From Bacteroidota bacterium (GTDB lineage Bacteria; Bacteroidota; Ignavibacteria; Ignavibacteriales; Ignavibacteriaceae), in the NCBI GenBank assembly GCA_022564295.1, contig JADFLR010000012.1:1-64000 (forward strand): a DNA stretch of 64,000 nucleotides. Reading direction: 5' to 3'. Below the pieces are notes generated by a model. The model ran no database searches and had not been told where the DNA came from. It saw only the letters and a program-made list of their open reading frames with translations. The position numbers and the translations under genes are program-made. Position 1 is the stretch's first letter. Every line of letters starts with the position of its first letter. Positions 1-64,000 of this stretch are shown here, in pieces.

Positions 1-34
1 ACCGCTTACCATTTAAATTATAATCTATTATAAT

Positions 35-199
35 CTAACGAGTACGCTTACCAGCTTTAATATCTTTACAAGCTTTGCAAAGCTTTCTTCCACTTGTCCC
101 CTTCTTCCTTTTCTTAACACCTTTTCCTGATGAACACGAACCATAAATGTGATAGACTTTACTATCTGCCGAATGAAATGGTGATATTTGTTTTGCCAT
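35..199 (-). CDS. small basic Cys-containing protein, unknown function
   Basis: A 54-residue open frame that I do not recognise. It starts MAKQISPFHSADSK and has Cys at residue 22 and a C-x2-C pair at 41/44, with a Lys/Arg-rich stretch (residues 26-39) and a Lys/Arg-rich end. The start is well supported: an AGGAG Shine-Dalgarno sequence lies about ten bases upstream of the ATG. The basic composition and paired cysteines suggest a small zinc- or nucleic-acid-binding protein, but this is inference. It stands alone, divergent from the M1 aminopeptidase. Confidence 0.6.
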   Translation of the reverse strand: MAKQISPFHSADSKVYHIYGSCSSGKGVKKRKKGTSGRKLCKACKDIKAGKRTR

Positions 200-415
200 A
201 ATAGGTTCTCCTAGAATTGTTTATTAATAGTTAAAATATATCTGTGATATATTAAGATTAACTTAACTATTTTATCTGAATATTAAAACGGTTCTTGAAG
301 TTATACTACCAATAAAAAAACTGACTATGTTATAAAGAAGTGGGAGGGGAAGTTGAATAATAGTGGGAGATGGTAAATGTGTTTGAATACATTTGTAATA
401 ACATACTTTACTGTT

Positions 416-429
416 TAATTTGCAAATTA
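416..429. promoter_or_regulatory. 14-bp perfect palindrome upstream of the M1 aminopeptidase
   Basis: TAATTTGCAAATTA is perfectly self-complementary and sits about 46 bases before the aminopeptidase start. A dimeric repressor or activator site is one reading; chance in AT-rich DNA is another. No promoter boxes could be fixed confidently beside it. Confidence 0.25.
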
Positions 430-475
430 GACGCATTGTGTTTATTGAGACGTTAGCACAAATTAAAGGCATCAA

Positions 476-2329
476 ATGAGAAAATTATTTATCATATTGA
501 GTTGTACAATACTATTTTTAACAGGTTGCACCACCCCTAAACAAGAAAAATCTGCATTAAAATATGTTGATGAGCCGCATTCATATGCACAACCAAACGA
601 AGCCGTAATTACGCATTTAGATTTGGATATTGTGGTAGATTTTGATCGGGAAATCATTAACGGAAAAGCAACCTATAAAATTGAAAACAACAATTCGTTA
701 CAAATAATTTTAGATTCAAAATTTTTAAAAATTGAAAAAGTTTATGCAGATGGAAATGAAACTGAATTTTTACTCGGAGATTTTGACGAACAACTTGGAC
801 AACCGTTAAAAATTAATATAGGAAAAGAGACAAAAAACATAACAGTTTACTATAGCACAACTGATAAAACAGAAGCATTACAATGGTTAAGCCCACAACA
901 AACAGCAGATAAAACACATCCATTTTTATTCACCCAGGGTGAAGCAATATTAACCAGAACCTGGATTCCAATTCAAGACAGCCCTCAAATTAAGCTTACT
1001 TATAATGCAACGGTTAAAGTTCCGTCAGAATTGATGGCTGTTATGAGTGCTGAAAATCCGAAGAAAAAAAATTACAATGGAGAATATCATTTTAAAATGC
1101 AGCAACCAATATCTCCATATTTAATTGCTCTGGCAGTAGGTGACATTGAGTATAAAGCCATCAGTAACAGAACCGGGATTTATGCCGAAAAATCAATGGT
1201 TGACAAGGTACATTATGAGTTTTCAGATATGGAAAAAATGGTTTCATCAGCCGAAAAATTATACGGAAAATACGTCTGGGAACAATTTGATGTGATTGTA
1301 TTACCTCCAAGTTTTCCTTTTGGTGGAATGGAGAACCCTCGATTAACATTTGCAACGCCAACAGTTATTGCAGGAGATAAAAGTTTGACTTCACTTGTCG
1401 CGCATGAATTAGCACACTCTTGGTCAGGAAATTTAGTAACAAACGCAACCTGGGACGATTTTTGGCTCAATGAAGGATTTACTGTTTATTTTGGAATACG
1501 TATTATGGAAGCGTTGTATGGCAAAGATAGAGCGGATATGTTGGCGCTTATTGATAGACAAGATTTGGATGAAGAATTGGAGAGATTCAAAGATACTCCT
1601 GATGAAACAAAATTAAAACTCAATTTAAAAGGACGCAATCCAGATGATGGAATGAATAGTATTGCGTATAACAAAGGATATCTGTTTTTGAGAACTTTAG
1701 AAGAAACTGTTGGGCGTGAAAAGTTTGACGAATTCTTAAAAAAATATTTTCAGAAACATGCATTTTCAACAATGACTACCGAAAAATTTGTTGCATATTT
1801 AAGCGAGAATTTGTTAGAAAAAAACCAAATTACATTTAATACTGATGAGTGGATTTACACAGCAGGAGTTCCGGGTAATCAGGCAATTATTAAGTCAGAT
1901 AAATTTGACAACGTGGAAAAAGAACTCAAACAATTCATAGAAAGTAATGCAGTAACAACGGATGTTACCAGGAATTGGACAACACAAGAATGGGTGCATT
2001 TCGTTCGTAATTTCCCAAGTGATATGGAGCAAAAACATTTAGCGATGTTTGATAAAGCATTTGACTTAACCAATTCAACCAATTCTTACATTGCGATGGT
2101 TTGGTACGAACAAGCTGTAAATTACGATTATCATGGAAATAATGTGGATGCTAAGATTGAAAACTTCTTGATTAATGTTGGACGCCGTTGGTACGTTTCA
2201 ACGATTTATAAAGCATATAAAAGAAGCGATAAAGTAAAAGAAGCATTAATTATTTATAATAAAGCACGTCCAAATTATCATTCAGTTACAGCAAATACAA
2301 TCGATGATTTGTTAGGTTTTCAGAAGTGA
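476..2329 (+). CDS. M1 family zinc aminopeptidase lipoprotein (leukotriene A4 hydrolase-like)
   Basis: A 617-residue peptidase expected to remove N-terminal residues from peptides in the periplasm or at the outer membrane. A lipoprotein signal ends in LFLTGC with the lipidated Cys at 18. The exopeptidase motif GGMEN is at 283-287, the zinc motif HELAH at 310-314, and the third zinc ligand Glu at 333 in the NEGF motif, which is the M1 HExxH-x18-E spacing. The aminopeptidase-B/LTA4H type of N-terminal half (LWLSPQQT, FTQGEAI, TRTWIP) and the helical C-terminal domain point to the LTA4 hydrolase branch. The length matches that branch. No strong Shine-Dalgarno sequence is visible. The gene lies alone, followed by a hairpin region and the GNAT gene. 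Confidence 0.93.
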   Translation: MRKLFIILSCTILFLTGCTTPKQEKSALKYVDEPHSYAQPNEAVITHLDLDIVVDFDREIINGKATYKIENNNSLQIILDSKFLKIEKVYADGNETEFLLGDFDEQLGQPLKINIGKETKNITVYYSTTDKTEALQWLSPQQTADKTHPFLFTQGEAILTRTWIPIQDSPQIKLTYNATVKVPSELMAVMSAENPKKKNYNGEYHFKMQQPISPYLIALAVGDIEYKAISNRTGIYAEKSMVDKVHYEFSDMEKMVSSAEKLYGKYVWEQFDVIVLPPSFPFGGMENPRLTFATPTVIAGDKSLTSLVAHELAHSWSGNLVTNATWDDFWLNEGFTVYFGIRIMEALYGKDRADMLALIDRQDLDEELERFKDTPDETKLKLNLKGRNPDDGMNSIAYNKGYLFLRTLEETVGREKFDEFLKKYFQKHAFSTMTTEKFVAYLSENLLEKNQITFNTDEWIYTAGVPGNQAIIKSDKFDNVEKELKQFIESNAVTTDVTRNWTTQEWVHFVRNFPSDMEQKHLAMFDKAFDLTNSTNSYIAMVWYEQAVNYDYHGNNVDAKIENFLINVGRRWYVSTIYKAYKRSDKVKEALIIYNKARPNYHSVTANTIDDLLGFQK

Positions 2330-2489
2330 GAATTAAAACAACGGTTTATTCAGAATGTCGAACACACAAACAAATGAAATACTTATTATATTTTTCTAAA
2401 CAGAAAACCATTTCGGCTTAAGAAGAGATGTCTATAAATATTGATAGATGGAAATAGAAGCAATAGAAAAATGACTATAACAAAAAAAT

Positions 2490-2531
2490 AAACTGCATTC
2501 CGCCAGAGGCGGACACGGTAAAACGCAGTTT
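2490..2531. repeat. nested palindromic element with TCCGCC-AGA-GGCGGA core
   Basis: Outer arms AAACTGC (2490-2496) and GCAGTTT (2525-2531) enclose a perfect GC-rich hairpin, TCCGCC/GGCGGA (2499-2504 and 2508-2513, 3-base loop). The core contrasts with the AT-rich surroundings. Short GC-rich palindromes of this kind occur as dispersed repeats in Bacteroidota-type genomes (general knowledge). It could also stop transcription after the aminopeptidase, although there is no clean T-run. Confidence 0.5.
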
Positions 2532-2563
2532 ATTCAAGTGGCAACAAGCAGATAGAACATATT

Positions 2564-3184
2564 ATGAAAAATTGGATAGAACACCCAATGAACATAGATG
2601 GAGAAATAATCAACCTAACTTCTTTAGAAAAAGATCACATTATTGAACTGGAAAAATTAGCCAAAGACAAAAGAATTTGGGAACACTATACAATGGATGG
2701 AACCAACTCTGAAAAACTTATTTCGGCTTTTAGTGAGGCAATAATGGAGCGAGAAAATGGAACTCAATTTCCTTTTGTGATTTTTCACAAACTTGAGAAT
2801 AGAATTATTGGGAGTACGAGATTATTAGATATACAAGAAAAACATCTCAAATTAGAAATTGGCTGGACCTGGTTAGATCCTAACTTTTGGGGAACAGCTG
2901 TAAATTTGGAATGTAAATTATTATTGTTAACATTTTGTTTTGAAACATTAAAAACAACTCGAGTTCAATTTAAAACAGATGAAAGAAATTTGCGTTCAAG
3001 AAGGGCAATTAAAAAAATTGGTGGCCAGTTTGAAGGCATATTACGACATGATATGTTAAGAGATAATGGAACAAATAGAAATTCTGCTTCATACAGTATT
3101 ATTGACAAAGAATGGGTATATACCAAGCAAATAATTATTGAACAATTTGAAAATAAGAAAAAGCCAGCTGCTAACAACGTGTGA
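2564..3184 (+). CDS. GNAT family N-acetyltransferase (RimJ/RimL-like)
   Basis: A 206-residue protein with the acetyl-CoA-dependent acetyltransferase fold of the Acetyltransf_3 / RimJ-RimL type. The substrate cannot be told. The signs are the central strand LEIGWTWLDPNFWGTAVN, the segment TTRVQFKTDERNLRSRRAIKKIG that matches the family's N-xx-S-xxx-I/V-x-KxG region, and the following FEGILR. The last codons and stop lie inside an attC-like inverted repeat (3170-3222), so the C-terminal ANNV may be encoded by the recombination site. GNAT genes are common integron cassette cargo. The start at 2564 has no strong Shine-Dalgarno sequence. Confidence 0.85.
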   Translation: MKNWIEHPMNIDGEIINLTSLEKDHIIELEKLAKDKRIWEHYTMDGTNSEKLISAFSEAIMERENGTQFPFVIFHKLENRIIGSTRLLDIQEKHLKLEIGWTWLDPNFWGTAVNLECKLLLLTFCFETLKTTRVQFKTDERNLRSRRAIKKIGGQFEGILRHDMLRDNGTNRNSASYSIIDKEWVYTKQIIIEQFENKKKPAANNV

Positions 3185-3222
3185 AACCAACTTAAAACAG
3201 GTTTTTACACAAGACCGTTGGC
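3170..3222 (+). other. short attC-like recombination site
   Basis: The outer arms GCTAAC (3170-3175) and GTTGGC (3217-3222) pair with one G-T wobble. The inner arms GTGT+AAACC (3179-3188) and GGTTT+ACAC (3200-3210) also pair. The layout R''-L''-loop-L'-R', with total length near 53 bases and the right end ACCGTTGGC, resembles a minimal integron attC. The right box departs from GTTRRRY at its last positions, so the match is imperfect. It sits exactly at the 3' end of the GNAT gene, as an attC of that cassette should. A terminator is unlikely because no T-run follows. Confidence 0.5.
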
Positions 3223-3251
3223 GGAAATAATAATTAACCAAATAAAACATT

Positions 3252-3650
3252 ATGAAAGAACTTAAGGAAGAAACTTCAACTCAGAAATTATATTGGGATA
3301 GTGAAAACGAGATTGTGTGGGGCGAACTGTTTGCTGATATAAAAACAAAAAAGCTTGCTAAAGAGAATATTGATGCACAGGAGAGAATTCGTGATAGCAT
3401 GAATAAAGAGAAAACTCGTGTTATTATAGATATGACCGCAGTATTTGAGATATCAAAAGAGGCGAGAGATTACTTCGCTAATGAAAGAACAGCTTCCATT
3501 CAACGTGCAACAGCATTACTGATCGGCTCGGTAGTAAGTAGAACAATCGGAAACTTCTTCCTGGGCCTGAACAAACCTATTACTCCTACCAAATTGTTTA
3601 CAGATCCACAGGAAGCGATTAAATGGTTACGTACGTTCAGCGATGAGTGA
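3252..3650 (+). CDS. STAS/SpoIIAA-like protein (DUF7793-type)
   Basis: A 132-residue soluble protein. The pattern VIIDMTAVFEISKEARDYF, followed by ALLIGSVVSRTIGNFFLGLNKP and a final LFTDPQEAIKWL, is that of the STAS/SpoIIAA-like family often written next to histidine kinases, with an alternating beta-alpha fold and a conserved N-F-F-L-G-L-N-K segment. No obvious enzymatic residues are seen. The frame overlaps the next gene by eight bases (3643-3650), which implies translational coupling. Its likely role is a regulatory or anchoring partner of that kinase. It begins 30 bases after the attC-like site. Confidence 0.75.
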   Translation: MKELKEETSTQKLYWDSENEIVWGELFADIKTKKLAKENIDAQERIRDSMNKEKTRVIIDMTAVFEISKEARDYFANERTASIQRATALLIGSVVSRTIGNFFLGLNKPITPTKLFTDPQEAIKWLRTFSDE

Positions 3651-4500
3651 GCCGCAATTTGATGAACGATTGGATGCCGTGCTGTCGATGCTGAAAAGCA
3701 TCGCTTCTCTGGACTTTACCAGGAAGCTAAAACTAAGCAGTAAAGCAGACAAGATTGATGCTGTTGCTGCCGGCCTGAATATGCTGAGCGAAGAGTTGAA
3801 ATCGAATGTGATCAAAAGGACAGAGCTGGAAGAAATTAACAAAAATCTTGAGAGATTTGCCTCCATCGCAGCACACGATATGAAATCCCCATTGAGCGCA
3901 TTAGTATCATTAACCAACTTGCTTGAAGATGAACTGCAAGACCATCCCAACAAGCAAGTTGTGGAGTATCTCGATATGTTGAGAGTAACAAACAACAAAA
4001 TGAACAAACTGATCATGGGCATTCTTGAGTACTCTAAAACTACATTAACTGTAAGGCAGATGCTGAAGATTGACCTTGGCAAGTTGTTCCATAAAGCGGC
4101 AGCCCTATATAGCACAAATGAATGGGTTGTAATAAGCATTGGAGAGGGAATGCCCGTGGTTCAGCATTCTGAAACCGCGCTTACACAAATCATCAATAAC
4201 CTGTTAGACAATGCTGTCAAATACAACGACAAGGAAATCTGCCAAATAGAAATACAATGCACTGACCAGGGCGATCAATACGTAATTTCCATTGCAGATA
4301 ACGGTCCGGGAATACTTCCGGATGATCGTGAAAAGATATTTGACTTGTTTGAGAACCTTAAGACAGAAAGAGAAAACAGCATAGGAATTGGATTAGCAAC
4401 CGTAAAGAAGATTGTAACTGATACCAACGGTCGAATATGGGTTGAGCCATCAGAAAATCAGGGCGCAAAGTTCGTGTTTACAATAAAGAAAGAAGATTAA
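3643..4500 (+). CDS. histidine kinase without an N-terminal sensor domain
   Basis: A 285-residue cytosolic kinase. After about 70 residues of helix, the HisKA motif AAHDMKSPLSAL places the phospho-accepting His at 78. The HATPase domain follows with the N box (NNLLDNAVKYND), G1 (DNGPGI), F box (IFDLFENL) and G2 (GIGLATVKKI). There is no membrane segment, PAS or GAF domain, so the input presumably comes through the STAS-like protein whose gene overlaps its start. No response regulator is adjacent; the target is unknown. Local base composition is somewhat richer in GC than the flanks, which would fit transfer. Confidence 0.9.
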   Translation: MSEPQFDERLDAVLSMLKSIASLDFTRKLKLSSKADKIDAVAAGLNMLSEELKSNVIKRTELEEINKNLERFASIAAHDMKSPLSALVSLTNLLEDELQDHPNKQVVEYLDMLRVTNNKMNKLIMGILEYSKTTLTVRQMLKIDLGKLFHKAAALYSTNEWVVISIGEGMPVVQHSETALTQIINNLLDNAVKYNDKEICQIEIQCTDQGDQYVISIADNGPGILPDDREKIFDLFENLKTERENSIGIGLATVKKIVTDTNGRIWVEPSENQGAKFVFTIKKED

Positions 4501-4513
4501 ACTACCGGCAACA

Positions 4514-4537
4514 ACCCCCACCCTTCATTTTGGGGGT
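4514..4537 (+). terminator. hairpin after the histidine kinase gene
   Basis: ACCCCCA (4514-4520) and TGGGGGT (4531-4537) form a perfect 7-bp stem with a 10-base loop, 13 bases after the kinase stop. No T-run follows on the plus strand, so termination is only plausible. Confidence 0.35.
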
Positions 4538-4570
4538 GTATGGGGGTCAATCAGGTTGAAAAAATCTAAT

Positions 4571-4604
4571 AAAAAACCCCTGCTTAATAACATTGGCAGG
4601 GGTT
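4571..4604 (-). terminator. intrinsic terminator of the former T9SS protein gene
   Basis: AACCCCTGC (4575-4583) and GCAGGGGTT (4596-4604) form a perfect 9-bp stem. Read on the minus strand it is followed by six T residues (complement of 4571-4576). It lies 27 bases past the stop codon of the truncated sorting-domain frame, so the tail of the lost gene still carries its terminator. Confidence 0.8.
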
Positions 4605-4630
4605 GGGGAAACAACAATAAGTTGTTGAAC

Positions 4631-4882
4631 TTACTTCATCAACATCATCTTCTTAGTCTCAACAAAATTTCCTGCTTGTAACCTGTAGAAGTAGATTCCA
4701 CTTGGTAAAGTTGTTGCATTGAACTCAATTTCATAACTACCCGCAGGTATTTCTTCATTAATGAGAGCTACAATCTCATTTCCCAATACATCATAAACTT
4801 TCAGAGTAACAAAACTTAATTCTGGAATTGAATATTTTATTGTAGTAGCTGGATTGAAAGGATTGGGGTAGTTCTGAATCAA
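4631..4882 (-). pseudogene. decapitated T9SS type A sorting domain
   Basis: About 83 codons encode only the C-terminal secretion tail: QNYPNPFNPATTI, then VYDVLGNEI, then LPSGIYFYRLQAGNF and the final TKKMMLMK. Normally this follows a signal peptide and a large exported domain. Here a TAG stands directly before the first codon (a TTG at 4880-4882), and no signal sequence or cargo exists upstream. The piece is best read as the surviving 3' end of a deleted secreted-protein gene, with its terminator intact. The break lies about 90 bases from the attC-like site at 4975-5105, so the gene may have been cut during cassette insertion or a deletion. Confidence 0.8.
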
Positions 4883-4974
4883 CTATACTACAAGAATGAA
4901 ATAAAACAAAGAAGATTAACAACAATATGGATTTTATATTTTCTCCATTCACCTTATTTCTGATCTTCTTGACT

Positions 4975-5105
4975 GCCTAACGCTAATCATAACCTGCGCA
5001 GGGCTTGAACGCAATGAACTTCAATATTTAATCATTACTTCAAAGAATGCTTTGAACGTTCAATTTTCGCTGTGCCCCTGCGTCTGGTTAATGATTTTGT
5101 TAGGC
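4975..5105 (-). other. attC-like site, 131 bp, at the 3' end of the DUF4440 cassette
   Basis: The two ends are exact 7-base complements: GCCTAAC (4975-4981) and GTTAGGC (5099-5105), which fit the integron consensus RYYYAAC / GTTRRRY. The pairing continues inward through an imperfect arm of about 25 bases (CTAATCAT-AACC-TGCGCAGGG against CCCCTGCGTCTGGTTAATGATT). Read on the minus strand, the site starts GCCTAACAAAATC and ends GCGTTAGGC, matching the usual attC polarity with the recombination point in the last box. It begins 45 bases after the stop of the minus-strand DUF4440 gene. The length is similar to Vibrio VCR sites. No integron integrase is visible in this window. Confidence 0.7.
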
Positions 5106-5150
5106 CAAAATACTAACTACTATAAAATCAATTGATTAAATATTGAATTA

Positions 5151-5624
5151 CTACTCTTCTTCTTGCACGGGCATGCTACTATTAAATATGTCTCGGTGCA
5201 TCTTCCATTGACCATTTTCTTTTTTCCAAATAATGATATATTTTCCCTTGTCAAGAACCTGTCCTCCCTCTCCTTTGAGCGTATACTTTGAAATTTCAAT
5301 AGCTGTATTACCGTGACCATCCATTTCAATAATCTCAAGATTAGCCTCTTTGATTCCCATATCTATTAAAGTCTGCCAAAACGTTTGAATTGCTTCCTTA
5401 CCTGTTACAAATTCACTGTTAGGGGGCAATACTTGTCCGTTTTCTGTGTATAGAGCTGCCAAAGCAGCAGCGTCACCCTGACTAAAGGCTGTCATGAAAT
5501 TTTCATTTGCAGAAGCAATTTCATTACGGACTTTTAAATTATCTTCCTCTCTAGGAGCACAATTAATTAAAAGTAACAGCATAATCAGGATAATTGTAAT
5601 TGAATAAATATGATTAAAACGCAT
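5151..5624 (-). CDS. DUF4440 / SnoaL-like lipoprotein
   Basis: A 157-residue exported protein. The signal ends in LLLINC (Cys 22), so it is probably anchored in a membrane facing the periplasm. The mature part has the NTF2-like cone fold pattern of DUF4440/SgcJ proteins: a first helix with ANENFMTAFSQGDAAALAALYTENG, then VTGKEAIQTFWQ, and strands ending YIIIWKKENGQWKMHRDIF. The pocket's ligand is unknown. The start is firm: AGGAGG lies eight bases before the ATG. With the attC-like repeat behind its stop it has the architecture of a single-gene integron cassette. Confidence 0.85.
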   Translation of the reverse strand: MRFNHIYSITIILIMLLLLINCAPREEDNLKVRNEIASANENFMTAFSQGDAAALAALYTENGQVLPPNSEFVTGKEAIQTFWQTLIDMGIKEANLEIIEMDGHGNTAIEISKYTLKGEGGQVLDKGKYIIIWKKENGQWKMHRDIFNSSMPVQEEE

Positions 5625-5879
5625 AGTTCTTTCCTCCTATTTTTGTGTTTACAATACCATAATAATAAAAAATAATTAAATAGTAAACCTTTTACTTTAG
5701 CAACACAACAATTGGCAAAGAATAAATTTATAAAAAATTAATTGAGATTGTCTGCGCCCTTCACACCCACAAAGCCGACGTCCCTTTTGTGTCCCCTACC
5801 CCCTTGAATTTGGTTGAAAATTCTCATCAACTTTCAGGTTAAAAATCTCTATCAAGTCCCTTCATCTCTTTTTCTGTTT

Positions 5880-6113
5880 TCATCCTTGTCCTCCAATTTC
5901 AGAATGTTCTGCATTATAATCATCTTCATCATATTCTTCTAATAGTTTTTCTGCTTTCTCCCGCCAGATTTTTGCAAATGCATCCAGAAATTTTTCTTTA
6001 TCTTCCATTCTGATAATAATATCACAAGTTTTTTTGCCTATATCATATTCCGTGTGACAAAAATATTCTTCTTGATATAATTCATCTAAATCTACTCGAA
6101 ATTTTTTATTCAT
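5880..6113 (-). CDS. small acidic protein, unknown
   Basis: A 77-residue frame, unrecognised. It is strongly acidic (EEYDEDDYNAEHSE near the end) with a probable amphipathic helix FLDAFAKIWREKAEKLLEEY and two cysteines (19 and 30). An AGGA sequence lies about nine bases upstream of the start. It has no signal peptide or membrane segment. It stands alone between the cassette region and the tRNA region. Coding status rests on the ribosome site and plausible composition only. Confidence 0.5.
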   Translation of the reverse strand: MNKKFRVDLDELYQEEYFCHTEYDIGKKTCDIIIRMEDKEKFLDAFAKIWREKAEKLLEEYDEDDYNAEHSEIGGQG

Positions 6114-6390
6114 CTTAAAAATCCTATATACTTTTTATTTGATGTTAAACGTTGCTCCTATTGAAGCTCAATCCATACTTATGAGATTTAATTTGAACAT
6201 TTACTTACAAATTATCAAGACATATAATAATATGTGGATATATGGGAATATCAAAAAAAATTTATCACTATAACCTTTTTAAAATTAATGACTTACAAGG
6301 ACGTGACAAATTGTCTGTTGACTTTGCCAATAAAATTGTTTTATTAGTATGAAGATTCAATAAGGTAAGACTAAATAATGAAATTTATTT

Positions 6391-6454
6391 CGGGAAAGCC
6401 TGAGAGGTCTAATGGGAACTTACTTTCCTTGAATCTACCTCTTGGGCTTTTTCG
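6391..6454 (+). ncRNA. long hairpin, candidate small RNA 3' end or terminator
   Basis: The arms AAAGCCTGAGAGGT (6395-6408) and ACCTCTTGGGCTTT (6437-6450) pair over 14 positions with two G-T wobbles. The stem extends outward to 18 pairs using CGGG / TTCG, and an inner GGGAA/TTTCC stem closes the loop. Five T residues (6448-6452) lie in the 3' arm. A TTGACT-N18-TATTAG promoter-like pair sits roughly 50-70 bases upstream. No gene precedes it on this strand, so an independent short transcript ending here is the simplest reading. No match to tmRNA, SRP or RNase P core motifs was seen. A 26-codon frame also covers it (6378-6458). Confidence 0.4.
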
Positions 6455-6496
6455 TTAATGAGTTCTTAAAAATCTTTTTTGAAATCATTGAGTAGG

Positions 6497-6569
6497 ATTG
6501 ATTACAATTTTGATTACTCAATTCTGATTTTCAAGTAATCAATTAGTAATCAATTCAATTTTTGATTAG
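6497..6569. repeat. TTGATTAC repeat cluster downstream of tRNA-Ser
   Basis: Two direct TTGATTAC units (6498-6505, 6510-6517) face two inverted GTAATCAA units (6535-6542, 6546-6553), followed by a variant TTGATTAG (6562-6569). The arrangement can fold into one long AT-rich hairpin on the 3' side of the tRNA gene. It may be a transcription end region, a binding-site array, or a trace of an element that used the tRNA 3' end. Confidence 0.4.
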
Positions 6570-6654
6570 TCATTGCAAGGAAATTCTTAACTCTTACAGA
6601 AATAAGAAATCCTTCAAATTCTTTACGAATTCAAAGGATTTTCAGTCATTTCAG

Positions 6655-6741
6655 CGGAGAGTCAGGGATTCGAACCCCGGAAGGACTTGCATCCTTAACG
6701 GTTTTCAAGACCGCCGCATTCAACCACTCTGCCAACTCTCC
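6655..6741 (-). tRNA. tRNA-Ser(UGA)
   Basis: An 87-base cloverleaf with a long variable arm. The 5' GGAGAGT acceptor arm pairs with ACTCTCC at the 3' end, with discriminator G. The T arm carries GGTTCGAATCC, and the anticodon loop CTTGAAA gives anticodon TGA (6705-6707). Long variable arm, anticodon and G73 all fit serine. CCA is not encoded. Confidence 0.97.
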
Positions 6742-6846
6742 GAATTTTATCAGTCCATTTATTATCATTTATTTGGGCTACAAATATATGAATACTTATA
6801 TTTTCAACAAAGAGATTTACTTTTATCCACATTTTAGTTTGGCAAA

Positions 6847-7614
6847 ATGGAAAACTTAACTGAGTTTAAAAAATTCATGTATTATTTAGCAAACATAAGC
6901 GCTAAGATTATCAAACCGTATTTTAGAACAAGAATGAACATCGAGTATAAAGGAGATAAATCTCCTGTAACTATTGCTGATAAAAATGCAGAGGAAGCTA
7001 TGCGTAGAGCTATCATAGAAGAATACCCTGGACACGGAATAGTTGGTGAAGAGTTTGGGAGCTATAAGGAGGATGCAGAATATAAATGGGTATTAGATCC
7101 GATTGATGGAACAAAAAGTTTTATTTGCGGGGTATTGAGTTTCGGTACTTTAATCGCTTTGTTAAAAAATGATGAACCTATTTTGGGAGTAATTAACCAA
7201 CCAATCCTAAATGAATTTTTAATAGGTGATAATAAAACCACTTTTATAAATAATAAACCTGCGTCAGTAAGAAATTGCAAGGACATTTCAGATGTGGTTT
7301 TATTAACTACTGATCATAATAACATTGAAGAATATCAAAATCTTGAAAATTTTGAAAAGCTAATAAGAAAAGTAAAACTTTACAGAAGCTGGGGAGATTG
7401 TTACGGTTATTATTTGTTGGCAACAGGATTTGCTGATGTAATGATAGACCCTATAATGTCATTTTGGGATACGATGGCTCTAATTCCAATTATTAAAGGT
7501 GCCGGCGGAATAATAACGGATTACAATGGGAATGATCCTGTGAATGGTAATAGTATTATTGCAGCTTCACCGGGTATCCATTCACAAGTAATAAAATGTC
7601 TTCATGAACATTGA
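6847..7614 (+). CDS. hisN: histidinol-phosphatase, inositol monophosphatase family
   Basis: A 255-residue magnesium-dependent phosphatase. It has the family metal-binding motifs GEEFG (67-71), DPIDGTKSF (84-92) with the catalytic Asp pair, and the late WDTMAL Asp. The DPIDGTKSFICG form and the 255-residue length are closer to the HisN histidinol-phosphatase group (step before histidinol in histidine biosynthesis) than to SuhB or CysQ. Neighbouring genes give no pathway support, so a general inositol- or nucleotide-phosphatase role remains possible. It lies just upstream of the tRNA on the other strand. Confidence 0.85.
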   Translation: MENLTEFKKFMYYLANISAKIIKPYFRTRMNIEYKGDKSPVTIADKNAEEAMRRAIIEEYPGHGIVGEEFGSYKEDAEYKWVLDPIDGTKSFICGVLSFGTLIALLKNDEPILGVINQPILNEFLIGDNKTTFINNKPASVRNCKDISDVVLLTTDHNNIEEYQNLENFEKLIRKVKLYRSWGDCYGYYLLATGFADVMIDPIMSFWDTMALIPIIKGAGGIITDYNGNDPVNGNSIIAASPGIHSQVIKCLHEH

Positions 7615-7719
7615 AAAATTTTAATAGTTTCGATTTTATCTTCCTGATATTGGATAAATTGTAATCGCAAAAAAACACTCTGGCTATTTTAACAACCTGG
7701 GTTAAAAGGGAACCAAAGT

Positions 7720-8883
7720 TTAGAGAGAAGAACCAACCTTTAATCTGAAGTTCACAAATATCTTGAGCAAGCCGAAACTTCCATCCGCTTTAGTTGAAAG
7801 AATAAGTGATGGCCCAATTGAGAAGGTACTGAAAGCCCAACTCTCAGCAATTTTTTGCACCATAAGGTTGAGCGCATATTGAGGAAGTCTGTTTTTGCTG
7901 CTCGGCATTGCATCAAACCAGAAATCGAATGTACTGCCGGCAAGAGACATCTCTCTGAAATCAATTCCGAAATGATATTCATCAAGATAGTTTGCAACAT
8001 AAACTCTGCCTTTAGTTGAACCTAATACTTTTATCGGATATCTGAATTCCCAGTTAAAATATGATCCTTCAACTAACCATGCCTTATATTTTACTGTTGA
8101 ATCTTCATTAAACACAACAGTTGCTTTATCCGGACCATAGTAACCTTTTATCTTCTTCTCAGTAAACTCTTCAGTTACACTTAGAAAACTAATCTCGAAA
8201 AAGTTACCGAATGGAAACACATAACCCAGCTGGAATCCTGTCGTTACAATTAGGTTATTATGGTTTTCACTTAAAATACCTTGTATAATCGGATCGAAGT
8301 TAGTAAATGCACCACCGTATGCTCCTAGCATATGAAAATTAGCTTCAACAAAGTTTGAATTAATCGGTCCTTCGTATCTTGTTTGGAAACCAAATGAAAT
8401 TCCAAGGTCTTTTTTAATCGGGACACCAAATCTTTCACCGCCAAGCATTTGTAAAAATGGGTTGATATACCACAGTGTAGAAGATATCTGTTGTTTTGTA
8501 GGAGGTTGAGTAAGTTTGCTAATTTTCAGTCTACCTACAACGCGTGTAAATACACTCCCGTAATTTATATCTTCTTCAAGATTTATCTTGAAGGGATAAG
8601 TTATAATCCTTGCTCTTAACTCAGGATTGAGAGCCAGGAAAGGATATAACGAACCCTTAATAGATATTGTTTGATTATTTGGGTCTCTCAAATCAGCAAT
8701 TATTTCCGCTTTTGGATCCGGTGGATCGATAAACAGCGCCTCTTGAATATGTATGAACAAACTATCATCCAAAGGTTCCATCTGGAAGTAAATTATTGGT
8801 TCATCATCTTGTGCAATTATTGTATTAATGGCAGGTGCCGTAAAAAGAATTAATAATAAAAAGAAGATTTGCTTTTGTTTCAT
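7720..8883 (-). CDS. predicted outer-membrane beta-barrel protein
   Basis: A 387-residue exported protein with a Sec signal ending near AINTIIAQ. The mature chain has an N-terminal region (to about residue 130) followed by repeated amphipathic strands with aromatic ends (GISFGFQTRYEG, NNLIVTTGFQLGYVFPFGNFFEISFL, IFVNFRLKVG), as in an outer-membrane barrel. I do not recognise a named family. It is the last gene of a minus-strand operon, 17 bases after the GldM-like gene, so it is the likely outer-membrane partner of that complex. Confidence 0.6.
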   Translation of the reverse strand: MKQKQIFFLLLILFTAPAINTIIAQDDEPIIYFQMEPLDDSLFIHIQEALFIDPPDPKAEIIADLRDPNNQTISIKGSLYPFLALNPELRARIITYPFKINLEEDINYGSVFTRVVGRLKISKLTQPPTKQQISSTLWYINPFLQMLGGERFGVPIKKDLGISFGFQTRYEGPINSNFVEANFHMLGAYGGAFTNFDPIIQGILSENHNNLIVTTGFQLGYVFPFGNFFEISFLSVTEEFTEKKIKGYYGPDKATVVFNEDSTVKYKAWLVEGSYFNWEFRYPIKVLGSTKGRVYVANYLDEYHFGIDFREMSLAGSTFDFWFDAMPSSKNRLPQYALNLMVQKIAESWAFSTFSIGPSLILSTKADGSFGLLKIFVNFRLKVGSSL

Positions 8884-8900
8884 AGATGGTATATGTTTTG

Positions 8901-9851
8901 TTATTTGGAAAAATCGGTAAAGAAAAATGAATCTCCAATCTGCACTCTATCTTTGGTTCTCTCATCAACAACTATAAAGAAGAAATTTGCTTTATATCTT
9001 CCGTCAGCTTCCTGGAGATCGCCATGACGTTCGATCCAGTCATCATATTGTGTTTCGTTAGCCGCAATTCGTAAAGACACATTATAAACAAGATTTCCTT
9101 TACTATCTTTTTGCGGACCAATTACTGAAATGGGGCCGGAATATGTGACCTTTAATTGTTCCGGTCGGCTATCAATAATTCTAACTGTAAAGGCAGTTAT
9201 CCTCTGTAATTCCTTAACATAAATATCCGAGTGGCTCATCTTGGTTGTTACGAGTTCAATATTCACTTCGGGCAGACGGTTTGGAATCACTTTTATTCTT
9301 TCCTCCTGACTTCCGAATTTAATTATAACTTCAGTTTGATCCTGGAGGTCAAATCTTTTTTCTTCACCGGGTGGTATTGTAGCAATAGGTATGTTCGGAT
9401 TAGCAGGGTCTATTATCGTAGTTGGAACGGTGCCGGAATTTTTGGCAATATTCCACGTGTTTTGTATAAACGTTTGTTTAAGTGAAATTGGAGATTGCAG
9501 TTTCGTTTGTTCTTCTACAATTTCCTCCGGTTCCTCTTCGGGCGGCGGTATTTCCTTAACTATATCTTTAAGATCCTGAACGCGCTGATTTAAACTTGCT
9601 AATTGATCTTTTAAGTCTTCATTCTCAACTAAAACCTCAGGGTCTATCTGAATGCTGAAATCAATACCTAATGCATATAAAGAATCCAGAATAGACACAA
9701 GCGAATCACGAACATTAATATCTACGGTTTCTTCTTCAAGGGCAACCTTTCTTAAATCGAGTTCCGCTCCCTTCATTGCAAGTATTGTAATGATAAAGAT
9801 ATACAGTACTTGATAAATGACAAATTTACTGTCTCGGTTTCTATTAATCAT
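8901..9851 (-). CDS. GldM-like periplasmic protein with N-terminal membrane anchor
   Basis: A 316-residue protein. Residues about 12-28 (VIYQVLYIFIITILAMK) form a single N-terminal membrane helix directly followed by charged residues, as in GldM/PorM. A periplasmic helical part has a coiled coil near 77-95 (LKDQLASLNQRVQDLKDI), then a Pro/Glu-rich linker and beta-rich domains to the end. In T9SS, GldM is driven by the membrane motor GldL; here the gene follows a multi-spanning GldL/TolQ-like gene by 15 bases. It is shorter than typical GldM (over 500 residues), so it is at most a divergent relative. A GGTGAG ribosome site supports the start. Confidence 0.5.
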   Translation of the reverse strand: MINRNRDSKFVIYQVLYIFIITILAMKGAELDLRKVALEEETVDINVRDSLVSILDSLYALGIDFSIQIDPEVLVENEDLKDQLASLNQRVQDLKDIVKEIPPPEEEPEEIVEEQTKLQSPISLKQTFIQNTWNIAKNSGTVPTTIIDPANPNIPIATIPPGEEKRFDLQDQTEVIIKFGSQEERIKVIPNRLPEVNIELVTTKMSHSDIYVKELQRITAFTVRIIDSRPEQLKVTYSGPISVIGPQKDSKGNLVYNVSLRIAANETQYDDWIERHGDLQEADGRYKANFFFIVVDERTKDRVQIGDSFFFTDFSK

Positions 9852-9866
9852 TTTAAATTCTCACCA

Positions 9867-10850
9867 TTATTTTTTTACAACAATTGCTTCTAAATGTTTT
9901 AATCCTGCCAGAGTTCTTTCATCGGTGAGAGAATTCGACGCCTGTGTAATTGACTCGGCGAGTGAACTCATTTCACGCAGCTTTTCAGAACTGATTGGCT
10001 GGCTATTACTTAGTTTATCCAGTATCTCCTGGATAGAAGCAAAATTCTTAAGCATTACACCACTTAACTTAGCAGTATGTTCCACCAAATTCTTATACTG
10101 TGCCATTTCTTCAACAGACATTTGAGTTTTTGCAGAACCAATTGCTTGTGGATTTATCTGTTTTAATATAGCTTTTGAATTTTCTATCTGAATTCGGGAG
10201 AAATACTTCTCTCTTATGTCTTTAACATGATTAACAACATTCTGGAATTCCACACCAAGTTGATCCAAAACCGGTTCAAACAGTTTACCTATTGCAAGTA
10301 CTATAAGTGCTTTAATTTCAAACGGAATGGCTATACCAAGAAAAACTTCTTCGCCTAACCTGATACTGACCAGAAGAATAGCTGCACCAATTAATGGTAA
10401 TGCAGTTGCAATGCTGTCAATCACACTTGTTGCTGCTTGTATTAAGCGATCGATAGTTTCTGTTGCAGGTGTTCGGATGATCTCAATTTTGAGTTTGCTG
10501 TAGCTAATAAACGCGATGAATAAAAAGAGACCGTAAGAAACAACAGGCAGCCACCAAAAAGAGTATGGTTCAAATGCTACTGTTGGTGGTTCCCATCCCG
10601 GGAAAAGAGATCTTGCAAGATCGAAAGTTACGTTTCCAAGGAATGGTACTGCAGAAACATCGAGAAAGAATGATACTATAAGAGCTATGATTGAAATCAG
10701 AGCAGGTTTGATAATTAGTTTAAACCTGATTTTACTTACGGCAGCCCTGGTATAACTATCCAATTCTTCTTCTAACCCGTTCTTAATTACCTCATCAGGG
10801 TCGTACAGTTTTGTACCGATTTCAACGGGTTCACTTTTTGTTTTTAACAT
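9867..10850 (-). CDS. multi-spanning inner-membrane protein, GldL/TolQ-like (tentative)
   Basis: Using the ATG at 10848-10850, which has GAGGT six bases upstream, the protein is 327 residues. Membrane segments fall near 45-63, 99-117, 150-165 and 170-188. The TALPLIGAAILL helix followed by a long region and a cytosolic coiled-coil tail (about 205-327) recalls MotA/TolQ/ExbB-type proton-channel subunits or GldL. The sequence is too divergent for a firm family call. It is first in the operon with the GldM-like and barrel proteins, which suggests an envelope-spanning machine using proton-motive force. A longer frame up to 10919 exists but lacks a ribosome site. Confidence 0.5.
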   Translation of the reverse strand: MLKTKSEPVEIGTKLYDPDEVIKNGLEEELDSYTRAAVSKIRFKLIIKPALISIIALIVSFFLDVSAVPFLGNVTFDLARSLFPGWEPPTVAFEPYSFWWLPVVSYGLFLFIAFISYSKLKIEIIRTPATETIDRLIQAATSVIDSIATALPLIGAAILLVSIRLGEEVFLGIAIPFEIKALIVLAIGKLFEPVLDQLGVEFQNVVNHVKDIREKYFSRIQIENSKAILKQINPQAIGSAKTQMSVEEMAQYKNLVEHTAKLSGVMLKNFASIQEILDKLSNSQPISSEKLREMSSLAESITQASNSLTDERTLAGLKHLEAIVVKK

Positions 10851-10919
10851 TGTTACCTCAAAAGGATTTATTACAAAATTTAAGCGGCCAATATAGTAAT
10901 ATTTAGAACCGTTAAACAA

Positions 10920-11396
10920 CTTATTTTGTTAGTATATAAGAACTTACAAGCTTTAGTTAAAAGATCATTATCAAATTATCAACTCCAAAATCAATTTTCA
11001 TACCAATGAAATTCCCTCCATTTCTTTTTTTACTCCAATTTTGAAGAACTTCACTTCTGGTATAATGAAGGTCATTTTTTCATCATTTCTAAAACATTTA
11101 TTGCTAAATTTGATTCTCTTTCAACGACGATATGCGGTACAATTAAAAAATACTTTGGTAATCATTGCTTGTTGTGTGAATATTTTACAATTAAACAGTT
11201 GATGCCAACTTTGGTTAGAACTAACAAATCATTATAGTATGATTAACGCTCTGCTATCATCATTAGTAAATCTTCATTCGTTTTTGTGACAAGTTTAGCC
11301 TAAATAAAGATTGATAATTTTAATAGTGGAAATACTATCTTTGCATTTTAAGATTTAGGTTTGATGATAATCAAAATCTTGTAATTAAATATTGAA
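10920..11396. other. divergent intergenic region, about 480 bp
   Basis: No open frame with a credible start is seen. It must hold the promoter of the minus-strand envelope operon and that of the plus-strand glycosyltransferase (listed at 11311-11343). A short TGAAG-AA-CTTCA repeat lies near 11040. Nothing else is supported. Confidence 0.5.
11311..11343 (+). promoter_or_regulatory. Bacteroidota-type promoter for the glycosyltransferase pair
   Basis: TTG at 11311-11313 and TATCTTTG at 11336-11343 are separated by 22 bases. This fits the TTTG / TAnnTTTG pattern known for Bacteroidota primary sigma factors. Transcription would start near 11350, about 47 bases before the coding start. Confidence 0.5.
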
Positions 11397-12104
11397 ATGT
11401 TGTTAATAATGAAATCCATAGTAATAATACCAGCATACAATGAGGAAAAATCAATCGCAAAAGTGATTGGGGATGTTCCAATAGATGTTGTTTCGGAGGT
11501 TATTGTTGTAAATAATAATTCAAACGATAACACAGAAACAGTTGCACTTAATGCAGGTGCTAAGGTTTTGTTCGAAAAACAAAAAGGGTACGGAGCTGCT
11601 TGTTTAAAAGGAATAGAATATCTTAAAGAAAATATTCCCGATATAGTTGTTTTTTTAGATGGCGATTACAGCGACTATCCGGAAGAAATAATTGATTTGA
11701 TAAAACCCATTAAGTATGATGATTATGATTTTGTACTTGGAAGCAGAGTGATGGGCGAAAGAGAAAAAGGTGCGTTACCTCTGCAATCAAGAATTGGCAG
11801 TATGATTGCCGGAAAATTAATTAGTTTGTTTTGGAAAGTGAAATACACTGATCTCGGTCCGTTCAGAGCAATTAAATATAATAAACTGTTAGAGCTTAAA
11901 ATGCAGGATACTTGGTTTGGCTGGACAGTAGAAATGCAAATAAGAGCAGCAAAGAAAAACTATAAAGTTTTGGAAATCCCGGTTCGCTATCGTAAACGTA
12001 TTGGTAAATCAAAAGTTACGGGAACATTAAAAGGAACTGTGATGGCAAGTTTAATAATTATGAAAACCATTTTTAGTGAGTTGTTTAAAAAGAATGCCAC
12101 ATGA
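11397..12104 (+). CDS. family 2 glycosyltransferase
   Basis: A 235-residue inverting GT-A fold enzyme. The N-terminal SIVIIPAYNEEKSIAKVI is the nucleotide-sugar-binding start of GT2, VNNNSNDNT follows, and FLDGDYSDYPEEI carries the DxD-type metal motif. It resembles dolichol-phosphate-mannose-synthase-like enzymes without the C-terminal membrane helices. Two starts four codons apart are possible (11397 and 11409). It overlaps the next gene by 11 bases, which encodes a TIGR04282-type enzyme; this pairing is common and suggests a shared glycolipid or glycan pathway. Confidence 0.9.
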   Translation: MLLIMKSIVIIPAYNEEKSIAKVIGDVPIDVVSEVIVVNNNSNDNTETVALNAGAKVLFEKQKGYGAACLKGIEYLKENIPDIVVFLDGDYSDYPEEIIDLIKPIKYDDYDFVLGSRVMGEREKGALPLQSRIGSMIAGKLISLFWKVKYTDLGPFRAIKYNKLLELKMQDTWFGWTVEMQIRAAKKNYKVLEIPVRYRKRIGKSKVTGTLKGTVMASLIIMKTIFSELFKKNAT

Positions 12105-12777
12105 AAAAAAAGATACGGCTATCATAGTATTTACAAGATTTCCAGTAGAAGGAAAGGTTAAAACTCGGCTTGCAAAAAATATGGGAAATAAATTTGCAGT
12201 TTCATTTTACAGAGTGTGCGCTGAACATACCTTCAAAGAATTACTAAAAATAAAGGAAACGGGCTCAGAGATATTTTTGTTTTGTTCGGAAGGGAATGAG
12301 ATTGAACAAGTAATGAAATGGGCGGGAAACGATTTTAATTATTATTCTCAGCAGGGAAATGATCTTGGATTAAAAATGCAAAACGCATTTGAAACTGTAT
12401 TTAAAAAAGGATATAAAAAAGCAATTATTATTGGAACCGATGCGCCTGATGTTAGTATGAACATAGTGCATAGTGCAATTTCAGTTTTAGATAATTACAG
12501 TGTAGTGATTGGTCCGGCAAATGACGGCGGGTACTATCTTTTAGGATTTAAATCAAAATTAATAGATTTATTTTCCGGAATTGAGTGGAGCACCGATTCG
12601 GTATTTAATAGTACTATTGAAAAATTGAATAATTCTAAAACTCATTATTTTGTGGTAGATGAATTAACCGACATTGACACTTTGGAAGATTTACAAAATT
12701 GGCTTAAGCACTATAAAGGTGATGCTGCTCATCCTATAAAATTTTTTTTAGAATCATATAGTAAGCAAATCCAATAA
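12094..12777 (+). CDS. DUF2064 / TIGR04282 family glycosyltransferase-like protein
   Basis: A 227-residue nucleotidyl/glycosyl-transferase fold protein. Signature segments are IIVFTRFPVEGKVKTRLA at the N terminus, IIGTDAPDVS in the middle and VIGPANDGGYYLLGFK, with DELTDIDTLEDL near the end. These define the DUF2064 family, some of whose members sit in arsenosugar pathways; the substrate here is unknown. I take the ATG at 12094; a GTG at 12076 is also in frame. It overlaps the preceding GT2 gene and is probably translated with it. Confidence 0.85.
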   Translation: MPHEKKDTAIIVFTRFPVEGKVKTRLAKNMGNKFAVSFYRVCAEHTFKELLKIKETGSEIFLFCSEGNEIEQVMKWAGNDFNYYSQQGNDLGLKMQNAFETVFKKGYKKAIIIGTDAPDVSMNIVHSAISVLDNYSVVIGPANDGGYYLLGFKSKLIDLFSGIEWSTDSVFNSTIEKLNNSKTHYFVVDELTDIDTLEDLQNWLKHYKGDAAHPIKFFLESYSKQIQ

Positions 12778-12893
12778 AGCAGGAATTTTTACCTTACATA
12801 ATTCATAAAAAATAAGAATTTTATAATCCAGCGGTATTTATTAAGTTTGCAATTCCTTAAAATGCTGTTCTCATCTCATAATCAATTATAATT

Positions 12894-13118
12894 ATGGCAA
12901 AGAAAAAACAAAAAAACAAACAAAGGCAAATAGGCAAAACAACAGTAGAAAAGAAACCTTTAATTGACCCGAAGCATAAAAATACTTTTTGGACAGTTAT
13001 TATACTTGTTATTCTGCTCATCTTTTTTATTGTAAATAATACGAGAGATGAACCTGAACAAGGACCATATCCCCCCGGTTATAAACCGGTGAAAGTTGAA
13101 ACAAATGTGCAATATTGA
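12894..13118 (+). CDS. small single-pass membrane protein
   Basis: A 74-residue protein with a Lys/Gln-rich N terminus (about residues 2-30), one membrane helix TVIILVILLIFFIV (about 43-56) and a short Pro-rich tail. The positive-inside rule puts the N terminus in the cytosol. Unknown function. It lies between the glycosyltransferase pair and the thioredoxin gene, with about 60 bases to the latter. Confidence 0.6.
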   Translation: MAKKKQKNKQRQIGKTTVEKKPLIDPKHKNTFWTVIILVILLIFFIVNNTRDEPEQGPYPPGYKPVKVETNVQY

Positions 13119-13179
13119 TTTAAACTCGTAAATTTAGTAGAAATTTATTATTAGAAATAGCAAACAAATGGAGTAAAGT

Positions 13180-13728
13180 ATGTTAAAAAAACTTTTAATT
13201 TTAGTGTTGCTGATATTTACTGCTGCTATGTATGGATGTAATGACAGCAACCCGAAATCGGAAATCACTAAAAGCAATTTACTTGCAGCCTTGAAGAGTA
13301 ATAAGGGTAATGACGCAGCACCTGATTTTACATTGTATACTTTGGATGGTGAAGAAGTTAGGTTATCAGATTATTTGGGCAAAGTAGTTATTTTAGATTT
13401 TTGGGCTACCTGGTGTCCACCCTGCCGTAAGGGTATCCCCGATCTTATTTCTATTCAGAATGAGTATAAAAATGAGTTGGTTGTGATAGGAATATCTTTA
13501 GATCAACCTGCCACACAAGATCAATTGGTCCCATTCATCGAAAGCTACGGTATTAATTATCCTGTAGTTTTGGGTAATATAGAAGTATCGGCTGCTTACG
13601 GTAATATTCAAGCCATTCCAACTTCATTTATTATTGACCAGGAAGGAAATATAATTAATAAGTATATTGGTCTTGTTCCCAAATCAACCTTGGTTGAAGA
13701 GATAAATTCACTACTAAACGGATTATAG
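13180..13728 (+). CDS. TlpA/ResA-type thioredoxin lipoprotein
   Basis: A 182-residue periplasmic thiol-disulfide protein. The signal peptide ends in AAMYGC with the lipidated Cys at 20. The thioredoxin fold starts with DFTLYTLDGEEVRLSDYLGK, and the active site WATWCPPC has Cys 79 and 82. The cis-Pro region is AIPTSFIID. Such proteins reduce disulfides in cytochrome c maturation or other envelope proteins. Which partner it serves is not shown. An intrinsic terminator follows. Confidence 0.93.
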   Translation: MLKKLLILVLLIFTAAMYGCNDSNPKSEITKSNLLAALKSNKGNDAAPDFTLYTLDGEEVRLSDYLGKVVILDFWATWCPPCRKGIPDLISIQNEYKNELVVIGISLDQPATQDQLVPFIESYGINYPVVLGNIEVSAAYGNIQAIPTSFIIDQEGNIINKYIGLVPKSTLVEEINSLLNGL

Positions 13729-13755
13729 AATCAGAAAAAATTAGTTTCTATGGGG

Positions 13756-13792
13756 AACTCGTTCAATATTAATTGAAGGATGAGTTTTTTTT
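13756..13792 (+). terminator. intrinsic terminator after the thioredoxin gene
   Basis: AACTC..TTCAAT pairs with ATTGAA..GAGTT around a 3-4 base loop, and eight T residues follow (13785-13792). It is 28 bases after the stop codon. Confidence 0.75.
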
Positions 13793-13897
13793 ATTCGAAG
13801 AGTTTTTCGATCACATCCTTAGAATTTTCTTTTCTTAGCAGAAGCTAATAATTTTCCTTTGTCTAAATTTTGAATTTGGGATTAATAAATTGTTTCT

Positions 13898-14289
13898 ATG
13901 GGAGAAGAAATAAACAAAACAAGCCAAGAATTTTAGTTGCTGAAGATGATAAAGAAAATCAGAAGTACCTGGACTTCATCTTGCGCAGGACTTATGACAT
14001 TTATTTTTGTGATTAACCGGATAAATATTTTATGCTTATTTCCAGCAAGAAGTACAATATTATTATTATGGATATAACCTTGAAAGGTGAACAGAGTGGC
14101 TTGTCACTTATCAGAAAACTAAAACGGAAAAAGGAATATCGTGAGATACCAATCGTTGGTTTATCTGCGCATGTTTTTAATCAGGATAGGAAAAAAGCAC
14201 TTGAAGCAGGTGCTGATGTTTATCTTACAAAACCAATCGAAAATAAAAAATTGATGGATACACTGGAAAAGCTGCTCGCACAGAAATAA
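13898..14289 (+). pseudogene. broken response-regulator receiver domain
   Basis: The reading frame from 13921 encodes a CheY-like domain: KPRILVAEDDKENQ with the acidic pair, YNIIIMDITLKGEQSG with the phospho-accepting Asp, PIVGLSAHVF and the late VYLTKPIEN Lys. The whole domain length is present. Two lesions disrupt it: a TAA stop in frame at 14014-14016, and the only upstream ATG (13898) is in another frame, which implies a shift near 13915-13920. Either the gene is dead or a shortened product starts at ATG 14032, which would lack the first strands. No kinase is adjacent. Confidence 0.8.
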
Positions 14290-14337
14290 ATCAACAAGCA
14301 GTTTGTTTTAATTCATTCTTAATTATAAAAGAAGGAA

Positions 14338-15387
14338 TTAGTTTACACCGCTTCTCAGAAACTTGGGTTCTTCTAAAGTTAAGATTAAAGAAATACGATG
14401 AGAATCTGGTAATCTGTCGATCTCCGACTCACTAAATCTTGCAAATGAATAATCGATGTTAAGCTTGGGAAGTTTTACACCCGCACCGACAGTAAATTGT
14501 TTAACATCATTATAACCGCCGCGAATAAAAACAAGATTTTCAATATTTACTTCCAACCCTGCGTGAAGATCGAAACTGACAGGACCAAGATTAAAGTTTG
14601 ATGCAAATTGTCTGTTTTCAAATCTAATATCAAAATCTAAAACGGGCATAATATAACCACCGAGAAATCCGGTAATAACATATGCGCTACCAAGTTTTAA
14701 TGTAGGTGAGATCAACTCGTTTCTGCCTGTATCCCAGGCAACTAAAGTAGTTGTTATATCCTGCACATTCACTCCCAGGTGGAAGTTTTCAAAAGGGGTA
14801 TAATATGCGCCAAGATCAAACCCGATTCCGGTTGCTCCAAATTCTGCAATATCTCTTCTAATTATTTTTATGTTTGCGCCCCAATAAAATTTATCAGACA
14901 ACCTTTTTGCAAATGTTAAGTAAAAAGCCCAATCCTGGTTGCTGAATTCTGTTATTCTTGAGTAATCGAGACGTGCAAAAATATTGTTTATATCATTAAT
15001 CAATTCACCTGTTTGTCCGTCAATTAATGCGTTGCGTGTATCGGGTATTCCATCAACACCAAGCCGCATAACACTTAAACCGAAACTCATATCTGTTCCA
15101 AAAGGAATTCCCACGGCGGCATAATCATAATTTACAAGATTACCGAACTGCTCTGAATGCATTAAAGAAATTTGAGGATAATTAAGATTGGCAAGACCTG
15201 CCGGATTATAATAACCTGCTGTTACGTCATTTGCAACGGCAACGAACGCGCCGCCCATCCCCAATGGTCTACCGCCAATTCCGATAGCCATAAATTCGCC
15301 GGCATATTTACCAAATACAGTTTGTGCATTGATAGATGTAATAGAGATGAACACTATTGAAAGCAATACGAATAACTTTTTAGGCAT
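14338..15387 (-). CDS. PorV/PorQ family outer-membrane protein
   Basis: A 349-residue barrel protein. The start at 15387 is fixed by AGGAG nine bases upstream. The signal peptide ends near ITSINAQ. The mature N terminus has AGEFMAIGIGGRPLGMGGAFVAVANDVTAGYYNPAGLANL, the hallmark of the FadL-like PorV/PorQ/UPF0164 group. PorV is part of the T9SS attachment complex that handles cargo with the C-terminal sorting tail, and such cargo genes occur in this window. Paralogs are frequent, so this one need not be the essential PorV. It is monocistronic. Confidence 0.85.
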   Translation of the reverse strand: MPKKLFVLLSIVFISITSINAQTVFGKYAGEFMAIGIGGRPLGMGGAFVAVANDVTAGYYNPAGLANLNYPQISLMHSEQFGNLVNYDYAAVGIPFGTDMSFGLSVMRLGVDGIPDTRNALIDGQTGELINDINNIFARLDYSRITEFSNQDWAFYLTFAKRLSDKFYWGANIKIIRRDIAEFGATGIGFDLGAYYTPFENFHLGVNVQDITTTLVAWDTGRNELISPTLKLGSAYVITGFLGGYIMPVLDFDIRFENRQFASNFNLGPVSFDLHAGLEVNIENLVFIRGGYNDVKQFTVGAGVKLPKLNIDYSFARFSESEIDRLPDSHRISLILTLEEPKFLRSGVN

Positions 15388-15420
15388 AAAAAAATACTCC
15401 TTAAAGACAATTTTCCGCAA

Positions 15421-15819
15421 AACATTGCAAAAAGATTGCCAATTAGAACTATAAAGTCAAGGCTATTTTTCTGTAAGGATTATGCATTGCCTGTAATTGA
15501 TACTTAACTGAATGGTATTTTTACACTATGTATAATTTTTTGTTACAATTTTTTAATTTGAAATGATACTGAACCTTTAAAACCATTAAAATAGATAAAA
15601 CCAACAAAATGTAAGCCGAAGATTTCAATTCTGATTCATCGCTGCCTTGTACTGTGGATTCTTAAAAATAATAAAGATTAATTTTCGTCGGTTTATAATT
15701 TTGTTTTTTTGTTAGAGGGAACTCACTAATAATTACTCCCTTGTGCATTTCCTTACAATAATGCTCGTTTTATCTGGCTATTAAAATCCTTAATCCTACA
15801 CCTTAACTTAAACTTCTTC
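15421..15819. other. intergenic region, about 400 bp
   Basis: AT-rich DNA between ychF and the PorV-like gene, both read leftward. It must hold the promoter of the PorV-like gene and the end of the ychF transcript. A weak GGGA/TCCC hairpin is seen near 15715-15745. I find no gene. Confidence 0.4.
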
Positions 15820-16902
15820 TCATCCATGTCTAACGGAAATTATATCACCATCCTGAACAATATATTCTTTACCTTCAAGCCGCCAGTGTCCGTTTTCTTT
15901 TGCTTTTGCTAATGACCCGTCGGCAATAAAATCATCATAGTGAACAACTTCCGCACGGATGAACTTTTTGAAGAAGTCGGTATGAATTTCTCCGGCAGCT
16001 TCCTGAGCATTCATTTCTTTCCTAATTGTCCAAGCACGGCATTCATCTTCACCAACAGTAAAAAATGAATGCAGACCAAGCAAATCATAAGATCCTCTGA
16101 TAATACTATCCAGTGCTGATTGTTTAATTCCGTATCCTTCCATAAACACCTCAGTATCATCTTCCGGAAGATCGGACATTTCCAATTCAATTTTTCCAAA
16201 GAAAGTAAGTGCTTTTGTTTTTTTTCCTAGCTTCTTCTTCACTAGTTCGTCTAAAAGTTTGTTAGCATCATTAACCTGATTCTCATCCAAATTTAATGCA
16301 ATCAGCATCGGTTTTGCCGAGAGTAGTTGATACGACCTCAATATCTTCAGTTCGTCGCTGGAAAGTTTTTCTTCCCTTAATGGCGTTTCTTTTTGCAGTA
16401 TTTCATTACATTTTTCCAGTACTGGAAGTTCACGTTTTAACCCTTCATCCTTTGTCTTCATTATTTGCTTTTTAATGTTCTCAAGTCTTTTCTCAACAAT
16501 TTCCATATCCGAGATAATAAATTCGGTTTCAAACGAATCAATATCGCGCATCATATTTATTGTGTCATCGGGATGAGGTACAGCATCATTCTCAAATAAT
16601 CGCACTACCTGAATGAGAGCATCGTTGGTTTTTACTTTACCAAGAAAGTTGTTTGTAAATTGTGTAGAGCCGGAATCACCTTTCTGCAAACCTACCACAT
16701 CTATTACTTCTATCGTTGCGTTTACTTTCTTTTTGGGATTAAATATTCCGGTCAGCTTTTCCAATCTTTCATCAGGTACTTTAATAACTGCCTGATGCGA
16801 TTCTGCTTTGGTTAATACTGCTGGATCAATGTGTGTTTTGGTTATTGTATGAAAAAGTGTTGATTTTCCCGAAAATGGAAGCCCAACTATTCCTATTTGC
16901 AT
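15820..16902 (-). CDS. ychF: ribosome-binding ATPase YchF
   Basis: A 360-residue Obg-family P-loop protein. The P loop is GLPFSGKST (7-15), the switch region has the VIDVVGL segment, and NLDE replaces the usual NKxD base-recognition motif, which is the known reason YchF prefers ATP. The C-terminal TGS-like domain is the DUF933 type (TFFTVGEDECRAWTIRKE, AGEIHTDFFKKFIRAEV). The family binds ribosomes and influences the oxidative stress response. Length and domain order are normal; the P loop has FS where many orthologs have NV. Confidence 0.93.
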   Translation of the reverse strand: MQIGIVGLPFSGKSTLFHTITKTHIDPAVLTKAESHQAVIKVPDERLEKLTGIFNPKKKVNATIEVIDVVGLQKGDSGSTQFTNNFLGKVKTNDALIQVVRLFENDAVPHPDDTINMMRDIDSFETEFIISDMEIVEKRLENIKKQIMKTKDEGLKRELPVLEKCNEILQKETPLREEKLSSDELKILRSYQLLSAKPMLIALNLDENQVNDANKLLDELVKKKLGKKTKALTFFGKIELEMSDLPEDDTEVFMEGYGIKQSALDSIIRGSYDLLGLHSFFTVGEDECRAWTIRKEMNAQEAAGEIHTDFFKKFIRAEVVHYDDFIADGSLAKAKENGHWRLEGKEYIVQDGDIISVRHG

Positions 16903-17073
16903 TTAATTCCTTTTATTTTTTTCTTAAAATATAAATATACAAAAGTTTGAAACAGAGGAATTTAATGTTTAAGAATTTCCATTCTGTAAAGCAACTGATT
17001 TTTTGGATTCAAACAGGTTTGTATATTTTCTTATATTTTATGCAAAGGTTATATAATTAATGAAGGTATCATA

Positions 17074-17889
17074 ATGAAAATGAAAGTAGTAAAGCAATTA
17101 ACAATTTTAGTAATTTCTTTTTCAGTGCTGTTTATATCGTGCAGCACTGTTCCCCTTACTGGAAGATCGCAGCTTAGCTTAATTCCTGATAGTGAAATGC
17201 TTGCAATGAGCTTTCAGCAGTATGATCAGTTTTTAGATGAGAGTGAAATTAGTAATGACAGGGAAGCCGTTGAAATGGTTCAACGAGTTGGCAGAAATAT
17301 ACAGCATGCTGTAGAAAAATTTATGAGAGAAAAAAAATTATTGGATCGATTGGAAGGTTATAATTGGGAATTTAACCTAATTGAAAGTGATCAGGTAAAT
17401 GCATGGGCAATGCCGGGCGGCAAGGTTGTAGTTTATACAGGGATACTTCCTGTTGCGCAGGATGATACAGGGCTGGCTGTTGTTCTTGGACATGAGATAG
17501 CCCATGCTATTGCAGAACACGGAAACGAAAGAATGAGCCAGGAACTGCTGCGTCAAGCCGGGGCAGTAAGTTTAATGGTAGCAATGAACAGTAAACCTGC
17601 CCAAACAAAAGCATTATGGCTGGGTATTTATGGTGCGGGGACTCAGTTGGGAATTATGCTCCCTTACGGAAGGACTCACGAAAGTGAAGCAGATCATCTT
17701 GGATTAATTTTCATGGCGATGGCTGGCTATGATCCTCACGCCGCACCCGAATTTTGGCAGAGGATGTCGGTAAATAGAGAAGGTGAAGCACCACCGGAAT
17801 TCTTAAGTACACATCCATCCGATGAAACAAGAATGAATGATCTTAATTCATGGATTCCCGAAGCAATGCAGTATTACAAAAAGCAATAA
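17074..17889 (+). CDS. M48 family metalloprotease lipoprotein
   Basis: A 271-residue periplasmic protease. The lipobox LFISC gives Cys 23. The zinc motif HEIAHAIAEH lies mid-protein, and HESEADHLGLIFM supplies the third ligand. The end has EFLSTHPSDETRM, the conserved substrate-gate region of the Oma1/BepA/LoiP group. It probably degrades or chaperones misassembled outer-membrane proteins. It is transcribed alone and convergent with carB. Confidence 0.92.
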   Translation: MKMKVVKQLTILVISFSVLFISCSTVPLTGRSQLSLIPDSEMLAMSFQQYDQFLDESEISNDREAVEMVQRVGRNIQHAVEKFMREKKLLDRLEGYNWEFNLIESDQVNAWAMPGGKVVVYTGILPVAQDDTGLAVVLGHEIAHAIAEHGNERMSQELLRQAGAVSLMVAMNSKPAQTKALWLGIYGAGTQLGIMLPYGRTHESEADHLGLIFMAMAGYDPHAAPEFWQRMSVNREGEAPPEFLSTHPSDETRMNDLNSWIPEAMQYYKKQ

Positions 17890-17948
17890 ATACAGACATG
17901 TTAGGAGATAAATTTTAGCAAGCTGAAGCTTACGACCGCAATACAATA

Positions 17949-20900
17949 TTACTCATACTCATCCCAGCTTTTAATCTTTAAATCTTCGGTTTTGTATTGC
18001 TCCATTGATTTTATAAATTGTTTTGTTGCCTGAACATTTGTGAATAAAGGTATGTTCAGATCAACTGCTTTTCTTCTTATAATATAATCACTTTCGAGTT
18101 CAACTTTCTCTGCTGTTTTAGGAATGTTAATTACAAGATCAATCTTTTCATCGTTAAGATAAGTTAATATGGCGGGCTCTTTATTATCGAACGGTCTGTA
18201 TAATATTTCCACATTTAAGTTGTTCATCTCATAATATTTTACCGTTCCTTCAGTACCGTAAAATTTCAATCCCATCTCCTTAAGAATGATCAGCTCCTCT
18301 AATAATTCAGCTTTGTTTTTTAATGTTCCTGTGGATAGCAATACTGCTTTTCGTGGAATCCTTTTACCAGTTGATAACATACTTTTAAGGAATGCTTCAT
18401 TAAAATCATCACCAAGGCAGGCAACCTCACCCGTTGAAGACATCTCAACACCTGTCACCGGATCGGAACCTTTTAATCTTGTGAATGAGAACTGAGATGC
18501 TTTAACACCAACATAATCTAAATCGAAAGATGATTTGTCGATCTTAGCAACTTTTTCTCCGAGCATTAATCTTGTGGCAATATCAATAAAATTTATCTTT
18601 AATGTTTTTGATACAAACGGAAAACTTCGTGATGCTCGAAGATTACACTCAATTACTTTTACATCATTATCTTTTGCGATGAACTGCATGTTAAACGGTC
18701 CCGATATTTCAAGTTCCTTTGCAATTTGCTTTGTTATTAGTTTAACCCTTCGCATCGTTTCAAGATACGTTCGTTGAGGTGGAAGAACGATTGTTGCATC
18801 GCCGGAATGTACGCCTGCATTTTCAACATGTTCGGCAATTGCATAACAGAACAACTCTCCGTTGTTTGCCACAGCATCAACTTCAATTTCTTTTGCATCT
18901 GTTATAAACTTGCTGATGACAACGGGATGTTCAGTATTTAACTCAGTTGCTTTTTTAAGATATAATTCTAATTCATCTTCTGAAAGAACAATGCTCATTG
19001 CAGCACCGCTTAAAACATAGCTTGGTCTTATTAAAACAGGGAAGCCCACTTTATTAGAAAAACTCTTTGCAGCATTCAGCGTTGTAACCTCTTCCCACTC
19101 CGGCTGATCAACACCAATCTTATCGAGAATTTGCGAAAACTTATGCCGACTTTCAGCATTATCAATTTGGATTGGTGAAGTTCCTAATATGTTTATTCCT
19201 TCTTTATGTAATTTCATTGCGAGATTATTTGGCACCTGTCCGCCTGTTGAAACAATAACACCTTCAGGTTTTTCTTTATCGAATATATCCAGTACTCTTT
19301 CAAGCGTTAGTTCCTCAAAATAAAGTTTATCACATATATCATAATCAGTGCTAACTGTTTCGGGATTACAATTTATCATTATCGATTTTTTCCCGCTTCT
19401 ATTGATCGAGTTAACAGCAGTTACGCAGCACCAATCAAACTCAACGGATGAACCTATTCTGTAAGGACCGCTGCCAAGCACAGCTATCTGATCGTTTTGA
19501 GCCAGTTCAATATCATTATCAATTCCGTGATATGTTAAATAAAGATAATTTGTTTGAGCAGGATACTCTGCTGCAAGAGTATCAATTTGTTTTACCACGG
19601 GAACTACACCTAATTCTTTACGATAATTTCTAACAACAATATGATCGGTGTTTGTTAACATCCCAATCTGCTTATCCGAAAATCCATTTTGCTTTGCTTC
19701 TGTCATCAACTCTTTATCAATCTTACCAAGAGGTTTACTTTTTAATTTATTCTCGTTATCAACAATGTTTTTCATCTTATACAAAAACCATTTTGTAATT
19801 TTTGTTAGATGATGAATTCTGTCAACGGAGTAATTGTTTTGCAGTGCGGATGCAATTGCAATATTTCTTTTGTCAGTTGGTTCGGAAAGTTCCTTATCAA
19901 GATCATCAAAATGTAAGTTGTTACAAACAAATCCATTCAATCCTACATCAAGCATACGGATTGATTTTTGGAGAACTTCTTCAAAGCTTCTTCCCAAACT
20001 CATTACTTCACCGACTGATTTCATCTCGGAGCCAAGCCGTGTGCTTACCTGCTGGAATTTTTGCAAATCCCATCGTGGAAATTTTAATGCAACATAATCA
20101 AGCGCAGGTTCAAAGCAAGCCGATGTCTGTTGTGTTATATTATTTTCAATTTCATTTAATGCATAACCAAGCGCCAGTTTAGTTGCGATAAATGCCAGAG
20201 GATAACCGGTTGCTTTGGATGCAAGAGCAGAGCTGCGGCTTAACCGTGCATTTACTTCTATTATTCTGTAGTCGTCAGAGTTTGGATCGAGAGCATATTG
20301 AATATTACACTCGCCGATAACTCCAATATGTCTTATCAGTTTTATTCCGATTGATCGTAGATTAAAATTTTCTTTGGCTGTTAATGTTTGAACCGGTGCA
20401 ATAACAATGCTATCGCCTGTATGTATGCCCATGGGATCAACATTTTCCATTGAGCAGATTGTGATGCAGTTATCGAATTTATCTCTTACAATTTCATACT
20501 CAACTTCTTTCCATCCTGCTAACGATTCTTCTATTAAAATTTGATTTGCAAACTTGAATGCCTTTTCTGCTTTATCGATCAATTCTGTTTTATTATCAAC
20601 AATTCCCGAACCCAATCCGCCAAGTGCATAAGCAATACGTACCATTACCGGGTAACCGATTCCTTCTGCAACCGAAACCGCTTCCTCAACATTTTTTGCA
20701 GTTTTGCCCAATGCAACTTTTAATCCGATTTCTTCACACTTCTCTGAAAAAAGAAACCTGTCTTCAGTATCTATAATTGCTTCAACGGGGGTGCCGAGAA
20801 CTTTTATATTATATTTCTCAAGCGTACCCTTTTCAAAAAGTTCTACGCCAACGTTTAATGCTGTTTGTCCTCCAAACTGAAGAAGAATACTATCGGGTTT

Positions 20901-21143
20901 TTCTTTTTCGATTACTCTTACAACTGATTCAAATGTTATTGGAATGAAATAGACTTTATCAGCAAATCCTTCCGACGTTTGGATTGTTGCAATGTTTGGG
21001 TTAACCAGAATGCTTGTTACCCCATCTTCTTTTAGTGCTTTAATTGCCTGGCTGCCGGAGTAATCAAACTCACCTGCCTGTCCTATCTGCAATGCACCGG
21101 AGCCAAGTATTAACACTTTCTTTGGTTTATCTCTTCGTATCAT
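17949..21143 (-). CDS. carB: carbamoyl-phosphate synthase large subunit
   Basis: A 1064-residue enzyme that makes carbamoyl phosphate from bicarbonate, ATP and ammonia for arginine and pyrimidine synthesis. The two homologous ATP-grasp halves begin KVLILGSGALQIGQAGEFDYSG and IAVLGSGPYRIGSSVEFDWC, and the C-terminal MGS-like allosteric domain starts near residue 940. The length matches the family. The start overlaps the end of carA by four bases (ATGA), so the two subunits are co-translated. Confidence 0.98.
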   Translation of the reverse strand: MIRRDKPKKVLILGSGALQIGQAGEFDYSGSQAIKALKEDGVTSILVNPNIATIQTSEGFADKVYFIPITFESVVRVIEKEKPDSILLQFGGQTALNVGVELFEKGTLEKYNIKVLGTPVEAIIDTEDRFLFSEKCEEIGLKVALGKTAKNVEEAVSVAEGIGYPVMVRIAYALGGLGSGIVDNKTELIDKAEKAFKFANQILIEESLAGWKEVEYEIVRDKFDNCITICSMENVDPMGIHTGDSIVIAPVQTLTAKENFNLRSIGIKLIRHIGVIGECNIQYALDPNSDDYRIIEVNARLSRSSALASKATGYPLAFIATKLALGYALNEIENNITQQTSACFEPALDYVALKFPRWDLQKFQQVSTRLGSEMKSVGEVMSLGRSFEEVLQKSIRMLDVGLNGFVCNNLHFDDLDKELSEPTDKRNIAIASALQNNYSVDRIHHLTKITKWFLYKMKNIVDNENKLKSKPLGKIDKELMTEAKQNGFSDKQIGMLTNTDHIVVRNYRKELGVVPVVKQIDTLAAEYPAQTNYLYLTYHGIDNDIELAQNDQIAVLGSGPYRIGSSVEFDWCCVTAVNSINRSGKKSIMINCNPETVSTDYDICDKLYFEELTLERVLDIFDKEKPEGVIVSTGGQVPNNLAMKLHKEGINILGTSPIQIDNAESRHKFSQILDKIGVDQPEWEEVTTLNAAKSFSNKVGFPVLIRPSYVLSGAAMSIVLSEDELELYLKKATELNTEHPVVISKFITDAKEIEVDAVANNGELFCYAIAEHVENAGVHSGDATIVLPPQRTYLETMRRVKLITKQIAKELEISGPFNMQFIAKDNDVKVIECNLRASRSFPFVSKTLKINFIDIATRLMLGEKVAKIDKSSFDLDYVGVKASQFSFTRLKGSDPVTGVEMSSTGEVACLGDDFNEAFLKSMLSTGKRIPRKAVLLSTGTLKNKAELLEELIILKEMGLKFYGTEGTVKYYEMNNLNVEILYRPFDNKEPAILTYLNDEKIDLVINIPKTAEKVELESDYIIRRKAVDLNIPLFTNVQATKQFIKSMEQYKTEDLKIKSWDEYE

Positions 21144-22213
21144 TCCATTGCCCTAACAAACATATCAAATATAAACTCACTGTCATCCGGTCCGGGAGAA
21201 GCTTCGGGATGAAATTGTGCGGCGAAAAAAGGTTTGGAAATATGCAGCAATCCTTCGTTGGTTCCGTCGTTATCATTTATAAACCATTCACGCCAGTCCT
21301 GCGGTAAAGAATCAGAACGCACAGCGTAACCATGGTTTTGCGATGTGATGAAACTTCTTTTTGTACCCATTTCATTACACGGTTGGTTTAAACCGCGATG
21401 ACCGTATTTTAATTTATAAGTATCAGCTCCCGCAGCTAATGCTAATATTTGAGAACCGAGACAAATGCCAAGCACCGGCGAGTTCTTTTTCATAATTCTT
21501 TTTGTATTCTCAATAGTAATTGTATTTAATTCCGGGTCGCCCGGTCCGTTTGATATCATCACTCCATCAGCTTTTAAGTTTAAGAAATCGTAATCGTAAG
21601 GAACTCTTATAACTGTAACATTTCTTCCGAGGAAAGCACGGATTATATTATTTTTAGTTCCGCAATCAACGAGAATAATTTTTTTCTTACCAGCGGAATA
21701 CTCAATTGGTTTTTTAACGCTTACTTCATCCACTAAATTTGTTTTGTTGGGATCCTCAAAATCTACGGTTACTTTTTCATCAATAATTATTTTGCCTAAC
21801 ATTGTTCCATTATCGCGAAGTTTTCGAGTGAGCATTCTTGTATCAATTCCCGTGATTGCCGGAATCTTTTCTTCCTTTAGCCAATCTGCTAAAGATCTCA
21901 CAGCAGACCAATGGGAATATTCATTTGAATAATTAGAAACTATCAATCCTCTGCAATGAATAGATTCAGATTCGAAATCAATCAGTAAATCGTTTACTCT
22001 TTCTTTTGCAGGCACACCATAATTACCAATTAACGGATAGGTGCAAACAAGAATTTGCCCTCTGTATGACGGATCGGTGAGTGTTTCAGGATACCCGACC
22101 ATTCCGGTATTAAATACAACTTCGCCGTTTGTATTTCCTTTAAAACCGAAACTGTAACCGGAAAATTCTGTTCCGTCTTCCAATATTAATTTTACAACTT
22201 TTCTTTCGTTCAT
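21140..22213 (-). CDS. carA: carbamoyl-phosphate synthase small subunit
   Basis: A 357-residue glutaminase subunit supplying ammonia to CarB. The N-terminal half has the family start LILEDGTEFSGYSFG and GMVGYPETLTDPSY. The class I glutamine amidotransferase domain has the Cys nucleophile in VLGICLGSQ and the His-Glu pair in QFHPEASPGP. The usual form of the nucleophile motif is GICLGHQ; Ser replaces His here. A hairpin with seven T residues lies directly upstream in the leader. Confidence 0.97.
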   Translation of the reverse strand: MNERKVVKLILEDGTEFSGYSFGFKGNTNGEVVFNTGMVGYPETLTDPSYRGQILVCTYPLIGNYGVPAKERVNDLLIDFESESIHCRGLIVSNYSNEYSHWSAVRSLADWLKEEKIPAITGIDTRMLTRKLRDNGTMLGKIIIDEKVTVDFEDPNKTNLVDEVSVKKPIEYSAGKKKIILVDCGTKNNIIRAFLGRNVTVIRVPYDYDFLNLKADGVMISNGPGDPELNTITIENTKRIMKKNSPVLGICLGSQILALAAGADTYKLKYGHRGLNQPCNEMGTKRSFITSQNHGYAVRSDSLPQDWREWFINDNDGTNEGLLHISKPFFAAQFHPEASPGPDDSEFIFDMFVRAME

Positions 22214-22228
22214 AATTTCCGTTTAGAT

Positions 22229-22256
22229 AAAAAAATAGCCACTCAAATGAGCGGCT
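22229..22256 (-). promoter_or_regulatory. candidate transcription attenuator in the carA leader
   Basis: On the minus strand AGCCGCTC-ATTT-GAGTGGCT forms an 8-bp stem (one G-T pair) followed after one base by seven T residues. This intrinsic terminator ends only 15 bases before the carA start and about 100 bases after a strong promoter, with no gene between. A premature-termination switch for pyrimidine or arginine control is the likely reading. The trigger is not identifiable from sequence. Confidence 0.6.
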
Positions 22257-22334
22257 GGTTAAATCCTCAGGTAAAAACAGGTATTTAAGTATTGTATATT
22301 GCAGGAAATCAATAAATCATCTTTGTAAGTTTGC

Positions 22335-22366
22335 CAAATATAAACTGATGAATGTTTAGTATCAAA
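22335..22366 (-). promoter_or_regulatory. Bacteroidota-type promoter of carAB
   Basis: On the minus strand TTTG (22363-22366) is followed after exactly 20 bases by TATATTTG (22335-22342). This matches the TTTG-N19-21-TAnnTTTG consensus precisely. The start of transcription should be near 22328, which gives a leader of about 115 bases. Confidence 0.65.
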
Positions 22367-22537
22367 TTTATTGGGTAATTATTTTAAAAAGGAACGAACA
22401 TGACACAAATATTACTCTCACAATTTCCAATCGAATTTTCAATTTTACCTCCGAAGTAAAAATTCTGATTACAATGATCGAAAGTTTTTACTATTTTTCA
22501 CTAACACAACTCATATAAATAAAGTAAGGTGATGAAA

Positions 22538-23341
22538 ATGAAATTAATTAAATTTACAATATTGTTGTTCATTCCGGTTATACTTTTCTCCGGCTGTCTT
22601 AAAGTTAGATCAAATGTTATAATCAATAAGGACGGCAGCGGCATATTGGAAGAACAGGTGCTGATGAGCGATATTGTTATTGCAATGATGAGTGAATTTA
22701 TGAGTTCATTCCAGGATTCAACAAGCGCGCCGGAGGAATTTAAGTTATTTAAAGAAGATGAATTGAAAGCCAAGGCATCGGAATACGGAGAAGGTGTGAA
22801 ATATGTATCGGGTGAAGAAATAAAGATTGTTGGATGGCAGGGTTACGAAGCCATTTACTCTTTTGAAGACCTGAACAAAATAAAAATGGAAACTGACCCG
22901 AATACAAAAGTTGAAAACCCGCAGAATGATGGGCAAGAAACTGAATATTTCTCATTCAAGTTTATTCCCGGTGATATCGCAGAATTAATTATTGACAGAC
23001 CAGACTTAAGCAGTAAAAAGAAGGATGAGGATATTACTGTAGAAACCGAAACAGAAAATCAGGAGTTAGATGATAATCTAATTAAAATGATGGATGGTAT
23101 GACTATGACAATTTCTCTGGAATTTAATGGCGAAATTGTTGAAACGAATGCTTCATACGTTGATGGCTCAAAAGTTATAATGCTCGATATCGATTTTTCC
23201 GAAATTCTAAAGAATAAAGAAAGCTTAGAATTATTTAAAAAGAATCCGCCCGATAATTTGGATGAAATGAAAGCAATTGTCGAAAACATTCCCGGGATGA
23301 AAGTGGAATTTCAGAAACCGGTAATTATTAAATTTAAATAA
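22538..23341 (+). CDS. lipoprotein of unknown function
   Basis: A 267-residue exported lipoprotein with lipobox LFSGC. I choose the ATG at 22538 because an AGGTGAT ribosome site ends four bases before it; upstream GTG 22529 and ATG 22532 are in frame but too close to that site. The mature protein begins LKVRSNVIINKDGSGILEEQV, a pattern seen in bacterial lipoproteins that resemble a beta-sandwich with a basic turn; a Glu-rich stretch (DEDITVETETENQELDDN) divides two halves. I cannot name the family. It is divergent from carAB. Confidence 0.7.
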   Translation: MKLIKFTILLFIPVILFSGCLKVRSNVIINKDGSGILEEQVLMSDIVIAMMSEFMSSFQDSTSAPEEFKLFKEDELKAKASEYGEGVKYVSGEEIKIVGWQGYEAIYSFEDLNKIKMETDPNTKVENPQNDGQETEYFSFKFIPGDIAELIIDRPDLSSKKKDEDITVETETENQELDDNLIKMMDGMTMTISLEFNGEIVETNASYVDGSKVIMLDIDFSEILKNKESLELFKKNPPDNLDEMKAIVENIPGMKVEFQKPVIIKFK

Positions 23342-23371
23342 GTTAGTAGTAAATTATTTTTTTTAGTTTTA

Positions 23372-23402
23372 ATAAAAAAGCTGCGAATATTCTGAAGCAG
23401 CT
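23372..23402 (-). terminator. intrinsic terminator of a lost minus-strand gene
   Basis: AGCTGC (23379-23384) and GCAGCT (23397-23402) pair perfectly around 12 bases, and on the minus strand a T-rich tract follows (complement of 23371-23378). It lies 26 bases past the stop codon of the T9SS tail remnant at 23428. Confidence 0.65.
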
Positions 23403-23427
23403 GCTACATATAGAATAAGGAGTCGAC

Positions 23428-23512
23428 TTATTCCATGAGAATCATTTTCTTAACCTGAGCAAATTGGTAAAAATCGATTGTGCCTGAATAGCTGGATCTA
23501 CATCGTAGTAAT
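23428..23512 (-). pseudogene. decayed T9SS sorting-domain tail
   Basis: The last 28 codons before the TAA at 23428-23430 read ...SSYSGTIDFYQ FAQVKKMILME, recognisable as the end of a type A sorting domain (compare PSGxYFYxL...VKKMxLMx). The piece upstream of it is missing or scrambled: no PNPFNP motif, no cargo. Its own terminator (23372-23402) remains. It is the second orphan tail in this window. Confidence 0.6.
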
Positions 23513-23675
23513 ATCGCGGTTGAAGAAAATCATCCATCCGGCTCGAGAATTATAATAACTATTAAAGCTCTTAATATTAAATAATTGTATCTCCATTCTA
23601 AGCAAATAATTTTATAAGGAAATTCCCCGCATTTATCTTTATTTTTGCAGCCTCAATTTCATTACTATTTAAGAT

Positions 23676-24173
23676 ATGCAAACATTTACTTATTCACTTA
23701 TATTTAAGATCATATTCCGTTTCGGAAATATAATTGTTACGCTTTTGCTCTCAATTTATTTAATTCAGCTTTTCTATTATATTGATCAAAACATAATTCT
23801 TTTTCTTCCGTTGATAATCGCTGTGATAATTCTTTATATGGTAAACAGAACATATCTCACTTACTATAAAATCCTTCCGTATAATATTGAAGCTGATGAT
23901 GATAAAATGATATGTTCAGATTTTCTATTCTCCAAAAAAGTAGTTACAATTTATTTTAAGGATATTGATATGCTGCGAGGCGGAGTATTCAGCGGAAGAT
24001 CATCGGGGATAATGAAACTAAGTGACAGTAAAAGCAATTTGCAGGTCGGGTTTTCCCAAAAAATGAAAAATTCGGAAAAGCTGATTGCACTAATTCTCAG
24101 TAAAGTCTCGAAAAATTTGTACAACGAAGTAATAAATAATCTTACTACGAGAAGACACAGAAAAAAAACTTAA
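23676..24173 (+). CDS. two-helix membrane protein with PH-like C-terminal domain
   Basis: A 165-residue protein. Two membrane helices (about 15-33 and 40-57) are followed by roughly 100 soluble residues with alternating strands (IYFKDIDMLRGGVFSGRSSGIMKLSDSKSNLQVGFSQ), the layout of small bacterial PH-domain membrane proteins. Unrecognised beyond that. The frame starts without an obvious ribosome site. The short region behind it (24174-24460) contains repeated GGATGCATG motifs and no gene. Confidence 0.6.
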   Translation: MQTFTYSLIFKIIFRFGNIIVTLLLSIYLIQLFYYIDQNIILFLPLIIAVIILYMVNRTYLTYYKILPYNIEADDDKMICSDFLFSKKVVTIYFKDIDMLRGGVFSGRSSGIMKLSDSKSNLQVGFSQKMKNSEKLIALILSKVSKNLYNEVINNLTTRRHRKKT

Positions 24174-24460
24174 TAAGCAGATGAAAAATTTATAATTGAT
24201 TCGAACACACAAGGGAATGATTATACTTGTAAAATGGAATCATGTGGATGCATGGTTGAATGGATGCATGAAAAATGATTGATAAGATTTATTAATAAAA
24301 CCTAATTATGGCGAATGAGATAAATATTATCAATAAGTGTCCAAACTTCATTACACTCAGCCATACAATCATACAGCCATATATTCATCCCGCGCAAAAC
24401 AAATAATTAACGGGTTGAACACTTATTATGAAAATTAGCATAATTTAATATTATAAACAG

Positions 24461-25510
24461 ATGAAAATTGCAGTATTACTTTCCGGCGGAGTTGACAGCT
24501 CGGTTGCCTTAAGATTGCTAAAAGAACAAGGGCACGACATAACGGCATTCTATCTTAAAATATGGCTTCAGGATGAGTTTTCCTTTTTGGGTGATTGCCC
24601 GTGGGAAGAAGACCTGAAGTTTGCAAGAGAAGTTTGTTCACAGGCGGATGTTCCTCTCGAAGTTTTATCGCTTCAGAATGAATACTGGGATACAGTTGTA
24701 AAATATACAATTGAAGAAGTGAAAGAAGGGCGGACACCTAATCCCGATATTTTCTGCAACAGTTTAATTAAATTCGGGCAGTTTTATGATAAAATTGACA
24801 GCTCTTATGAAAAAGTTGCAAGCGGGCATTATGCATGGGTTAATGAAGTAAACGGAAAATTTTTATTAGAACGCTCACCTGATCCTGTAAAAGATCAAAC
24901 TTACTTTTTGGCTTATCTCACACAGCAGCAGCTTTCACGCGCATTGTTTCCAATTGGTAAATTTAAGAAGACCGGGATACGCGAGCTTGCACATAAATAT
25001 CAATTGCCTAATATGGATAGAAAAGACAGTCAGGGAATTTGTTTCCTCGGGCAGTTAAAGTTTAAAGAATTTATTAAACATCATCTTGGAGAAATTGAAG
25101 GCGAAATAATTGATATAGACAGTGGAAAAGTTATGGGCAAACATCCCGGCTATTATTATTTTACAATCGGGCAGCGATCCGGTTTGGGTTTGGGCGGTGG
25201 TCCATGGTACGTTGTTAAAAAAGATGTTGAGAATAACATTGTTTACATCTCAAGAGAGAATAAGTCTGTTAGAGAACGGAATGAATTTAATGTCGGAAAA
25301 TTTAATTGGATTTCCGGCGAACCGCCGCGCAAGAAAGAACTTAAGGTTAAAATAAGGCACGGCGAAAACTTGTATGATTGTATGGTTGTATGGATGGATG
25401 ATTCTAAAGCAGCGGTAAAGCTTGATAAGCCGGATAAAGGAATTGCTGCGGGACAATTCGCTGTTTTTTATGATGATGAAGTTTGTCTTGGGGGTGGTGT
25501 TATATTGTAG
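24461..25510 (+). CDS. mnmA: tRNA-specific 2-thiouridylase
   Basis: A 349-residue enzyme that inserts sulfur at position 2 of wobble uridine in Lys, Glu and Gln tRNAs. The PP-loop SGGVDSS is at residues 8-14. The catalytic Cys pair is C99 in GRTPNPDIFCN and C194 in DSQGICFLG. DRKDSQG and the C-terminal beta-barrel region follow in the normal order. The segment WLQDEFSFLGDCPWEEDL is the variant form found in plastid/cyanobacterial-type MnmA. Starts at ATG 24461; no operon partner. Confidence 0.95.
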   Translation: MKIAVLLSGGVDSSVALRLLKEQGHDITAFYLKIWLQDEFSFLGDCPWEEDLKFAREVCSQADVPLEVLSLQNEYWDTVVKYTIEEVKEGRTPNPDIFCNSLIKFGQFYDKIDSSYEKVASGHYAWVNEVNGKFLLERSPDPVKDQTYFLAYLTQQQLSRALFPIGKFKKTGIRELAHKYQLPNMDRKDSQGICFLGQLKFKEFIKHHLGEIEGEIIDIDSGKVMGKHPGYYYFTIGQRSGLGLGGGPWYVVKKDVENNIVYISRENKSVRERNEFNVGKFNWISGEPPRKKELKVKIRHGENLYDCMVVWMDDSKAAVKLDKPDKGIAAGQFAVFYDDEVCLGGGVIL

Positions 25511-25580
25511 GAAGAAATAGAATAATAAAAGATGAAAACAAATTGAGAATAATAATAGTATACTTATTAAATAATGTAAT

Positions 25581-25793
25581 TTAAACCGAAGCTTTCGGCT
25601 GATTGTATAATTTAAGAAGTGTGTAATCTTTACGCTGTGCTATCCCCAATAATTTTTGGCAGTTGTTGCATAAGTATGCATACCTGATCCCAATGAACGA
25701 ATCAATTTTACAAACCCAGGCAGATTCAATTTTTTCCTTACAATGAGGGCAATTGAGTTTTACTTCCTCTTTTTGCAAAAGTTTTGTCATCAT
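25581..25793 (-). CDS. small zinc-ribbon protein
   Basis: A 70-residue cytosolic protein. C-x2-C in CPHCKEK and C-x2-C in CNNCQK would bind one zinc ion, and the strands between them (SAWVCKIDSFIGIRYAYLC) fit a rubredoxin-like knuckle. GGAGAG lies about eight bases before the ATG at 25793, so I prefer this start to the one ten codons upstream. Function unknown. Confidence 0.65.
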   Translation of the reverse strand: MMTKLLQKEEVKLNCPHCKEKIESAWVCKIDSFIGIRYAYLCNNCQKLLGIAQRKDYTLLKLYNQPKASV

Positions 25794-26036
25794 ATAATTC
25801 TCTCCACTAATATTAGACTCCAATCATACTCAAAATGTTACCGCTTATCAAGAAAATTAAGAATTATTAACAATATATTTGATGATATTAATCACAACTA
25901 TACATTTTAGAGAATATTATTAGATTTAAATCATTCATCAATTTGTCCGTAAACCGATTGCAAATTAATGTTTTATTTAGTTTTTTAAAATAACTATCTT
26001 GCTAAAAATTAAATCACTATTTCTTGTCGAAATTAA

Positions 26037-27146
26037 ATGGAATCTCAGGCATTAATATTTATACCGGATATCAGCGGCTACACAAAGTTCATTACAGAAA
26101 CTGAAACAAAGCACTCAAAGCATATAATCACCGAACTTCTTGAAGTAATAATTAAAGCTGATAAGTTAAAAATGCATGTTTCTGAAATTGAAGGCGATGC
26201 AGTTTTGTTTTACCGTAAAGGTGATCCCCCGAAACTTGGTGAACTGATATCACAGGCAAAAAATATGTTCCTGGATTTTCACACTCACCTTAAAATTATT
26301 CAGAGAGATAATGTATGCCAATGCGGCGCCTGCCGTTCGGCTGTTAACCTAACGCTAAAGTTTGTTTCACACTTTGGAACTCTTGAAGAAGTTACAATAC
26401 AAAATTTTTCAAAAATTATGGGAAGCGATGTAATACTCGCACACCGTTTGTTAAAAAACAATATAGATGATGATGAATATCTTTTGATTACGGAGGATTA
26501 TTTAATAACACAGAATAATTCAGACGCAGGGCTTGATGAGTGGGTGAAGTTTCATGAGCATAAAGAATCTTTTAAAAACTTTAAGGAAGTTCAAATTAAA
26601 TATGTTCCTCTAACCGAAGTTAAAAAAGAATTACCTGATATATCAAAATATAAAAAATCCGATTTTTATTATACTAATCCGGATATCTCTATTTTTATTG
26701 ATGCTCCTATACTTCTTGTTCACGAACTGCTGACTGACAACGATGCTAAATTAAATTATGTGCCAGGGTTGAAAGAAATAAAAGACAATGCACCGGTAAA
26801 CCGTATTAACACTTCGCACACTTGTGTATTTGATGACCTTGAAATACATTTTGTCACTCAGTCCAACGAAGTTAAAGAAAAAGAAATTTCGTATGTAGAG
26901 CAAGGGGAAGCGAGCATAGGCGTTGCTTTTATCTCAGATTATAAACTTAAAGAAGAGGGGAAAGGAACTAAACTATCGCTTAAGATCTTCCCCGGAAGGA
27001 TAAGCAAAAATCTTTCGTTTTATAAAAGAGTTTTTTACATCATTATGACAAAGCTTGCAATTTCCAAGCTGAGAAAAGCAAGTGCGAAAAATCTTGAGAC
27101 ATTTAAAGCTTATTGTGAAAAAACTGCTAGTGAAAGATCAGATTGA
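26037..27146 (+). CDS. DUF2652 protein with C-terminal SRPBCC-like domain
   Basis: A 369-residue soluble protein. The first 200 residues match DUF2652, which is related to the adenylate/guanylate cyclase fold: ALIFIPDISGYTKFI at the start, EIEGDAVLFYR, then a Cys-rich CQCGACRSAVNL and SDVILAHRLL. The usual cyclase metal-binding Asp (DISG) is there, but nucleotide cyclase activity is not established for this family. Residues about 215-369 look like an SRPBCC/START-type lipid- or ligand-binding domain (IFIDAPILLVHELLTD, GEASIGVAFISDYKL). It meets the amidohydrolase gene stop to stop with no gap. Confidence 0.8.
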   Translation: MESQALIFIPDISGYTKFITETETKHSKHIITELLEVIIKADKLKMHVSEIEGDAVLFYRKGDPPKLGELISQAKNMFLDFHTHLKIIQRDNVCQCGACRSAVNLTLKFVSHFGTLEEVTIQNFSKIMGSDVILAHRLLKNNIDDDEYLLITEDYLITQNNSDAGLDEWVKFHEHKESFKNFKEVQIKYVPLTEVKKELPDISKYKKSDFYYTNPDISIFIDAPILLVHELLTDNDAKLNYVPGLKEIKDNAPVNRINTSHTCVFDDLEIHFVTQSNEVKEKEISYVEQGEASIGVAFISDYKLKEEGKGTKLSLKIFPGRISKNLSFYKRVFYIIMTKLAISKLRKASAKNLETFKAYCEKTASERSD

Positions 27147-28289
27147 TCAATCTGGGAATAGAGTTTTATCAATACCGGGAATAATTCTCAAAGCATTTTT
27201 ATAATATATTTTTTTCAGTACATCATCCGGTAAATCCAATCCATACATTTTCCAGAATGCGTGTCTTTTCCTGTAGTAATCAAAGTATTCGTCTTCGGTT
27301 TCCAGCACCCTAAAATAAACATAATATTCTTCCGGGTTCCATGAGTCCTTGCCGAACATAATTCTATCCTGATATCGTATAAACCACTCACGAGCAAAGC
27401 GTGGTTGTCTTCCCAACTCCGCAAGCACAGCACCAATCTCGGTGTACATATTGGGTAATTCATCCATTAATTTTCCTAATTTCGTCAGATCGTTTCCCAA
27501 CCACCCAAGATGAGCATTAATAAATATTGTATTTGGATGTTTCTTAAAAACATTGTGTTGTTCTACCATAATTTGCTCCCATGCCGGGAAGATTTCAGGG
27601 TCACGGTATCTGTTTGGTTTTTGTTTAAGTTCGAGCCAGCGTTCGTTATTTTTATCTTTTGGTTGCCAAAATTGAAATGGTTCGCCGGTATGTATTAAAA
27701 CAGGAATACCGAGTTCTCCGCATTTTTCCCACACGGGCTCTAATCTACTATCATCAACGGCAACTCTTTCATCATTAGCATCCTTAAGGGTTAACCCAAG
27801 ATTTTTATATATCTTTAAACCATTTGCTCCGCTTTTTACATCATCTTCCAATTCTTTTAATGTTCGTTCAATCCAGCCCTCCTCTCCAAAATCATAAAAA
27901 TCCATATTGGTAAAGATTATAAATCTGCCCTGTTTTAGTTCACTTACATTTTTGATCGATTCTTTAAGAAATTCTGAATCTTTTAGTCTGTATTCAAATT
28001 TTCCGGGTTCAGTTTCAACTCTTGTAAAACCTCTGCCGCTTAGATTTACCATAACTACCATATTAAGTTTATCCATATCGTTAATTACTTCCGCTAAATT
28101 TTCTTTGCTCATATTCCATTGATGATTATGCACATCAATAAATGGAAATTTTGCACTTGTTAAAGGGTGTTGCGGAACAACAAGAGATGATGGCGGATCA
28201 TAATCTTCGAAATACATTACTGTATCAGCCTGAGGGAATAATGTTTTAATAAATAATAAAGGAAGGATTAATAAAATCAATTTTTGCAT
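27147..28289 (-). CDS. exported amidohydrolase family protein
   Basis: A 380-residue metal-dependent hydrolase with a Sec signal peptide (MQKLILLILPLLFIKTLFPQ), so it acts in the periplasm or at the cell surface. The TIM-barrel markers of amidohydrolase_2 enzymes are FIDVHNHQW near the start, GLKIYKNLGL, VLIHTGEPFQFW, TIFINAHLGW and IMFGKDSW near the end, giving HxH, His, His and Asp metal ligands. The substrate is unknown. It is monocistronic. Confidence 0.85.
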   Translation of the reverse strand: MQKLILLILPLLFIKTLFPQADTVMYFEDYDPPSSLVVPQHPLTSAKFPFIDVHNHQWNMSKENLAEVINDMDKLNMVVMVNLSGRGFTRVETEPGKFEYRLKDSEFLKESIKNVSELKQGRFIIFTNMDFYDFGEEGWIERTLKELEDDVKSGANGLKIYKNLGLTLKDANDERVAVDDSRLEPVWEKCGELGIPVLIHTGEPFQFWQPKDKNNERWLELKQKPNRYRDPEIFPAWEQIMVEQHNVFKKHPNTIFINAHLGWLGNDLTKLGKLMDELPNMYTEIGAVLAELGRQPRFAREWFIRYQDRIMFGKDSWNPEEYYVYFRVLETEDEYFDYYRKRHAFWKMYGLDLPDDVLKKIYYKNALRIIPGIDKTLFPD

Positions 28290-28663
28290 ATTATATTTTC
28301 GTTTAATGATGAAATAAATGTTTGATGAAAACTACTTTAAATAGATTAATGAATCAACAAACATTTTATAACAGTTATTATTAAACAGGAGTTATAAAGA
28401 GTTATTTAATCTTCAATATTGAAAAAATAGGTATTATAAAATCCTGTTGAATTAATTCTTTGAACCGTCTCACCGATTTTTTGAAGCTCATCTGAACTGC
28501 TTATTTAAGGTACTCGCTGACATATTTACCGTCTCCAGGGGTCGGATAAATTTTTTAATTCGTAACTGATGAGCGGGAATTAAAAATTAGTTGTGTAAAT
28601 ATCAGAGAGCATAACTGGGAAATAGTTTTTAATTCTTGAGTCATAATATCGACCAAAATTAAG
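28290..28663. other. intergenic region with possible gene remnant
   Basis: Most of this 374-bp stretch is featureless. On the minus strand a 32-codon frame ending at 28406 (SSSDELQKIGETVQRIN ... YFFNIED) has the look of a response-regulator C-terminal helix and could be a decayed receiver fragment; stops in all frames upstream exclude an intact gene. Support is weak. Confidence 0.3.
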
Positions 28664-29299
28664 TTATATTTCAATTAGTTTATTTTGGATAGCGTACTGT
28701 GTAAGTTCAACATTCGATTTAAGATGCATTTTTTCAAGAATCCTGTTTCTGTAACTGTATACAGTGTGAATGCTGATTGTAAGTTCCTCCGCAATTTCTT
28801 CAGCCGATTTCCCAAAAGATATAAAACACATTATCTGGTATTCCCTGTCTGAAAGATTTTGATGGAGCGCTTTTTTATTATTTACATCAACGTTTTCAGC
28901 TAATTTTTCTGCCAGGGATTGATTGATGTACTTTCCGCCACCAACTATTTTTCTTATCGCCGAAACCAATTCGGTGGGAGCAGATACTTTTTTCAAGTAA
29001 CCGGCAGCACCGGCTTTAATGGCTCTTATTCCATATTGATCTTCGCTGAACATACTTAGGATAAGAACAGGTACGTTAATATTCCTACTTCTCATTTCCT
29101 TTAGTGCTTCCAACCCGCTTTTGCCAGGCATATTAATATCGAGAACAACAATTTCCCAGCAGTCCTTTTCCAGCAGATCAAATAATTCACTCGCATTTGC
29201 CGCTTCACCCGTTACTTCCATATCTGCTTCTTCAGTAACTATTTGCTTTAATCCTTCACGCACAATTGCATGATCATCGGCTATAAGAATTTTTATCAT
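28664..29299 (-). CDS. NarL/FixJ-family response regulator
   Basis: A 211-residue DNA-binding regulator. The receiver domain has the acidic pair DD (8-9), the phospho-accepting Asp 54 in VVLDINMPG and the Lys of GYLKKV. The LuxR-type HTH is at about 145-205 (LSDREYQIMCFISFGKSAEEIAEELTISIHTVYSYRNRILEKM). It follows the PAS histidine kinase gene by 18 bases in the same direction, so the kinase is its cognate partner. Target genes are unknown. Confidence 0.95.
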   Translation of the reverse strand: MIKILIADDHAIVREGLKQIVTEEADMEVTGEAANASELFDLLEKDCWEIVVLDINMPGKSGLEALKEMRSRNINVPVLILSMFSEDQYGIRAIKAGAAGYLKKVSAPTELVSAIRKIVGGGKYINQSLAEKLAENVDVNNKKALHQNLSDREYQIMCFISFGKSAEEIAEELTISIHTVYSYRNRILEKMHLKSNVELTQYAIQNKLIEI

Positions 29300-29317
29300 T
29301 GTTTAGTTTTATAAAAA

Positions 29318-30778
29318 TCAGTTATTGTTTAATGGAATTTCCACTCTTACTTCTGTTCCTTTGCCAGGAATTCCTTCAACCGTTACTTCGCCGCCCAAAA
29401 TTAATGCTCTCTCTTTCATTCCAATTATGCCAAGCGATTTAAAATCCTTTGTTTGTTCTTGCGCAATTCCAATACCGTTATCCTTAACTATTAACATAAG
29501 GGTTTCCGCCTTTAGATGTATTGATATTGAAATAAGCTTTGCCTTCGAATGCCTCGCTATATTCGTTAGCGCTTCCTGAAAAATCCTAAATATTGCTGTA
29601 GATTTTTCAGAATCTAAAAATAATTCAAAATTGGGAAGAGTAAAGGAACATTTTATTCCCGTTACACTCTGGAATTCCTGTGCTTGCCATTCAATTGCAG
29701 GAATCAATCCCAGCTCATCGAGAATATAGGGCCTTAATTTTGCCGTAATTCGTTGTACTTTTTCAACCGTATCATCAATCATATTTGAGATGGAAATAAT
29801 TTTATCCTTCAATTCCTGCTGATCGTCTCGTAATTTATTTGATAATAAAGTTATCTGAATTTTTAATACAGTTAAAACCTGGCCCAATTCATCATGGATT
29901 TCCCTTGCGATTGCAGTTCGTTCCTCTTCTCTTATTGTTTGAAGATGTGAAGCAAGATTTCTTAATCGTAAACCTGTTTTTCTAAGTTTTTCTTCAACTC
30001 TTTTTCGCTCAGTAATATCTCTTGCAATAGAAAGCACTGTAGGTTTTCCCTCGTAGGTGAACAAATGCGAACTTATTTCGACAGGAATATGTTTTGAGTC
30101 TTTTGCTTTGTGAACGAGTTCATAAATTACATGTGAGTTTGTTAACAGTCTTTCGGTTTGTTTGTTAAATTCATCAATAAATTTTGGTGAGATTATAGCT
30201 GATGGACTTAATTTCAGGAATTCGTCTTTTGTGTAACCAAGCTTTTTGCATGCAACTTCATTCACTTCAATAAAATCTCCGTACAATTTTAGTTTTGAAA
30301 GCTGCGTAACGAACACAGCATCGTTTGCATTGTTGAACAGCATACGGTATTTCTGTGCGCTATCGGCAAGTTCTAACTCAGCTTTTTTTCTTTCGGTAAT
30401 ATCCTTTATAATGGAAAGAGTATATTTGCCTTCGCCTGTTAAATCAAGGAAGGTGTTAGAAAATTCGAGCCAACGCTTTTTCTCATTCCAAAGAGTATTC
30501 TCTCTTTCGAAATGAGTTTTTATTTCATTGTTGATTACATCCCGACGGTAAGTTTCGAGAACCCTTTTTTGTTCTGATTGATGATATACAACAGTAAACG
30601 GTCGATTTAAAAGTTCTTCTTTATCGAGTTCAACAATTCTGCAGTAAGCATCGTTAACCATAACAATAGTGCCGTTACCATCGGTAAGCCTCATTCCATC
30701 AACAGAAATTCCCCACAGTTTACTAAATAGTATTTCTGATTTACTAAGCGTTTCTTGTAATTGATGATTGGTATTCAT
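29318..30778 (-). CDS. PAS-PAS histidine kinase of the NarX/DesK type
   Basis: A 486-residue cytosolic sensor kinase. Two PAS domains (about 18-130 and 140-260), each closing with a DITERK motif, precede the HisKA_3 dimerisation helix with REIHDELGQVLTVLKIQI and a HATPase domain with DNGIGIAQEQ and GIIGMKERALILGG. No membrane helix is present, so it senses a cytosolic ligand or redox/gas signal. The partner is the NarL-type regulator encoded directly after it. Confidence 0.94.
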   Translation of the reverse strand: MNTNHQLQETLSKSEILFSKLWGISVDGMRLTDGNGTIVMVNDAYCRIVELDKEELLNRPFTVVYHQSEQKRVLETYRRDVINNEIKTHFERENTLWNEKKRWLEFSNTFLDLTGEGKYTLSIIKDITERKKAELELADSAQKYRMLFNNANDAVFVTQLSKLKLYGDFIEVNEVACKKLGYTKDEFLKLSPSAIISPKFIDEFNKQTERLLTNSHVIYELVHKAKDSKHIPVEISSHLFTYEGKPTVLSIARDITERKRVEEKLRKTGLRLRNLASHLQTIREEERTAIAREIHDELGQVLTVLKIQITLLSNKLRDDQQELKDKIISISNMIDDTVEKVQRITAKLRPYILDELGLIPAIEWQAQEFQSVTGIKCSFTLPNFELFLDSEKSTAIFRIFQEALTNIARHSKAKLISISIHLKAETLMLIVKDNGIGIAQEQTKDFKSLGIIGMKERALILGGEVTVEGIPGKGTEVRVEIPLNNN

Positions 30779-30791
30779 GTCATAATCATAA

Positions 30792-31076
30792 TTAAGCTTT
30801 AGTTTTGAATCCTTTCATCATCCATTTTTTAGTTAACACAAGTCTTGCTCGTGAATCAGTAAGCCCAACATTTTCAGATGAATATTTCCTTAAAATTGTT
30901 AATATTCCAAAATAAACTAAACCCTCAAGAACATAAGAAACATTTATACCCCACAATGCTTTTGGTGCTTTAAAAAATGCTCTGAAAGTTTCTCTCAGTT
31001 CTTCGAAAGAGTCTTTCAGAACTTCGCCTAAGATCTTGGTTTTTTCAACATCAGACTGGTTTGTTTTTTCTTCCAC
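30792..31076 (-). pseudogene. collapsed MFS transporter gene
   Basis: A 94-codon frame. Residues 1-70 look like the cytosolic start and first membrane segment of a major facilitator (AFFKAPKALWGINVSYVLEGLVYFGILTILRKYSSENVGLTD). The frame then jumps to ARLVLTKKWMMKGFKTKA, which resembles the last helix and tail of such a transporter. The intervening eleven or so helices are gone, so an in-frame internal deletion has left a non-functional stub. It sits 13 bases upstream of the PAS kinase gene and may still be co-transcribed with it. Confidence 0.65.
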
Positions 31077-31213
31077 GTAGTTTATTCCCTTCTGAATTTA
31101 TAGACAGTTTTACATTCTTATAAGTAAAAATGAATGGTACGTAAATTAAGTAATCTGATGGAGAAATTATATTTTTATCGGAGGATTTTTTTGATGTGTG
31201 AAGATTCGTCAGC

Positions 31214-32788
31214 TTATTCCAACGAGTTGTTGTACACTGGTACAGTAAAAGTAAATTTACTCCCTTTGTTTAATTCACTCACAACAGAAATTGTCCCGTT
31301 GCTTTTTCCTACAAAATCTTTGCATAAAATTAATCCAAGTCCCGTTCCTTTTTCGTTTGCCGTGCCATCCATGCGATATTGTTCATCAATCCTGAAAAGT
31401 TTTTTCTGGTTATCAGGAGCTATTCCAACACCATTATCTTCCACAGTTACCTCAAACAAATCACTCTTAACAGCTGCACTAATAGAAACGCTTCCGTCGG
31501 GATGTGTAAATTTTATTCCGTTTGATACAAGGTTGCGGAGAACGGTTTCAATCATATACAGATCTGCATAAAGAAAAATTGAATTGGAGATATTACTTGT
31601 GAGGTTAATGTTTTTACTATCAGCAGTTTCTCTGTAAAGTTCTAATATGCTTTTTGAAATATCATACAAATCAATTTTACTTCTTTCAAATTTTACTCTG
31701 CCCGTTTGAATTTGTGTCCATTCAAGTAAATTTTGCATTAGATTGTAAACTTTTTTTGCTGAAGAATGTATGTTCTCAATCGATTCTTTAATCTCTACTT
31801 TAGAAAGATCATCAAAGAATTGAGTTGTGTATTCTGATATACCAAGAAGAGCATTGAAAGGGCTGCGAAGATCATGTGAAATAATGGAGAAGAACTTATC
31901 TTTTGATTGGTTTAGTTCTTTCAATTCCTCTGCATACTTTATCAATTTTGCTTCAGCATTTTTCCGTTTAGTAATATCCTGAAATTGAGCAATAAAAAAG
32001 GTAAGTTTTCCATTTTCATCTTTAATGGGAGTAATAGTGACAAGACCCCAGAAAGTTTCACCGTTTTTTCTCAAATATTTTTTTTCAAGTTCTCTGTACT
32101 TAATAGATTTATCCCGAAGTAATTCCTTCATAATCTGCAGTGAGTGTTCTATTTCTGAAGGATGTGTTATATCCAGCATATTCATATCTTTAAATTCTTC
32201 AATTCCATATCCTAACATTTCCGCAAATGAATTATTAACCTTCATAAACTCTCCTTTTGCGTTAAGGATTGCTTTTCCAATTCCCGAATTCTCAAAAATT
32301 GATCTGAATTTCTCTTCACTTTCTTTCAGGGCTTTTTGAGTTTCAATCCGTTCGGTTATATCGAGTACAATTCCCTGAATTGCAGGTCTCTGATCAAACT
32401 CAATCATCTGAGCATGGAGTTCTAATACTATTGTACTACCATCTTTACTTATAGCTTTAAAATGATAGCTTGCGGGAATAGATTGACCGGCAAATCTTTT
32501 TCTGAAGTTGCCCCAAACTAATTTCCAATCATCCGGGTGAACTAAATTTCCAACTTCCTTTGGAGAGAATGCAAGAATTTCTTCCACTGTATAACCTGTA
32601 ATATGAGAAAATGCAGGATTAGTATAGACAATTTTCATGTTCTGTAGAATCACAATCCCCTGAAGCGAATTCTCAATAAGTTGTCTGTATTTTTGCTCAG
32701 ATTTACTTAACGCTTCATTTTTTAAACGAAGAGTTGCCTCTTCATTAGAATTAATATGATGAACCGTATTTGTTTTACTATCACTCAT
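31214..32788 (-). CDS. PAS-PAS histidine kinase (HisKA type)
   Basis: A 524-residue cytosolic sensor kinase. Two PAS domains (about 25-150 and 155-275), each followed by a PAC segment (GIVLDITERIETQ, AQFQDITKRKNAE), precede HisKA with FFSIISHDLRSPFNALLGI (phospho-His) and a HATPase with NLVSNGIKFT, DNGVGIAPDNQ and GTGLGLILCKDF. No response regulator is adjacent; it is an orphan kinase. It reads in the same direction as the upstream PAS kinase but 130-odd bases separate it from the collapsed MFS frame. Confidence 0.94.
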   Translation of the reverse strand: MSDSKTNTVHHINSNEEATLRLKNEALSKSEQKYRQLIENSLQGIVILQNMKIVYTNPAFSHITGYTVEEILAFSPKEVGNLVHPDDWKLVWGNFRKRFAGQSIPASYHFKAISKDGSTIVLELHAQMIEFDQRPAIQGIVLDITERIETQKALKESEEKFRSIFENSGIGKAILNAKGEFMKVNNSFAEMLGYGIEEFKDMNMLDITHPSEIEHSLQIMKELLRDKSIKYRELEKKYLRKNGETFWGLVTITPIKDENGKLTFFIAQFQDITKRKNAEAKLIKYAEELKELNQSKDKFFSIISHDLRSPFNALLGISEYTTQFFDDLSKVEIKESIENIHSSAKKVYNLMQNLLEWTQIQTGRVKFERSKIDLYDISKSILELYRETADSKNINLTSNISNSIFLYADLYMIETVLRNLVSNGIKFTHPDGSVSISAAVKSDLFEVTVEDNGVGIAPDNQKKLFRIDEQYRMDGTANEKGTGLGLILCKDFVGKSNGTISVVSELNKGSKFTFTVPVYNNSLE

Positions 32789-32910
32789 TTAGTAATCATG
32801 CCTCCAATAATTACATACACTATCATAAAATGTTCGCTTTTCTCAGCAGTTGTAACCTATTGTAAAAATCCTCCCAAATGCGCCGTCAAATTATTAAATA
32901 AATTCTCACA

Positions 32911-32934
32911 ATAAAAATTTCCCTGGAGAAATTT
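32911..32934 (-). terminator. terminator of the PLP-enzyme gene
   Basis: AAATTTC (32915-32921) and GAAATTT (32928-32934) form a perfect 7-bp stem with a 6-base loop; on the minus strand the stem runs into TTTTTATT. It lies 42 bases after the stop codon at 32976. Confidence 0.55.
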
Positions 32935-32975
32935 ACAGAATGCTAAATTTGATTACAAGAAAAAATGGGAATTAA

Positions 32976-33938
32976 TTACAGACTGTCATAGTTGGCGCCA
33001 ATGATCTTTGACACATTATTTTTCATCCCCATTAACCCTTGTAAACCTCCAGTGTGTATTACAAGAATGTTTTTTCCATTACTAAAATAGTGATTCAAAA
33101 TAAGATTGTAAACTCCAAATAAAAGTTTTCCCGTATAAGTTGGTTCGATGGGAATGGAGGTAATATTTTGAAATCTTTGAATAAACTCGATCAATTCAGA
33201 ATTAATTTTAGCATAACCGCCAAAATGGAAATCAAGGTTGATATCCCAATTATTATATTTTTTCCCGGCACTTTCATAAATAAGTTTTTCAACATCGTTT
33301 AACAAAAAATTGCCTCCTTTTAAAACAGAAAATCCTAATGCCTTCTTCCTGCCGTTAAGTCCCGTTACTAAACCAGCCAGAGTTCCGCCAGTTCCGCAGG
33401 CACAGCAAACGTAGTCGAAATCAATATCAATATTAGAAATAATTTCGCTTACACCTTTAATTGCAAGTTTGTTTGTACCTCCTTCAGGTACGAGATAAAA
33501 ATTCCCAAATTTTTCCGTGAGTTTCTTAATAAATTCGGATGAGCTTTTCTCTCTATAAGTTTTCCTATTAACATAATGGATTTTCATTCCTACCGAAGCA
33601 GCAAAACTCAAAGTTGGATTTAGTGGAAGATGTTCTTCTCCGCGTATAATACCGATGGTCTTGAATCCAAACAATTTACCTGCCGCCGCCGTTGCATATA
33701 TGTGATTTGAATAAGCTCCACCGAAAGTTAAAAGTGTTTCATATCCGTTCTCTTTTGCTGCGGTTAAATTATACTTTAACTTGTGCCACTTATTCCCTGA
33801 TAGTTCAGGATGATTCAAGTCTTCACGTTTTATAAATAATTTAATACCACTATCTTTAATTAATGGATCTTCAATTTTATGAATTGGTGTATTATGTTTG
33901 ATGAAATCTGATTCAAGTATAATTTTATTTGATTTCAT
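32976..33938 (-). CDS. PLP-dependent ACC deaminase / D-cysteine desulfhydrase family enzyme
   Basis: A 320-residue fold-type II PLP enzyme. SGNKWHKLKYNL carries the PLP-binding Lys 50, followed by LLTFGGAYSNHIYATAAAG and the phosphate-binding loop CCACGTGGTLAGL. The length fits the family. It may deaminate 1-aminocyclopropane-1-carboxylate or desulfhydrate D-cysteine; the residues that separate the two cannot be judged safely by eye. Monocistronic with its own terminator. Confidence 0.85.
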   Translation of the reverse strand: MKSNKIILESDFIKHNTPIHKIEDPLIKDSGIKLFIKREDLNHPELSGNKWHKLKYNLTAAKENGYETLLTFGGAYSNHIYATAAAGKLFGFKTIGIIRGEEHLPLNPTLSFAASVGMKIHYVNRKTYREKSSSEFIKKLTEKFGNFYLVPEGGTNKLAIKGVSEIISNIDIDFDYVCCACGTGGTLAGLVTGLNGRKKALGFSVLKGGNFLLNDVEKLIYESAGKKYNNWDINLDFHFGGYAKINSELIEFIQRFQNITSIPIEPTYTGKLLFGVYNLILNHYFSNGKNILVIHTGGLQGLMGMKNNVSKIIGANYDSL

Positions 33939-34043
33939 TAATTATAATTGCTCGTGAATTTTTGAAAGATAGATTTATATAAAAACTTTTTGCAGCTTGC
34001 AAAATAACAAACCTTAATTTTAATAATAAATTTGTAACCGAGA

Positions 34044-35723
34044 ATGAACAAAGACGAAATAGATGAACTTAAAAAAGATTATGAAAAAGAGAAGGGAAAC
34101 ATCGAAGTCCCTTTTGAAATGATAGTAAACCAGGTAGAGACTTTTGAAAAAGGGATCCCCTTTCTGAAATTAGTACGACCCTGCACAATAGGTGAGGGAC
34201 TACATGTAATTGATGAAGAAGAAGATTATGAAGAATTAATTTCTGCATTCCAAGAAGCGATTGAGGAAGAGAGAATTATAAAATTCGTTCCTGCTTCCGG
34301 TGCTGCATCACGAATGTTTAAAAAACTACAGGCAGTGCTTAATAAATTTGGCGATGTTAAAAGATATGTTTTAGAAGAGGCGATTTCCCATAATGATGAG
34401 GATAGTATAGGAGTATTAGAGTTTGTTGACAATATTAAGTGGTTTGCGTTTTATCCTGACTTAAAATTTGAAATGGCTGATGATGGATATGATTTTGAGA
34501 TTCTTTTAAATGAAGGAAATTATTCTCAGATTCTCAGGTATACTCTTGATTCTATAGGGCTTAACTATGTTAATCAACCAAAGGGAAGTATTAAATTTCA
34601 TAATTATCCAGATGGAGCGCGAACAGCTTTTGAGGAGCATTTGATTGAAGCAATACATTATGCCAAAGCGGAGGAAAAACCTGCAAAAATTCATTTTACT
34701 ATTTCACCGGAATACAGAGAATTGATAAACTCAATTGTGAAAGAGGCAATCGAACAGCATAAAAAAGCAGGCGATAATATCCAGGTATCTTACTCATACC
34801 AAAAACCTTCTACTGATACAATTGCAGTTACAATTGATAATAAACCATTTAAAGATGCCGAAGGTAATTTAGTCTTTCGCCCTGCGGGTCATGGTGCGTT
34901 GCTCGAAAACCTGAATGACTTGAAAGGTGATATAATTTTAATAAAAAATATTGATAATCTTGTTACAGATCATTTAAAAGGCACGACCTATCTATACAAA
35001 AAATTATTAACTGGTTATCTTATCAGGACGCAGAACAAAATATTCACATATATGCGTGCCCTCGAATCAGAAGATATTTCTTTATCTACAATCAACTCAA
35101 TAAAACAATTTGCAGAATCCGAATTGTCAATTCAATTTGATGAAACGAGCATGAAAAGAAAAATTACAAACAAGAAAATGAATACAATTCGAGTTCCATC
35201 TGACCTTAATAAGAAATTATATTCAGATGAATCCTTTGATAGTTTAACCACCGATTTGCAAATAAAAAAATTAAAAGAAAAACTTAATCGTCCAATAAGA
35301 ATTTGCGGTATGGTTAAAAATGAAAGGGAGTCGGGAGGCGCTCCGTTTTGGGTTGAAGATGAAGATGCTACAGTTTCTCTTCAGATAGTGGAAATGACGC
35401 AGATTGATTTGAATAACGAGGAGCAGAAAAAAATTCTTGAGGGATCAACACATTTTAATCCTGTTGATATAGTATGCGGAGTTCGCGATTATAAAGGTAA
35501 TCCCTTCAACTTACTTAAATATACCAATCCGGATACAGGGCTAATTGCAATAAAATCTAAAGACGGGAGAGAGCTTAAAGCGCTGGAACTTCCGGGATTG
35601 TGGAACGGAAGCATGGCAAAATGGATAACTGTTTTTGTTAAAGTTCCGATGATAACATTTAACCCGGTTAAAGAAGTAAACGATTTGTTAAGGAAAGAGC
35701 ACCAGCCGCCTGAAAAAAATTGA
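34044..35723 (+). CDS. DUF4301 domain protein
   Basis: A 559-residue cytosolic protein. The N-terminal IIKFVPASGAASRMFKKLQAVL and the later LVFRPAGHGALLENLNDL and DIILIKNIDNLV are characteristic of DUF4301, a nucleotidyltransferase-like family common in Bacteroidota. The C-terminal third contains RICGMVKNERESGGAPFWVEDEDATVSLQIVEM. Catalytic function is not known. The gene starts without a near-perfect ribosome site and is followed 58 bases later by a T9SS cargo gene. Confidence 0.85.
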   Translation: MNKDEIDELKKDYEKEKGNIEVPFEMIVNQVETFEKGIPFLKLVRPCTIGEGLHVIDEEEDYEELISAFQEAIEEERIIKFVPASGAASRMFKKLQAVLNKFGDVKRYVLEEAISHNDEDSIGVLEFVDNIKWFAFYPDLKFEMADDGYDFEILLNEGNYSQILRYTLDSIGLNYVNQPKGSIKFHNYPDGARTAFEEHLIEAIHYAKAEEKPAKIHFTISPEYRELINSIVKEAIEQHKKAGDNIQVSYSYQKPSTDTIAVTIDNKPFKDAEGNLVFRPAGHGALLENLNDLKGDIILIKNIDNLVTDHLKGTTYLYKKLLTGYLIRTQNKIFTYMRALESEDISLSTINSIKQFAESELSIQFDETSMKRKITNKKMNTIRVPSDLNKKLYSDESFDSLTTDLQIKKLKEKLNRPIRICGMVKNERESGGAPFWVEDEDATVSLQIVEMTQIDLNNEEQKKILEGSTHFNPVDIVCGVRDYKGNPFNLLKYTNPDTGLIAIKSKDGRELKALELPGLWNGSMAKWITVFVKVPMITFNPVKEVNDLLRKEHQPPEKN

Positions 35724-35781
35724 AATTTGAAATAGTAATTCTTAATTTAATTTTAAAATAAATTTCAATCGAGAGAAAAAA

Positions 35782-36648
35782 ATGAAAACACGACTTTTCA
35801 TACAGACTGTAATATTTATTATTATTACCGGTTTTACATTAACAGCAACAGCACAGGACACGCTTTTTGTTGATGACTTTGAGAACGGAACAGGGAACTG
35901 GAATATTACAAATGATGGTGGAACCTGTGTATGGGAAGTTTGGGAAATATTAAACAATGGTTACACATTACCTTCTACTGCTGTGGGCAACATATTAACT
36001 GCTGATTCGGATTCATGCGGTTCAGAGACAACTCTTCTTTCCACTGCTACTATGGTTAATCCTCTTAATTTGTCTAATTATTCATCTGTTTGGATCGAGT
36101 TTGATAATGATTGGAGAACGGTAATCACTGCCGATGAAGCATATGTTGAAATAAGTGCTGATAGTGGAAACACATGGATAACAGTTGTTTCCTGGCTTGG
36201 CGTTGATCAGCGTAATACTCATGAAGTTTTGGACGTTTCATCTTATGCAGCTTTGCAATCAGATGTCAGATTCAGATTAAGAGTAATTCAACCAGGATGG
36301 GATTGGTGGTGGGCAGTAGATAATTTTGCAGTTTACAGCGATACAACTGCTGTTTCAGTAGAGGATGAAACTTCTAACATTCCGGGAGAATTTTATTTAT
36401 CTCAGAATTATCCCAACCCGTTTAACCCAACTACAACTATCAGCTTTAAATTGCCAGAATCAGGCAAGGTGATATTAAAAATATACAACATAATGGGTGA
36501 GGAAATTAAATCTTTGGTAGAAGGTTATAAGGAAGCCGGTATTTATACAGTTAAATTCAATGCTGACAGACATCCAAGCGGAATGTATTTATACAGGTTG
36601 AACACAAATGGATTTACAGAAACTAAAAAGATGTTGTTTATGAAATAA
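35782..36648 (+). CDS. secreted protein with jelly-roll domain and T9SS type A sorting tail
   Basis: A 288-residue exported protein. A signal peptide (IIITGFTLTATAQ) is followed by a MAM/choice-of-anchor-J-like beta-sandwich (about 28-190: FVDDFENGTGNW, WIEFDNDWRTV, WWAVDNFAVY). The C terminus has SQNYPNPFNPTTTISFKLP, YNIMGEEI, HPSGMYLYRL and TKKMLFMK, the T9SS signal that is cut and leaves cargo at the surface or released. It probably binds carbohydrate or matrix, but no active site is seen. A strong terminator follows. Confidence 0.88.
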   Translation: MKTRLFIQTVIFIIITGFTLTATAQDTLFVDDFENGTGNWNITNDGGTCVWEVWEILNNGYTLPSTAVGNILTADSDSCGSETTLLSTATMVNPLNLSNYSSVWIEFDNDWRTVITADEAYVEISADSGNTWITVVSWLGVDQRNTHEVLDVSSYAALQSDVRFRLRVIQPGWDWWWAVDNFAVYSDTTAVSVEDETSNIPGEFYLSQNYPNPFNPTTTISFKLPESGKVILKIYNIMGEEIKSLVEGYKEAGIYTVKFNADRHPSGMYLYRLNTNGFTETKKMLFMK

Positions 36649-36672
36649 TCATAATAAATATTGATTTTAATG

Positions 36673-36703
36673 AGCTCGATTTTAAATGAATCGAGCTTTT
36701 TTT
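36673..36703 (+). terminator. intrinsic terminator after the T9SS cargo gene
   Basis: AGCTCGATT (36673-36681) and AATCGAGCT (36689-36697) form a perfect 9-bp stem with a 7-base loop, followed by seven T residues. It lies 24 bases after the stop. Confidence 0.9.
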
Positions 36704-37017
36704 ATGATTTAAAATATTTCCTTTTAATAAATCGGGATTGACTGATAATGTGGCTTTGAACACCCGTCATTTTTGGTAATCCCAACGATAAAAATTACTT
36801 ACAATCTAACAAAGTGATTTGTAAAACCAATGATTATAAGATATTTTTCAACCTTTTTTGTGATACATCTCTGTTTGGGACAATGCGTCTAAAGGCATAA
36901 AATTTGCGTGAAATAATAAAGGTTTAACTGTTGGAGGCTTAAACCCTTCCAAAATGGTATAATTGCGGGAAAAAAGATTCCGCAGTAAAAATAATATTTC
37001 TTAAGAATTATTGAGAT
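36704..37017. other. intergenic region before the LamG gene
   Basis: About 310 AT-rich bases with no gene. A TGCGG...CCGCA stem-loop (about 36966-36985) lies in the probable leader of the LamG protein, and GGTATAATTG (36955-36964) could be a promoter box. Nothing else is supported. Confidence 0.35.
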
Positions 37018-39708
37018 ATGAATAAAATATTTTCAAAATTTAGTTTACTAATTACAATTGGGTTTCTCTTAATTCTTTTCTCCACGGATTATACCTTTGC
37101 TCAAAATCCCGGGAATGCATTAGATTTTGATGGAAGTAATGATTATGTATCCATTCCTGATGCCACAGCATTAGACATCACAGACCAAATAACAATAGAG
37201 GCGTGGTTTAAACCCTCCTCAAGTTCCTGGGCATATAAAAAGTTAATAACCATAGACTATACAAAAGTTTCAGCTACGCTGACTGATTTCCCGGTGTTAG
37301 TATCTGTAACGGATGTAGATTTGAAGGACTCCGATAACGGTGGACCGATACAGCCGGACGGAGATGACATATTATTTTTAAAGACGGATGGAACAAAATT
37401 ATCACACGAGATAGAAGAGTATGACGGATCGACAGGAGAATTAACAGCGTGGGTAAAGATACCATCGTTATCGTCAAGTACAGACACACAGATTTATCTG
37501 TATTACGGCAATTCAAGTAGTTCATCGCAGCAGGATGCAGCAAACGTGTGGGATGACAACTACGCGGGCGTCTGGCACCTGAAGGAGGAGCAGTCCGGTA
37601 CGGGAGAAAACGATCTGTACAAAGACGCCACCTCGAATAGCAACCACGGTGACGACGAGGTATCAGCAGAAGGACAAGACGGAAAGATCGGCCCCGGGCA
37701 GCAGTTTGACAACAACAACGACTACATCCTGGTGGCAAACTCCCCGGAGCTGGGGATCACGGGGGACATCACGATTTCGGCCTGGATAAAGAGAGACGCA
37801 AGCGACAACACGGAGACCATCTTGACGAAGTCGAATGGCGCCCGCTGGGACTACGATTTATACATCGGGAACCTAATTAACAACGATGAACTCGTGTTCT
37901 GGGCGGACGACGCGACCCCGGAATCGGTGGGCTCGACTGACACGATCACAGATACCTCGTGGCACCATGTCGCGGCAACCCGCAATGGAACCACGGTCAC
38001 GTTTTACATTGACGGGGCAGCAACCTCGGGGGGTGGGTCTATGAGTGGTGCGTTTAACAACAACGATGATCCGGTGAGGATCGGTGACGCTGGTAGCCTC
38101 GATCCGTTCGGCGGCTATCTCGACGAAATCCGCATCTCCAGCACCGACCGAGATTCAAGCTGGATTGGAACGGAATACAGAAACCAAAATTCTCCCGGCA
38201 CGTTTATGAGTTTCAGCAACCAGACTGCTGCAGGAGTTAGCAAATCCCTGGCTTACGGCATTAGTACCAATAACTCAAAAGCTTATGGTACAATAAATAA
38301 CCAGGGAGTTTCAGGTAGTATTACTGCCGGTGAGTGGAACCACATCTGTTTAAGCTATAATAAGGACGCAGGCGGTACGGATGAGATTAAGCTCTATCTT
38401 AACGGAACACAAAGTGCAACAGGAGATTATTCAACGGCAATATCAACAAACAACAATAATCTGCTGCTTGGGGATATGGCAGGATTCATAGGAAAGATGG
38501 ATGAAATAAGGTTATGGAATGACGTAAGGACACAGCAGGAGATAAGAGATAATATGCATATACTAGTAACACCGGGATCAGAGACAAATTTAGTAGCTTA
38601 CTGGAAGTTAAACGAAAGCTCGGGAACATCAGCTCCGGATTCGAAGGGAAGTAACACGGGAACACTATTCAATATGATTGATGGGGATTGGGTAGCATCG
38701 ACGGCACCGTTTGGAGGGGGAATAGTGAACAGCACAACAAGTTTCACCAGCGGAACTGCAAATCTGGGTACATTTTCGTTGACGACAACAAATTCATTTG
38801 ATAACCCTGTAGACATAACCTCAACCGAGATATTGAACGCACCGAACATACTGCCATCAGTAGCAAATCCATTAAATGACCGATACTGGGCAGTAGATGT
38901 ATTTGGAACACCCGGCACATATACAGCAAATTTAACATTCACATTGCCATCGGGATACCTGGACTTAGGTGATGAAGCAAACCTGAATTTATACAACCGA
39001 AGCAGCAGCAGTGACGGCAGCTGGACAACGCTGGTAAGCGGTGCAACGAGTATGACAGCAACAACAGTAACCTTTGATGGGGTGAGCACATTAGGACAAT
39101 TCACAATAGGCAGCAGCGGCTCACCACTACCTGTTGAGCTGGTAAGCTTTACTGGAAAAGTGAAGGATCAGAAAGTATATCTTAATTGGAGTACTGCAAC
39201 GGAAGTTAATAATTATGGATTTGAGATTGAACGGAAGATTCCGGATCAAGTCCGGAATGACAACCGTAATTGGGAGAATATTGGTTTTGTTGAAGGACAC
39301 GGTAACAGTAACTCACCAAAAGAATATAGTTTTATTGATAATGAGATAAGTTCTGCAGGAATATATTATTACAGATTAAAACAAATTGATAATGACGGTG
39401 TATATGAATTTTCAAAAACTATAGAAGTTAATTTTAACGTGCCGATCAAATTCGAGTTAAGTCAAAACTATCCCAACCCGTTTAACCCATCTACAACTAT
39501 CAGTTTCAATTTGCCCAAATCCGGTGTAGTTACATTGAAGGTTTATAACATAATGGGTGAAGAAATAAAAATCCTGGTAGAAGGTTATAGGGAAGCCGGA
39601 AATTATACAGTTAATTTCAACGCAGAAGAACATCCAAGTGGAATGTATTTATACAGATTAACAGCAGGTGGGTTTACAGCAACAAAGAAAATGTTGATGA
39701 TTAAGTGA
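37018..39708 (+). CDS. mosaic LamG / DUF2341 surface protein with T9SS sorting tail
   Basis: An 896-residue exported protein. After the signal peptide (ends TFAQ), a concanavalin-like LamG domain starts (ALDFDGSNDYVSIPDA, ITIEAWFKPS) but breaks off near residue 72. A DUF2341 domain (YKKLITIDYTKVSATLTDFPVLVSV ... LYYGN) and a second, complete LamG (about 185-390: VWHLKEE, DITISAWIKR, WHHVAATRNGTT, GGYLDEIRI) follow. From about 410 the first LamG resumes (GEWNHICLSYN, FIGKMDEIRLWND). Then come a beta domain, a fibronectin-like region and the sorting tail (NYPNPFNPSTTISFNLP ... KKMLMIK). The 37541-38160 part is far richer in GC than the rest, which indicates recombination from another source. 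Likely adhesive or glycan-binding. Confidence 0.88.
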   Translation: MNKIFSKFSLLITIGFLLILFSTDYTFAQNPGNALDFDGSNDYVSIPDATALDITDQITIEAWFKPSSSSWAYKKLITIDYTKVSATLTDFPVLVSVTDVDLKDSDNGGPIQPDGDDILFLKTDGTKLSHEIEEYDGSTGELTAWVKIPSLSSSTDTQIYLYYGNSSSSSQQDAANVWDDNYAGVWHLKEEQSGTGENDLYKDATSNSNHGDDEVSAEGQDGKIGPGQQFDNNNDYILVANSPELGITGDITISAWIKRDASDNTETILTKSNGARWDYDLYIGNLINNDELVFWADDATPESVGSTDTITDTSWHHVAATRNGTTVTFYIDGAATSGGGSMSGAFNNNDDPVRIGDAGSLDPFGGYLDEIRISSTDRDSSWIGTEYRNQNSPGTFMSFSNQTAAGVSKSLAYGISTNNSKAYGTINNQGVSGSITAGEWNHICLSYNKDAGGTDEIKLYLNGTQSATGDYSTAISTNNNNLLLGDMAGFIGKMDEIRLWNDVRTQQEIRDNMHILVTPGSETNLVAYWKLNESSGTSAPDSKGSNTGTLFNMIDGDWVASTAPFGGGIVNSTTSFTSGTANLGTFSLTTTNSFDNPVDITSTEILNAPNILPSVANPLNDRYWAVDVFGTPGTYTANLTFTLPSGYLDLGDEANLNLYNRSSSSDGSWTTLVSGATSMTATTVTFDGVSTLGQFTIGSSGSPLPVELVSFTGKVKDQKVYLNWSTATEVNNYGFEIERKIPDQVRNDNRNWENIGFVEGHGNSNSPKEYSFIDNEISSAGIYYYRLKQIDNDGVYEFSKTIEVNFNVPIKFELSQNYPNPFNPSTTISFNLPKSGVVTLKVYNIMGEEIKILVEGYREAGNYTVNFNAEEHPSGMYLYRLTAGGFTATKKMLMIK
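39238..39258 (+). repeat. palindromic repeat inserted in the coding frame
   Basis: ATTCCGGA (39238-39245) and TCCGGAAT (39251-39258) are perfect 8-bp arms with a 5-base spacer. They lie inside the LamG gene and encode the peptide IPDQVRNDN between EIERK and NRNWENIGF. The sequence matches a type of short dispersed palindrome that in other bacteria appears mainly between genes and sometimes inside frames (general knowledge). Translation stays open across it. Confidence 0.6.
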
Positions 39709-39724
39709 CATAGTCAATTAATCT

Positions 39725-39751
39725 TCCTGATTTATCGGGACGACCTTGTCG
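39725..39751. repeat. double-hairpin GC-rich element between convergent genes
   Basis: CCTGAT/ATCGGG (39725-39730, 39734-39739) and CGAC/GTCG (39741-39744, 39748-39751) form two small adjacent hairpins between the LamG gene and the kinase gene. It is GC-rich against AT-rich flanks and resembles dispersed intergenic repeats; a related CCCG..CGGG hairpin occurs at 44203-44218. Confidence 0.35.
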
Positions 39752-39783
39752 GGGATAATTTTAAAATAAGAATTTAACCCGAA

Positions 39784-41034
39784 CTATTTATAATATGCTG
39801 CATAAGTTAACTGTGCCTGGGCTGGTATTCCCGGTCCATATCTTTGTTTAGTCCGTCCTTCAGGTTGAGGAGTTGCAGGTATTAAAACGCTTTCAATATT
39901 ATAATTATTACTTGTATATGGTTCATCATATTTTAAGATTGAATCTTCACCTGTAAAAGGATCATCCGGACCATAAGGATCAGGGTCAGAATTACTTGCA
40001 GCAACAAAATAGATTATTACTGCTGCAATCAATCCAATTCCGCCAAACAAAAATATTTTCTTATTTGAAGATCGTGGTTTCACTGTTTTTTTAATTTCAA
40101 CAGGTTTCGGTTTTGGTTGAACAGGAGGAGGAGGTGGTGGTGTTTTCTGTGGCTCTTTAATTTCAGATTTGGGTTCTTCAATAATTGTTTTATCCGCTGT
40201 TCCCATCACAGCGGCTTTCCCTTCTTTGGAAAGCAGTCTCTTTGTGAATTCATCACTACTCTGTATTCGTTTAGTTCTATCTTTCTGGACCGAGGCAAAC
40301 AGAACATCTACCAGCCAATCAGATATATGAGGGTAGTATTCCCGCGGATCTTTAATTTCACCTTTTACAATTTCATTCATTATTTCAAAATCGCTGTCGG
40401 TATCAACATTAAACGGTATTCTTCCCGAAAGCATTTCGTAAAGAGTTACGCCAATACTGTAAATATCTGTTCTATGATCAATATCTTTTACGGCTTTTAT
40501 TTGTTCGGGCGACATATAATAAATCGTTCCCATTTTAGTGCCGGTTTTTGTAAGACCTTTATCCTGTAATATTTTTGCAATTCCAAAATCAAGTATCTTA
40601 ACAGTATTATCACCGGTTAATAAAATGTTGCTTGGTTTAATATCTCTGTGTATAATGCCTTTTTTATGTGCGAATCCAACCGCTTCTAATATTTGATTGA
40701 GCAACCAGACTACTTTTTGTTCGGGCAAAGGACCGGTATTTGTAATTAGCTGTTTAAGCGTATCACCTTCAACATATTCCATAACCATGCAATAATTATC
40801 TCCCTCACGAAAGTAGTTGTATAGAGTAACGATATTTGGATGAATTAAACTTGCCTGTACTTTTGCTTCATGTCTGAACCTGTCTGTAAATTGCGAATCC
40901 TTTGTAAGCAGTGGATTGAGAACTTTTATAGCAACATTCCTTTCAAGCATAGTATCGCTGGCAAGATAAACCGTTCCCATTCCGCCTTCGCCAATCTTTT
41001 TAATAATTTTATAGTCTCGTATTTGTTCAATCAT
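39784..41034 (-). CDS. membrane-anchored Ser/Thr protein kinase (PknB-like)
   Basis: A 416-residue kinase. The catalytic domain (1-270) has the glycine loop GEGGMG (15-20), Lys 37, Glu 56, HRDIKPSN (129-136) and DFG (149-151). A Pro-rich linker (about 295-312) leads to one membrane helix (about 329-347) and a 65-residue outer tail without PASTA repeats. It is the last gene of a seven-gene minus-strand operon with a PP2C phosphatase and two FHA proteins, which should remove or read its phosphothreonine marks. Expected target: the FHA-ABC transporter encoded immediately upstream, as in the mycobacterial PknF-Rv1747 pair. Confidence 0.94.
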   Translation of the reverse strand: MIEQIRDYKIIKKIGEGGMGTVYLASDTMLERNVAIKVLNPLLTKDSQFTDRFRHEAKVQASLIHPNIVTLYNYFREGDNYCMVMEYVEGDTLKQLITNTGPLPEQKVVWLLNQILEAVGFAHKKGIIHRDIKPSNILLTGDNTVKILDFGIAKILQDKGLTKTGTKMGTIYYMSPEQIKAVKDIDHRTDIYSIGVTLYEMLSGRIPFNVDTDSDFEIMNEIVKGEIKDPREYYPHISDWLVDVLFASVQKDRTKRIQSSDEFTKRLLSKEGKAAVMGTADKTIIEEPKSEIKEPQKTPPPPPPVQPKPKPVEIKKTVKPRSSNKKIFLFGGIGLIAAVIIYFVAASNSDPDPYGPDDPFTGEDSILKYDEPYTSNNYNIESVLIPATPQPEGRTKQRYGPGIPAQAQLTYAAYYK

Positions 41035-41059
41035 TTATAATTTCCCTTTAAATATTTTT

Positions 41060-43264
41060 CTAACTAACATCTTTCCTTTTTAATGAATATGCAGTAAGCA
41101 GAAAAAACAACACTGAATATGCAAGTATCACAAAAATATCTATTGCAAAATTATCCGGTGAAAAACCAAGATTCGTAATACCTTGTGGGAAAGTATCTTC
41201 ATATTCAAGAATAGTCATTGCTTCGAATGACCATCGGCTTGTCATAAAAGCAGCAAGAAATTTTTCGAAGCCGCTCATAGTAACGAATGTACTTATAAGT
41301 CCTCCTAGTATTACCTGTGGAATTAATACAAGAGGAATTAAACCCATTGCCGCTTCTGTTGTAGAAACTAGAGACGATATTAATAATGCCAGCAAGAGTA
41401 CCGGCAAAGATGTAAGCAATAATAGAAAGAACATGCTCATCACAGAAGATTCCATTTCTATAGCCGGAACGACAATAATTGCAAGCACAAAACATTGAAT
41501 TACACAAAGCAACATCAATACAGTTACTTTAGAAAAAAGGTAGGAAGGTATTTTCAGATTAACCATTCTTTCCCGTTTGAAAATTGCCCGTTCACTAACA
41601 ATTTCTCTGGCAGCGTTTGAGCAGCCGAGCCATATTGCAGCAATAACCAAAATGAACAGCGCTGCCGTCCTCTCAGCAAACTCATCAAATACTATTGCAA
41701 TTAAACCTGCAATAATTGGCGCCTGCAGCAAAAGAATAGCCGTGCTTACATGGTCTCTTAGTTTTACTCGGAAATATCTGCTTGTTAAAGTAATATATTG
41801 TTTGGGGTCTGCACTTACTTTAGTTGGAGTTGTAACTTCAGTTGGCTGTTTTTCTATTTTGGAAGATTGTCTTGAAGATACATATTGCATGTATTCCTGT
41901 GACTGCCGGAATTTTTCTTTCCAGTAATCAGGTTCTTTTGTTTCAAGCTTTTCAAATAATTCGTAAGGTTTTTCAACTTCAAAATAATCACTAGCTTTTT
42001 CTGCTCTGCCAAAATATGCAAGCTTACCGCCTTTGGTTAGAACAATCAGGTGAGATAATATTTCAAAATTCTCTTTGGTAATATTATGAGTTGTAAGGAT
42101 AACGATTTTACCTTTTGCCGCAATATTTTTTAGAAGATACATTACATCCAAATCGGTTTTGGGGTCCAACCCGCTTGTAGGTTCATCAAGGAATAATACA
42201 GATGGTTCTGTAAGCAGTTCCTGTCCAAGGTTTACACGCTTTCTCTGTCCGCCGCTTATTCCTTTCTTTTCTGCAGAACCAATCAGAGTATCTCTTGTAT
42301 CTAAGAGTCCTAAAGTATCAAGTATGTTATCAACCTGTGATGTGATTTCCTCGTTTGTATTGTTATCTAATCTTAACCTCCCTGTATAATGAAATGATTC
42401 CTGCACTTTTAGCTCGCGGTGAATAATATCATCCTGGGGCACATAACCAATTTGTCCTTTGAAGGAATCGAAATTTGAATAAAGAGATTGGTCATTAATA
42501 AGTACATCACCTTGGCTCGGTTTAATTACGCCGTTCATCATCATCATTAAAGTGGTTTTTCCTGCTCCGCTCGGACCAATCAATCCAACAAACTCGCCGG
42601 GAAGAATTGTTAAACCGATATTATCAACAATCAATTTATCTTTTACACGGAATGTGAGATTGTCTGCTGCAATTTGTATATCACCGCTTATCTCTTTTTT
42701 ATTACTAAATAATCTTTCGAGATTAAGCGGTACACCTCCAATTGTTATCACATCATAAGGTGTAACACATTCGCGTTTTATTCTCTTTCCATTTATGAAT
42801 GTTCCGTTAGAACTATCGAGATCTTCAAGAAACCATTCGTTGCCTTTCTTTTCAAGCCGTGCATGCGTCCTCGAAACTTTAATGTTATTTATTACTAAAT
42901 CGTTATCTTTTGTTCTGCCAATGTTGATCACATTTTTTTCTTGAACGATTCTCGTTTTTAATCTTTCTTCTGACTGTACAGGAACTTCGCCGGTACTAAG
43001 TTTTATAAATGGTTCAAGTTTGTTCCAATCAAACACATAGTTTTTGCTGAAGGTAATTCTGCTCTCTCTTGTAACAATTTTAGATGTTATTTTTTTACCG
43101 TCAACGTATGTTCCGTTAGTTGAACCAATATCTACAAGAGTAACAGTATTATCATTAATAATAAAATTTGCATGAGATGAAGAAACATTAGAGTTGTTTA
43201 TTACAATGTGACGCGAAGATGATCTTCCGACAGTGATGATCTTTTCGTTTGAGGAATTGTTCAT
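41060..43264 (-). CDS. FHA-FHA-ABC transporter fusion (Rv1747-like)
   Basis: A 734-residue protein. Two FHA domains (about 8-75: TVGRSSSRHIVI...GSTNGTYV; and about 112-180: NIGRTKDNDLVI...SSNGTFING) precede an ABC ATPase with Walker A GPSGAGKTT, signature ISGGQRKRV and Walker B VLFLDEPTSGLD. The C-terminal 240 residues hold six membrane helices of the ABC-2 type. The order is that of Mycobacterium Rv1747, which exports lipids under control of the kinase PknF. The start overlaps the end of the LEA14-like gene by four bases. A kinase gene follows 25 bases after. Confidence 0.93.
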   Translation of the reverse strand: MNNSSNEKIITVGRSSSRHIVINNSNVSSSHANFIINDNTVTLVDIGSTNGTYVDGKKITSKIVTRESRITFSKNYVFDWNKLEPFIKLSTGEVPVQSEERLKTRIVQEKNVINIGRTKDNDLVINNIKVSRTHARLEKKGNEWFLEDLDSSNGTFINGKRIKRECVTPYDVITIGGVPLNLERLFSNKKEISGDIQIAADNLTFRVKDKLIVDNIGLTILPGEFVGLIGPSGAGKTTLMMMMNGVIKPSQGDVLINDQSLYSNFDSFKGQIGYVPQDDIIHRELKVQESFHYTGRLRLDNNTNEEITSQVDNILDTLGLLDTRDTLIGSAEKKGISGGQRKRVNLGQELLTEPSVLFLDEPTSGLDPKTDLDVMYLLKNIAAKGKIVILTTHNITKENFEILSHLIVLTKGGKLAYFGRAEKASDYFEVEKPYELFEKLETKEPDYWKEKFRQSQEYMQYVSSRQSSKIEKQPTEVTTPTKVSADPKQYITLTSRYFRVKLRDHVSTAILLLQAPIIAGLIAIVFDEFAERTAALFILVIAAIWLGCSNAAREIVSERAIFKRERMVNLKIPSYLFSKVTVLMLLCVIQCFVLAIIVVPAIEMESSVMSMFFLLLLTSLPVLLLALLISSLVSTTEAAMGLIPLVLIPQVILGGLISTFVTMSGFEKFLAAFMTSRWSFEAMTILEYEDTFPQGITNLGFSPDNFAIDIFVILAYSVLFFLLTAYSLKRKDVS

Positions 43265-44145
43265 ATTTTAACTAAAACTCCTTTCATGCTGTATGGAAAT
43301 TGAATGTTAAAACCCATAATATTAATCAGTAAATTTCCTTCCGTCTCATATTCTAGTTTACCTGAAAACAGAGACCCGAATAATGATGCCAATGTTTTTG
43401 AGTTACTTAATGTATATCTTATTTTTCCTTTGCTTTCATTGCCTTTGCTGTTAACCATAATAACATCATCTACATTCCCTGTCCCGGCTTCTTTCCCGTT
43501 GATAGAAATCTTTGAAGGATAATTTATTACAGAGAATTCTATTCCGTAAGGATTATTAATATTAAAATCTATCTCAACAATCGATTCTCCGAAACCCATA
43601 CTTTTTAATCCTGCAGAAACAATGGTAATGATTTTATCGCTTTCAGTATCCTGCTTAATCGATTTAGCAATCTGGTCTTTCACTGCTATTATAAATGAAA
43701 GATCAACATCAACGGGAAGAGTGATCAATCCAAGATTAGCATAAGCACTTCCTTGTAATTTTAATTGGAGACTATCTTCATCCGAACTAATTATCTCAAG
43801 CATTTTTTCTGTTCCAAGAACAGCATTAAATTTTACATCACCTGTTTCAAGTGATTTTATTATCCATTTTTCTTTTCTTTCGGCAAAACCAAGAGTATCG
43901 TTTTGATGGATTATATTAACAATTAAATTCTCAATATCAATTTCAAAATTATTTTTATTCTCAGCTAAGATAACAATCGAAACCCACAACGAATCGGAAT
44001 TAAATTTAAGAATTTCGGTTTCCTTAATTTCTTTGAACTCGGGAGCTAAACCTGAAGGAGTGCAAATGAAATTATTTGTTATTAGGAATAAAAGTATTCC
44101 AACAACTATAACAGGTATTAAAAGTTTGATCAGTTTTCCTTTCAT
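43261..44145 (-). CDS. LEA14/LEA_2-like membrane-anchored protein
   Basis: A 294-residue protein with a single N-terminal membrane helix (LIKLLIPVIVVGILLFLIT) and two LEA_2/WHy-type beta-sandwich repeats, visible as paired segments (VSIVILAENKNNFEIDIENLIVNI; IVEIDFNINNPYGIEFSVINYPSKISING). Proteins of this fold bind lipophilic molecules or stabilise the envelope. It could hand lipids to the ABC transporter encoded next. The role is inferred only from this context and the fold pattern. Confidence 0.65.
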   Translation of the reverse strand: MKGKLIKLLIPVIVVGILLFLITNNFICTPSGLAPEFKEIKETEILKFNSDSLWVSIVILAENKNNFEIDIENLIVNIIHQNDTLGFAERKEKWIIKSLETGDVKFNAVLGTEKMLEIISSDEDSLQLKLQGSAYANLGLITLPVDVDLSFIIAVKDQIAKSIKQDTESDKIITIVSAGLKSMGFGESIVEIDFNINNPYGIEFSVINYPSKISINGKEAGTGNVDDVIMVNSKGNESKGKIRYTLSNSKTLASLFGSLFSGKLEYETEGNLLINIMGFNIQFPYSMKGVLVKI

Positions 44146-44270
44146 ATCTTTATTAATCCAATTTCAGCTATTGCTAAGTATGGATGAATGTATGTATGCC
44201 TGCCCGGCGTTTGACGGGTTTGTATGTAAAAAAGTTTGGATACTCATTGATTATTTTTTTAATCATTGTA

Positions 44271-44738
44271 TTAATACGAGTCCATTGCAGCAACAATAAC
44301 AATCAGGAAGAATAACATTCCAAAAACGAATAAAATAAAACCCCAAACAGCCCAGAGTTTTTGAACTTTTTTAAAATGCGCAATACTTATCCAGTGTTTA
44401 TTTTGCCATGCCCATTCATTTCCTTTGGCACCAAGCATAAATATCATAACAAAATTTACAAGCGGAATCCATGTTAAAAAAGCAATCATCGTGTTATTGC
44501 CTATTCCCCATATCCAGGTTAAAAAGAATGCACCCCAATTCCATCCGTACAACTGCGGAGGTAATGCTGCCAGTTTTCCCTGTCCTGAGTTATTCTGAAA
44601 GTTACTGTTTGGAGAAACTAAATCATTTTGGTTCAAACCTGATTGTTCTGATTGCTGTAAAGCTATTAACGGCTTGCCGCAATTATTACAGAATTGTGCG
44701 TCGGCATCATTATTATTTCCGCAATGCGTGCAGTACAT
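44271..44738 (-). CDS. zinc-ribbon membrane protein
   Basis: A 155-residue protein. The N-terminal C-x2-C...C-x2-C ribbon (YCTHCGNNN, QFCNNCGKPL) is followed by a linker and two to three membrane helices (WGAFFLTWIWGI, TWIPLVNFVMIFML, WAVWGFILFVFGMLFFLIVI). Zinc-ribbon plus DUF2628-like layouts are common near FHA or STPK genes, but the function is unknown. It is preceded by the M48 protease gene and separated from the LEA14-like gene by 125 bases with a small hairpin (44203-44218). Confidence 0.65.
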   Translation of the reverse strand: MYCTHCGNNNDADAQFCNNCGKPLIALQQSEQSGLNQNDLVSPNSNFQNNSGQGKLAALPPQLYGWNWGAFFLTWIWGIGNNTMIAFLTWIPLVNFVMIFMLGAKGNEWAWQNKHWISIAHFKKVQKLWAVWGFILFVFGMLFFLIVIVAAMDSY

Positions 44739-44759
44739 ATATTATTCCCTAATAAATTT

Positions 44760-45548
44760 TTAATACAGATTTATTACTCTATCTCTTCTTTCTCTTGCAG
44801 TAGGATGAGAAGAGATAAAATCGTTTAAGGCATCCCGTTGATCTGCGCCATATTCTTTTTCCAGTTTCTCTAATTTTTCGAAGAACGAAACAGCACCGGA
44901 TTTTTTGTACCCAGCTTTAAGCATCAACATCACACCATTTTCATCAGCTTCAAATTCATCATATTTACTGAAAGGCATTGAATACATACCATAAGCTACC
45001 TGGACAATCTCTCCGAAACTCGGATCAAAGGAAGATGCAAGCACAGCGTATTGCACTCGTTTGATACAATGACGCTTTTCGTTATGAGATATTTCATGAG
45101 CAATTACAAATGCTATTTCGTCTTCATCATCCAAAAAATCGAGGATGCCCGTGTTAATGTACATACTACCGCCCGCAATTGCATAAGCATTTACTTCATC
45201 AGTTCGAATAATCTTATAGTTATAGTTTATCCTAGTTCTTTCAACATATTGTAAAAGATTCTTAAATATTTTTTTGATGTTGAATTTCCTTTCACGGGTA
45301 AAGCGAAGGTCTTGTGAAATTTGTTTGTCCAATTCTTCACCAATTGCGTTTTCTTCCTCGTCAGATAGTGCGGTAATTTCTAAAAGAGTTTCATTGAGGA
45401 TGTTTGCAGTTTTTAATAAATCGTTAACAAGATTTCCATCATCCTGCGCAGTAACTGTTGAAGAGAAAGTTAATATAAACAGCATGAGCAATCCGGAAAT
45501 ATGGACAGCAAAAAACTGCTTAAAGTTATTGGTTGTTATTCTGTTCAT
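44760..45548 (-). CDS. exported M48 family metalloprotease
   Basis: A 262-residue zinc protease with a signal peptide or membrane anchor (SGLLMLFILTFSSTVTAQ). The motif FVIAHEISHNEKRH gives the zinc ligands, EFEADENGVMLML the third, and ISSHPTARERRDRV the C-terminal signature. It resembles the BepA/YfgC and Oma1 group but lacks TPR repeats. GGAGG lies ten bases before the start. The first 23 bases overlap the end of the PP2C phosphatase gene, so the two are coupled. A role in envelope quality control linked to the kinase system is suggested. Confidence 0.85.
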   Translation of the reverse strand: MNRITTNNFKQFFAVHISGLLMLFILTFSSTVTAQDDGNLVNDLLKTANILNETLLEITALSDEEENAIGEELDKQISQDLRFTRERKFNIKKIFKNLLQYVERTRINYNYKIIRTDEVNAYAIAGGSMYINTGILDFLDDEDEIAFVIAHEISHNEKRHCIKRVQYAVLASSFDPSFGEIVQVAYGMYSMPFSKYDEFEADENGVMLMLKAGYKKSGAVSFFEKLEKLEKEYGADQRDALNDFISSHPTARERRDRVINLY

Positions 45549-46560
45549 TATTTGGTGCCTCCACGTTGTTAATTATTAAACTATCTTTATTTACCGAGGA
45601 ATGGTTTACTGAGTCTTTTGTTTTGTTATTAGTTGCAGCATTGATTTCATCATTTCTTTGCAGCCCGTAAGTGGAATCGTTCCCCGTGGTATTAACTTTC
45701 CGTGGCTCCTCTCCAAAACTTATCACTTCAAATTTAATAAGAATTAAAACGATAGCAATAAGTGAAACTAAAAAATTTGGGTATGACAGGGATTTATTAT
45801 TGTTACTCTGTTTTGGAATATTCTCCTTAACATCAACCACTACAATCTGAACAGTAATGTTGTCAGTTCCGCCTCTTTCGTTTGCAAGTTCAACGAGTTT
45901 TCGGGCTGCTTCCTGCGGTGGATTATTTTCTGATAACTGAAATATTTCTTCTTCATCAACGTGAGCAGTTAATCCATCGGAACAAAGGATTAGTTTATCG
46001 TTTACTTGTAATTTTAATGGCTCATAAATTTCCGGCTCCAATTCATCATTTGTTCCAAGAGCTTTTGTAATAACATTTTTCTTTGGATGAATTTTTGCCT
46101 CATCTTCGGTTATTATATTCGAATCAACCATTTGCTGTACAAGCGAGTTGTCCTTTGTTATCTGCCGTATCACTCCGTCTCTTATTTTGTAAATTCTGCT
46201 GTCTCCAAGACTTGTATAAAAAGCTAGCTCATTTTTAACCAAAACCAATACTACTGTCGAACCCATATCAGTAAGTTCAGTTTCTTCTTTTGCTTTGAGA
46301 ATAATTGATGTATTTGCAGCTTCGAGTGATTTATTTATCACTTCAGAAATGTTATAGCGGTCGTTCAGTTTTTCGAAGTAATTACTAATGGTTTCAACAG
46401 CAAGTCTTGATGCAATTTCCCCGCCTTTATGTCCACCCATTCCATCACAAACAAGTAACAGGTTGCCAAAGTTTCCGCTGAAGGAGCCAAAGTAGTCTTC
46501 ATTTATCTCACGTGCTTTACCAACATCGGAGTAATTGCCTATGTTTAATTGTAATTCCAA
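45526..46560 (-). CDS. PP2C-type Ser/Thr phosphatase with C-terminal membrane anchor
   Basis: A 344-residue phosphatase. SDVGKAREINEDYFG starts the domain, VCDGMGGHKGGEIAS has the metal-binding Asp 39, and SLGDSRIY, ILCSDGLT and ERGGTDNITV complete the PP2C set. A membrane helix (about 258-276) and an Asn/Thr-rich outer tail follow, so the catalytic domain faces the cytosol beside the kinase. It should remove phosphate from Thr or Ser residues placed by the kinase encoded at the end of this operon. The FHA gene lies 3 bases upstream. Confidence 0.92.
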   Translation of the reverse strand: MELQLNIGNYSDVGKAREINEDYFGSFSGNFGNLLLVCDGMGGHKGGEIASRLAVETISNYFEKLNDRYNISEVINKSLEAANTSIILKAKEETELTDMGSTVVLVLVKNELAFYTSLGDSRIYKIRDGVIRQITKDNSLVQQMVDSNIITEDEAKIHPKKNVITKALGTNDELEPEIYEPLKLQVNDKLILCSDGLTAHVDEEEIFQLSENNPPQEAARKLVELANERGGTDNITVQIVVVDVKENIPKQSNNNKSLSYPNFLVSLIAIVLILIKFEVISFGEEPRKVNTTGNDSTYGLQRNDEINAATNNKTKDSVNHSSVNKDSLIINNVEAPNNEQNNNQ

Positions 46561-46563
46561 ATT

Positions 46564-47214
46564 TCAAATAATTTTTATGATAAAAGTAACACTTCCAAGT
46601 TTTATTTCGTCGCCGTCTTTAAGTAACGCTCTTTCTTCAATTCGCTTTCCGTTTACAAAAGTACCGTTTGCCGATAGTTCATCCTGCAAAATAAATTTTT
46701 TATCCTTATAAAACAGTAGTGCGTGCTCTTCCGAAATAGTTGAATCGTTTAAAATTATTTTGCAATAATTACTCCTGCCTATTTTTGTTCTTCCCTCATA
46801 CAATTTAAAATCATTTCCGGCGGGGTCAATATCGTAACTAACTAGCCAACCTACTAATTTAATTAAAGAAGAAGAATCTTTAACCGCCTTCTTTTTTTTA
46901 GCAACATTTTCTATTACAGTTTTTTCTGATGAAGCTGGTTGAGTAGTTGGAGATTTTGCATTTGATTGAGGACTCGGAATTTCCGGCTCGGTAATTATTT
47001 TTTCTTGTCTATCTATCACGGTTTTCTTATTGCTGGTTGAGGTTTTTAGCTCTCTTGCTACTTCTGAACCTGGACAGTACGGGCAGTCACTCAAAGATGA
47101 ATCATAATTGTGCCCGTTATTACAGGTTTTAAACTTTTGATTAAGACTGGCGCCACAGTGCTTACAAAACTTTGAACCGGGACTGTTTGTTTTCCCGCAA
47201 GATGAACAATTCAT
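46564..47214 (-). CDS. zinc-ribbon FHA domain protein
   Basis: A 216-residue cytosolic protein. The N terminus has a double zinc ribbon (CSSCGKTN, KFCKHCGASL, and TCNNGHNYDSSLSDCPYC). A low-complexity linker with many Ser/Thr (about 60-105) includes TVID and TVIE sites of the kind FHA domains recognise. The FHA domain (about 135-215) has IGRSNYCKIIL, TISEEHALL and LSANGTFVNGKRI. It is probably a phosphothreonine adaptor that is itself phosphorylated, like GarA/FhaA. It is the first gene of the operon. Confidence 0.85.
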   Translation of the reverse strand: MNCSSCGKTNSPGSKFCKHCGASLNQKFKTCNNGHNYDSSLSDCPYCPGSEVARELKTSTSNKKTVIDRQEKIITEPEIPSPQSNAKSPTTQPASSEKTVIENVAKKKKAVKDSSSLIKLVGWLVSYDIDPAGNDFKLYEGRTKIGRSNYCKIILNDSTISEEHALLFYKDKKFILQDELSANGTFVNGKRIEERALLKDGDEIKLGSVTFIIKII

Positions 47215-47549
47215 TTTCTCATCACTTTTTTCTTAGGTCTGTTCAATTTTACTACTAAGTTAAGAATAATGTTAATTATTGAAAAGTGTTTTTGAGAATG
47301 TTATTAGTTGTTGTTTGCTAATAGGAGTTGAAATCACTTCTTTGTGAATAGAAATAGCCGAAGATTTTGAAATGAGAAAATATTTAAAACTATTCACTCA
47401 TCCCGGTAAAGAGAGTTATCTGTTAAGTAATTTGGGATGAGCAAATAGTGATGAATTATAGTGGGCACAACTATAATTCAGTCGGGGAAGAAATCCCTGC
47501 TGCTTATTATTTGAGAAGCAGCAGATCATGAAGAATATCCTTTTAATTT
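47215..47549. other. intergenic region upstream of the phosphorylation operon
   Basis: The right part (47389-47524) carries the hairpin cluster listed separately. The left part must hold the promoter of the FHA operon, but I could not fix boxes with confidence. There is no protein gene. Confidence 0.5.
47389..47524. ncRNA. three consecutive perfect or near-perfect hairpins
   Basis: Hairpin 1 (47389-47449): ACTATT-CA-CTCATCCC against GGGATGAG-CA-AATAGT, 14 pairs with a 2x2 internal loop. Hairpin 2 (47452-47480): TGAATTATAGT against ACTATAATTCA, 11 perfect pairs with loop GGGCACA. Hairpin 3 (47497-47524): CTGCTGCTT against AAGCAGCAG, 9 perfect pairs. They lie between the 88-residue gene and the FHA operon, both leftward. 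None has a T-run on either strand, so simple terminators are not the best reading. The set looks like a structured leader or a separate RNA; strand unknown. Confidence 0.5.
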
Positions 47550-47816
47550 TTATACAGTGGCTTGCTTGGGAGGATTATGCACTATTTTTCTAATCGTATC
47601 GAATTGTAAGTAAGGATACTCGTCTCTTAAAGAATCAATTGCATCTCCGGTTCTTATTTTTTGCGCACGCAGAGCTTTAAACTTCACCCTTATTCTGTAA
47701 TCTCTTACTGCTCTTTCGTGAATTAAGCCCCTGCTGTTTAGCATATCGAAAATATCATCGCTGATAATATCCGATATTGGATTGTTCAGTGTTTTGATAG
47801 CTGCTAATTCACTCAT
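47550..47816 (-). CDS. small protein, possible helix-turn-helix
   Basis: An 88-residue basic, mostly helical protein. The last third (AIDSLRDEYPYLQFDTIRKIV) looks like a helix-turn-helix in which the second helix would recognise DNA. AAAGGACA lies about eight bases before the start, so translation is credible. No named family is recognised. It stands alone next to the hairpin cluster, and could regulate the neighbouring operon, but that is speculation. Confidence 0.6.
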   Translation of the reverse strand: MSELAAIKTLNNPISDIISDDIFDMLNSRGLIHERAVRDYRIRVKFKALRAQKIRTGDAIDSLRDEYPYLQFDTIRKIVHNPPKQATV

Positions 47817-47937
47817 TATATTGTCCTTTCATTTTGTAAGGAAGTTTGAATTTAATTCTTTGCTAGATGTAAATTACTTTGCTCTCAATAATACTCTTTG
47901 TTTCTGTGTTAAAACTAATAAATATCTGTGCGCACAC

Positions 47938-47957
47938 AACCGCACAAGTATGCGGTT
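47938..47957. terminator. hairpin downstream of the NarL-type regulator gene
   Basis: AACCGCA (47938-47944) and TGCGGTT (47951-47957) form a perfect 7-bp stem with a 6-base loop, about 60 bases after the stop of the minus-strand regulator gene. The minus-strand T-run is poor (TTGTGTG), so terminator status is only moderately likely. Confidence 0.35.
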
Positions 47958-48018
47958 TTGATAAAAAGATGCAGTAAAATGATCTAATTTTGAGGTTATT
48001 ATGCAGGTGGAATGTTGG

Positions 48019-48657
48019 TCAGATAATTTTTTTACGAATCGCTTTCGCTACAGCTTCCGAGCGGGAATGTACGTGAAGCTTTTTATAAATATTACGTATG
48101 TGATGACGTACGGTATCAACACTTATAAATAGTTCATTAGCTATTTCCTTATAGTTATTACCATCGGCTAATGAATTTAAAACTTCTTTCTCGCGGGAAC
48201 TTAGATTGTAACCGGAATCATCCTGAAGTGATGCAGCACTTTTTTTAAAGGCATTAATAACTTCCCGCGCAATTCTTGAACTCATGGGAGAACCGCCGTC
48301 GTTTACTTCTTTAATTGCTTCAAGCAGTCTTGATGGGGGTGTTTTCTTCACAAGATAACCGCAAGCGCCGGCGCAAAGCGCATCAAACACCTTATCACTT
48401 TCTTCATAAATAGTTAACATTAAAACATTAAGCCCCGGTATGGTTTCAGTTGCAATCTTCACACCTTCTATTCCGTTCATTCCCGGCAGTGCAATATCCA
48501 TTAATACAACATCGGGGTCAATTTTTTCAAGCTCTGATAAAAAAGATTCACAATCAATGTAATCGCCGATACATTTATAACCAGTTGTTCCATTAATAAG
48601 CGCTGCTAGTCCTTGCCGGATAGTGTGATTGTCTTCTACAATTGCAACGTTTATCAT
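48019..48657 (-). CDS. NarL/FixJ-family response regulator
   Basis: A 212-residue regulator. The receiver has Asp 54 in VVLMDIALPGMNG and the Lys in GYLVKKTPP. The LuxR HTH is at about 145-205 (LSSREKEVLNSLADGNNYKEIANELFISVDTVRHHIRNIYKKL). It is encoded ten bases after the beta-propeller kinase, which must be its partner. Ligand binding by the outer propeller domain would thus control transcription. Confidence 0.96.
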   Translation of the reverse strand: MINVAIVEDNHTIRQGLAALINGTTGYKCIGDYIDCESFLSELEKIDPDVVLMDIALPGMNGIEGVKIATETIPGLNVLMLTIYEESDKVFDALCAGACGYLVKKTPPSRLLEAIKEVNDGGSPMSSRIAREVINAFKKSAASLQDDSGYNLSSREKEVLNSLADGNNYKEIANELFISVDTVRHHIRNIYKKLHVHSRSEAVAKAIRKKII

Positions 48658-48667
48658 TGTTATCTTT

Positions 48668-51600
48668 CTATCTGTTCAACAAAGATTTTAATTTATTAAA
48701 TCTGCCAATTTTCCCGATAAAAGTAATTACGGTTCCTGTATTTTGTGATGAATACCATTTCATTCTGCCGCCAATTTTTTTTGCTCTCGATTCCATATTT
48801 CGCAATCCATTTCCATGACTCATGTTTTTTTGATCGAAGCCGCTGCCGTCATCGCTTAAAATCATTTCTATTACATCACCTCTAATATTTGCTTCGAGTA
48901 TTATCTTACTACATTTGCTGTGTTTTATCGAATTATTAATCCCTTCTTTAAATATAAGTAGAAGATTTTGCTTGTAATCCATTGGCAGTTTAATATCATT
49001 GGTTCTATCTATATTCTTTACTTTAAAAGAAATCCCGACGGAATTCAAAAAATCATTATACGAATCTTTAAGCTTTATTATTAAATCGTAAAGTGAATCT
49101 CTTTCAGGATTAACAACAAAAACAATATCACTCATCGTATCAATAAGCTGCCTTGCAATTTCACTAATGTTTTTCAGTTCTTTAGGTTTACCCGCACCGT
49201 TCGATTTTTGTACTGCAACCTCACTTAAAATTGAAATCTCCGTTAAACTTGCTCCAACGTTATCATGCAAATCAGCAGCAAGTTTTGTTTTTAGTTTTTC
49301 TATTGCTAGTTGATGTTTTATTCTGTTTGTACTGAGATAATAAAGTATCGTTCCTAAAAGTAACGCCATTAATGTAGTAAACCACCATGTTAACCAAAAA
49401 GGAGGAGTGATCGTTAGTTTAATTGATGTTCCGCTTTTATTCCATAAGCCTTCTGAGTTTGTACCGGTAACATGAAAAATATATTCTCCGGCAGAAAGGT
49501 TAATGTAGTTAGCTACTCTATGTTCTGCATCAACATATTTCCATTTATCATCAAGTCCTTCCAACATAAATGCATATTGGTTATTTTTTGGGTTAGAGAA
49601 ATCTAGTGCAGAAAACTCAAATGAGATAAAGTTTTCATCGTACGATAAAATAATCTCGATTGCTTCGCCTTTTAGTTGGCTGGTTAGTACATTTATCGCT
49701 GTAATTACAATTGGAGGTACAAACATATTTGTACTTATACTGTCGGGATAAAAATAATTTAATCCGTTTATACCACCGAAGAACATTTGTCCATCCTTGC
49801 TTTTAAAATAAGAGCCGCCGTTAAACTCTAAACTTTGCAAACCATCTTCAATATCGAAATGAGTAAATTTTTCGTTTAGAAGATCAAATTTAAAAATTCC
49901 GTTGTTGGTACTCAGCCACAGGTTATTAGAATTATCTTCAAGAATACCATAAACAACACTACTCATTAAACCGTGTTTTTGAGAGTAACTTGTAAATTTT
50001 TTGGTTTCCCGATTAAATTTATTTAAACCTCCGCCTGATGTACCAATCCACATTGTTTTTTTCGAATCTTCATAAATTACTAAAACTTTATCATCACTTA
50101 ATGTATTAGGATTTATCGGATCATTTTTATAATTGATAAAACTTTCCTCTGCCATATTCATTTTGTTTAAGCCGCCGCCATAGGTACCTATCCAAAGTTC
50201 ACCATTGCTATCCTTAAAAATATCATATATTCTGTTATCGGAAATAGAATTTATTATGGAAGGATCATTTTTATAAACAGTAACTTCAGGAGCACTTACA
50301 TTAGAATTTATTTCGAATGAAAGTTTATTCAACCCTCCGCCGAATACCGCAACCCATATCACAGAATCCGATTCAATAAAAATATCCTGAATTTGATTAC
50401 CTGAAATAGAATTTGGGTTTTCAGGATTGTTAAAATAACGTGTAAATTTTGCGGTGCCGGGATTAAATTTATTAATACCTCCGTTGTATGTCCCGATCCA
50501 TAAATTCCCGAAATGGTCTTTTCTTATCACTCTAACGTGATCGTCACTTAAACTGTTAGAATTTTCCTGATCACGCATATAAGCTTTAAAACTATCGCTT
50601 CTTAAATTGTATAGATTTATACCGCCGCGGTAAGTTCCTATCCACAGTCTTTCTTTTTCATCTTTTAGGATTGACCAAACCACCTTGTCATTTAAACTAT
50701 TAGGATTACCGGGCTGCTTAGTTATTATATTAAACTTTGATCTGTTCTCCTTTACTTTTGTTACTCCTTCTCCAAGATGCGAACCAACCCATAATATTCC
50801 CGATCTATCTACAGCAAGTGAAAGTATATCATTATCGGGAAGCGTTTGGGGATCAAAAGGATCATTTGAAAAGTGAATAAAATTTTCAGTGTTCTTTTCG
50901 AAACGATCAAGTCCGCCCCCGAATGTGCCTATCCATAAGTATCCTAAGTTATCCTGTACTACGTCCATAACTGTGTTATTACAAAGGCTGTTAGTAGTAG
51001 TAGTAATATTTTTGTATGTGATGAATTTTGCTTCTTCGCTTGCTATCTTTTGCTGCTTACTGTCAAATCGGTTCAGACCGCCGTCAAAAGTTCCAACCCA
51101 AAGAGTTTTTTCATCGTCTTCAAAAAGAGATATTATTCTATTATCACTAAGCGAAGTTTGTCTTCCCGGAGAGTATTGATAATTTGTAAACGAAAACATT
51201 TCTTCGTTTGGGTTGTAATTAACTATCAGTTTATTTAATCCACCACCGAAAGTTCCAATCCAGATTATTCCATTTCTATCGACTAAAATTTTTGTGGTTC
51301 GGTTGGAACTTACGCTGCTAATATTGCCCTGGGCATGATAAATATGTTCAGCATTCATGTTTTTCAAATCGAATCTCAATATGCCGTTGCCCCAGGTAGT
51401 TATCCATAAATAACCGTGTTGATCTTCAGCAATAGAAGTAATTGAAATGTTCATGTTTCTAGAAAAAGCAAGAGGATACTCGTAGTAACCACCGGGAGGA
51501 GTAAGTTCTGTTTCCAAATAATCCTTGATAAAATAACGATCGAAAGTTTCGGTGTTACGATTGAACTTATTAAGATAACCATTTACAGTTCCAACCCATA

Positions 51601-51883
51601 TTTGATTTTTACTGTCTTCAAAAATGCAGGTTATAACATTATCGGAAATTGTTGTAGAATCGTTCGGGTTATTTGAATAAATAGTAAAATCATAACCATC
51701 GTACTTATTTAGTCCATCAATTGTTCCAAACCACATATATCCACGGCTATCCTGAAGTGTAGCAAATACAGAGCTTTGCGAAAGCCCGTCATCAACGGTG
51801 AGTTGCTGAAATATATATTCCTGGGCAGGTGTTACATATGTTAACGCTATTATTAATAACAGTGCTTTTAATAAATGCATCAT
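48668..51883 (-). CDS. beta-propeller (Reg_prop) histidine kinase
   Basis: A 1071-residue membrane sensor kinase. After a signal peptide (ALLLIIALTYVTPAQ), about a dozen Reg_prop repeats with the WIGTxGGGLNKF pattern (residues ~30-690) form two periplasmic propellers. The Y_Y_Y domain follows (about 700-815). A membrane helix near 830-850 leads to the HisKA_3 region with AADLHDNVGASLTEIS (phospho-His) and a HATPase with NNSIKHS and LSDDGSGFDQ. It is the same plan as the hybrid sensors of Bacteroidota glycan-use loci, but here the regulator is a separate gene. No SusCD pair is near, so the ligand is unknown. Confidence 0.95.
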   Translation of the reverse strand: MMHLLKALLLIIALTYVTPAQEYIFQQLTVDDGLSQSSVFATLQDSRGYMWFGTIDGLNKYDGYDFTIYSNNPNDSTTISDNVITCIFEDSKNQIWVGTVNGYLNKFNRNTETFDRYFIKDYLETELTPPGGYYEYPLAFSRNMNISITSIAEDQHGYLWITTWGNGILRFDLKNMNAEHIYHAQGNISSVSSNRTTKILVDRNGIIWIGTFGGGLNKLIVNYNPNEEMFSFTNYQYSPGRQTSLSDNRIISLFEDDEKTLWVGTFDGGLNRFDSKQQKIASEEAKFITYKNITTTTNSLCNNTVMDVVQDNLGYLWIGTFGGGLDRFEKNTENFIHFSNDPFDPQTLPDNDILSLAVDRSGILWVGSHLGEGVTKVKENRSKFNIITKQPGNPNSLNDKVVWSILKDEKERLWIGTYRGGINLYNLRSDSFKAYMRDQENSNSLSDDHVRVIRKDHFGNLWIGTYNGGINKFNPGTAKFTRYFNNPENPNSISGNQIQDIFIESDSVIWVAVFGGGLNKLSFEINSNVSAPEVTVYKNDPSIINSISDNRIYDIFKDSNGELWIGTYGGGLNKMNMAEESFINYKNDPINPNTLSDDKVLVIYEDSKKTMWIGTSGGGLNKFNRETKKFTSYSQKHGLMSSVVYGILEDNSNNLWLSTNNGIFKFDLLNEKFTHFDIEDGLQSLEFNGGSYFKSKDGQMFFGGINGLNYFYPDSISTNMFVPPIVITAINVLTSQLKGEAIEIILSYDENFISFEFSALDFSNPKNNQYAFMLEGLDDKWKYVDAEHRVANYINLSAGEYIFHVTGTNSEGLWNKSGTSIKLTITPPFWLTWWFTTLMALLLGTILYYLSTNRIKHQLAIEKLKTKLAADLHDNVGASLTEISILSEVAVQKSNGAGKPKELKNISEIARQLIDTMSDIVFVVNPERDSLYDLIIKLKDSYNDFLNSVGISFKVKNIDRTNDIKLPMDYKQNLLLIFKEGINNSIKHSKCSKIILEANIRGDVIEMILSDDGSGFDQKNMSHGNGLRNMESRAKKIGGRMKWYSSQNTGTVITFIGKIGRFNKLKSLLNR

Positions 51884-52107
51884 AATTAAGATTGTGTTTT
51901 GTGCCAGAACCGCGCTAAATAATTAAGTTATTCATTTACAAAATTATTATACGATAAAATAAAGTTTTAATCCACACTATATAATTATCATCAGGAAAGA
52001 CAAATGATCCTTGCCGAACATGATGCAATCGGAAATTTAGGAAGTTGGAGAGATTACGATTCAATCAATCACCGATTCCAATTTTTTTTAATTGTAATCC
52101 CGATGGC

Positions 52108-53544
52108 TTAAGCAGTAATAATTTTATTACTATTTTCATTTTGCAAATAAATATAATGCCCCTTCCAAATCACTCCCTTCAATTCAAGTAAAAACAGGAT
52201 AAGAATTGGAAGATGCTCGATATAAATAATATAATCCGAAAGATAATTTAACTGGTACAGGGGCAGTAGTAATGGATAAAGAAGTAAAGATGCTTTCGGT
52301 CTTACGGCAAGTAAAGGAACCATCCACGTATAATACCAGGGGAATTGAGTCGGGCTTATTAAATATAGCACCGCAACTATCAGCAATGCTTTATAGAAGA
52401 ATTGTAATTTATCCTGATGAGTTTTTCTTAAAATTATTGCACCGATAAACAGGTAAATAATAAATATTCCCCATCGGCTTATGCACGATAAACAACCGAC
52501 ACTTATATGCAGAAATGAAATTGTTTCCTGTATAAACCACTGAATCATAGTATAAATAGCAGCATTATTTATCCACTCGCCTGCATATTTAATAAAACCA
52601 AGTGTGTTGTCTAATCTGCTTAATAATACGGGAATAAATAAAACGAAAACCAATCCTGCAAATACACTGATAAATTTTAGCAGCAGTTTTTTATTTTGCC
52701 AAAAGTTTCTTAATAATAATGGAAGTAAAACAACAGGCCACAACTTAAATCCTACTGCGAATGCCAAAACAACTATCGCAAACCATGTTTTGTTTTTGAT
52801 TGAAAGATAAAGAGATAAACTTACAAACAACAGAGCAAGTAAATCCATATGAGCGGCGTTAAAAAACTCATGTATAACAATTGGATTAAGCCAGTAAAAC
52901 ACAATAAACAACAGCGGCAGTTTTAACTCTTTAAGAGTTTTAAATAAAACTAAAAGCAAAATAATATCAAACAAAAGCAGTAATACCTTCCATGCCCACA
53001 ACTCCCACGGCGAAATGAAGTAAGCTGCTGCAAACACAATCTGTGAAAGTATTGGGTAAATCGTTCTGATGTGCGGATGATTAATGTTCTTTACTGTCTG
53101 TCCTGATTCATTAGCTAAATCACGAAGTTCTTCCGGAACATCGCCGTTAGTAACATCCATTGTAGCTTTCGGACTGTAAACATACGGATTGTAACCATGC
53201 GCTGTAACTGCACCATCCCATAAATATCTGTAATAATCATCTTCTAAAACCGGTTGCGAGGGGATAAGTATTATTCTGCTAACTAATCCAACCACAATTA
53301 TTAGCCCTAACCAAAGAATGTTGTTTTTTATTCTTTTAATATTAAAAACGGCAATGAAAAAGTATAACCCGACTATCATCCTGAAAGAAACATAGGGAAC
53401 GATATCTTCGGTATGCGGCTTTATGCCTAAAGTAAGTTCAGGTGATTTTATTAAAATATAGATTGCATAAGCAATCAAAAGGATAAAGAAAACTATCCAA
53501 ACAGTATTGAAATAATTATATTTTGAATTTTTGATATTAACCAA
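52108..53544 (-). CDS. multi-spanning GT-C type glycosyltransferase
   Basis: A 478-residue protein with about twelve membrane helices. The first outer loop has the GT-C acidic motif VLEDDYYRYLWDGAVTAHGYNPY, as in polyprenol-phosphate-dependent mannosyl/arabinosyl-type transferases. Other helices include GLVSRIILIPSQP and LLFIVFYWLNPIVIHEFF. It should use a lipid-linked sugar donor on the outer face of the membrane. It is divergent from the radical SAM gene at 53705 and starts a region of sugar genes. Confidence 0.75.
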   Translation of the reverse strand: MVNIKNSKYNYFNTVWIVFFILLIAYAIYILIKSPELTLGIKPHTEDIVPYVSFRMIVGLYFFIAVFNIKRIKNNILWLGLIIVVGLVSRIILIPSQPVLEDDYYRYLWDGAVTAHGYNPYVYSPKATMDVTNGDVPEELRDLANESGQTVKNINHPHIRTIYPILSQIVFAAAYFISPWELWAWKVLLLLFDIILLLVLFKTLKELKLPLLFIVFYWLNPIVIHEFFNAAHMDLLALLFVSLSLYLSIKNKTWFAIVVLAFAVGFKLWPVVLLPLLLRNFWQNKKLLLKFISVFAGLVFVLFIPVLLSRLDNTLGFIKYAGEWINNAAIYTMIQWFIQETISFLHISVGCLSCISRWGIFIIYLFIGAIILRKTHQDKLQFFYKALLIVAVLYLISPTQFPWYYTWMVPLLAVRPKASLLLYPLLLPLYQLNYLSDYIIYIEHLPILILFLLELKGVIWKGHYIYLQNENSNKIITA

Positions 53545-53704
53545 GGATTGTTTGTTTTTGTAAATGCATTTTTGCTAACTTTTATAATAAAATGATTGCA
53601 AATTATAAACACCAATCATCTGAAGTAATTTTGTTATCTTAGAAGCAATATAATTTCTACCATCTTAAAAAAGAAAAATAATTACTATTTAAATATAAAA
53701 ACGA

Positions 53705-54751
53705 ATGAAAATTTTTTCTCCTGTTGAAATAGTAAAGCGATACGCTACCCTTAAAAACCATCGTATTTACACGATGCCAATTGTAATATTAATGCCTCAC
53801 AGCCGCTGCAACTGCCGCTGTGTAATGTGCGATATCTGGAAAGGGAACAACAACTTACAGCAATTAGAGGAATCCGATATTGAAAAATTATTAAGTTCTT
53901 TAAAAACATTTAAAACCAAATTGGTGGTTATGTCTGGTGGTGAGGCACTGATGCATCCAAACTTTTTCGGGCTTTGTGATATTCTTCGTTCACGAAAAAT
54001 TAAAATTACAATTCTATCTACCGGTTTGCTGTTAAAAAAATATGCTGAGGAAATAATTGCTAAGACTGATGAAGTAATTGTTTCACTGGACGGATCACAA
54101 GAGGTACACGACAAAATCAGAAATATTCCTGATACTTTTAATAAACTAAAAGAAGGCGTTAGGGAATTAAAAAATCTGAACAAAGAGTACCGGATAACTG
54201 CGCGATGTGTAATTCAAAAAGCTAATTTTAAGGACCTGCCAAATATTGTTGATGCTGCCAAGGATATCGGTTTGGATCAAATAAGTTTTTTAAATGCAGA
54301 TGTATCAACCGATGCATTCAACCGCCCTAATTTATGGGAGGATGAAAAAGTTGGTGAAGTAAAATTATCCCTTCAAGAAGTTGCTCAGTTCAAAGAGATA
54401 ATTGAAAATCTGATTAAAACTCACTCAAAGGATTTTAAAAGCGGGTTCATTGCCGAATCGCCGGAAAAGTTACGGAGGTTTTATAATTACTACGCTGCAT
54501 TTCATGGCTTGTGTGATTTTCCGACTGTTACTTGTAACGCACCGTGGGTATCGACAGTAATTGAAGCAGATGGAAGTGTGCGACCATGTTTTTTTCATGC
54601 AAAAATTGGTAACATCCGAGAATCAACTTTAACCGAATCAATCAACTCTCCCGGTTCAATTTCATTTAGAAAAAATCTGGATACTACTACGAATCCGATT
54701 TGTAAAAAATGTGTCTGTTCACTTAACCTATCACCGCTTGCAAAATTATAA
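53705..54751 (+). CDS. radical SAM / SPASM domain protein
   Basis: A 348-residue iron-sulfur enzyme. The CX3CX2C cluster motif is Cys 35, 39 and 42 in SRCNCRCVMCDIW, followed by VVMSGGEALMHP (the GGE motif). The C-terminal SPASM-like region has CDFPTVTCNAPW, DGSVRPCFF and NPICKKCVCSL, which could bind further clusters. SPASM enzymes modify peptides or cofactors; its neighbours here are glycosyltransferases, so a sugar or lipid substrate is also possible. A decayed second copy of this gene lies immediately downstream in two pieces. Confidence 0.92.
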   Translation: MKIFSPVEIVKRYATLKNHRIYTMPIVILMPHSRCNCRCVMCDIWKGNNNLQQLEESDIEKLLSSLKTFKTKLVVMSGGEALMHPNFFGLCDILRSRKIKITILSTGLLLKKYAEEIIAKTDEVIVSLDGSQEVHDKIRNIPDTFNKLKEGVRELKNLNKEYRITARCVIQKANFKDLPNIVDAAKDIGLDQISFLNADVSTDAFNRPNLWEDEKVGEVKLSLQEVAQFKEIIENLIKTHSKDFKSGFIAESPEKLRRFYNYYAAFHGLCDFPTVTCNAPWVSTVIEADGSVRPCFFHAKIGNIRESTLTESINSPGSISFRKNLDTTTNPICKKCVCSLNLSPLAKL

Positions 54752-54755
54752 TGCT

Positions 54756-54954
54756 AGTCAGCCGCTGTGTAATGTGCAATATCTGGAAAAGGAACAACAA
54801 AGTACAGCAGTTAAATGAATCGGATATTGAAAAGTTGTTGAACTCTTTAAAAAAATTGAATACCGGATTGGTAGTGATATCCCGCTAGGAAGCGCTAATG
54901 CATCCGATTTTTTTGAGATTATGTGATATGATTAGATCGGCAGATATTAAAATA
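54756..54954 (+). pseudogene. 5' fragment of a second radical SAM gene
   Basis: Translated in the frame of the next gene it reads SRCVMCNIWKRNN, QQLNESDIEKLLNSLKKLN, LVVIS, then a TAG (54886-54888) where the intact gene has GG, then EALMHPIFLRLCDMIRSADIKIMI. This aligns step by step with residues 34-103 of the intact radical SAM gene just upstream. It lacks a start codon of its own and stops in frame; the rest of the gene is replaced by the GT9 gene. Confidence 0.85.
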
Positions 54955-55998
54955 ATGATTAAAGAGAAATTAAACTTTAAGTCGTGGAAATTTAAATCTT
55001 TACCAAAAAGAATTTTGATTATTCGTTTACAAGCGATGGGGGATGTTGCAATCACTCTCCCCTATGTACAAAGTTTAAAGGAAAAACTTCCAGCCATTAC
55101 AAAGTTGGATTTTTTAACAAGAAATGAAGTAAAAGACGTTCCCGGTTCTGTAAAATTGTACGATTGGATTTATTCAATAGGCGGCGGTAGAAATACTATG
55201 CTTCAGCTTTTTTGTTTATTATTTCTCCTGCCAAAGCTAAAAATTAATAATTATGACATTGTAATTGATTTACAGAGAAATAAGTTGAGCCGGCTTGTGA
55301 GAAAATTTATTGACCCGGTCGCGTGGAGTGAGATAGAAAGATTTTCTGAGACATCAGCCGGTGATAAATATCAAAAAGGCATAGAAGCAGTTGGATTAGG
55401 TTCAATTAAGTTAAATACAGGATTACAACTAAAAAAACCGGATGCCGGACGAATCAAATTAATAAATGCAGGATGGAATTCCTCAAAAAAGCTTGTTGTG
55501 TTGAATCCCGCAGGTGCTTTCAGTACACGCAACTGGCAGATTGATAACTATGTAAAATATGCAGAATTATGGAAGACTAATTTCCCGGACACACAGTTTT
55601 TAATACTTGGATTAAAAACCATTTCAGAAAAAGCATTATTTCTAAAAAAAATCCTGAAAGATGATCTAATTGACCTGGTAAATACTGAGGGAACTTCGGC
55701 GGAAGAAGCATTTTCAATTATAAATAAAACCTATTTTGTATTAACTGAGGACTCAGGATTGATGCATATGTCCTGGGTATCTGGAATACCAACCCTTGCA
55801 TTGTTTGGATCCTCCCGCAGAGATTGGTCTGCACCACTCGGCGAACATTCGTTATGTCTCAATTCATCTGATTTGGAATGCGGCAATTGTTTACTTAAAG
55901 TTTGTAAGTACGGCGACATCCACTGTTTAACACGTTACACACCTGAATTTGTATTTGATAGAGCAATTAGCTTACTAAAACGGATAGGCAAGTTATAA
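54955..55998 (+). CDS. GT9 family glycosyltransferase (heptosyltransferase-like)
   Basis: A 347-residue GT-B enzyme. RILIIRLQAMGDVAITLPYVQSLKEKLP is the typical GT9 start, VVLNPAGAFSTRNWQ the donor-site region, and LTEDSGLMHMSWVSGIPTLALFGSS the conserved C-terminal motif. It should add heptose or a related sugar to lipopolysaccharide core. An earlier in-frame ATG at 54898 belongs to the radical SAM remnant, whose sequence runs up to 54954, so I place the start at ATG 54955. The gene lies between the two ends of that remnant. Confidence 0.88.
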   Translation: MIKEKLNFKSWKFKSLPKRILIIRLQAMGDVAITLPYVQSLKEKLPAITKLDFLTRNEVKDVPGSVKLYDWIYSIGGGRNTMLQLFCLLFLLPKLKINNYDIVIDLQRNKLSRLVRKFIDPVAWSEIERFSETSAGDKYQKGIEAVGLGSIKLNTGLQLKKPDAGRIKLINAGWNSSKKLVVLNPAGAFSTRNWQIDNYVKYAELWKTNFPDTQFLILGLKTISEKALFLKKILKDDLIDLVNTEGTSAEEAFSIINKTYFVLTEDSGLMHMSWVSGIPTLALFGSSRRDWSAPLGEHSLCLNSSDLECGNCLLKVCKYGDIHCLTRYTPEFVFDRAISLLKRIGKL

Positions 55999-56030
55999 CG
56001 ATGAAAAGGGTCACAATAAAAGTTCTCGGT

Positions 56031-56180
56031 GGAATCGGTAACATCGGAGACTCAACTTTAACTAAATTAATCAATTCTCCGATTCAGTTTCATTTAGAAA
56101 AAATTCGGATACCACTAAAATCAATTTTATAAAAAATGTGTTTATTCACTTAACCTTTTACCACTTGCGAAATTATAATG
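56031..56180 (+). pseudogene. 3' fragment of the second radical SAM gene
   Basis: About 150 bases here match the 3' end of the intact radical SAM gene (54601-54754) at the DNA level: GGTAACATC-GGAGACTCAACTTTAAC..., then AAAAAATGTGT-TATTCACTTAACCT and the last AAATTATAATG. Small deletions shift the frame. The copy ends exactly at the ATG of the next membrane protein gene. Confidence 0.8.
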
Positions 56181-57419
56181 CCGGTTATTTCAAAACATCT
56201 TACGGAAAAACTTCTTAAAAACAGAAATAAAATTCTTTGGGGAACAGCAATAATACTTGCTGCGTATTTTATTTTTTTTGTTGTAGCAAATGCATCCCGT
56301 TCCACCCATGGTTTTGCAACTTACTACACTGCATCAAAGTTGTTAGCTGAGGGAGAAGACGTAAGCCGGTTTTATGATGATGATTGGTTCAGCAGTAATG
56401 TTAAAAGGTTTGTACCGGAAGTGTATGAAATTTATAATGTTAATATGCCAACCACATCATTAATAATGCTGCCACTAGCAAAGTTTGAGTACAGCACTGC
56501 ACGGATAATCTGGACAATCTTTAATTTTATTATTTTATTCGTAGCAGTTTTATTTCTCATCCGAATATTCAACTATAAGGAATTTTGGGTTCCGCTGATC
56601 ATAATTCTTTTTCTTTCATATCATCCGTTGTATGTAAATTTTTTATTAGGGCAGGCTTACATCTTAATATTTTGTTTACTAATTGTGGCATGGTATGCGT
56701 ATGTATCGGAAAACGAAAAACTGCTGGGTGTTACAATCGGATTAATCTTTATTCTTAAATCAACCAGTTTTATTTTCTGGCTCTTCCTGTTAATGCAAAG
56801 AAGATGGAGAAGTTTAGTTTGGGGATTTGCTGCGATGTTAATTATCATCATTCTTTCACTGCCATGGATAGGTTTTGATGCGTGGCAAACTTATGCGGGT
56901 AAAATTAAGGACTTTGTTTCTAATCCGTCACTAAGCGTTTCTGCTTATCAAACTATTCACAGTTTTTTTCATCACTTAACTACATTTAATAAAGAGTGGA
57001 ATCCAGAACCACTTTTTAATTTACCTTTGTTAGGAAATTTACTTTCCATCTTTAGTGTGATAATTATTGCTACTGTTAGTTCTTTGATAGCATTTAAACA
57101 AAATAAGTCCAAAATGACTTTTGGTATTTTTGTAATTGCGGGTTTGATTATCAGTCCCGTTTCTCTCAATTATCATTACACTATATTATTACTGCCAATA
57201 TTAATGTTGGTTTCATGGATCCGAAATAACCCTTCGATTTTACTTTGGATATTACTATTGATTTTCGTTGCACTAATCGCAGCTGATACTCCATATTCTT
57301 CACCTCGTATTTCCGGAGGAGGCTGGGCTATATTAGCATATCCAAAATTATATGGGGCAATTGGTCTTTTGGGATTATCTTTTTGGGCTTTGTATCGTTC
57401 TGAAGTTAATGAGAACTAA
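56178..57419 (+). CDS. GT87/DUF2029-type membrane glycosyltransferase
   Basis: A 413-residue protein with about ten membrane helices. TYYTASKLLAEGEDVSRFYDDDWF is the usual first-loop motif of DUF2029 (GT87) proteins, which use polyprenyl-phospho-mannose. LSYHPLYVNFLLGQAYILIF and SPVSLNYHYTILLLPIL also fit. The start codon overlaps the end of the radical SAM remnant, so the remnant's tail now serves as the gene's leader. Acceptor unknown. Confidence 0.8.
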   Translation: MPVISKHLTEKLLKNRNKILWGTAIILAAYFIFFVVANASRSTHGFATYYTASKLLAEGEDVSRFYDDDWFSSNVKRFVPEVYEIYNVNMPTTSLIMLPLAKFEYSTARIIWTIFNFIILFVAVLFLIRIFNYKEFWVPLIIILFLSYHPLYVNFLLGQAYILIFCLLIVAWYAYVSENEKLLGVTIGLIFILKSTSFIFWLFLLMQRRWRSLVWGFAAMLIIIILSLPWIGFDAWQTYAGKIKDFVSNPSLSVSAYQTIHSFFHHLTTFNKEWNPEPLFNLPLLGNLLSIFSVIIIATVSSLIAFKQNKSKMTFGIFVIAGLIISPVSLNYHYTILLLPILMLVSWIRNNPSILLWILLLIFVALIAADTPYSSPRISGGGWAILAYPKLYGAIGLLGLSFWALYRSEVNEN

Positions 57420-57662
57420 TTAAGCAAAGATTAATCCTCTTTGCATTAATAATGATTTCTTAATTTCGAAGACGTAATTCTTTTATCCCAAATTTATTTT
57501 CTTCATTTTTAATTTCCAGGTAAATTCATTTTCCGTTCAGATTGATTTTTATTGTATATCTCAAATTATATAGTGCAATAGGATTTTAGGGATTATCTAT
57601 TTTCATTTCTTTAAAGTTAAAATAAATAATAAAGGTATTCTGTTTAAAACATTTACTTTTCT

Positions 57663-59174
57663 TCACTCTGAATAAAATCCTTCAAATTCAGGTTTTCTGT
57701 ACTTCAACCAAAATTTCTGAAGAAGTTTTATCTCAAAAGGAAATGCGAAAATATTTCTTTTATAACGAACCGAAGCTAACCATTTAATAACTTTCAATTG
57801 AAATAATGTAAGCTTATAATCTGAAATTGTTGGTGAATATCCATTTAAAACTATTTCAAAGTTATGAATTTTTGTAATCATCTCTTTTGTTAACCAAGGT
57901 GTTAATGGGTTTCTATGAGTATCAAAATTTTCCCAAGATGGGTTAAGCCATTCTTCAAGTGTTTGTGGATAATTAAATCCAAGTTCTCTCGATTGATTTA
58001 GCAAATTGGAACTTTCAGTTGGGACAGGACTAAATATATATATAATTATCTCTGTGTCAGGATTAATTTCTTTTATTTCTTTTATAAAATTAATATCATA
58101 ATTTATTTGCTGTTCTACTTTTTCAGGCGATTCAGCGGGAAGACCAAGAATAAATGAATATTCCGGAATAATATTAAAATCTTTTATTCTCTTAGCAAAG
58201 TCTTTTATCTGTTCACCTGTTTGAGTGCCACCCTTATTCATATTTGCTAAAAGTTCATCATTCCCGCTTTCTGCACCAAAGAAAATCATTTTACATCCGG
58301 CTTTTTGCATTAAATTCAAAGTATTATCAGAGTATTGATTCATCGTGTCAATCCTACTCTCCCCCCACCAATTTATTCCTTCATTTAACATTAATTCTGA
58401 AAATTTAGAAACTCTCTTTTCTGAAACAAAAAAATTATTATCAAAAAAAAGTATAGCATCTATTTCATATTTTTCTTTTAGATAACGAATATCTTTATAA
58501 ACATTCTCAGCAGATTTAGCTTTCCAACGTGCATTAAAGATTGGGACAATACCACAAAATGAACAGGTAAACGGGCATCCCATACTAGAGTGATAAGCAA
58601 TTGTCTTTCTACCTAAATATGTTTTACTAACATATTCTTCAACCGGATAAAATTTATTTAGCTGATCTAAAGGCAGTGGATGAAGTAAATCCTGGTCTGG
58701 GATTTCCCCTTTTTTATTTTTTATTATTTCATCTCCGTTTTTATAAATAAGATTTTCAATTTCATTTAACTTTAATTTATTTTCCAAAGCATTTATAAGA
58801 TGTGGAAATGTATAATCACCGGGGCCATAAATTATGTAATCTATATAACCTGAATTTATAGCAGAATTGTATTGGTTAGAAGCAAAATATCCCCCCCAAA
58901 TATTAATGATTTCCGGGAATTCTAATTTTATCTTTTTAGTAATAGGAATAGCTTGTTTAAGCTGTGGACCGGGCATAACTGTAGAAGCAAAATATTTATA
59001 TTCGCCTGACTGAATATATTCCTTAATCTTTTTCCAAGGGTCTTTTTCTAAATTTCCATCAACAATAACATAATTATGTCTATCCTGAATAGAAGCTGCT
59101 ATTTGAAGAATAGATAATGGGAGATTATGATTATACTTGCCGCTTCTTGGATTAAAGAATATTATATTATTCAT
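57663..59174 (-). CDS. cobalamin-binding (B12) radical SAM enzyme
   Basis: A 503-residue class B-like radical SAM protein. The N-terminal 150 residues form a Rossmann-like B12-binding domain (FFNPRSGKYNHNLPLSILQIAASIQD, WGGYFASNQYN). The CX3CX2C motif is in YHSSMGCPFTCSFCGIVPIF, with DAILFFDNNFFVSEKR and FFGAESGNDELLANMNKGG following. Such enzymes methylate unreactive carbons or rearrange substrates. Codon use is very AT-rich, like the divergent methyltransferase-amidohydrolase pair, which suggests a shared pathway. Confidence 0.9.
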   Translation of the reverse strand: MNNIIFFNPRSGKYNHNLPLSILQIAASIQDRHNYVIVDGNLEKDPWKKIKEYIQSGEYKYFASTVMPGPQLKQAIPITKKIKLEFPEIINIWGGYFASNQYNSAINSGYIDYIIYGPGDYTFPHLINALENKLKLNEIENLIYKNGDEIIKNKKGEIPDQDLLHPLPLDQLNKFYPVEEYVSKTYLGRKTIAYHSSMGCPFTCSFCGIVPIFNARWKAKSAENVYKDIRYLKEKYEIDAILFFDNNFFVSEKRVSKFSELMLNEGINWWGESRIDTMNQYSDNTLNLMQKAGCKMIFFGAESGNDELLANMNKGGTQTGEQIKDFAKRIKDFNIIPEYSFILGLPAESPEKVEQQINYDINFIKEIKEINPDTEIIIYIFSPVPTESSNLLNQSRELGFNYPQTLEEWLNPSWENFDTHRNPLTPWLTKEMITKIHNFEIVLNGYSPTISDYKLTLFQLKVIKWLASVRYKRNIFAFPFEIKLLQKFWLKYRKPEFEGFYSE

Positions 59175-59246
59175 ACAAATAAAAAATGATGTGTTTTTAT
59201 TTTAATATGTTATATACATAACAAATTATTAAGATTAAATCTAATT

Positions 59247-59990
59247 ATGAATATCTTAAAAAAAATTAAAAAATCGATTGATCATTTTCATAACTCTAAA
59301 AATAATATTATAAAATCACCTGAGAATGCCTATAATATTTGGGCTAAAAATTATGATAATGAGAAAGATAATCTAATTTTACATTATGATAATATTATTT
59401 TGAAAGAATTGATTTCAAAGATACATTTAAAAAATAAAATTATATTCGATTACGGTTGTGGTACAGGTAGAAATTGGCCTTTGCTTTTAGATAAAAACCC
59501 AACAAAAGTTATCGGTTGTGATATTTCTCAAAAAATGCTTCATAAATTAAAAGAGAAATACCCAAATGCAGAAGTATATAAATCAAAAGATTTAAAGTTA
59601 TCTTTTTTGCCTAATACTACGTGTGATATTATTATTTCCACTCTCGTTATTGCTCATATTACTGATATTCAAAAAATGTTTTCAGAATGGGAAAGAATTA
59701 TGAAATATAAAAGTGATATCATAATTACTGATTTCCATCCGGAATTACTTGCAAAAGGTGGTGTAAGAACATTCAAAAATGGTGGAGAAGTGATAACCGT
59801 AGAAAATTATTATCATAGTATAAAAACTATAGAAGAAATATTGTTGCATTTTAAATTTAAAGTTTTAAATCTTGTAGAAAAAAAAATAGATGAAAATGTT
59901 AAACATTTTTACGAAAAACAAAATGCATTACATGTCTATGAAAATTTTTATAATACTCCTTTTATCTATGGTATCCATTTAAGCAGATAA
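59247..59990 (+). CDS. SAM-dependent methyltransferase (class I)
   Basis: A 247-residue enzyme. YNIWAKNYDNEKDN leads into the SAM-binding motif IIFDYGCGTGRNWPLLL, then VIGCDISQKMLHKLKEKYP (acidic motif II) and DIIISTLVIAHI. A methyltransferase_11-type fold. It is in an operon with the amidohydrolase one base downstream and divergent from the B12 radical SAM gene. GC content of the gene is unusually low even for this genome. Confidence 0.9.
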   Translation: MNILKKIKKSIDHFHNSKNNIIKSPENAYNIWAKNYDNEKDNLILHYDNIILKELISKIHLKNKIIFDYGCGTGRNWPLLLDKNPTKVIGCDISQKMLHKLKEKYPNAEVYKSKDLKLSFLPNTTCDIIISTLVIAHITDIQKMFSEWERIMKYKSDIIITDFHPELLAKGGVRTFKNGGEVITVENYYHSIKTIEEILLHFKFKVLNLVEKKIDENVKHFYEKQNALHVYENFYNTPFIYGIHLSR

Positions 59991-59991
59991 T

Positions 59992-61158
59992 ATGCTGATT
60001 AACAATGTCCAAATAATAAATAACGAGCATCATTCATCACAGATAAGAATTAAAGGTTCTAAAATTATAAAAGTTAATCCTTTTAATTTAAGAACAGATG
60101 ATAATTATAAAGAATTATCGTTTAATTTTTCAAATGCAATTGCTTTCCCTGGAATTATAAATTCACACGATCATTTAGAGTTTAATTTATTTCCAAAATT
60201 AGGTAATAGAATTTATAACGATTATATAGAATGGGGAAATGATATAAATGCACAAAATAAAAAGCAAATTGAAATTGTTAAGAAAGTACCCAAAGACTTA
60301 CATTATAAATGGGGGCTTTATAAAAATCTAATTTGTGGTGTTACTACTATAATTAACCATGGTAAAATTTTAGATACACAACACAATAATTTACCGGATG
60401 TTTATTCTAATTATAATTATTTACATTCTTTAAGTACTGAAAAAAAATGGAAAATTAAATTTTTATTTAAGTTAAATAGACTACCGGTTTTAATCCATAT
60501 TGGAGAAGGAATAAATAAAGAATCTGCAGATGAAATTAATAGATTAATAAAGTGGAATATTTTAAAAAAGGATTTGATAGGAATTCATGCAATTGCAATG
60601 AATGAGAAGCAAAGCAAAAAATTCAAAGCTATAATTTGGTGCCCGGATTCGAATTCATTTTTATATAACAAAACCGCAAATATTCCATTACTTAAAAAAC
60701 ATTCAAATATTCTATTCGGAACAGATTCAACGTTAAGTGCTGATTGGAATTTGTGGAATCATTTAAGATTAGCCCGAGATTTAAATTATCTGAACGAATA
60801 TGAATTGTTTTTTAGTATTTCGGAAACAGCTTCAAAAGTTTGGGGATTAAAATCAAAGGGGAAGATTGAAATAAATAAATCAGCTGATATTGTCATTTGT
60901 AAAAAGAAATACAAAAAAAATTGGGAAAGTTTTTACAGCATTAATCCCGAAGATATTTTATTGATTGTAAAAAACGGGATTGTTGTTTTCATCGATTCAG
61001 AATTAATTATACAACACCAAAATATTAACAAAGATGACTTTGATGTTATATATATAAACTCAATTAAAAAATATATAATAAAAGGTATTCGAAATTTAAT
61101 TCAATCTATAAATGCCTTACTTCCTGAATATGAATTCCCAATTTCTATCAGTAAATAA
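59992..61158 (+). CDS. amidohydrolase (TrzA/AtzA-type metal-dependent hydrolase)
   Basis: A 388-residue enzyme. FPGIINSHDHLEF holds the metal-binding His 59 and 61; VLIHIGEG and GIHAIAMNE supply further His ligands, and LFGTDSTLSADW the catalytic Asp. The end (GKIEINKSADIVICKKK) is the small composite domain. This set fits deaminases/dechlorinases of the chlorohydrolase group, or dehydrating enzymes on purine-like rings. It starts one base after the methyltransferase stop, so both are in one transcript. Confidence 0.85.
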   Translation: MLINNVQIINNEHHSSQIRIKGSKIIKVNPFNLRTDDNYKELSFNFSNAIAFPGIINSHDHLEFNLFPKLGNRIYNDYIEWGNDINAQNKKQIEIVKKVPKDLHYKWGLYKNLICGVTTIINHGKILDTQHNNLPDVYSNYNYLHSLSTEKKWKIKFLFKLNRLPVLIHIGEGINKESADEINRLIKWNILKKDLIGIHAIAMNEKQSKKFKAIIWCPDSNSFLYNKTANIPLLKKHSNILFGTDSTLSADWNLWNHLRLARDLNYLNEYELFFSISETASKVWGLKSKGKIEINKSADIVICKKKYKKNWESFYSINPEDILLIVKNGIVVFIDSELIIQHQNINKDDFDVIYINSIKKYIIKGIRNLIQSINALLPEYEFPISISK

Positions 61159-61207
61159 AAGATAATATTTATACATCTATGAAAATTTAATGAAGAGTTA
61201 ATTTGAA

Positions 61208-62581
61208 TTAACAAACCATTTCATTCTTAATTCTATTAAATTTCAAATATGTTAAATAGGTTATTAAAATTATTATTCCAAGGAAACAAATACTTACTCC
61301 CTCTATACCTGCATATTTACAAAATAATGGTATAATAAAAAGAATAAGTATAGATTCAATAATAGAAATTTTCCAGAATGGTTCTTTTTTTAACGCTCTC
61401 ATATAACTTGTCATTGCAAATTTTAAATGGTGTGGAATAATTGATAGTGAAAACATAGTGAAGGGTAAAAGGGGTAAAAACCTACTAGAAATTTCCGGAT
61501 AAAAGATTTTGAATATAACTACAATTATCAAAAGCAAAACGGAAGTAAAAACAAGAAATATTGTAGAAACTAAAGTAGAATCGAAAAATAATTTATCTAA
61601 TTTTTTATAATCTTTATTTGCTGCATCCATGGCAAATGTTGGTATTTTTGTAGTAATTAGAGTAACGGAAAGGCCCCAAAACATTGTTATAATTGCCCAG
61701 GTAATTCCCATTTGCCCGGCAGTAACTGGCCCTAAAAACCAAAATATCAAAGGCACAATAAAAGAAAAATTTAAATATCCAGAAAGAGAACTAACTGCAT
61801 ATTTCCATTGTAAAGGTAAAATTTCTCTTTTCCATATATCATTTTTTTTTGATTTAAGTTTTATTAAATCTTTTAATATTGATGAGTATTTTTTCTTAAA
61901 AAAGATGAATTGTCCCCAAATATTTATACCAGCAGCAGCAGAGAATAGCCAAAGTTTTCCACCTATTATTATTATTATCCAAGAAGTAATCCTCTCTTGT
62001 AATGATTGTGAAAAACGAAACCTATTAACATTTTCAACTTCATTTATACCTTCAAGGAAAGTTACTCCTGGTGAAATAAATAATTGTAAAGATTTTAAAA
62101 AACTAATAACTAACCAAGGTGCAAGCCAAAATGAGATAGGAATGCCACTATTGTATGACGTTTGTTTCATAAAGAAATATCCGCCAATACTTAAGGATAA
62201 GAAAAGTAGAAGAGATAAAATAGAAAACCATTTAATAGTAAATTGTTTAATATTAGATAATTTTAATATTGCTTGACTATCACCTTCAAAACCTTTTCCA
62301 GGTAAATGATTTATTTTAATCCATTCATGACTAATAAACTGTTGGAGTAATTGTCCAAGCCCCAAAACAAATAAGGATTGGATCCCTAAAACACCTATAA
62401 ATGTATAGTAAAATCCTTGTAAGGTTGGTGAAAAGTAAATTATTATAATTGGTGCTGTAACAGCAGAAGATATGAAAAGCCAAAACTTATTCGAAAAACC
62501 AAATAGAACAGCTCTGTCTTGTATAATATTATTAATAACTACGAATGATTTTTTAATAATACTTTTAATTCTTTTATCCAT
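61208..62581 (-). CDS. polysaccharide flippase-like membrane protein (Wzx/MATE-like)
   Basis: A 457-residue protein with about twelve hydrophobic helices in the oligosaccharide flippase pattern (WLFISSAVTAPIIIIYFSPTLQGFYYTFIGVLGIQSLFVLGLGQLLQQF near the start; the end has ICFLGIIILITYLTYLKF). It would move a lipid-linked sugar across the inner membrane. Its sequence is too divergent for a firm Wzx call. Convergent with the amidohydrolase and in line with the GT4 gene. Confidence 0.7.
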   Translation of the reverse strand: MDKRIKSIIKKSFVVINNIIQDRAVLFGFSNKFWLFISSAVTAPIIIIYFSPTLQGFYYTFIGVLGIQSLFVLGLGQLLQQFISHEWIKINHLPGKGFEGDSQAILKLSNIKQFTIKWFSILSLLLFLSLSIGGYFFMKQTSYNSGIPISFWLAPWLVISFLKSLQLFISPGVTFLEGINEVENVNRFRFSQSLQERITSWIIIIIGGKLWLFSAAAGINIWGQFIFFKKKYSSILKDLIKLKSKKNDIWKREILPLQWKYAVSSLSGYLNFSFIVPLIFWFLGPVTAGQMGITWAIITMFWGLSVTLITTKIPTFAMDAANKDYKKLDKLFFDSTLVSTIFLVFTSVLLLIIVVIFKIFYPEISSRFLPLLPFTMFSLSIIPHHLKFAMTSYMRALKKEPFWKISIIESILILFIIPLFCKYAGIEGVSICFLGIIILITYLTYLKFNRIKNEMVC

Positions 62582-62672
62582 TTAATATTGTACAAGCTTT
62601 ATATAATTTCTTATAGAATAATACTGTATCTGTTATTGGATATAGTACTTCAGGATTAAACTCTCGATTTGG

Positions 62673-63737
62673 TTAAGATTTTAGCAAAGAATTATAGAGC
62701 ATCTCATATTGTGCAATTGTATTTTGAATTGGGAATAAATTTATTGGTTTAAAAAATAGTTTTGAATTAAGAAGCAAAGTAATGTGAGATATAATCTCAT
62801 CTTCTGTTTTCGCAACTAACCATTTATCTGATTTATTTGCTGCTCCAACATTATAAGAGACAATGTACATTCCGCTTGCCAATGCTTCAGCAAAAACATA
62901 TCCGAATGATTCATATATTGATGTATGCAATAGAATTTTGCTTTGACTCATATAGTCAATTACTAATGAGCGGTTTACCTCGCCGGTTAACTTAATATTT
63001 TCTTTTAAATTGTTTGATACAATTATATTTTCTAAATTATCTTTCTCTTTACCGCTTCCTATTAGTAAAGCATTAATTTTAGGATGAGTTTCTTTAAGTC
63101 TTTTAATTACTCTTACAAATTGCTCAAATCGCTTTACTGGTATTAATGATCCAACACCTAATATATCGATTATTCTTGCGTTGACTGATATAACATAATC
63201 ATTATTATCTATACCCCATGGAATTGTAACATCTACATTCCTTTTCATAATATCCCCGAACAAGCCGGCTTGATTTTTAGAAAGAGCAACTATTTTTAAC
63301 TTATCCAGGTTAATGAATTTTAAGTACTTGTTTGATTGACTTAATTCCTGCCCCATTAATGTATTGATGTGCGGAAAGTTATATTTATTGCTTAATTTAT
63401 TTCCAATTAAAGCACATTCTCCAAGCCAGAATGAGTGGATCAAAGAAACATCATTATTTGTAATTATCTCTTTAAAATAATTGTAAACCTTTCTCCATGT
63501 AAAAAAACGCAAAGGAAATTTAATATTCTTTCCGCCACAGCTATAAATATTTATTCCATTCCATTTATATTCAGATTTGGTGTAAGGATAATGAAGTGTG
63601 ATAATAGAAAAAATAAAATCGTTACTTTGTTCTGAAATGTGCGAAACAAACTGCTGCAATGACGGAATGCAGTTGTCATCGGTTTCATCTTTTGGGAAAC
63701 CAGGTGTGATAATTACAATATGTTTATTTTTTATCAC
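62673..63737 (-). CDS. GT4 family glycosyltransferase
   Basis: A 354-residue GT-B enzyme. VIITPGFPKDETDDNCIPSLQQF is a standard start; VGSLIPVKRFEQFVRVI and ALLIGSGKEKDNLENII mark the donor domain, and HTSIYESFGYVFAEALASGM holds the E-x7-E catalytic motif. It starts with GTG at 63735-63737, which overlaps the stop codon of the partial upstream gene (TGA 63734-63736), so the two are translationally coupled. Confidence 0.9.
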   Translation of the reverse strand: MIKNKHIVIITPGFPKDETDDNCIPSLQQFVSHISEQSNDFIFSIITLHYPYTKSEYKWNGINIYSCGGKNIKFPLRFFTWRKVYNYFKEIITNNDVSLIHSFWLGECALIGNKLSNKYNFPHINTLMGQELSQSNKYLKFINLDKLKIVALSKNQAGLFGDIMKRNVDVTIPWGIDNNDYVISVNARIIDILGVGSLIPVKRFEQFVRVIKRLKETHPKINALLIGSGKEKDNLENIIVSNNLKENIKLTGEVNRSLVIDYMSQSKILLHTSIYESFGYVFAEALASGMYIVSYNVGAANKSDKWLVAKTEDEIISHITLLLNSKLFFKPINLFPIQNTIAQYEMLYNSLLKS

Positions 63738-64000
63738 TTTGTTATCCTAATCCATGGGAAAGGAGAATGCCTAAAGCCGAAAATCTTTTTGAGATTGTTT
63801 TGCACAGCTTTCGGATCATATAGAATCTTATAGTTGAAGTCTTTCAATTCATCAAAAGTATAATGATAATAATGCTTTACCATTTCGGGAAAGCCGTTTG
63901 AAATATAGTAACGAGCTGTTCTTTCTTTCGCATCTGCTAATTCATTTCGATTGTAAATTGGACTGTCGAGAATGTGAATTTCACCTTTATCTGTTAAAAA
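63734..64000 (-). CDS. 3' part of a SAM-dependent methyltransferase (truncated by the window edge)
   Basis: The last 88 codons of a gene that begins beyond the window. GEIHILDSPIYNRNELADAKERTARYYISNGF and YHYTFDELKDF are typical of the C-terminal part of class I methyltransferases that act on small molecules or sugars. The end is HSPFPWIRITK. It overlaps the GT4 start by two bases. Confidence 0.6.
   Translation of the reverse strand, partial: FLTDKGEIHILDSPIYNRNELADAKERTARYYISNGFPEMVKHYYHYTFDELKDFNYKILYDPKAVQNNLKKIFGFRHSPFPWIRITK

Follow-up and report, generated by a model that had tools for sequence, protein, structure and literature searches.

The window, by which we mean the whole 64,000-nt stretch of DNA that was analysed, is part of a 98-kb contig (C42) in a 4.07-Mb genome and carries, at 5151-5624 on the minus strand, a gene for a 157-aa protein of the DUF4440 (NTF2/SnoaL-like) family (Pfam DUF4440, 3.3e-16). 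The gene has its own ribosome site, as the initial annotation had claimed, with AGGAGG eight bases ahead of the ATG, and its product, as read from the sequence, has a lipoprotein-like signal with an LINC lipobox. The stop codon lies 45 nt upstream of a 131-nt site at 4975-5105, in the arrangement of an integron gene cassette, with one gene followed by an attC site on the same strand. We also note a perfect 15-nt inverted repeat, with one copy at 5020-5034 in the terminal region of the site and the other at 5133-5147, just behind the DUF4440 stop.

Directly 3′ of the site, a GTG start with a possible ribosome site and a lipoprotein-like signal (4860-4952, minus strand) may, judging from its sequence, be the beginning of another cassette gene that has been truncated. 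This reading frame continues, but not in frame, into a type IX secretion C-terminal sorting domain at 4631-4882 (minus strand; Pfam Por_Secre_tail, 7.5e-12); the domain is an orphan, separated from any protein by a TAG stop immediately before it. Similar sorting tails recur at many places in this genome and in related ones, and the 31-aa peptide encoded by 4860-4952 was found among the loci compared only at its own place. On the other side of the DUF4440 gene there is a dispersed intergenic repeat at 5722-5880 (no strand assigned), with copies on contigs C48, C53 and C37 of the same genome; the copy on C48 matches 5722-5938 at 91%. This repeat occurs in two forms that differ in the middle. The right flank is common to genus relatives at 86%, with window positions 5812-6555 shared by genome G379 and 5807-6213 by G392. 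The segment 4877-5721 has no match in five other genus genomes, and the left flank (2400-4500) none in relatives, in both cases among the matches listed.

Anatomy of the attC site

On the minus strand the site begins with the R″ box GCCTAAC (5099-5105) and ends with the R′ box GTTAGGC (4975-4981), the latter placed by the sequence and by the alignment to covariance model R1 described below; the two are complementary at 7/7 bases and have the RYYYAAC ... GTTRRRY form of attC boxes. Read on the plus strand, GCCTAAC occupies 4975-4981 and GTTAGGC 5099-5105, both exact, as had been claimed, and they enclose 131 nt. GCCTAAC alone occurs 4 times in the window versus 3.1 expected, which is not significant; the spaced pattern GCCTAAC-N(90-120)-GTTAGGC is present at a single place in the whole genome, and a backward control pattern at none. 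An R-box and inner-arm pairing score made for this analysis gave 20 for the site; when the window was dinucleotide-shuffled 30 times, the highest score was 17.

Inside the boxes, the L″/L′ stem has two unpaired, extrahelical bases on its R″-L″ arm. The first, at site position 16 (window 5090), is T on the top strand and A on the bottom and was placed by the R1 alignment; the second, at site position 23 (window 5083), is A on the top strand and T on the bottom, was placed by R1 together with the training-site alignments, and sits within a GAC motif common to other sites of the class. Both letters were confirmed. The central spacer is unpaired and asymmetric, with 2 vs 3 bases in the R1 alignment and in the top-strand fold; when the bottom strand is folded freely, only 2 vs 1 bases stay unpaired.

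Because a C precedes GTTAGGC and the bulged bases lie on the R″-L″ arm, the minus strand is taken as the attC top strand. This is also the strand of the DUF4440 gene, which bears out the canonical polarity ascribed to the site. IntI would thus bind the plus strand of the window, as the folded bottom strand. Most attC sites are described as having a G beside the AAC of the R′ box on the bottom strand (PMC2727003), and the C before R′ supplies such a G here.

The first extrahelical base is less typical, as the bottom strand has A where G is usual; G is near-universal at this place, and we count the A against the attC reading. Site position 16 presumably corresponds to G16 of the Vibrio cholerae integron attC site (VCR), by counting along the VCR sequence. 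Across 42 sites (43 were given, one was dropped for an odd start, and the window site is included) the top-strand letter at the first extrahelical offset is C in 31, G in 7, T in 2 and A in 2, and the bottom-strand G is thus absent from 11 of them, the window site among these. The extrahelical G at position 16 of the VCR is described as strand-selecting, and the losses reported for its G16A form are 1.2-fold in integration and 1.7-fold in deletion (PMC2727003). Since 11/42 sites do without the G and the VCR tolerates G16A, we do not regard this base as a defining feature. The window site is otherwise like the VCR in its R and L boxes, its asymmetric spacer, the presence of an extrahelical base at position 16 and a large, variable terminal structure, all as described in the same source (PMC2727003). 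It differs in having A rather than G as the first extrahelical base, in that the three extrahelical bases of VCR2/1 have as their counterpart two bulges and one mismatch (a comparison made without alignment), and in a spacer shorter than the five bases of VCR2/1 (PMC2727003).

Folded as DNA, the plus strand reaches -30.8 kcal/mol (z -7.4) and the minus strand -30.1 kcal/mol (z -6.8), with 0/200 shuffles as good in either case. That the two strands fold almost equally well would suit a hairpin of another kind (for example a terminator, an intergenic repeat or a small transposon derivative), and this genome does carry dispersed intergenic repeats. However, a DNA search of the genome with the 131-nt site returned only the site itself, so that the element is present in one copy, and no terminator-like call was made at 4975-5105. 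An Rfam scan of the window reported only a tRNA, and a distant search of plasmids with the 131-nt site gave no match. The remaining objection to such a hairpin comes from the covariance model.

A covariance model for attC sites of the class

Model R1 was trained on 13 oriented attC sites from five other genomes of the class, with the window site excluded, and its structure (R box, L stem, and unpaired columns 17 and 24) was written by hand. In the training alignment 96.5% of cells are paired and 11 pairs are changed on both sides; the observed pairing was reached by 0 of 500 shuffles on four measures and by 1/500 on a fifth, and sliding the pair partners by 1 to 3 columns lowers pairing to 26-41%. 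The training sites were initially picked by a palindrome scan with an R-box rule that the window site also satisfies, which counts against the test; as a check on this, R1 then found sites beside intI in relatives.

In the window, R1 has a single match, at 4975-5105 on the minus strand, which is full length and scores 44.9 bits with an E-value of 7e-10, although R1 E-values are to be read as rough. The site thus passes a covariance-model test of the kind that the initial annotation had looked to, here with a model made in this analysis instead of IntegronFinder. One pair in the alignment is non-standard, an A-A next to the GAC motif, and positions 16 and 23 are unpaired as in the training sites. 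The agreement of the site, bulges included, with an attC model, and the finding by that model of runs of sites beside the intI genes of relatives, complete the case against some other hairpin element, a reading that is largely contradicted by the present evidence and that we consider very improbable.

At the 16 intI-bearing loci of the host family, R1 located sites at ten (L058, L059, L062, L063, L065, L067, L068, L069, L070 and L076); L062 has six, the first about 1.2 kb past the intI match. These host-family sites are mostly 187-226 nt long, and pairing scans limited to 170-180 nt had given none or weak candidates only at the same loci, because their length limit lies below the lengths of the sites. 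No match up to E 5 was obtained from 12 other sources (133,548 bases), which included the part of C42 outside the window and one intI-bearing contig from the genus, and the window site is therefore the only R1 match on C42. The two relatives of the DUF4440 protein that were found, with 48-50% identity and both in one Pseudomonadales MAG, have no adjoining attC site by R1, a point against the cassette reading. A search of the genome with R1 returned eight places, five of them with E < 0.01; in that search only 150 of 1136 first-look candidates were scored, and the window site was not listed. R1 also missed the C22 site and, of the nine C31 sites that a later scan recovered on L109, five; since it misses sites, the numbers of attC sites given for this genome are minimum values. 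One weak R1 place, C17:2571 (E 1.2), was not confirmed by the later scan, and weak matches at L106:17545, L109:13272, L110:11108 and L106:15181 (E 0.02 to 1.1) were left uncounted.

Other attC-like sites and integrase genes

The later scan, which scored position weights and pairing after training on 28 sites from other genomes, covered 318 kb of the genome, window included; most of this was chosen around earlier matches, and the density of sites in it is not representative of the whole genome. Twenty-five matches scored above 30.4, the best value in 2.54 Mb of dinucleotide shuffles (mononucleotide shuffles, 0.95 Mb, gave a best control of 33.8). One of them, at window 53362-53426, was dismissed in spite of a score of 34.0, which is above both shuffled maxima, because GTT is absent from its R′ side, a 478-aa ORF encloses it and R1 has no match there. 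The remainder comprise the window site and 23 others on six other contigs, at least 24 attC-like sites in all, so the further sites that the initial annotation had taken as the sign of a real cassette array are indeed present. Their distribution is four on C12, two on C30, ten on C31 (in two places), one on C57, five on C5 and one on C22. Two of the C5 sites, with scores of 33.6 and 32.8, fall below the mononucleotide control and were kept for their place between ORFs. Many of the attC-like sites lie between consecutive ORFs of the same strand, and those on C12, C30 and C31 are near contig ends.

Within this one genome the sites range from 56 to 240 nt, and this mixture suggests cassettes from several sources. 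Most of the array sites on C12 and C31 are 165-240 nt long. The long sites of the host family and of C12/C31 share the 5′ arm of the window site, namely a seven-base R″ box, eight bases, a bulged base, and then an A/C-rich stretch ending in GAC; they differ from it in length, the commonest values being about 188 and 220-240 nt compared with 131, and in having a longer spacer before R′, often CAACGCC, where the window site has a short one. On C5 (L112, G000:C5, 9326-13745) five short attC-like sites of 56-132 nt accompany a peroxiredoxin-family gene, and this cluster, unlike the long C31 and C12 sites, is apparently of different origin. Elsewhere (L109, G000:C31, 11170-12174, and L074, 7386-8351) cassettes carry genes for DUF4062 plus TIR or CAP12/Pycsar-type TIR proteins, which, from their domains, may be anti-phage defence genes within integron cassettes.

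An intI gene was looked for, as the initial annotation had proposed. None of the 17 matches in the whole assembly is over the curated cut-off, and C42 holds neither such an intI nor any further R1 attC, so that the locus is not a complete integron with its integrase in cis. Contig C22, however, contains a 48-aa ORF in which a 44-residue intI-like N-terminal stretch is followed by a stop, and this stump is 70% identical over 40 aa to the N-terminus of the intI of genome G027. It lies near a contig end in a segment (L074, G000:C22, 6254-8351) that also includes a 186-aa ORF, a 189-nt attC-like site (L074:7181-7369) about 0.8 kb from the stump, and the TIR-DUF4062 gene, and from its sequence this segment is likely to be a dead remnant of an integron platform. 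The C22 cassettes lie 5′ of the stump on the opposite strand, a divergent layout, whereas at all ten host-family loci with R1 sites the array lies 3′ of intI and shares its strand; the stump may therefore come from a different kind of integron. Class 1 integrons have the divergent layout, unlike those ten loci. Other matches to the intI model were taken, without a tree, for different tyrosine recombinases: weak N-terminal ones on C49 and C58 (27-33% identity) and a C-terminal piece on C57 (39-45% identity). As the sites on C12, C30 and C31 are near contig ends, an intact intI may yet lie in an assembly gap.

In the class as a whole, intI genes over the curated cut-off were found in 70/391 genomes, some of them cut by contig ends, and in 0/14 control genomes. 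The GCCTAAC-N(90-120)-GTTAGGC pattern was present in 18/391 class genomes, including that of the window, and one genome has 25. At one locus of the survey (L046, G341:C247) two intI matches, one full-length and one partial, lie on opposite strands within 2 kb (862-1803, plus strand, and 2086-2499, minus strand).

Origin and meaning of the cassette

Given this evidence we consider it very probable that 4975-5105 is a genuine attC site which, with the DUF4440 gene, makes up one integron cassette, alone on a contig without an integrase. The proposal that it is a stray cassette (CALIN) or part of a distant array is supported by the R1 match, the 23 further attC-like sites and the intI-like stump. 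CALINs are described as two or more attC sites less than 4 kb apart without intI (PMC9668308, PMC9024848), and the window locus resembles such elements, as well as the single-attC elements of IntegronFinder, in having an attC site behind a cassette gene, no nearby intI found, and further attC-like sites elsewhere in the genome. But there is a single site here, and as it is the only R1 match on the 98-kb contig the locus is strictly a single-attC orphan rather than a cluster; the IntegronFinder 2.0 default for a CALIN is given as two sites, and single-attC cases are said in the same source to be true in some instances (PMC9024848). Other contigs of the genome, C31 and C5 among them, do have clusters of the CALIN kind.

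Apart from the solitary attC site, the unseen second border of the cassette counts against this interpretation. The 5′ border should fall between about 5640 and 5725, because the dispersed repeat starts at 5722; the G/TTRRRY core of such a border is missing, as no minus-strand GTTRRRY occurs in 5625-5806, which contains three plain GTT. Insertion into a non-integron target would, however, not require the full core.

Two histories may be considered for the cassette. A second cassette may once have followed it, with a deletion later joining the first codons of that cassette to the type IX tail. The full complementarity of R′ to R″ agrees with this, as does the lipoprotein-like start with its possible ribosome site directly after R′ and out of frame with the sorting tail, and the genome is rich in repeats (sorting tails and intergenic repeats) that would be able to recombine; but the 31-aa start lacks relatives among the loci compared and R1 found no second attC on the contig, and we put this history at a little short of an even chance. 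Alternatively, IntI may have placed a free cassette directly into a non-integron chromosomal site of the attG type, as is described for attG sites in E. coli (PMC12444791). This fits almost as well, and is in our view possible rather than probable. The absence of 4877-5721 from five other genus genomes, among the matches listed, next to the right flank shared with G379 and G392, speaks for such an insertion, and contig C57 provides another single site; on the other hand the R′ box is an intact GTTAGGC, rarely to be expected of a random target, there is no upstream GTTRRRY border, and the left flank is itself unmatched in relatives, again among the matches listed, with no clean empty site. An exact empty site is not readable because the borders of the locus fall in dispersed repeats.

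The window cassette probably entered as a foreign one, since at 131 nt and with a short spacer it is unlike most of the sites on C12 and C31. It would have been placed by an integron-family IntI that worked on the bottom strand in its folded form (the plus strand of the window), with a cut that we take to fall between the G and TT of the R′ box. IntI is described as acting on the folded bottom strand and recombining in the R′ box (PMC2727003). As far as the assembly shows, the cassette would now be movable only by an IntI supplied in trans, and cassettes in integrase-less clusters are described as still excisable or capturable by outside integrases (PMC9668308). Inactivation of the integrase and CALINs at other loci are described in Xanthomonas (PMC12444791). 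A more inclusive picture, that of a decayed integron system with a stump integrase and cassettes on at least seven contigs, in which the DUF4440 cassette was inserted outside any integron platform and the attC sites of the lineage are mostly very long (about 188-240 nt), seems to us unlikely when taken as a whole.

The system is one already known. The remark that integrons are less well described in Ignavibacteria is only partly right, as complete integrons are reported from Chlorobi and Ignavibacteriae, and attC clusters without an integrase are defined, in a paper already in print (PMC9024848); the present locus is a new example. Less usual are the great length of the attC sites in the host family and the scattering of sites without an intact integrase. 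For the field this is confirmation and extension and does not introduce a new principle. Integron integrases are common in the class, and this species keeps its attC-like sites although no intact integrase was found in its assembly; its orphan cassettes could be captured by an active IntI from elsewhere.
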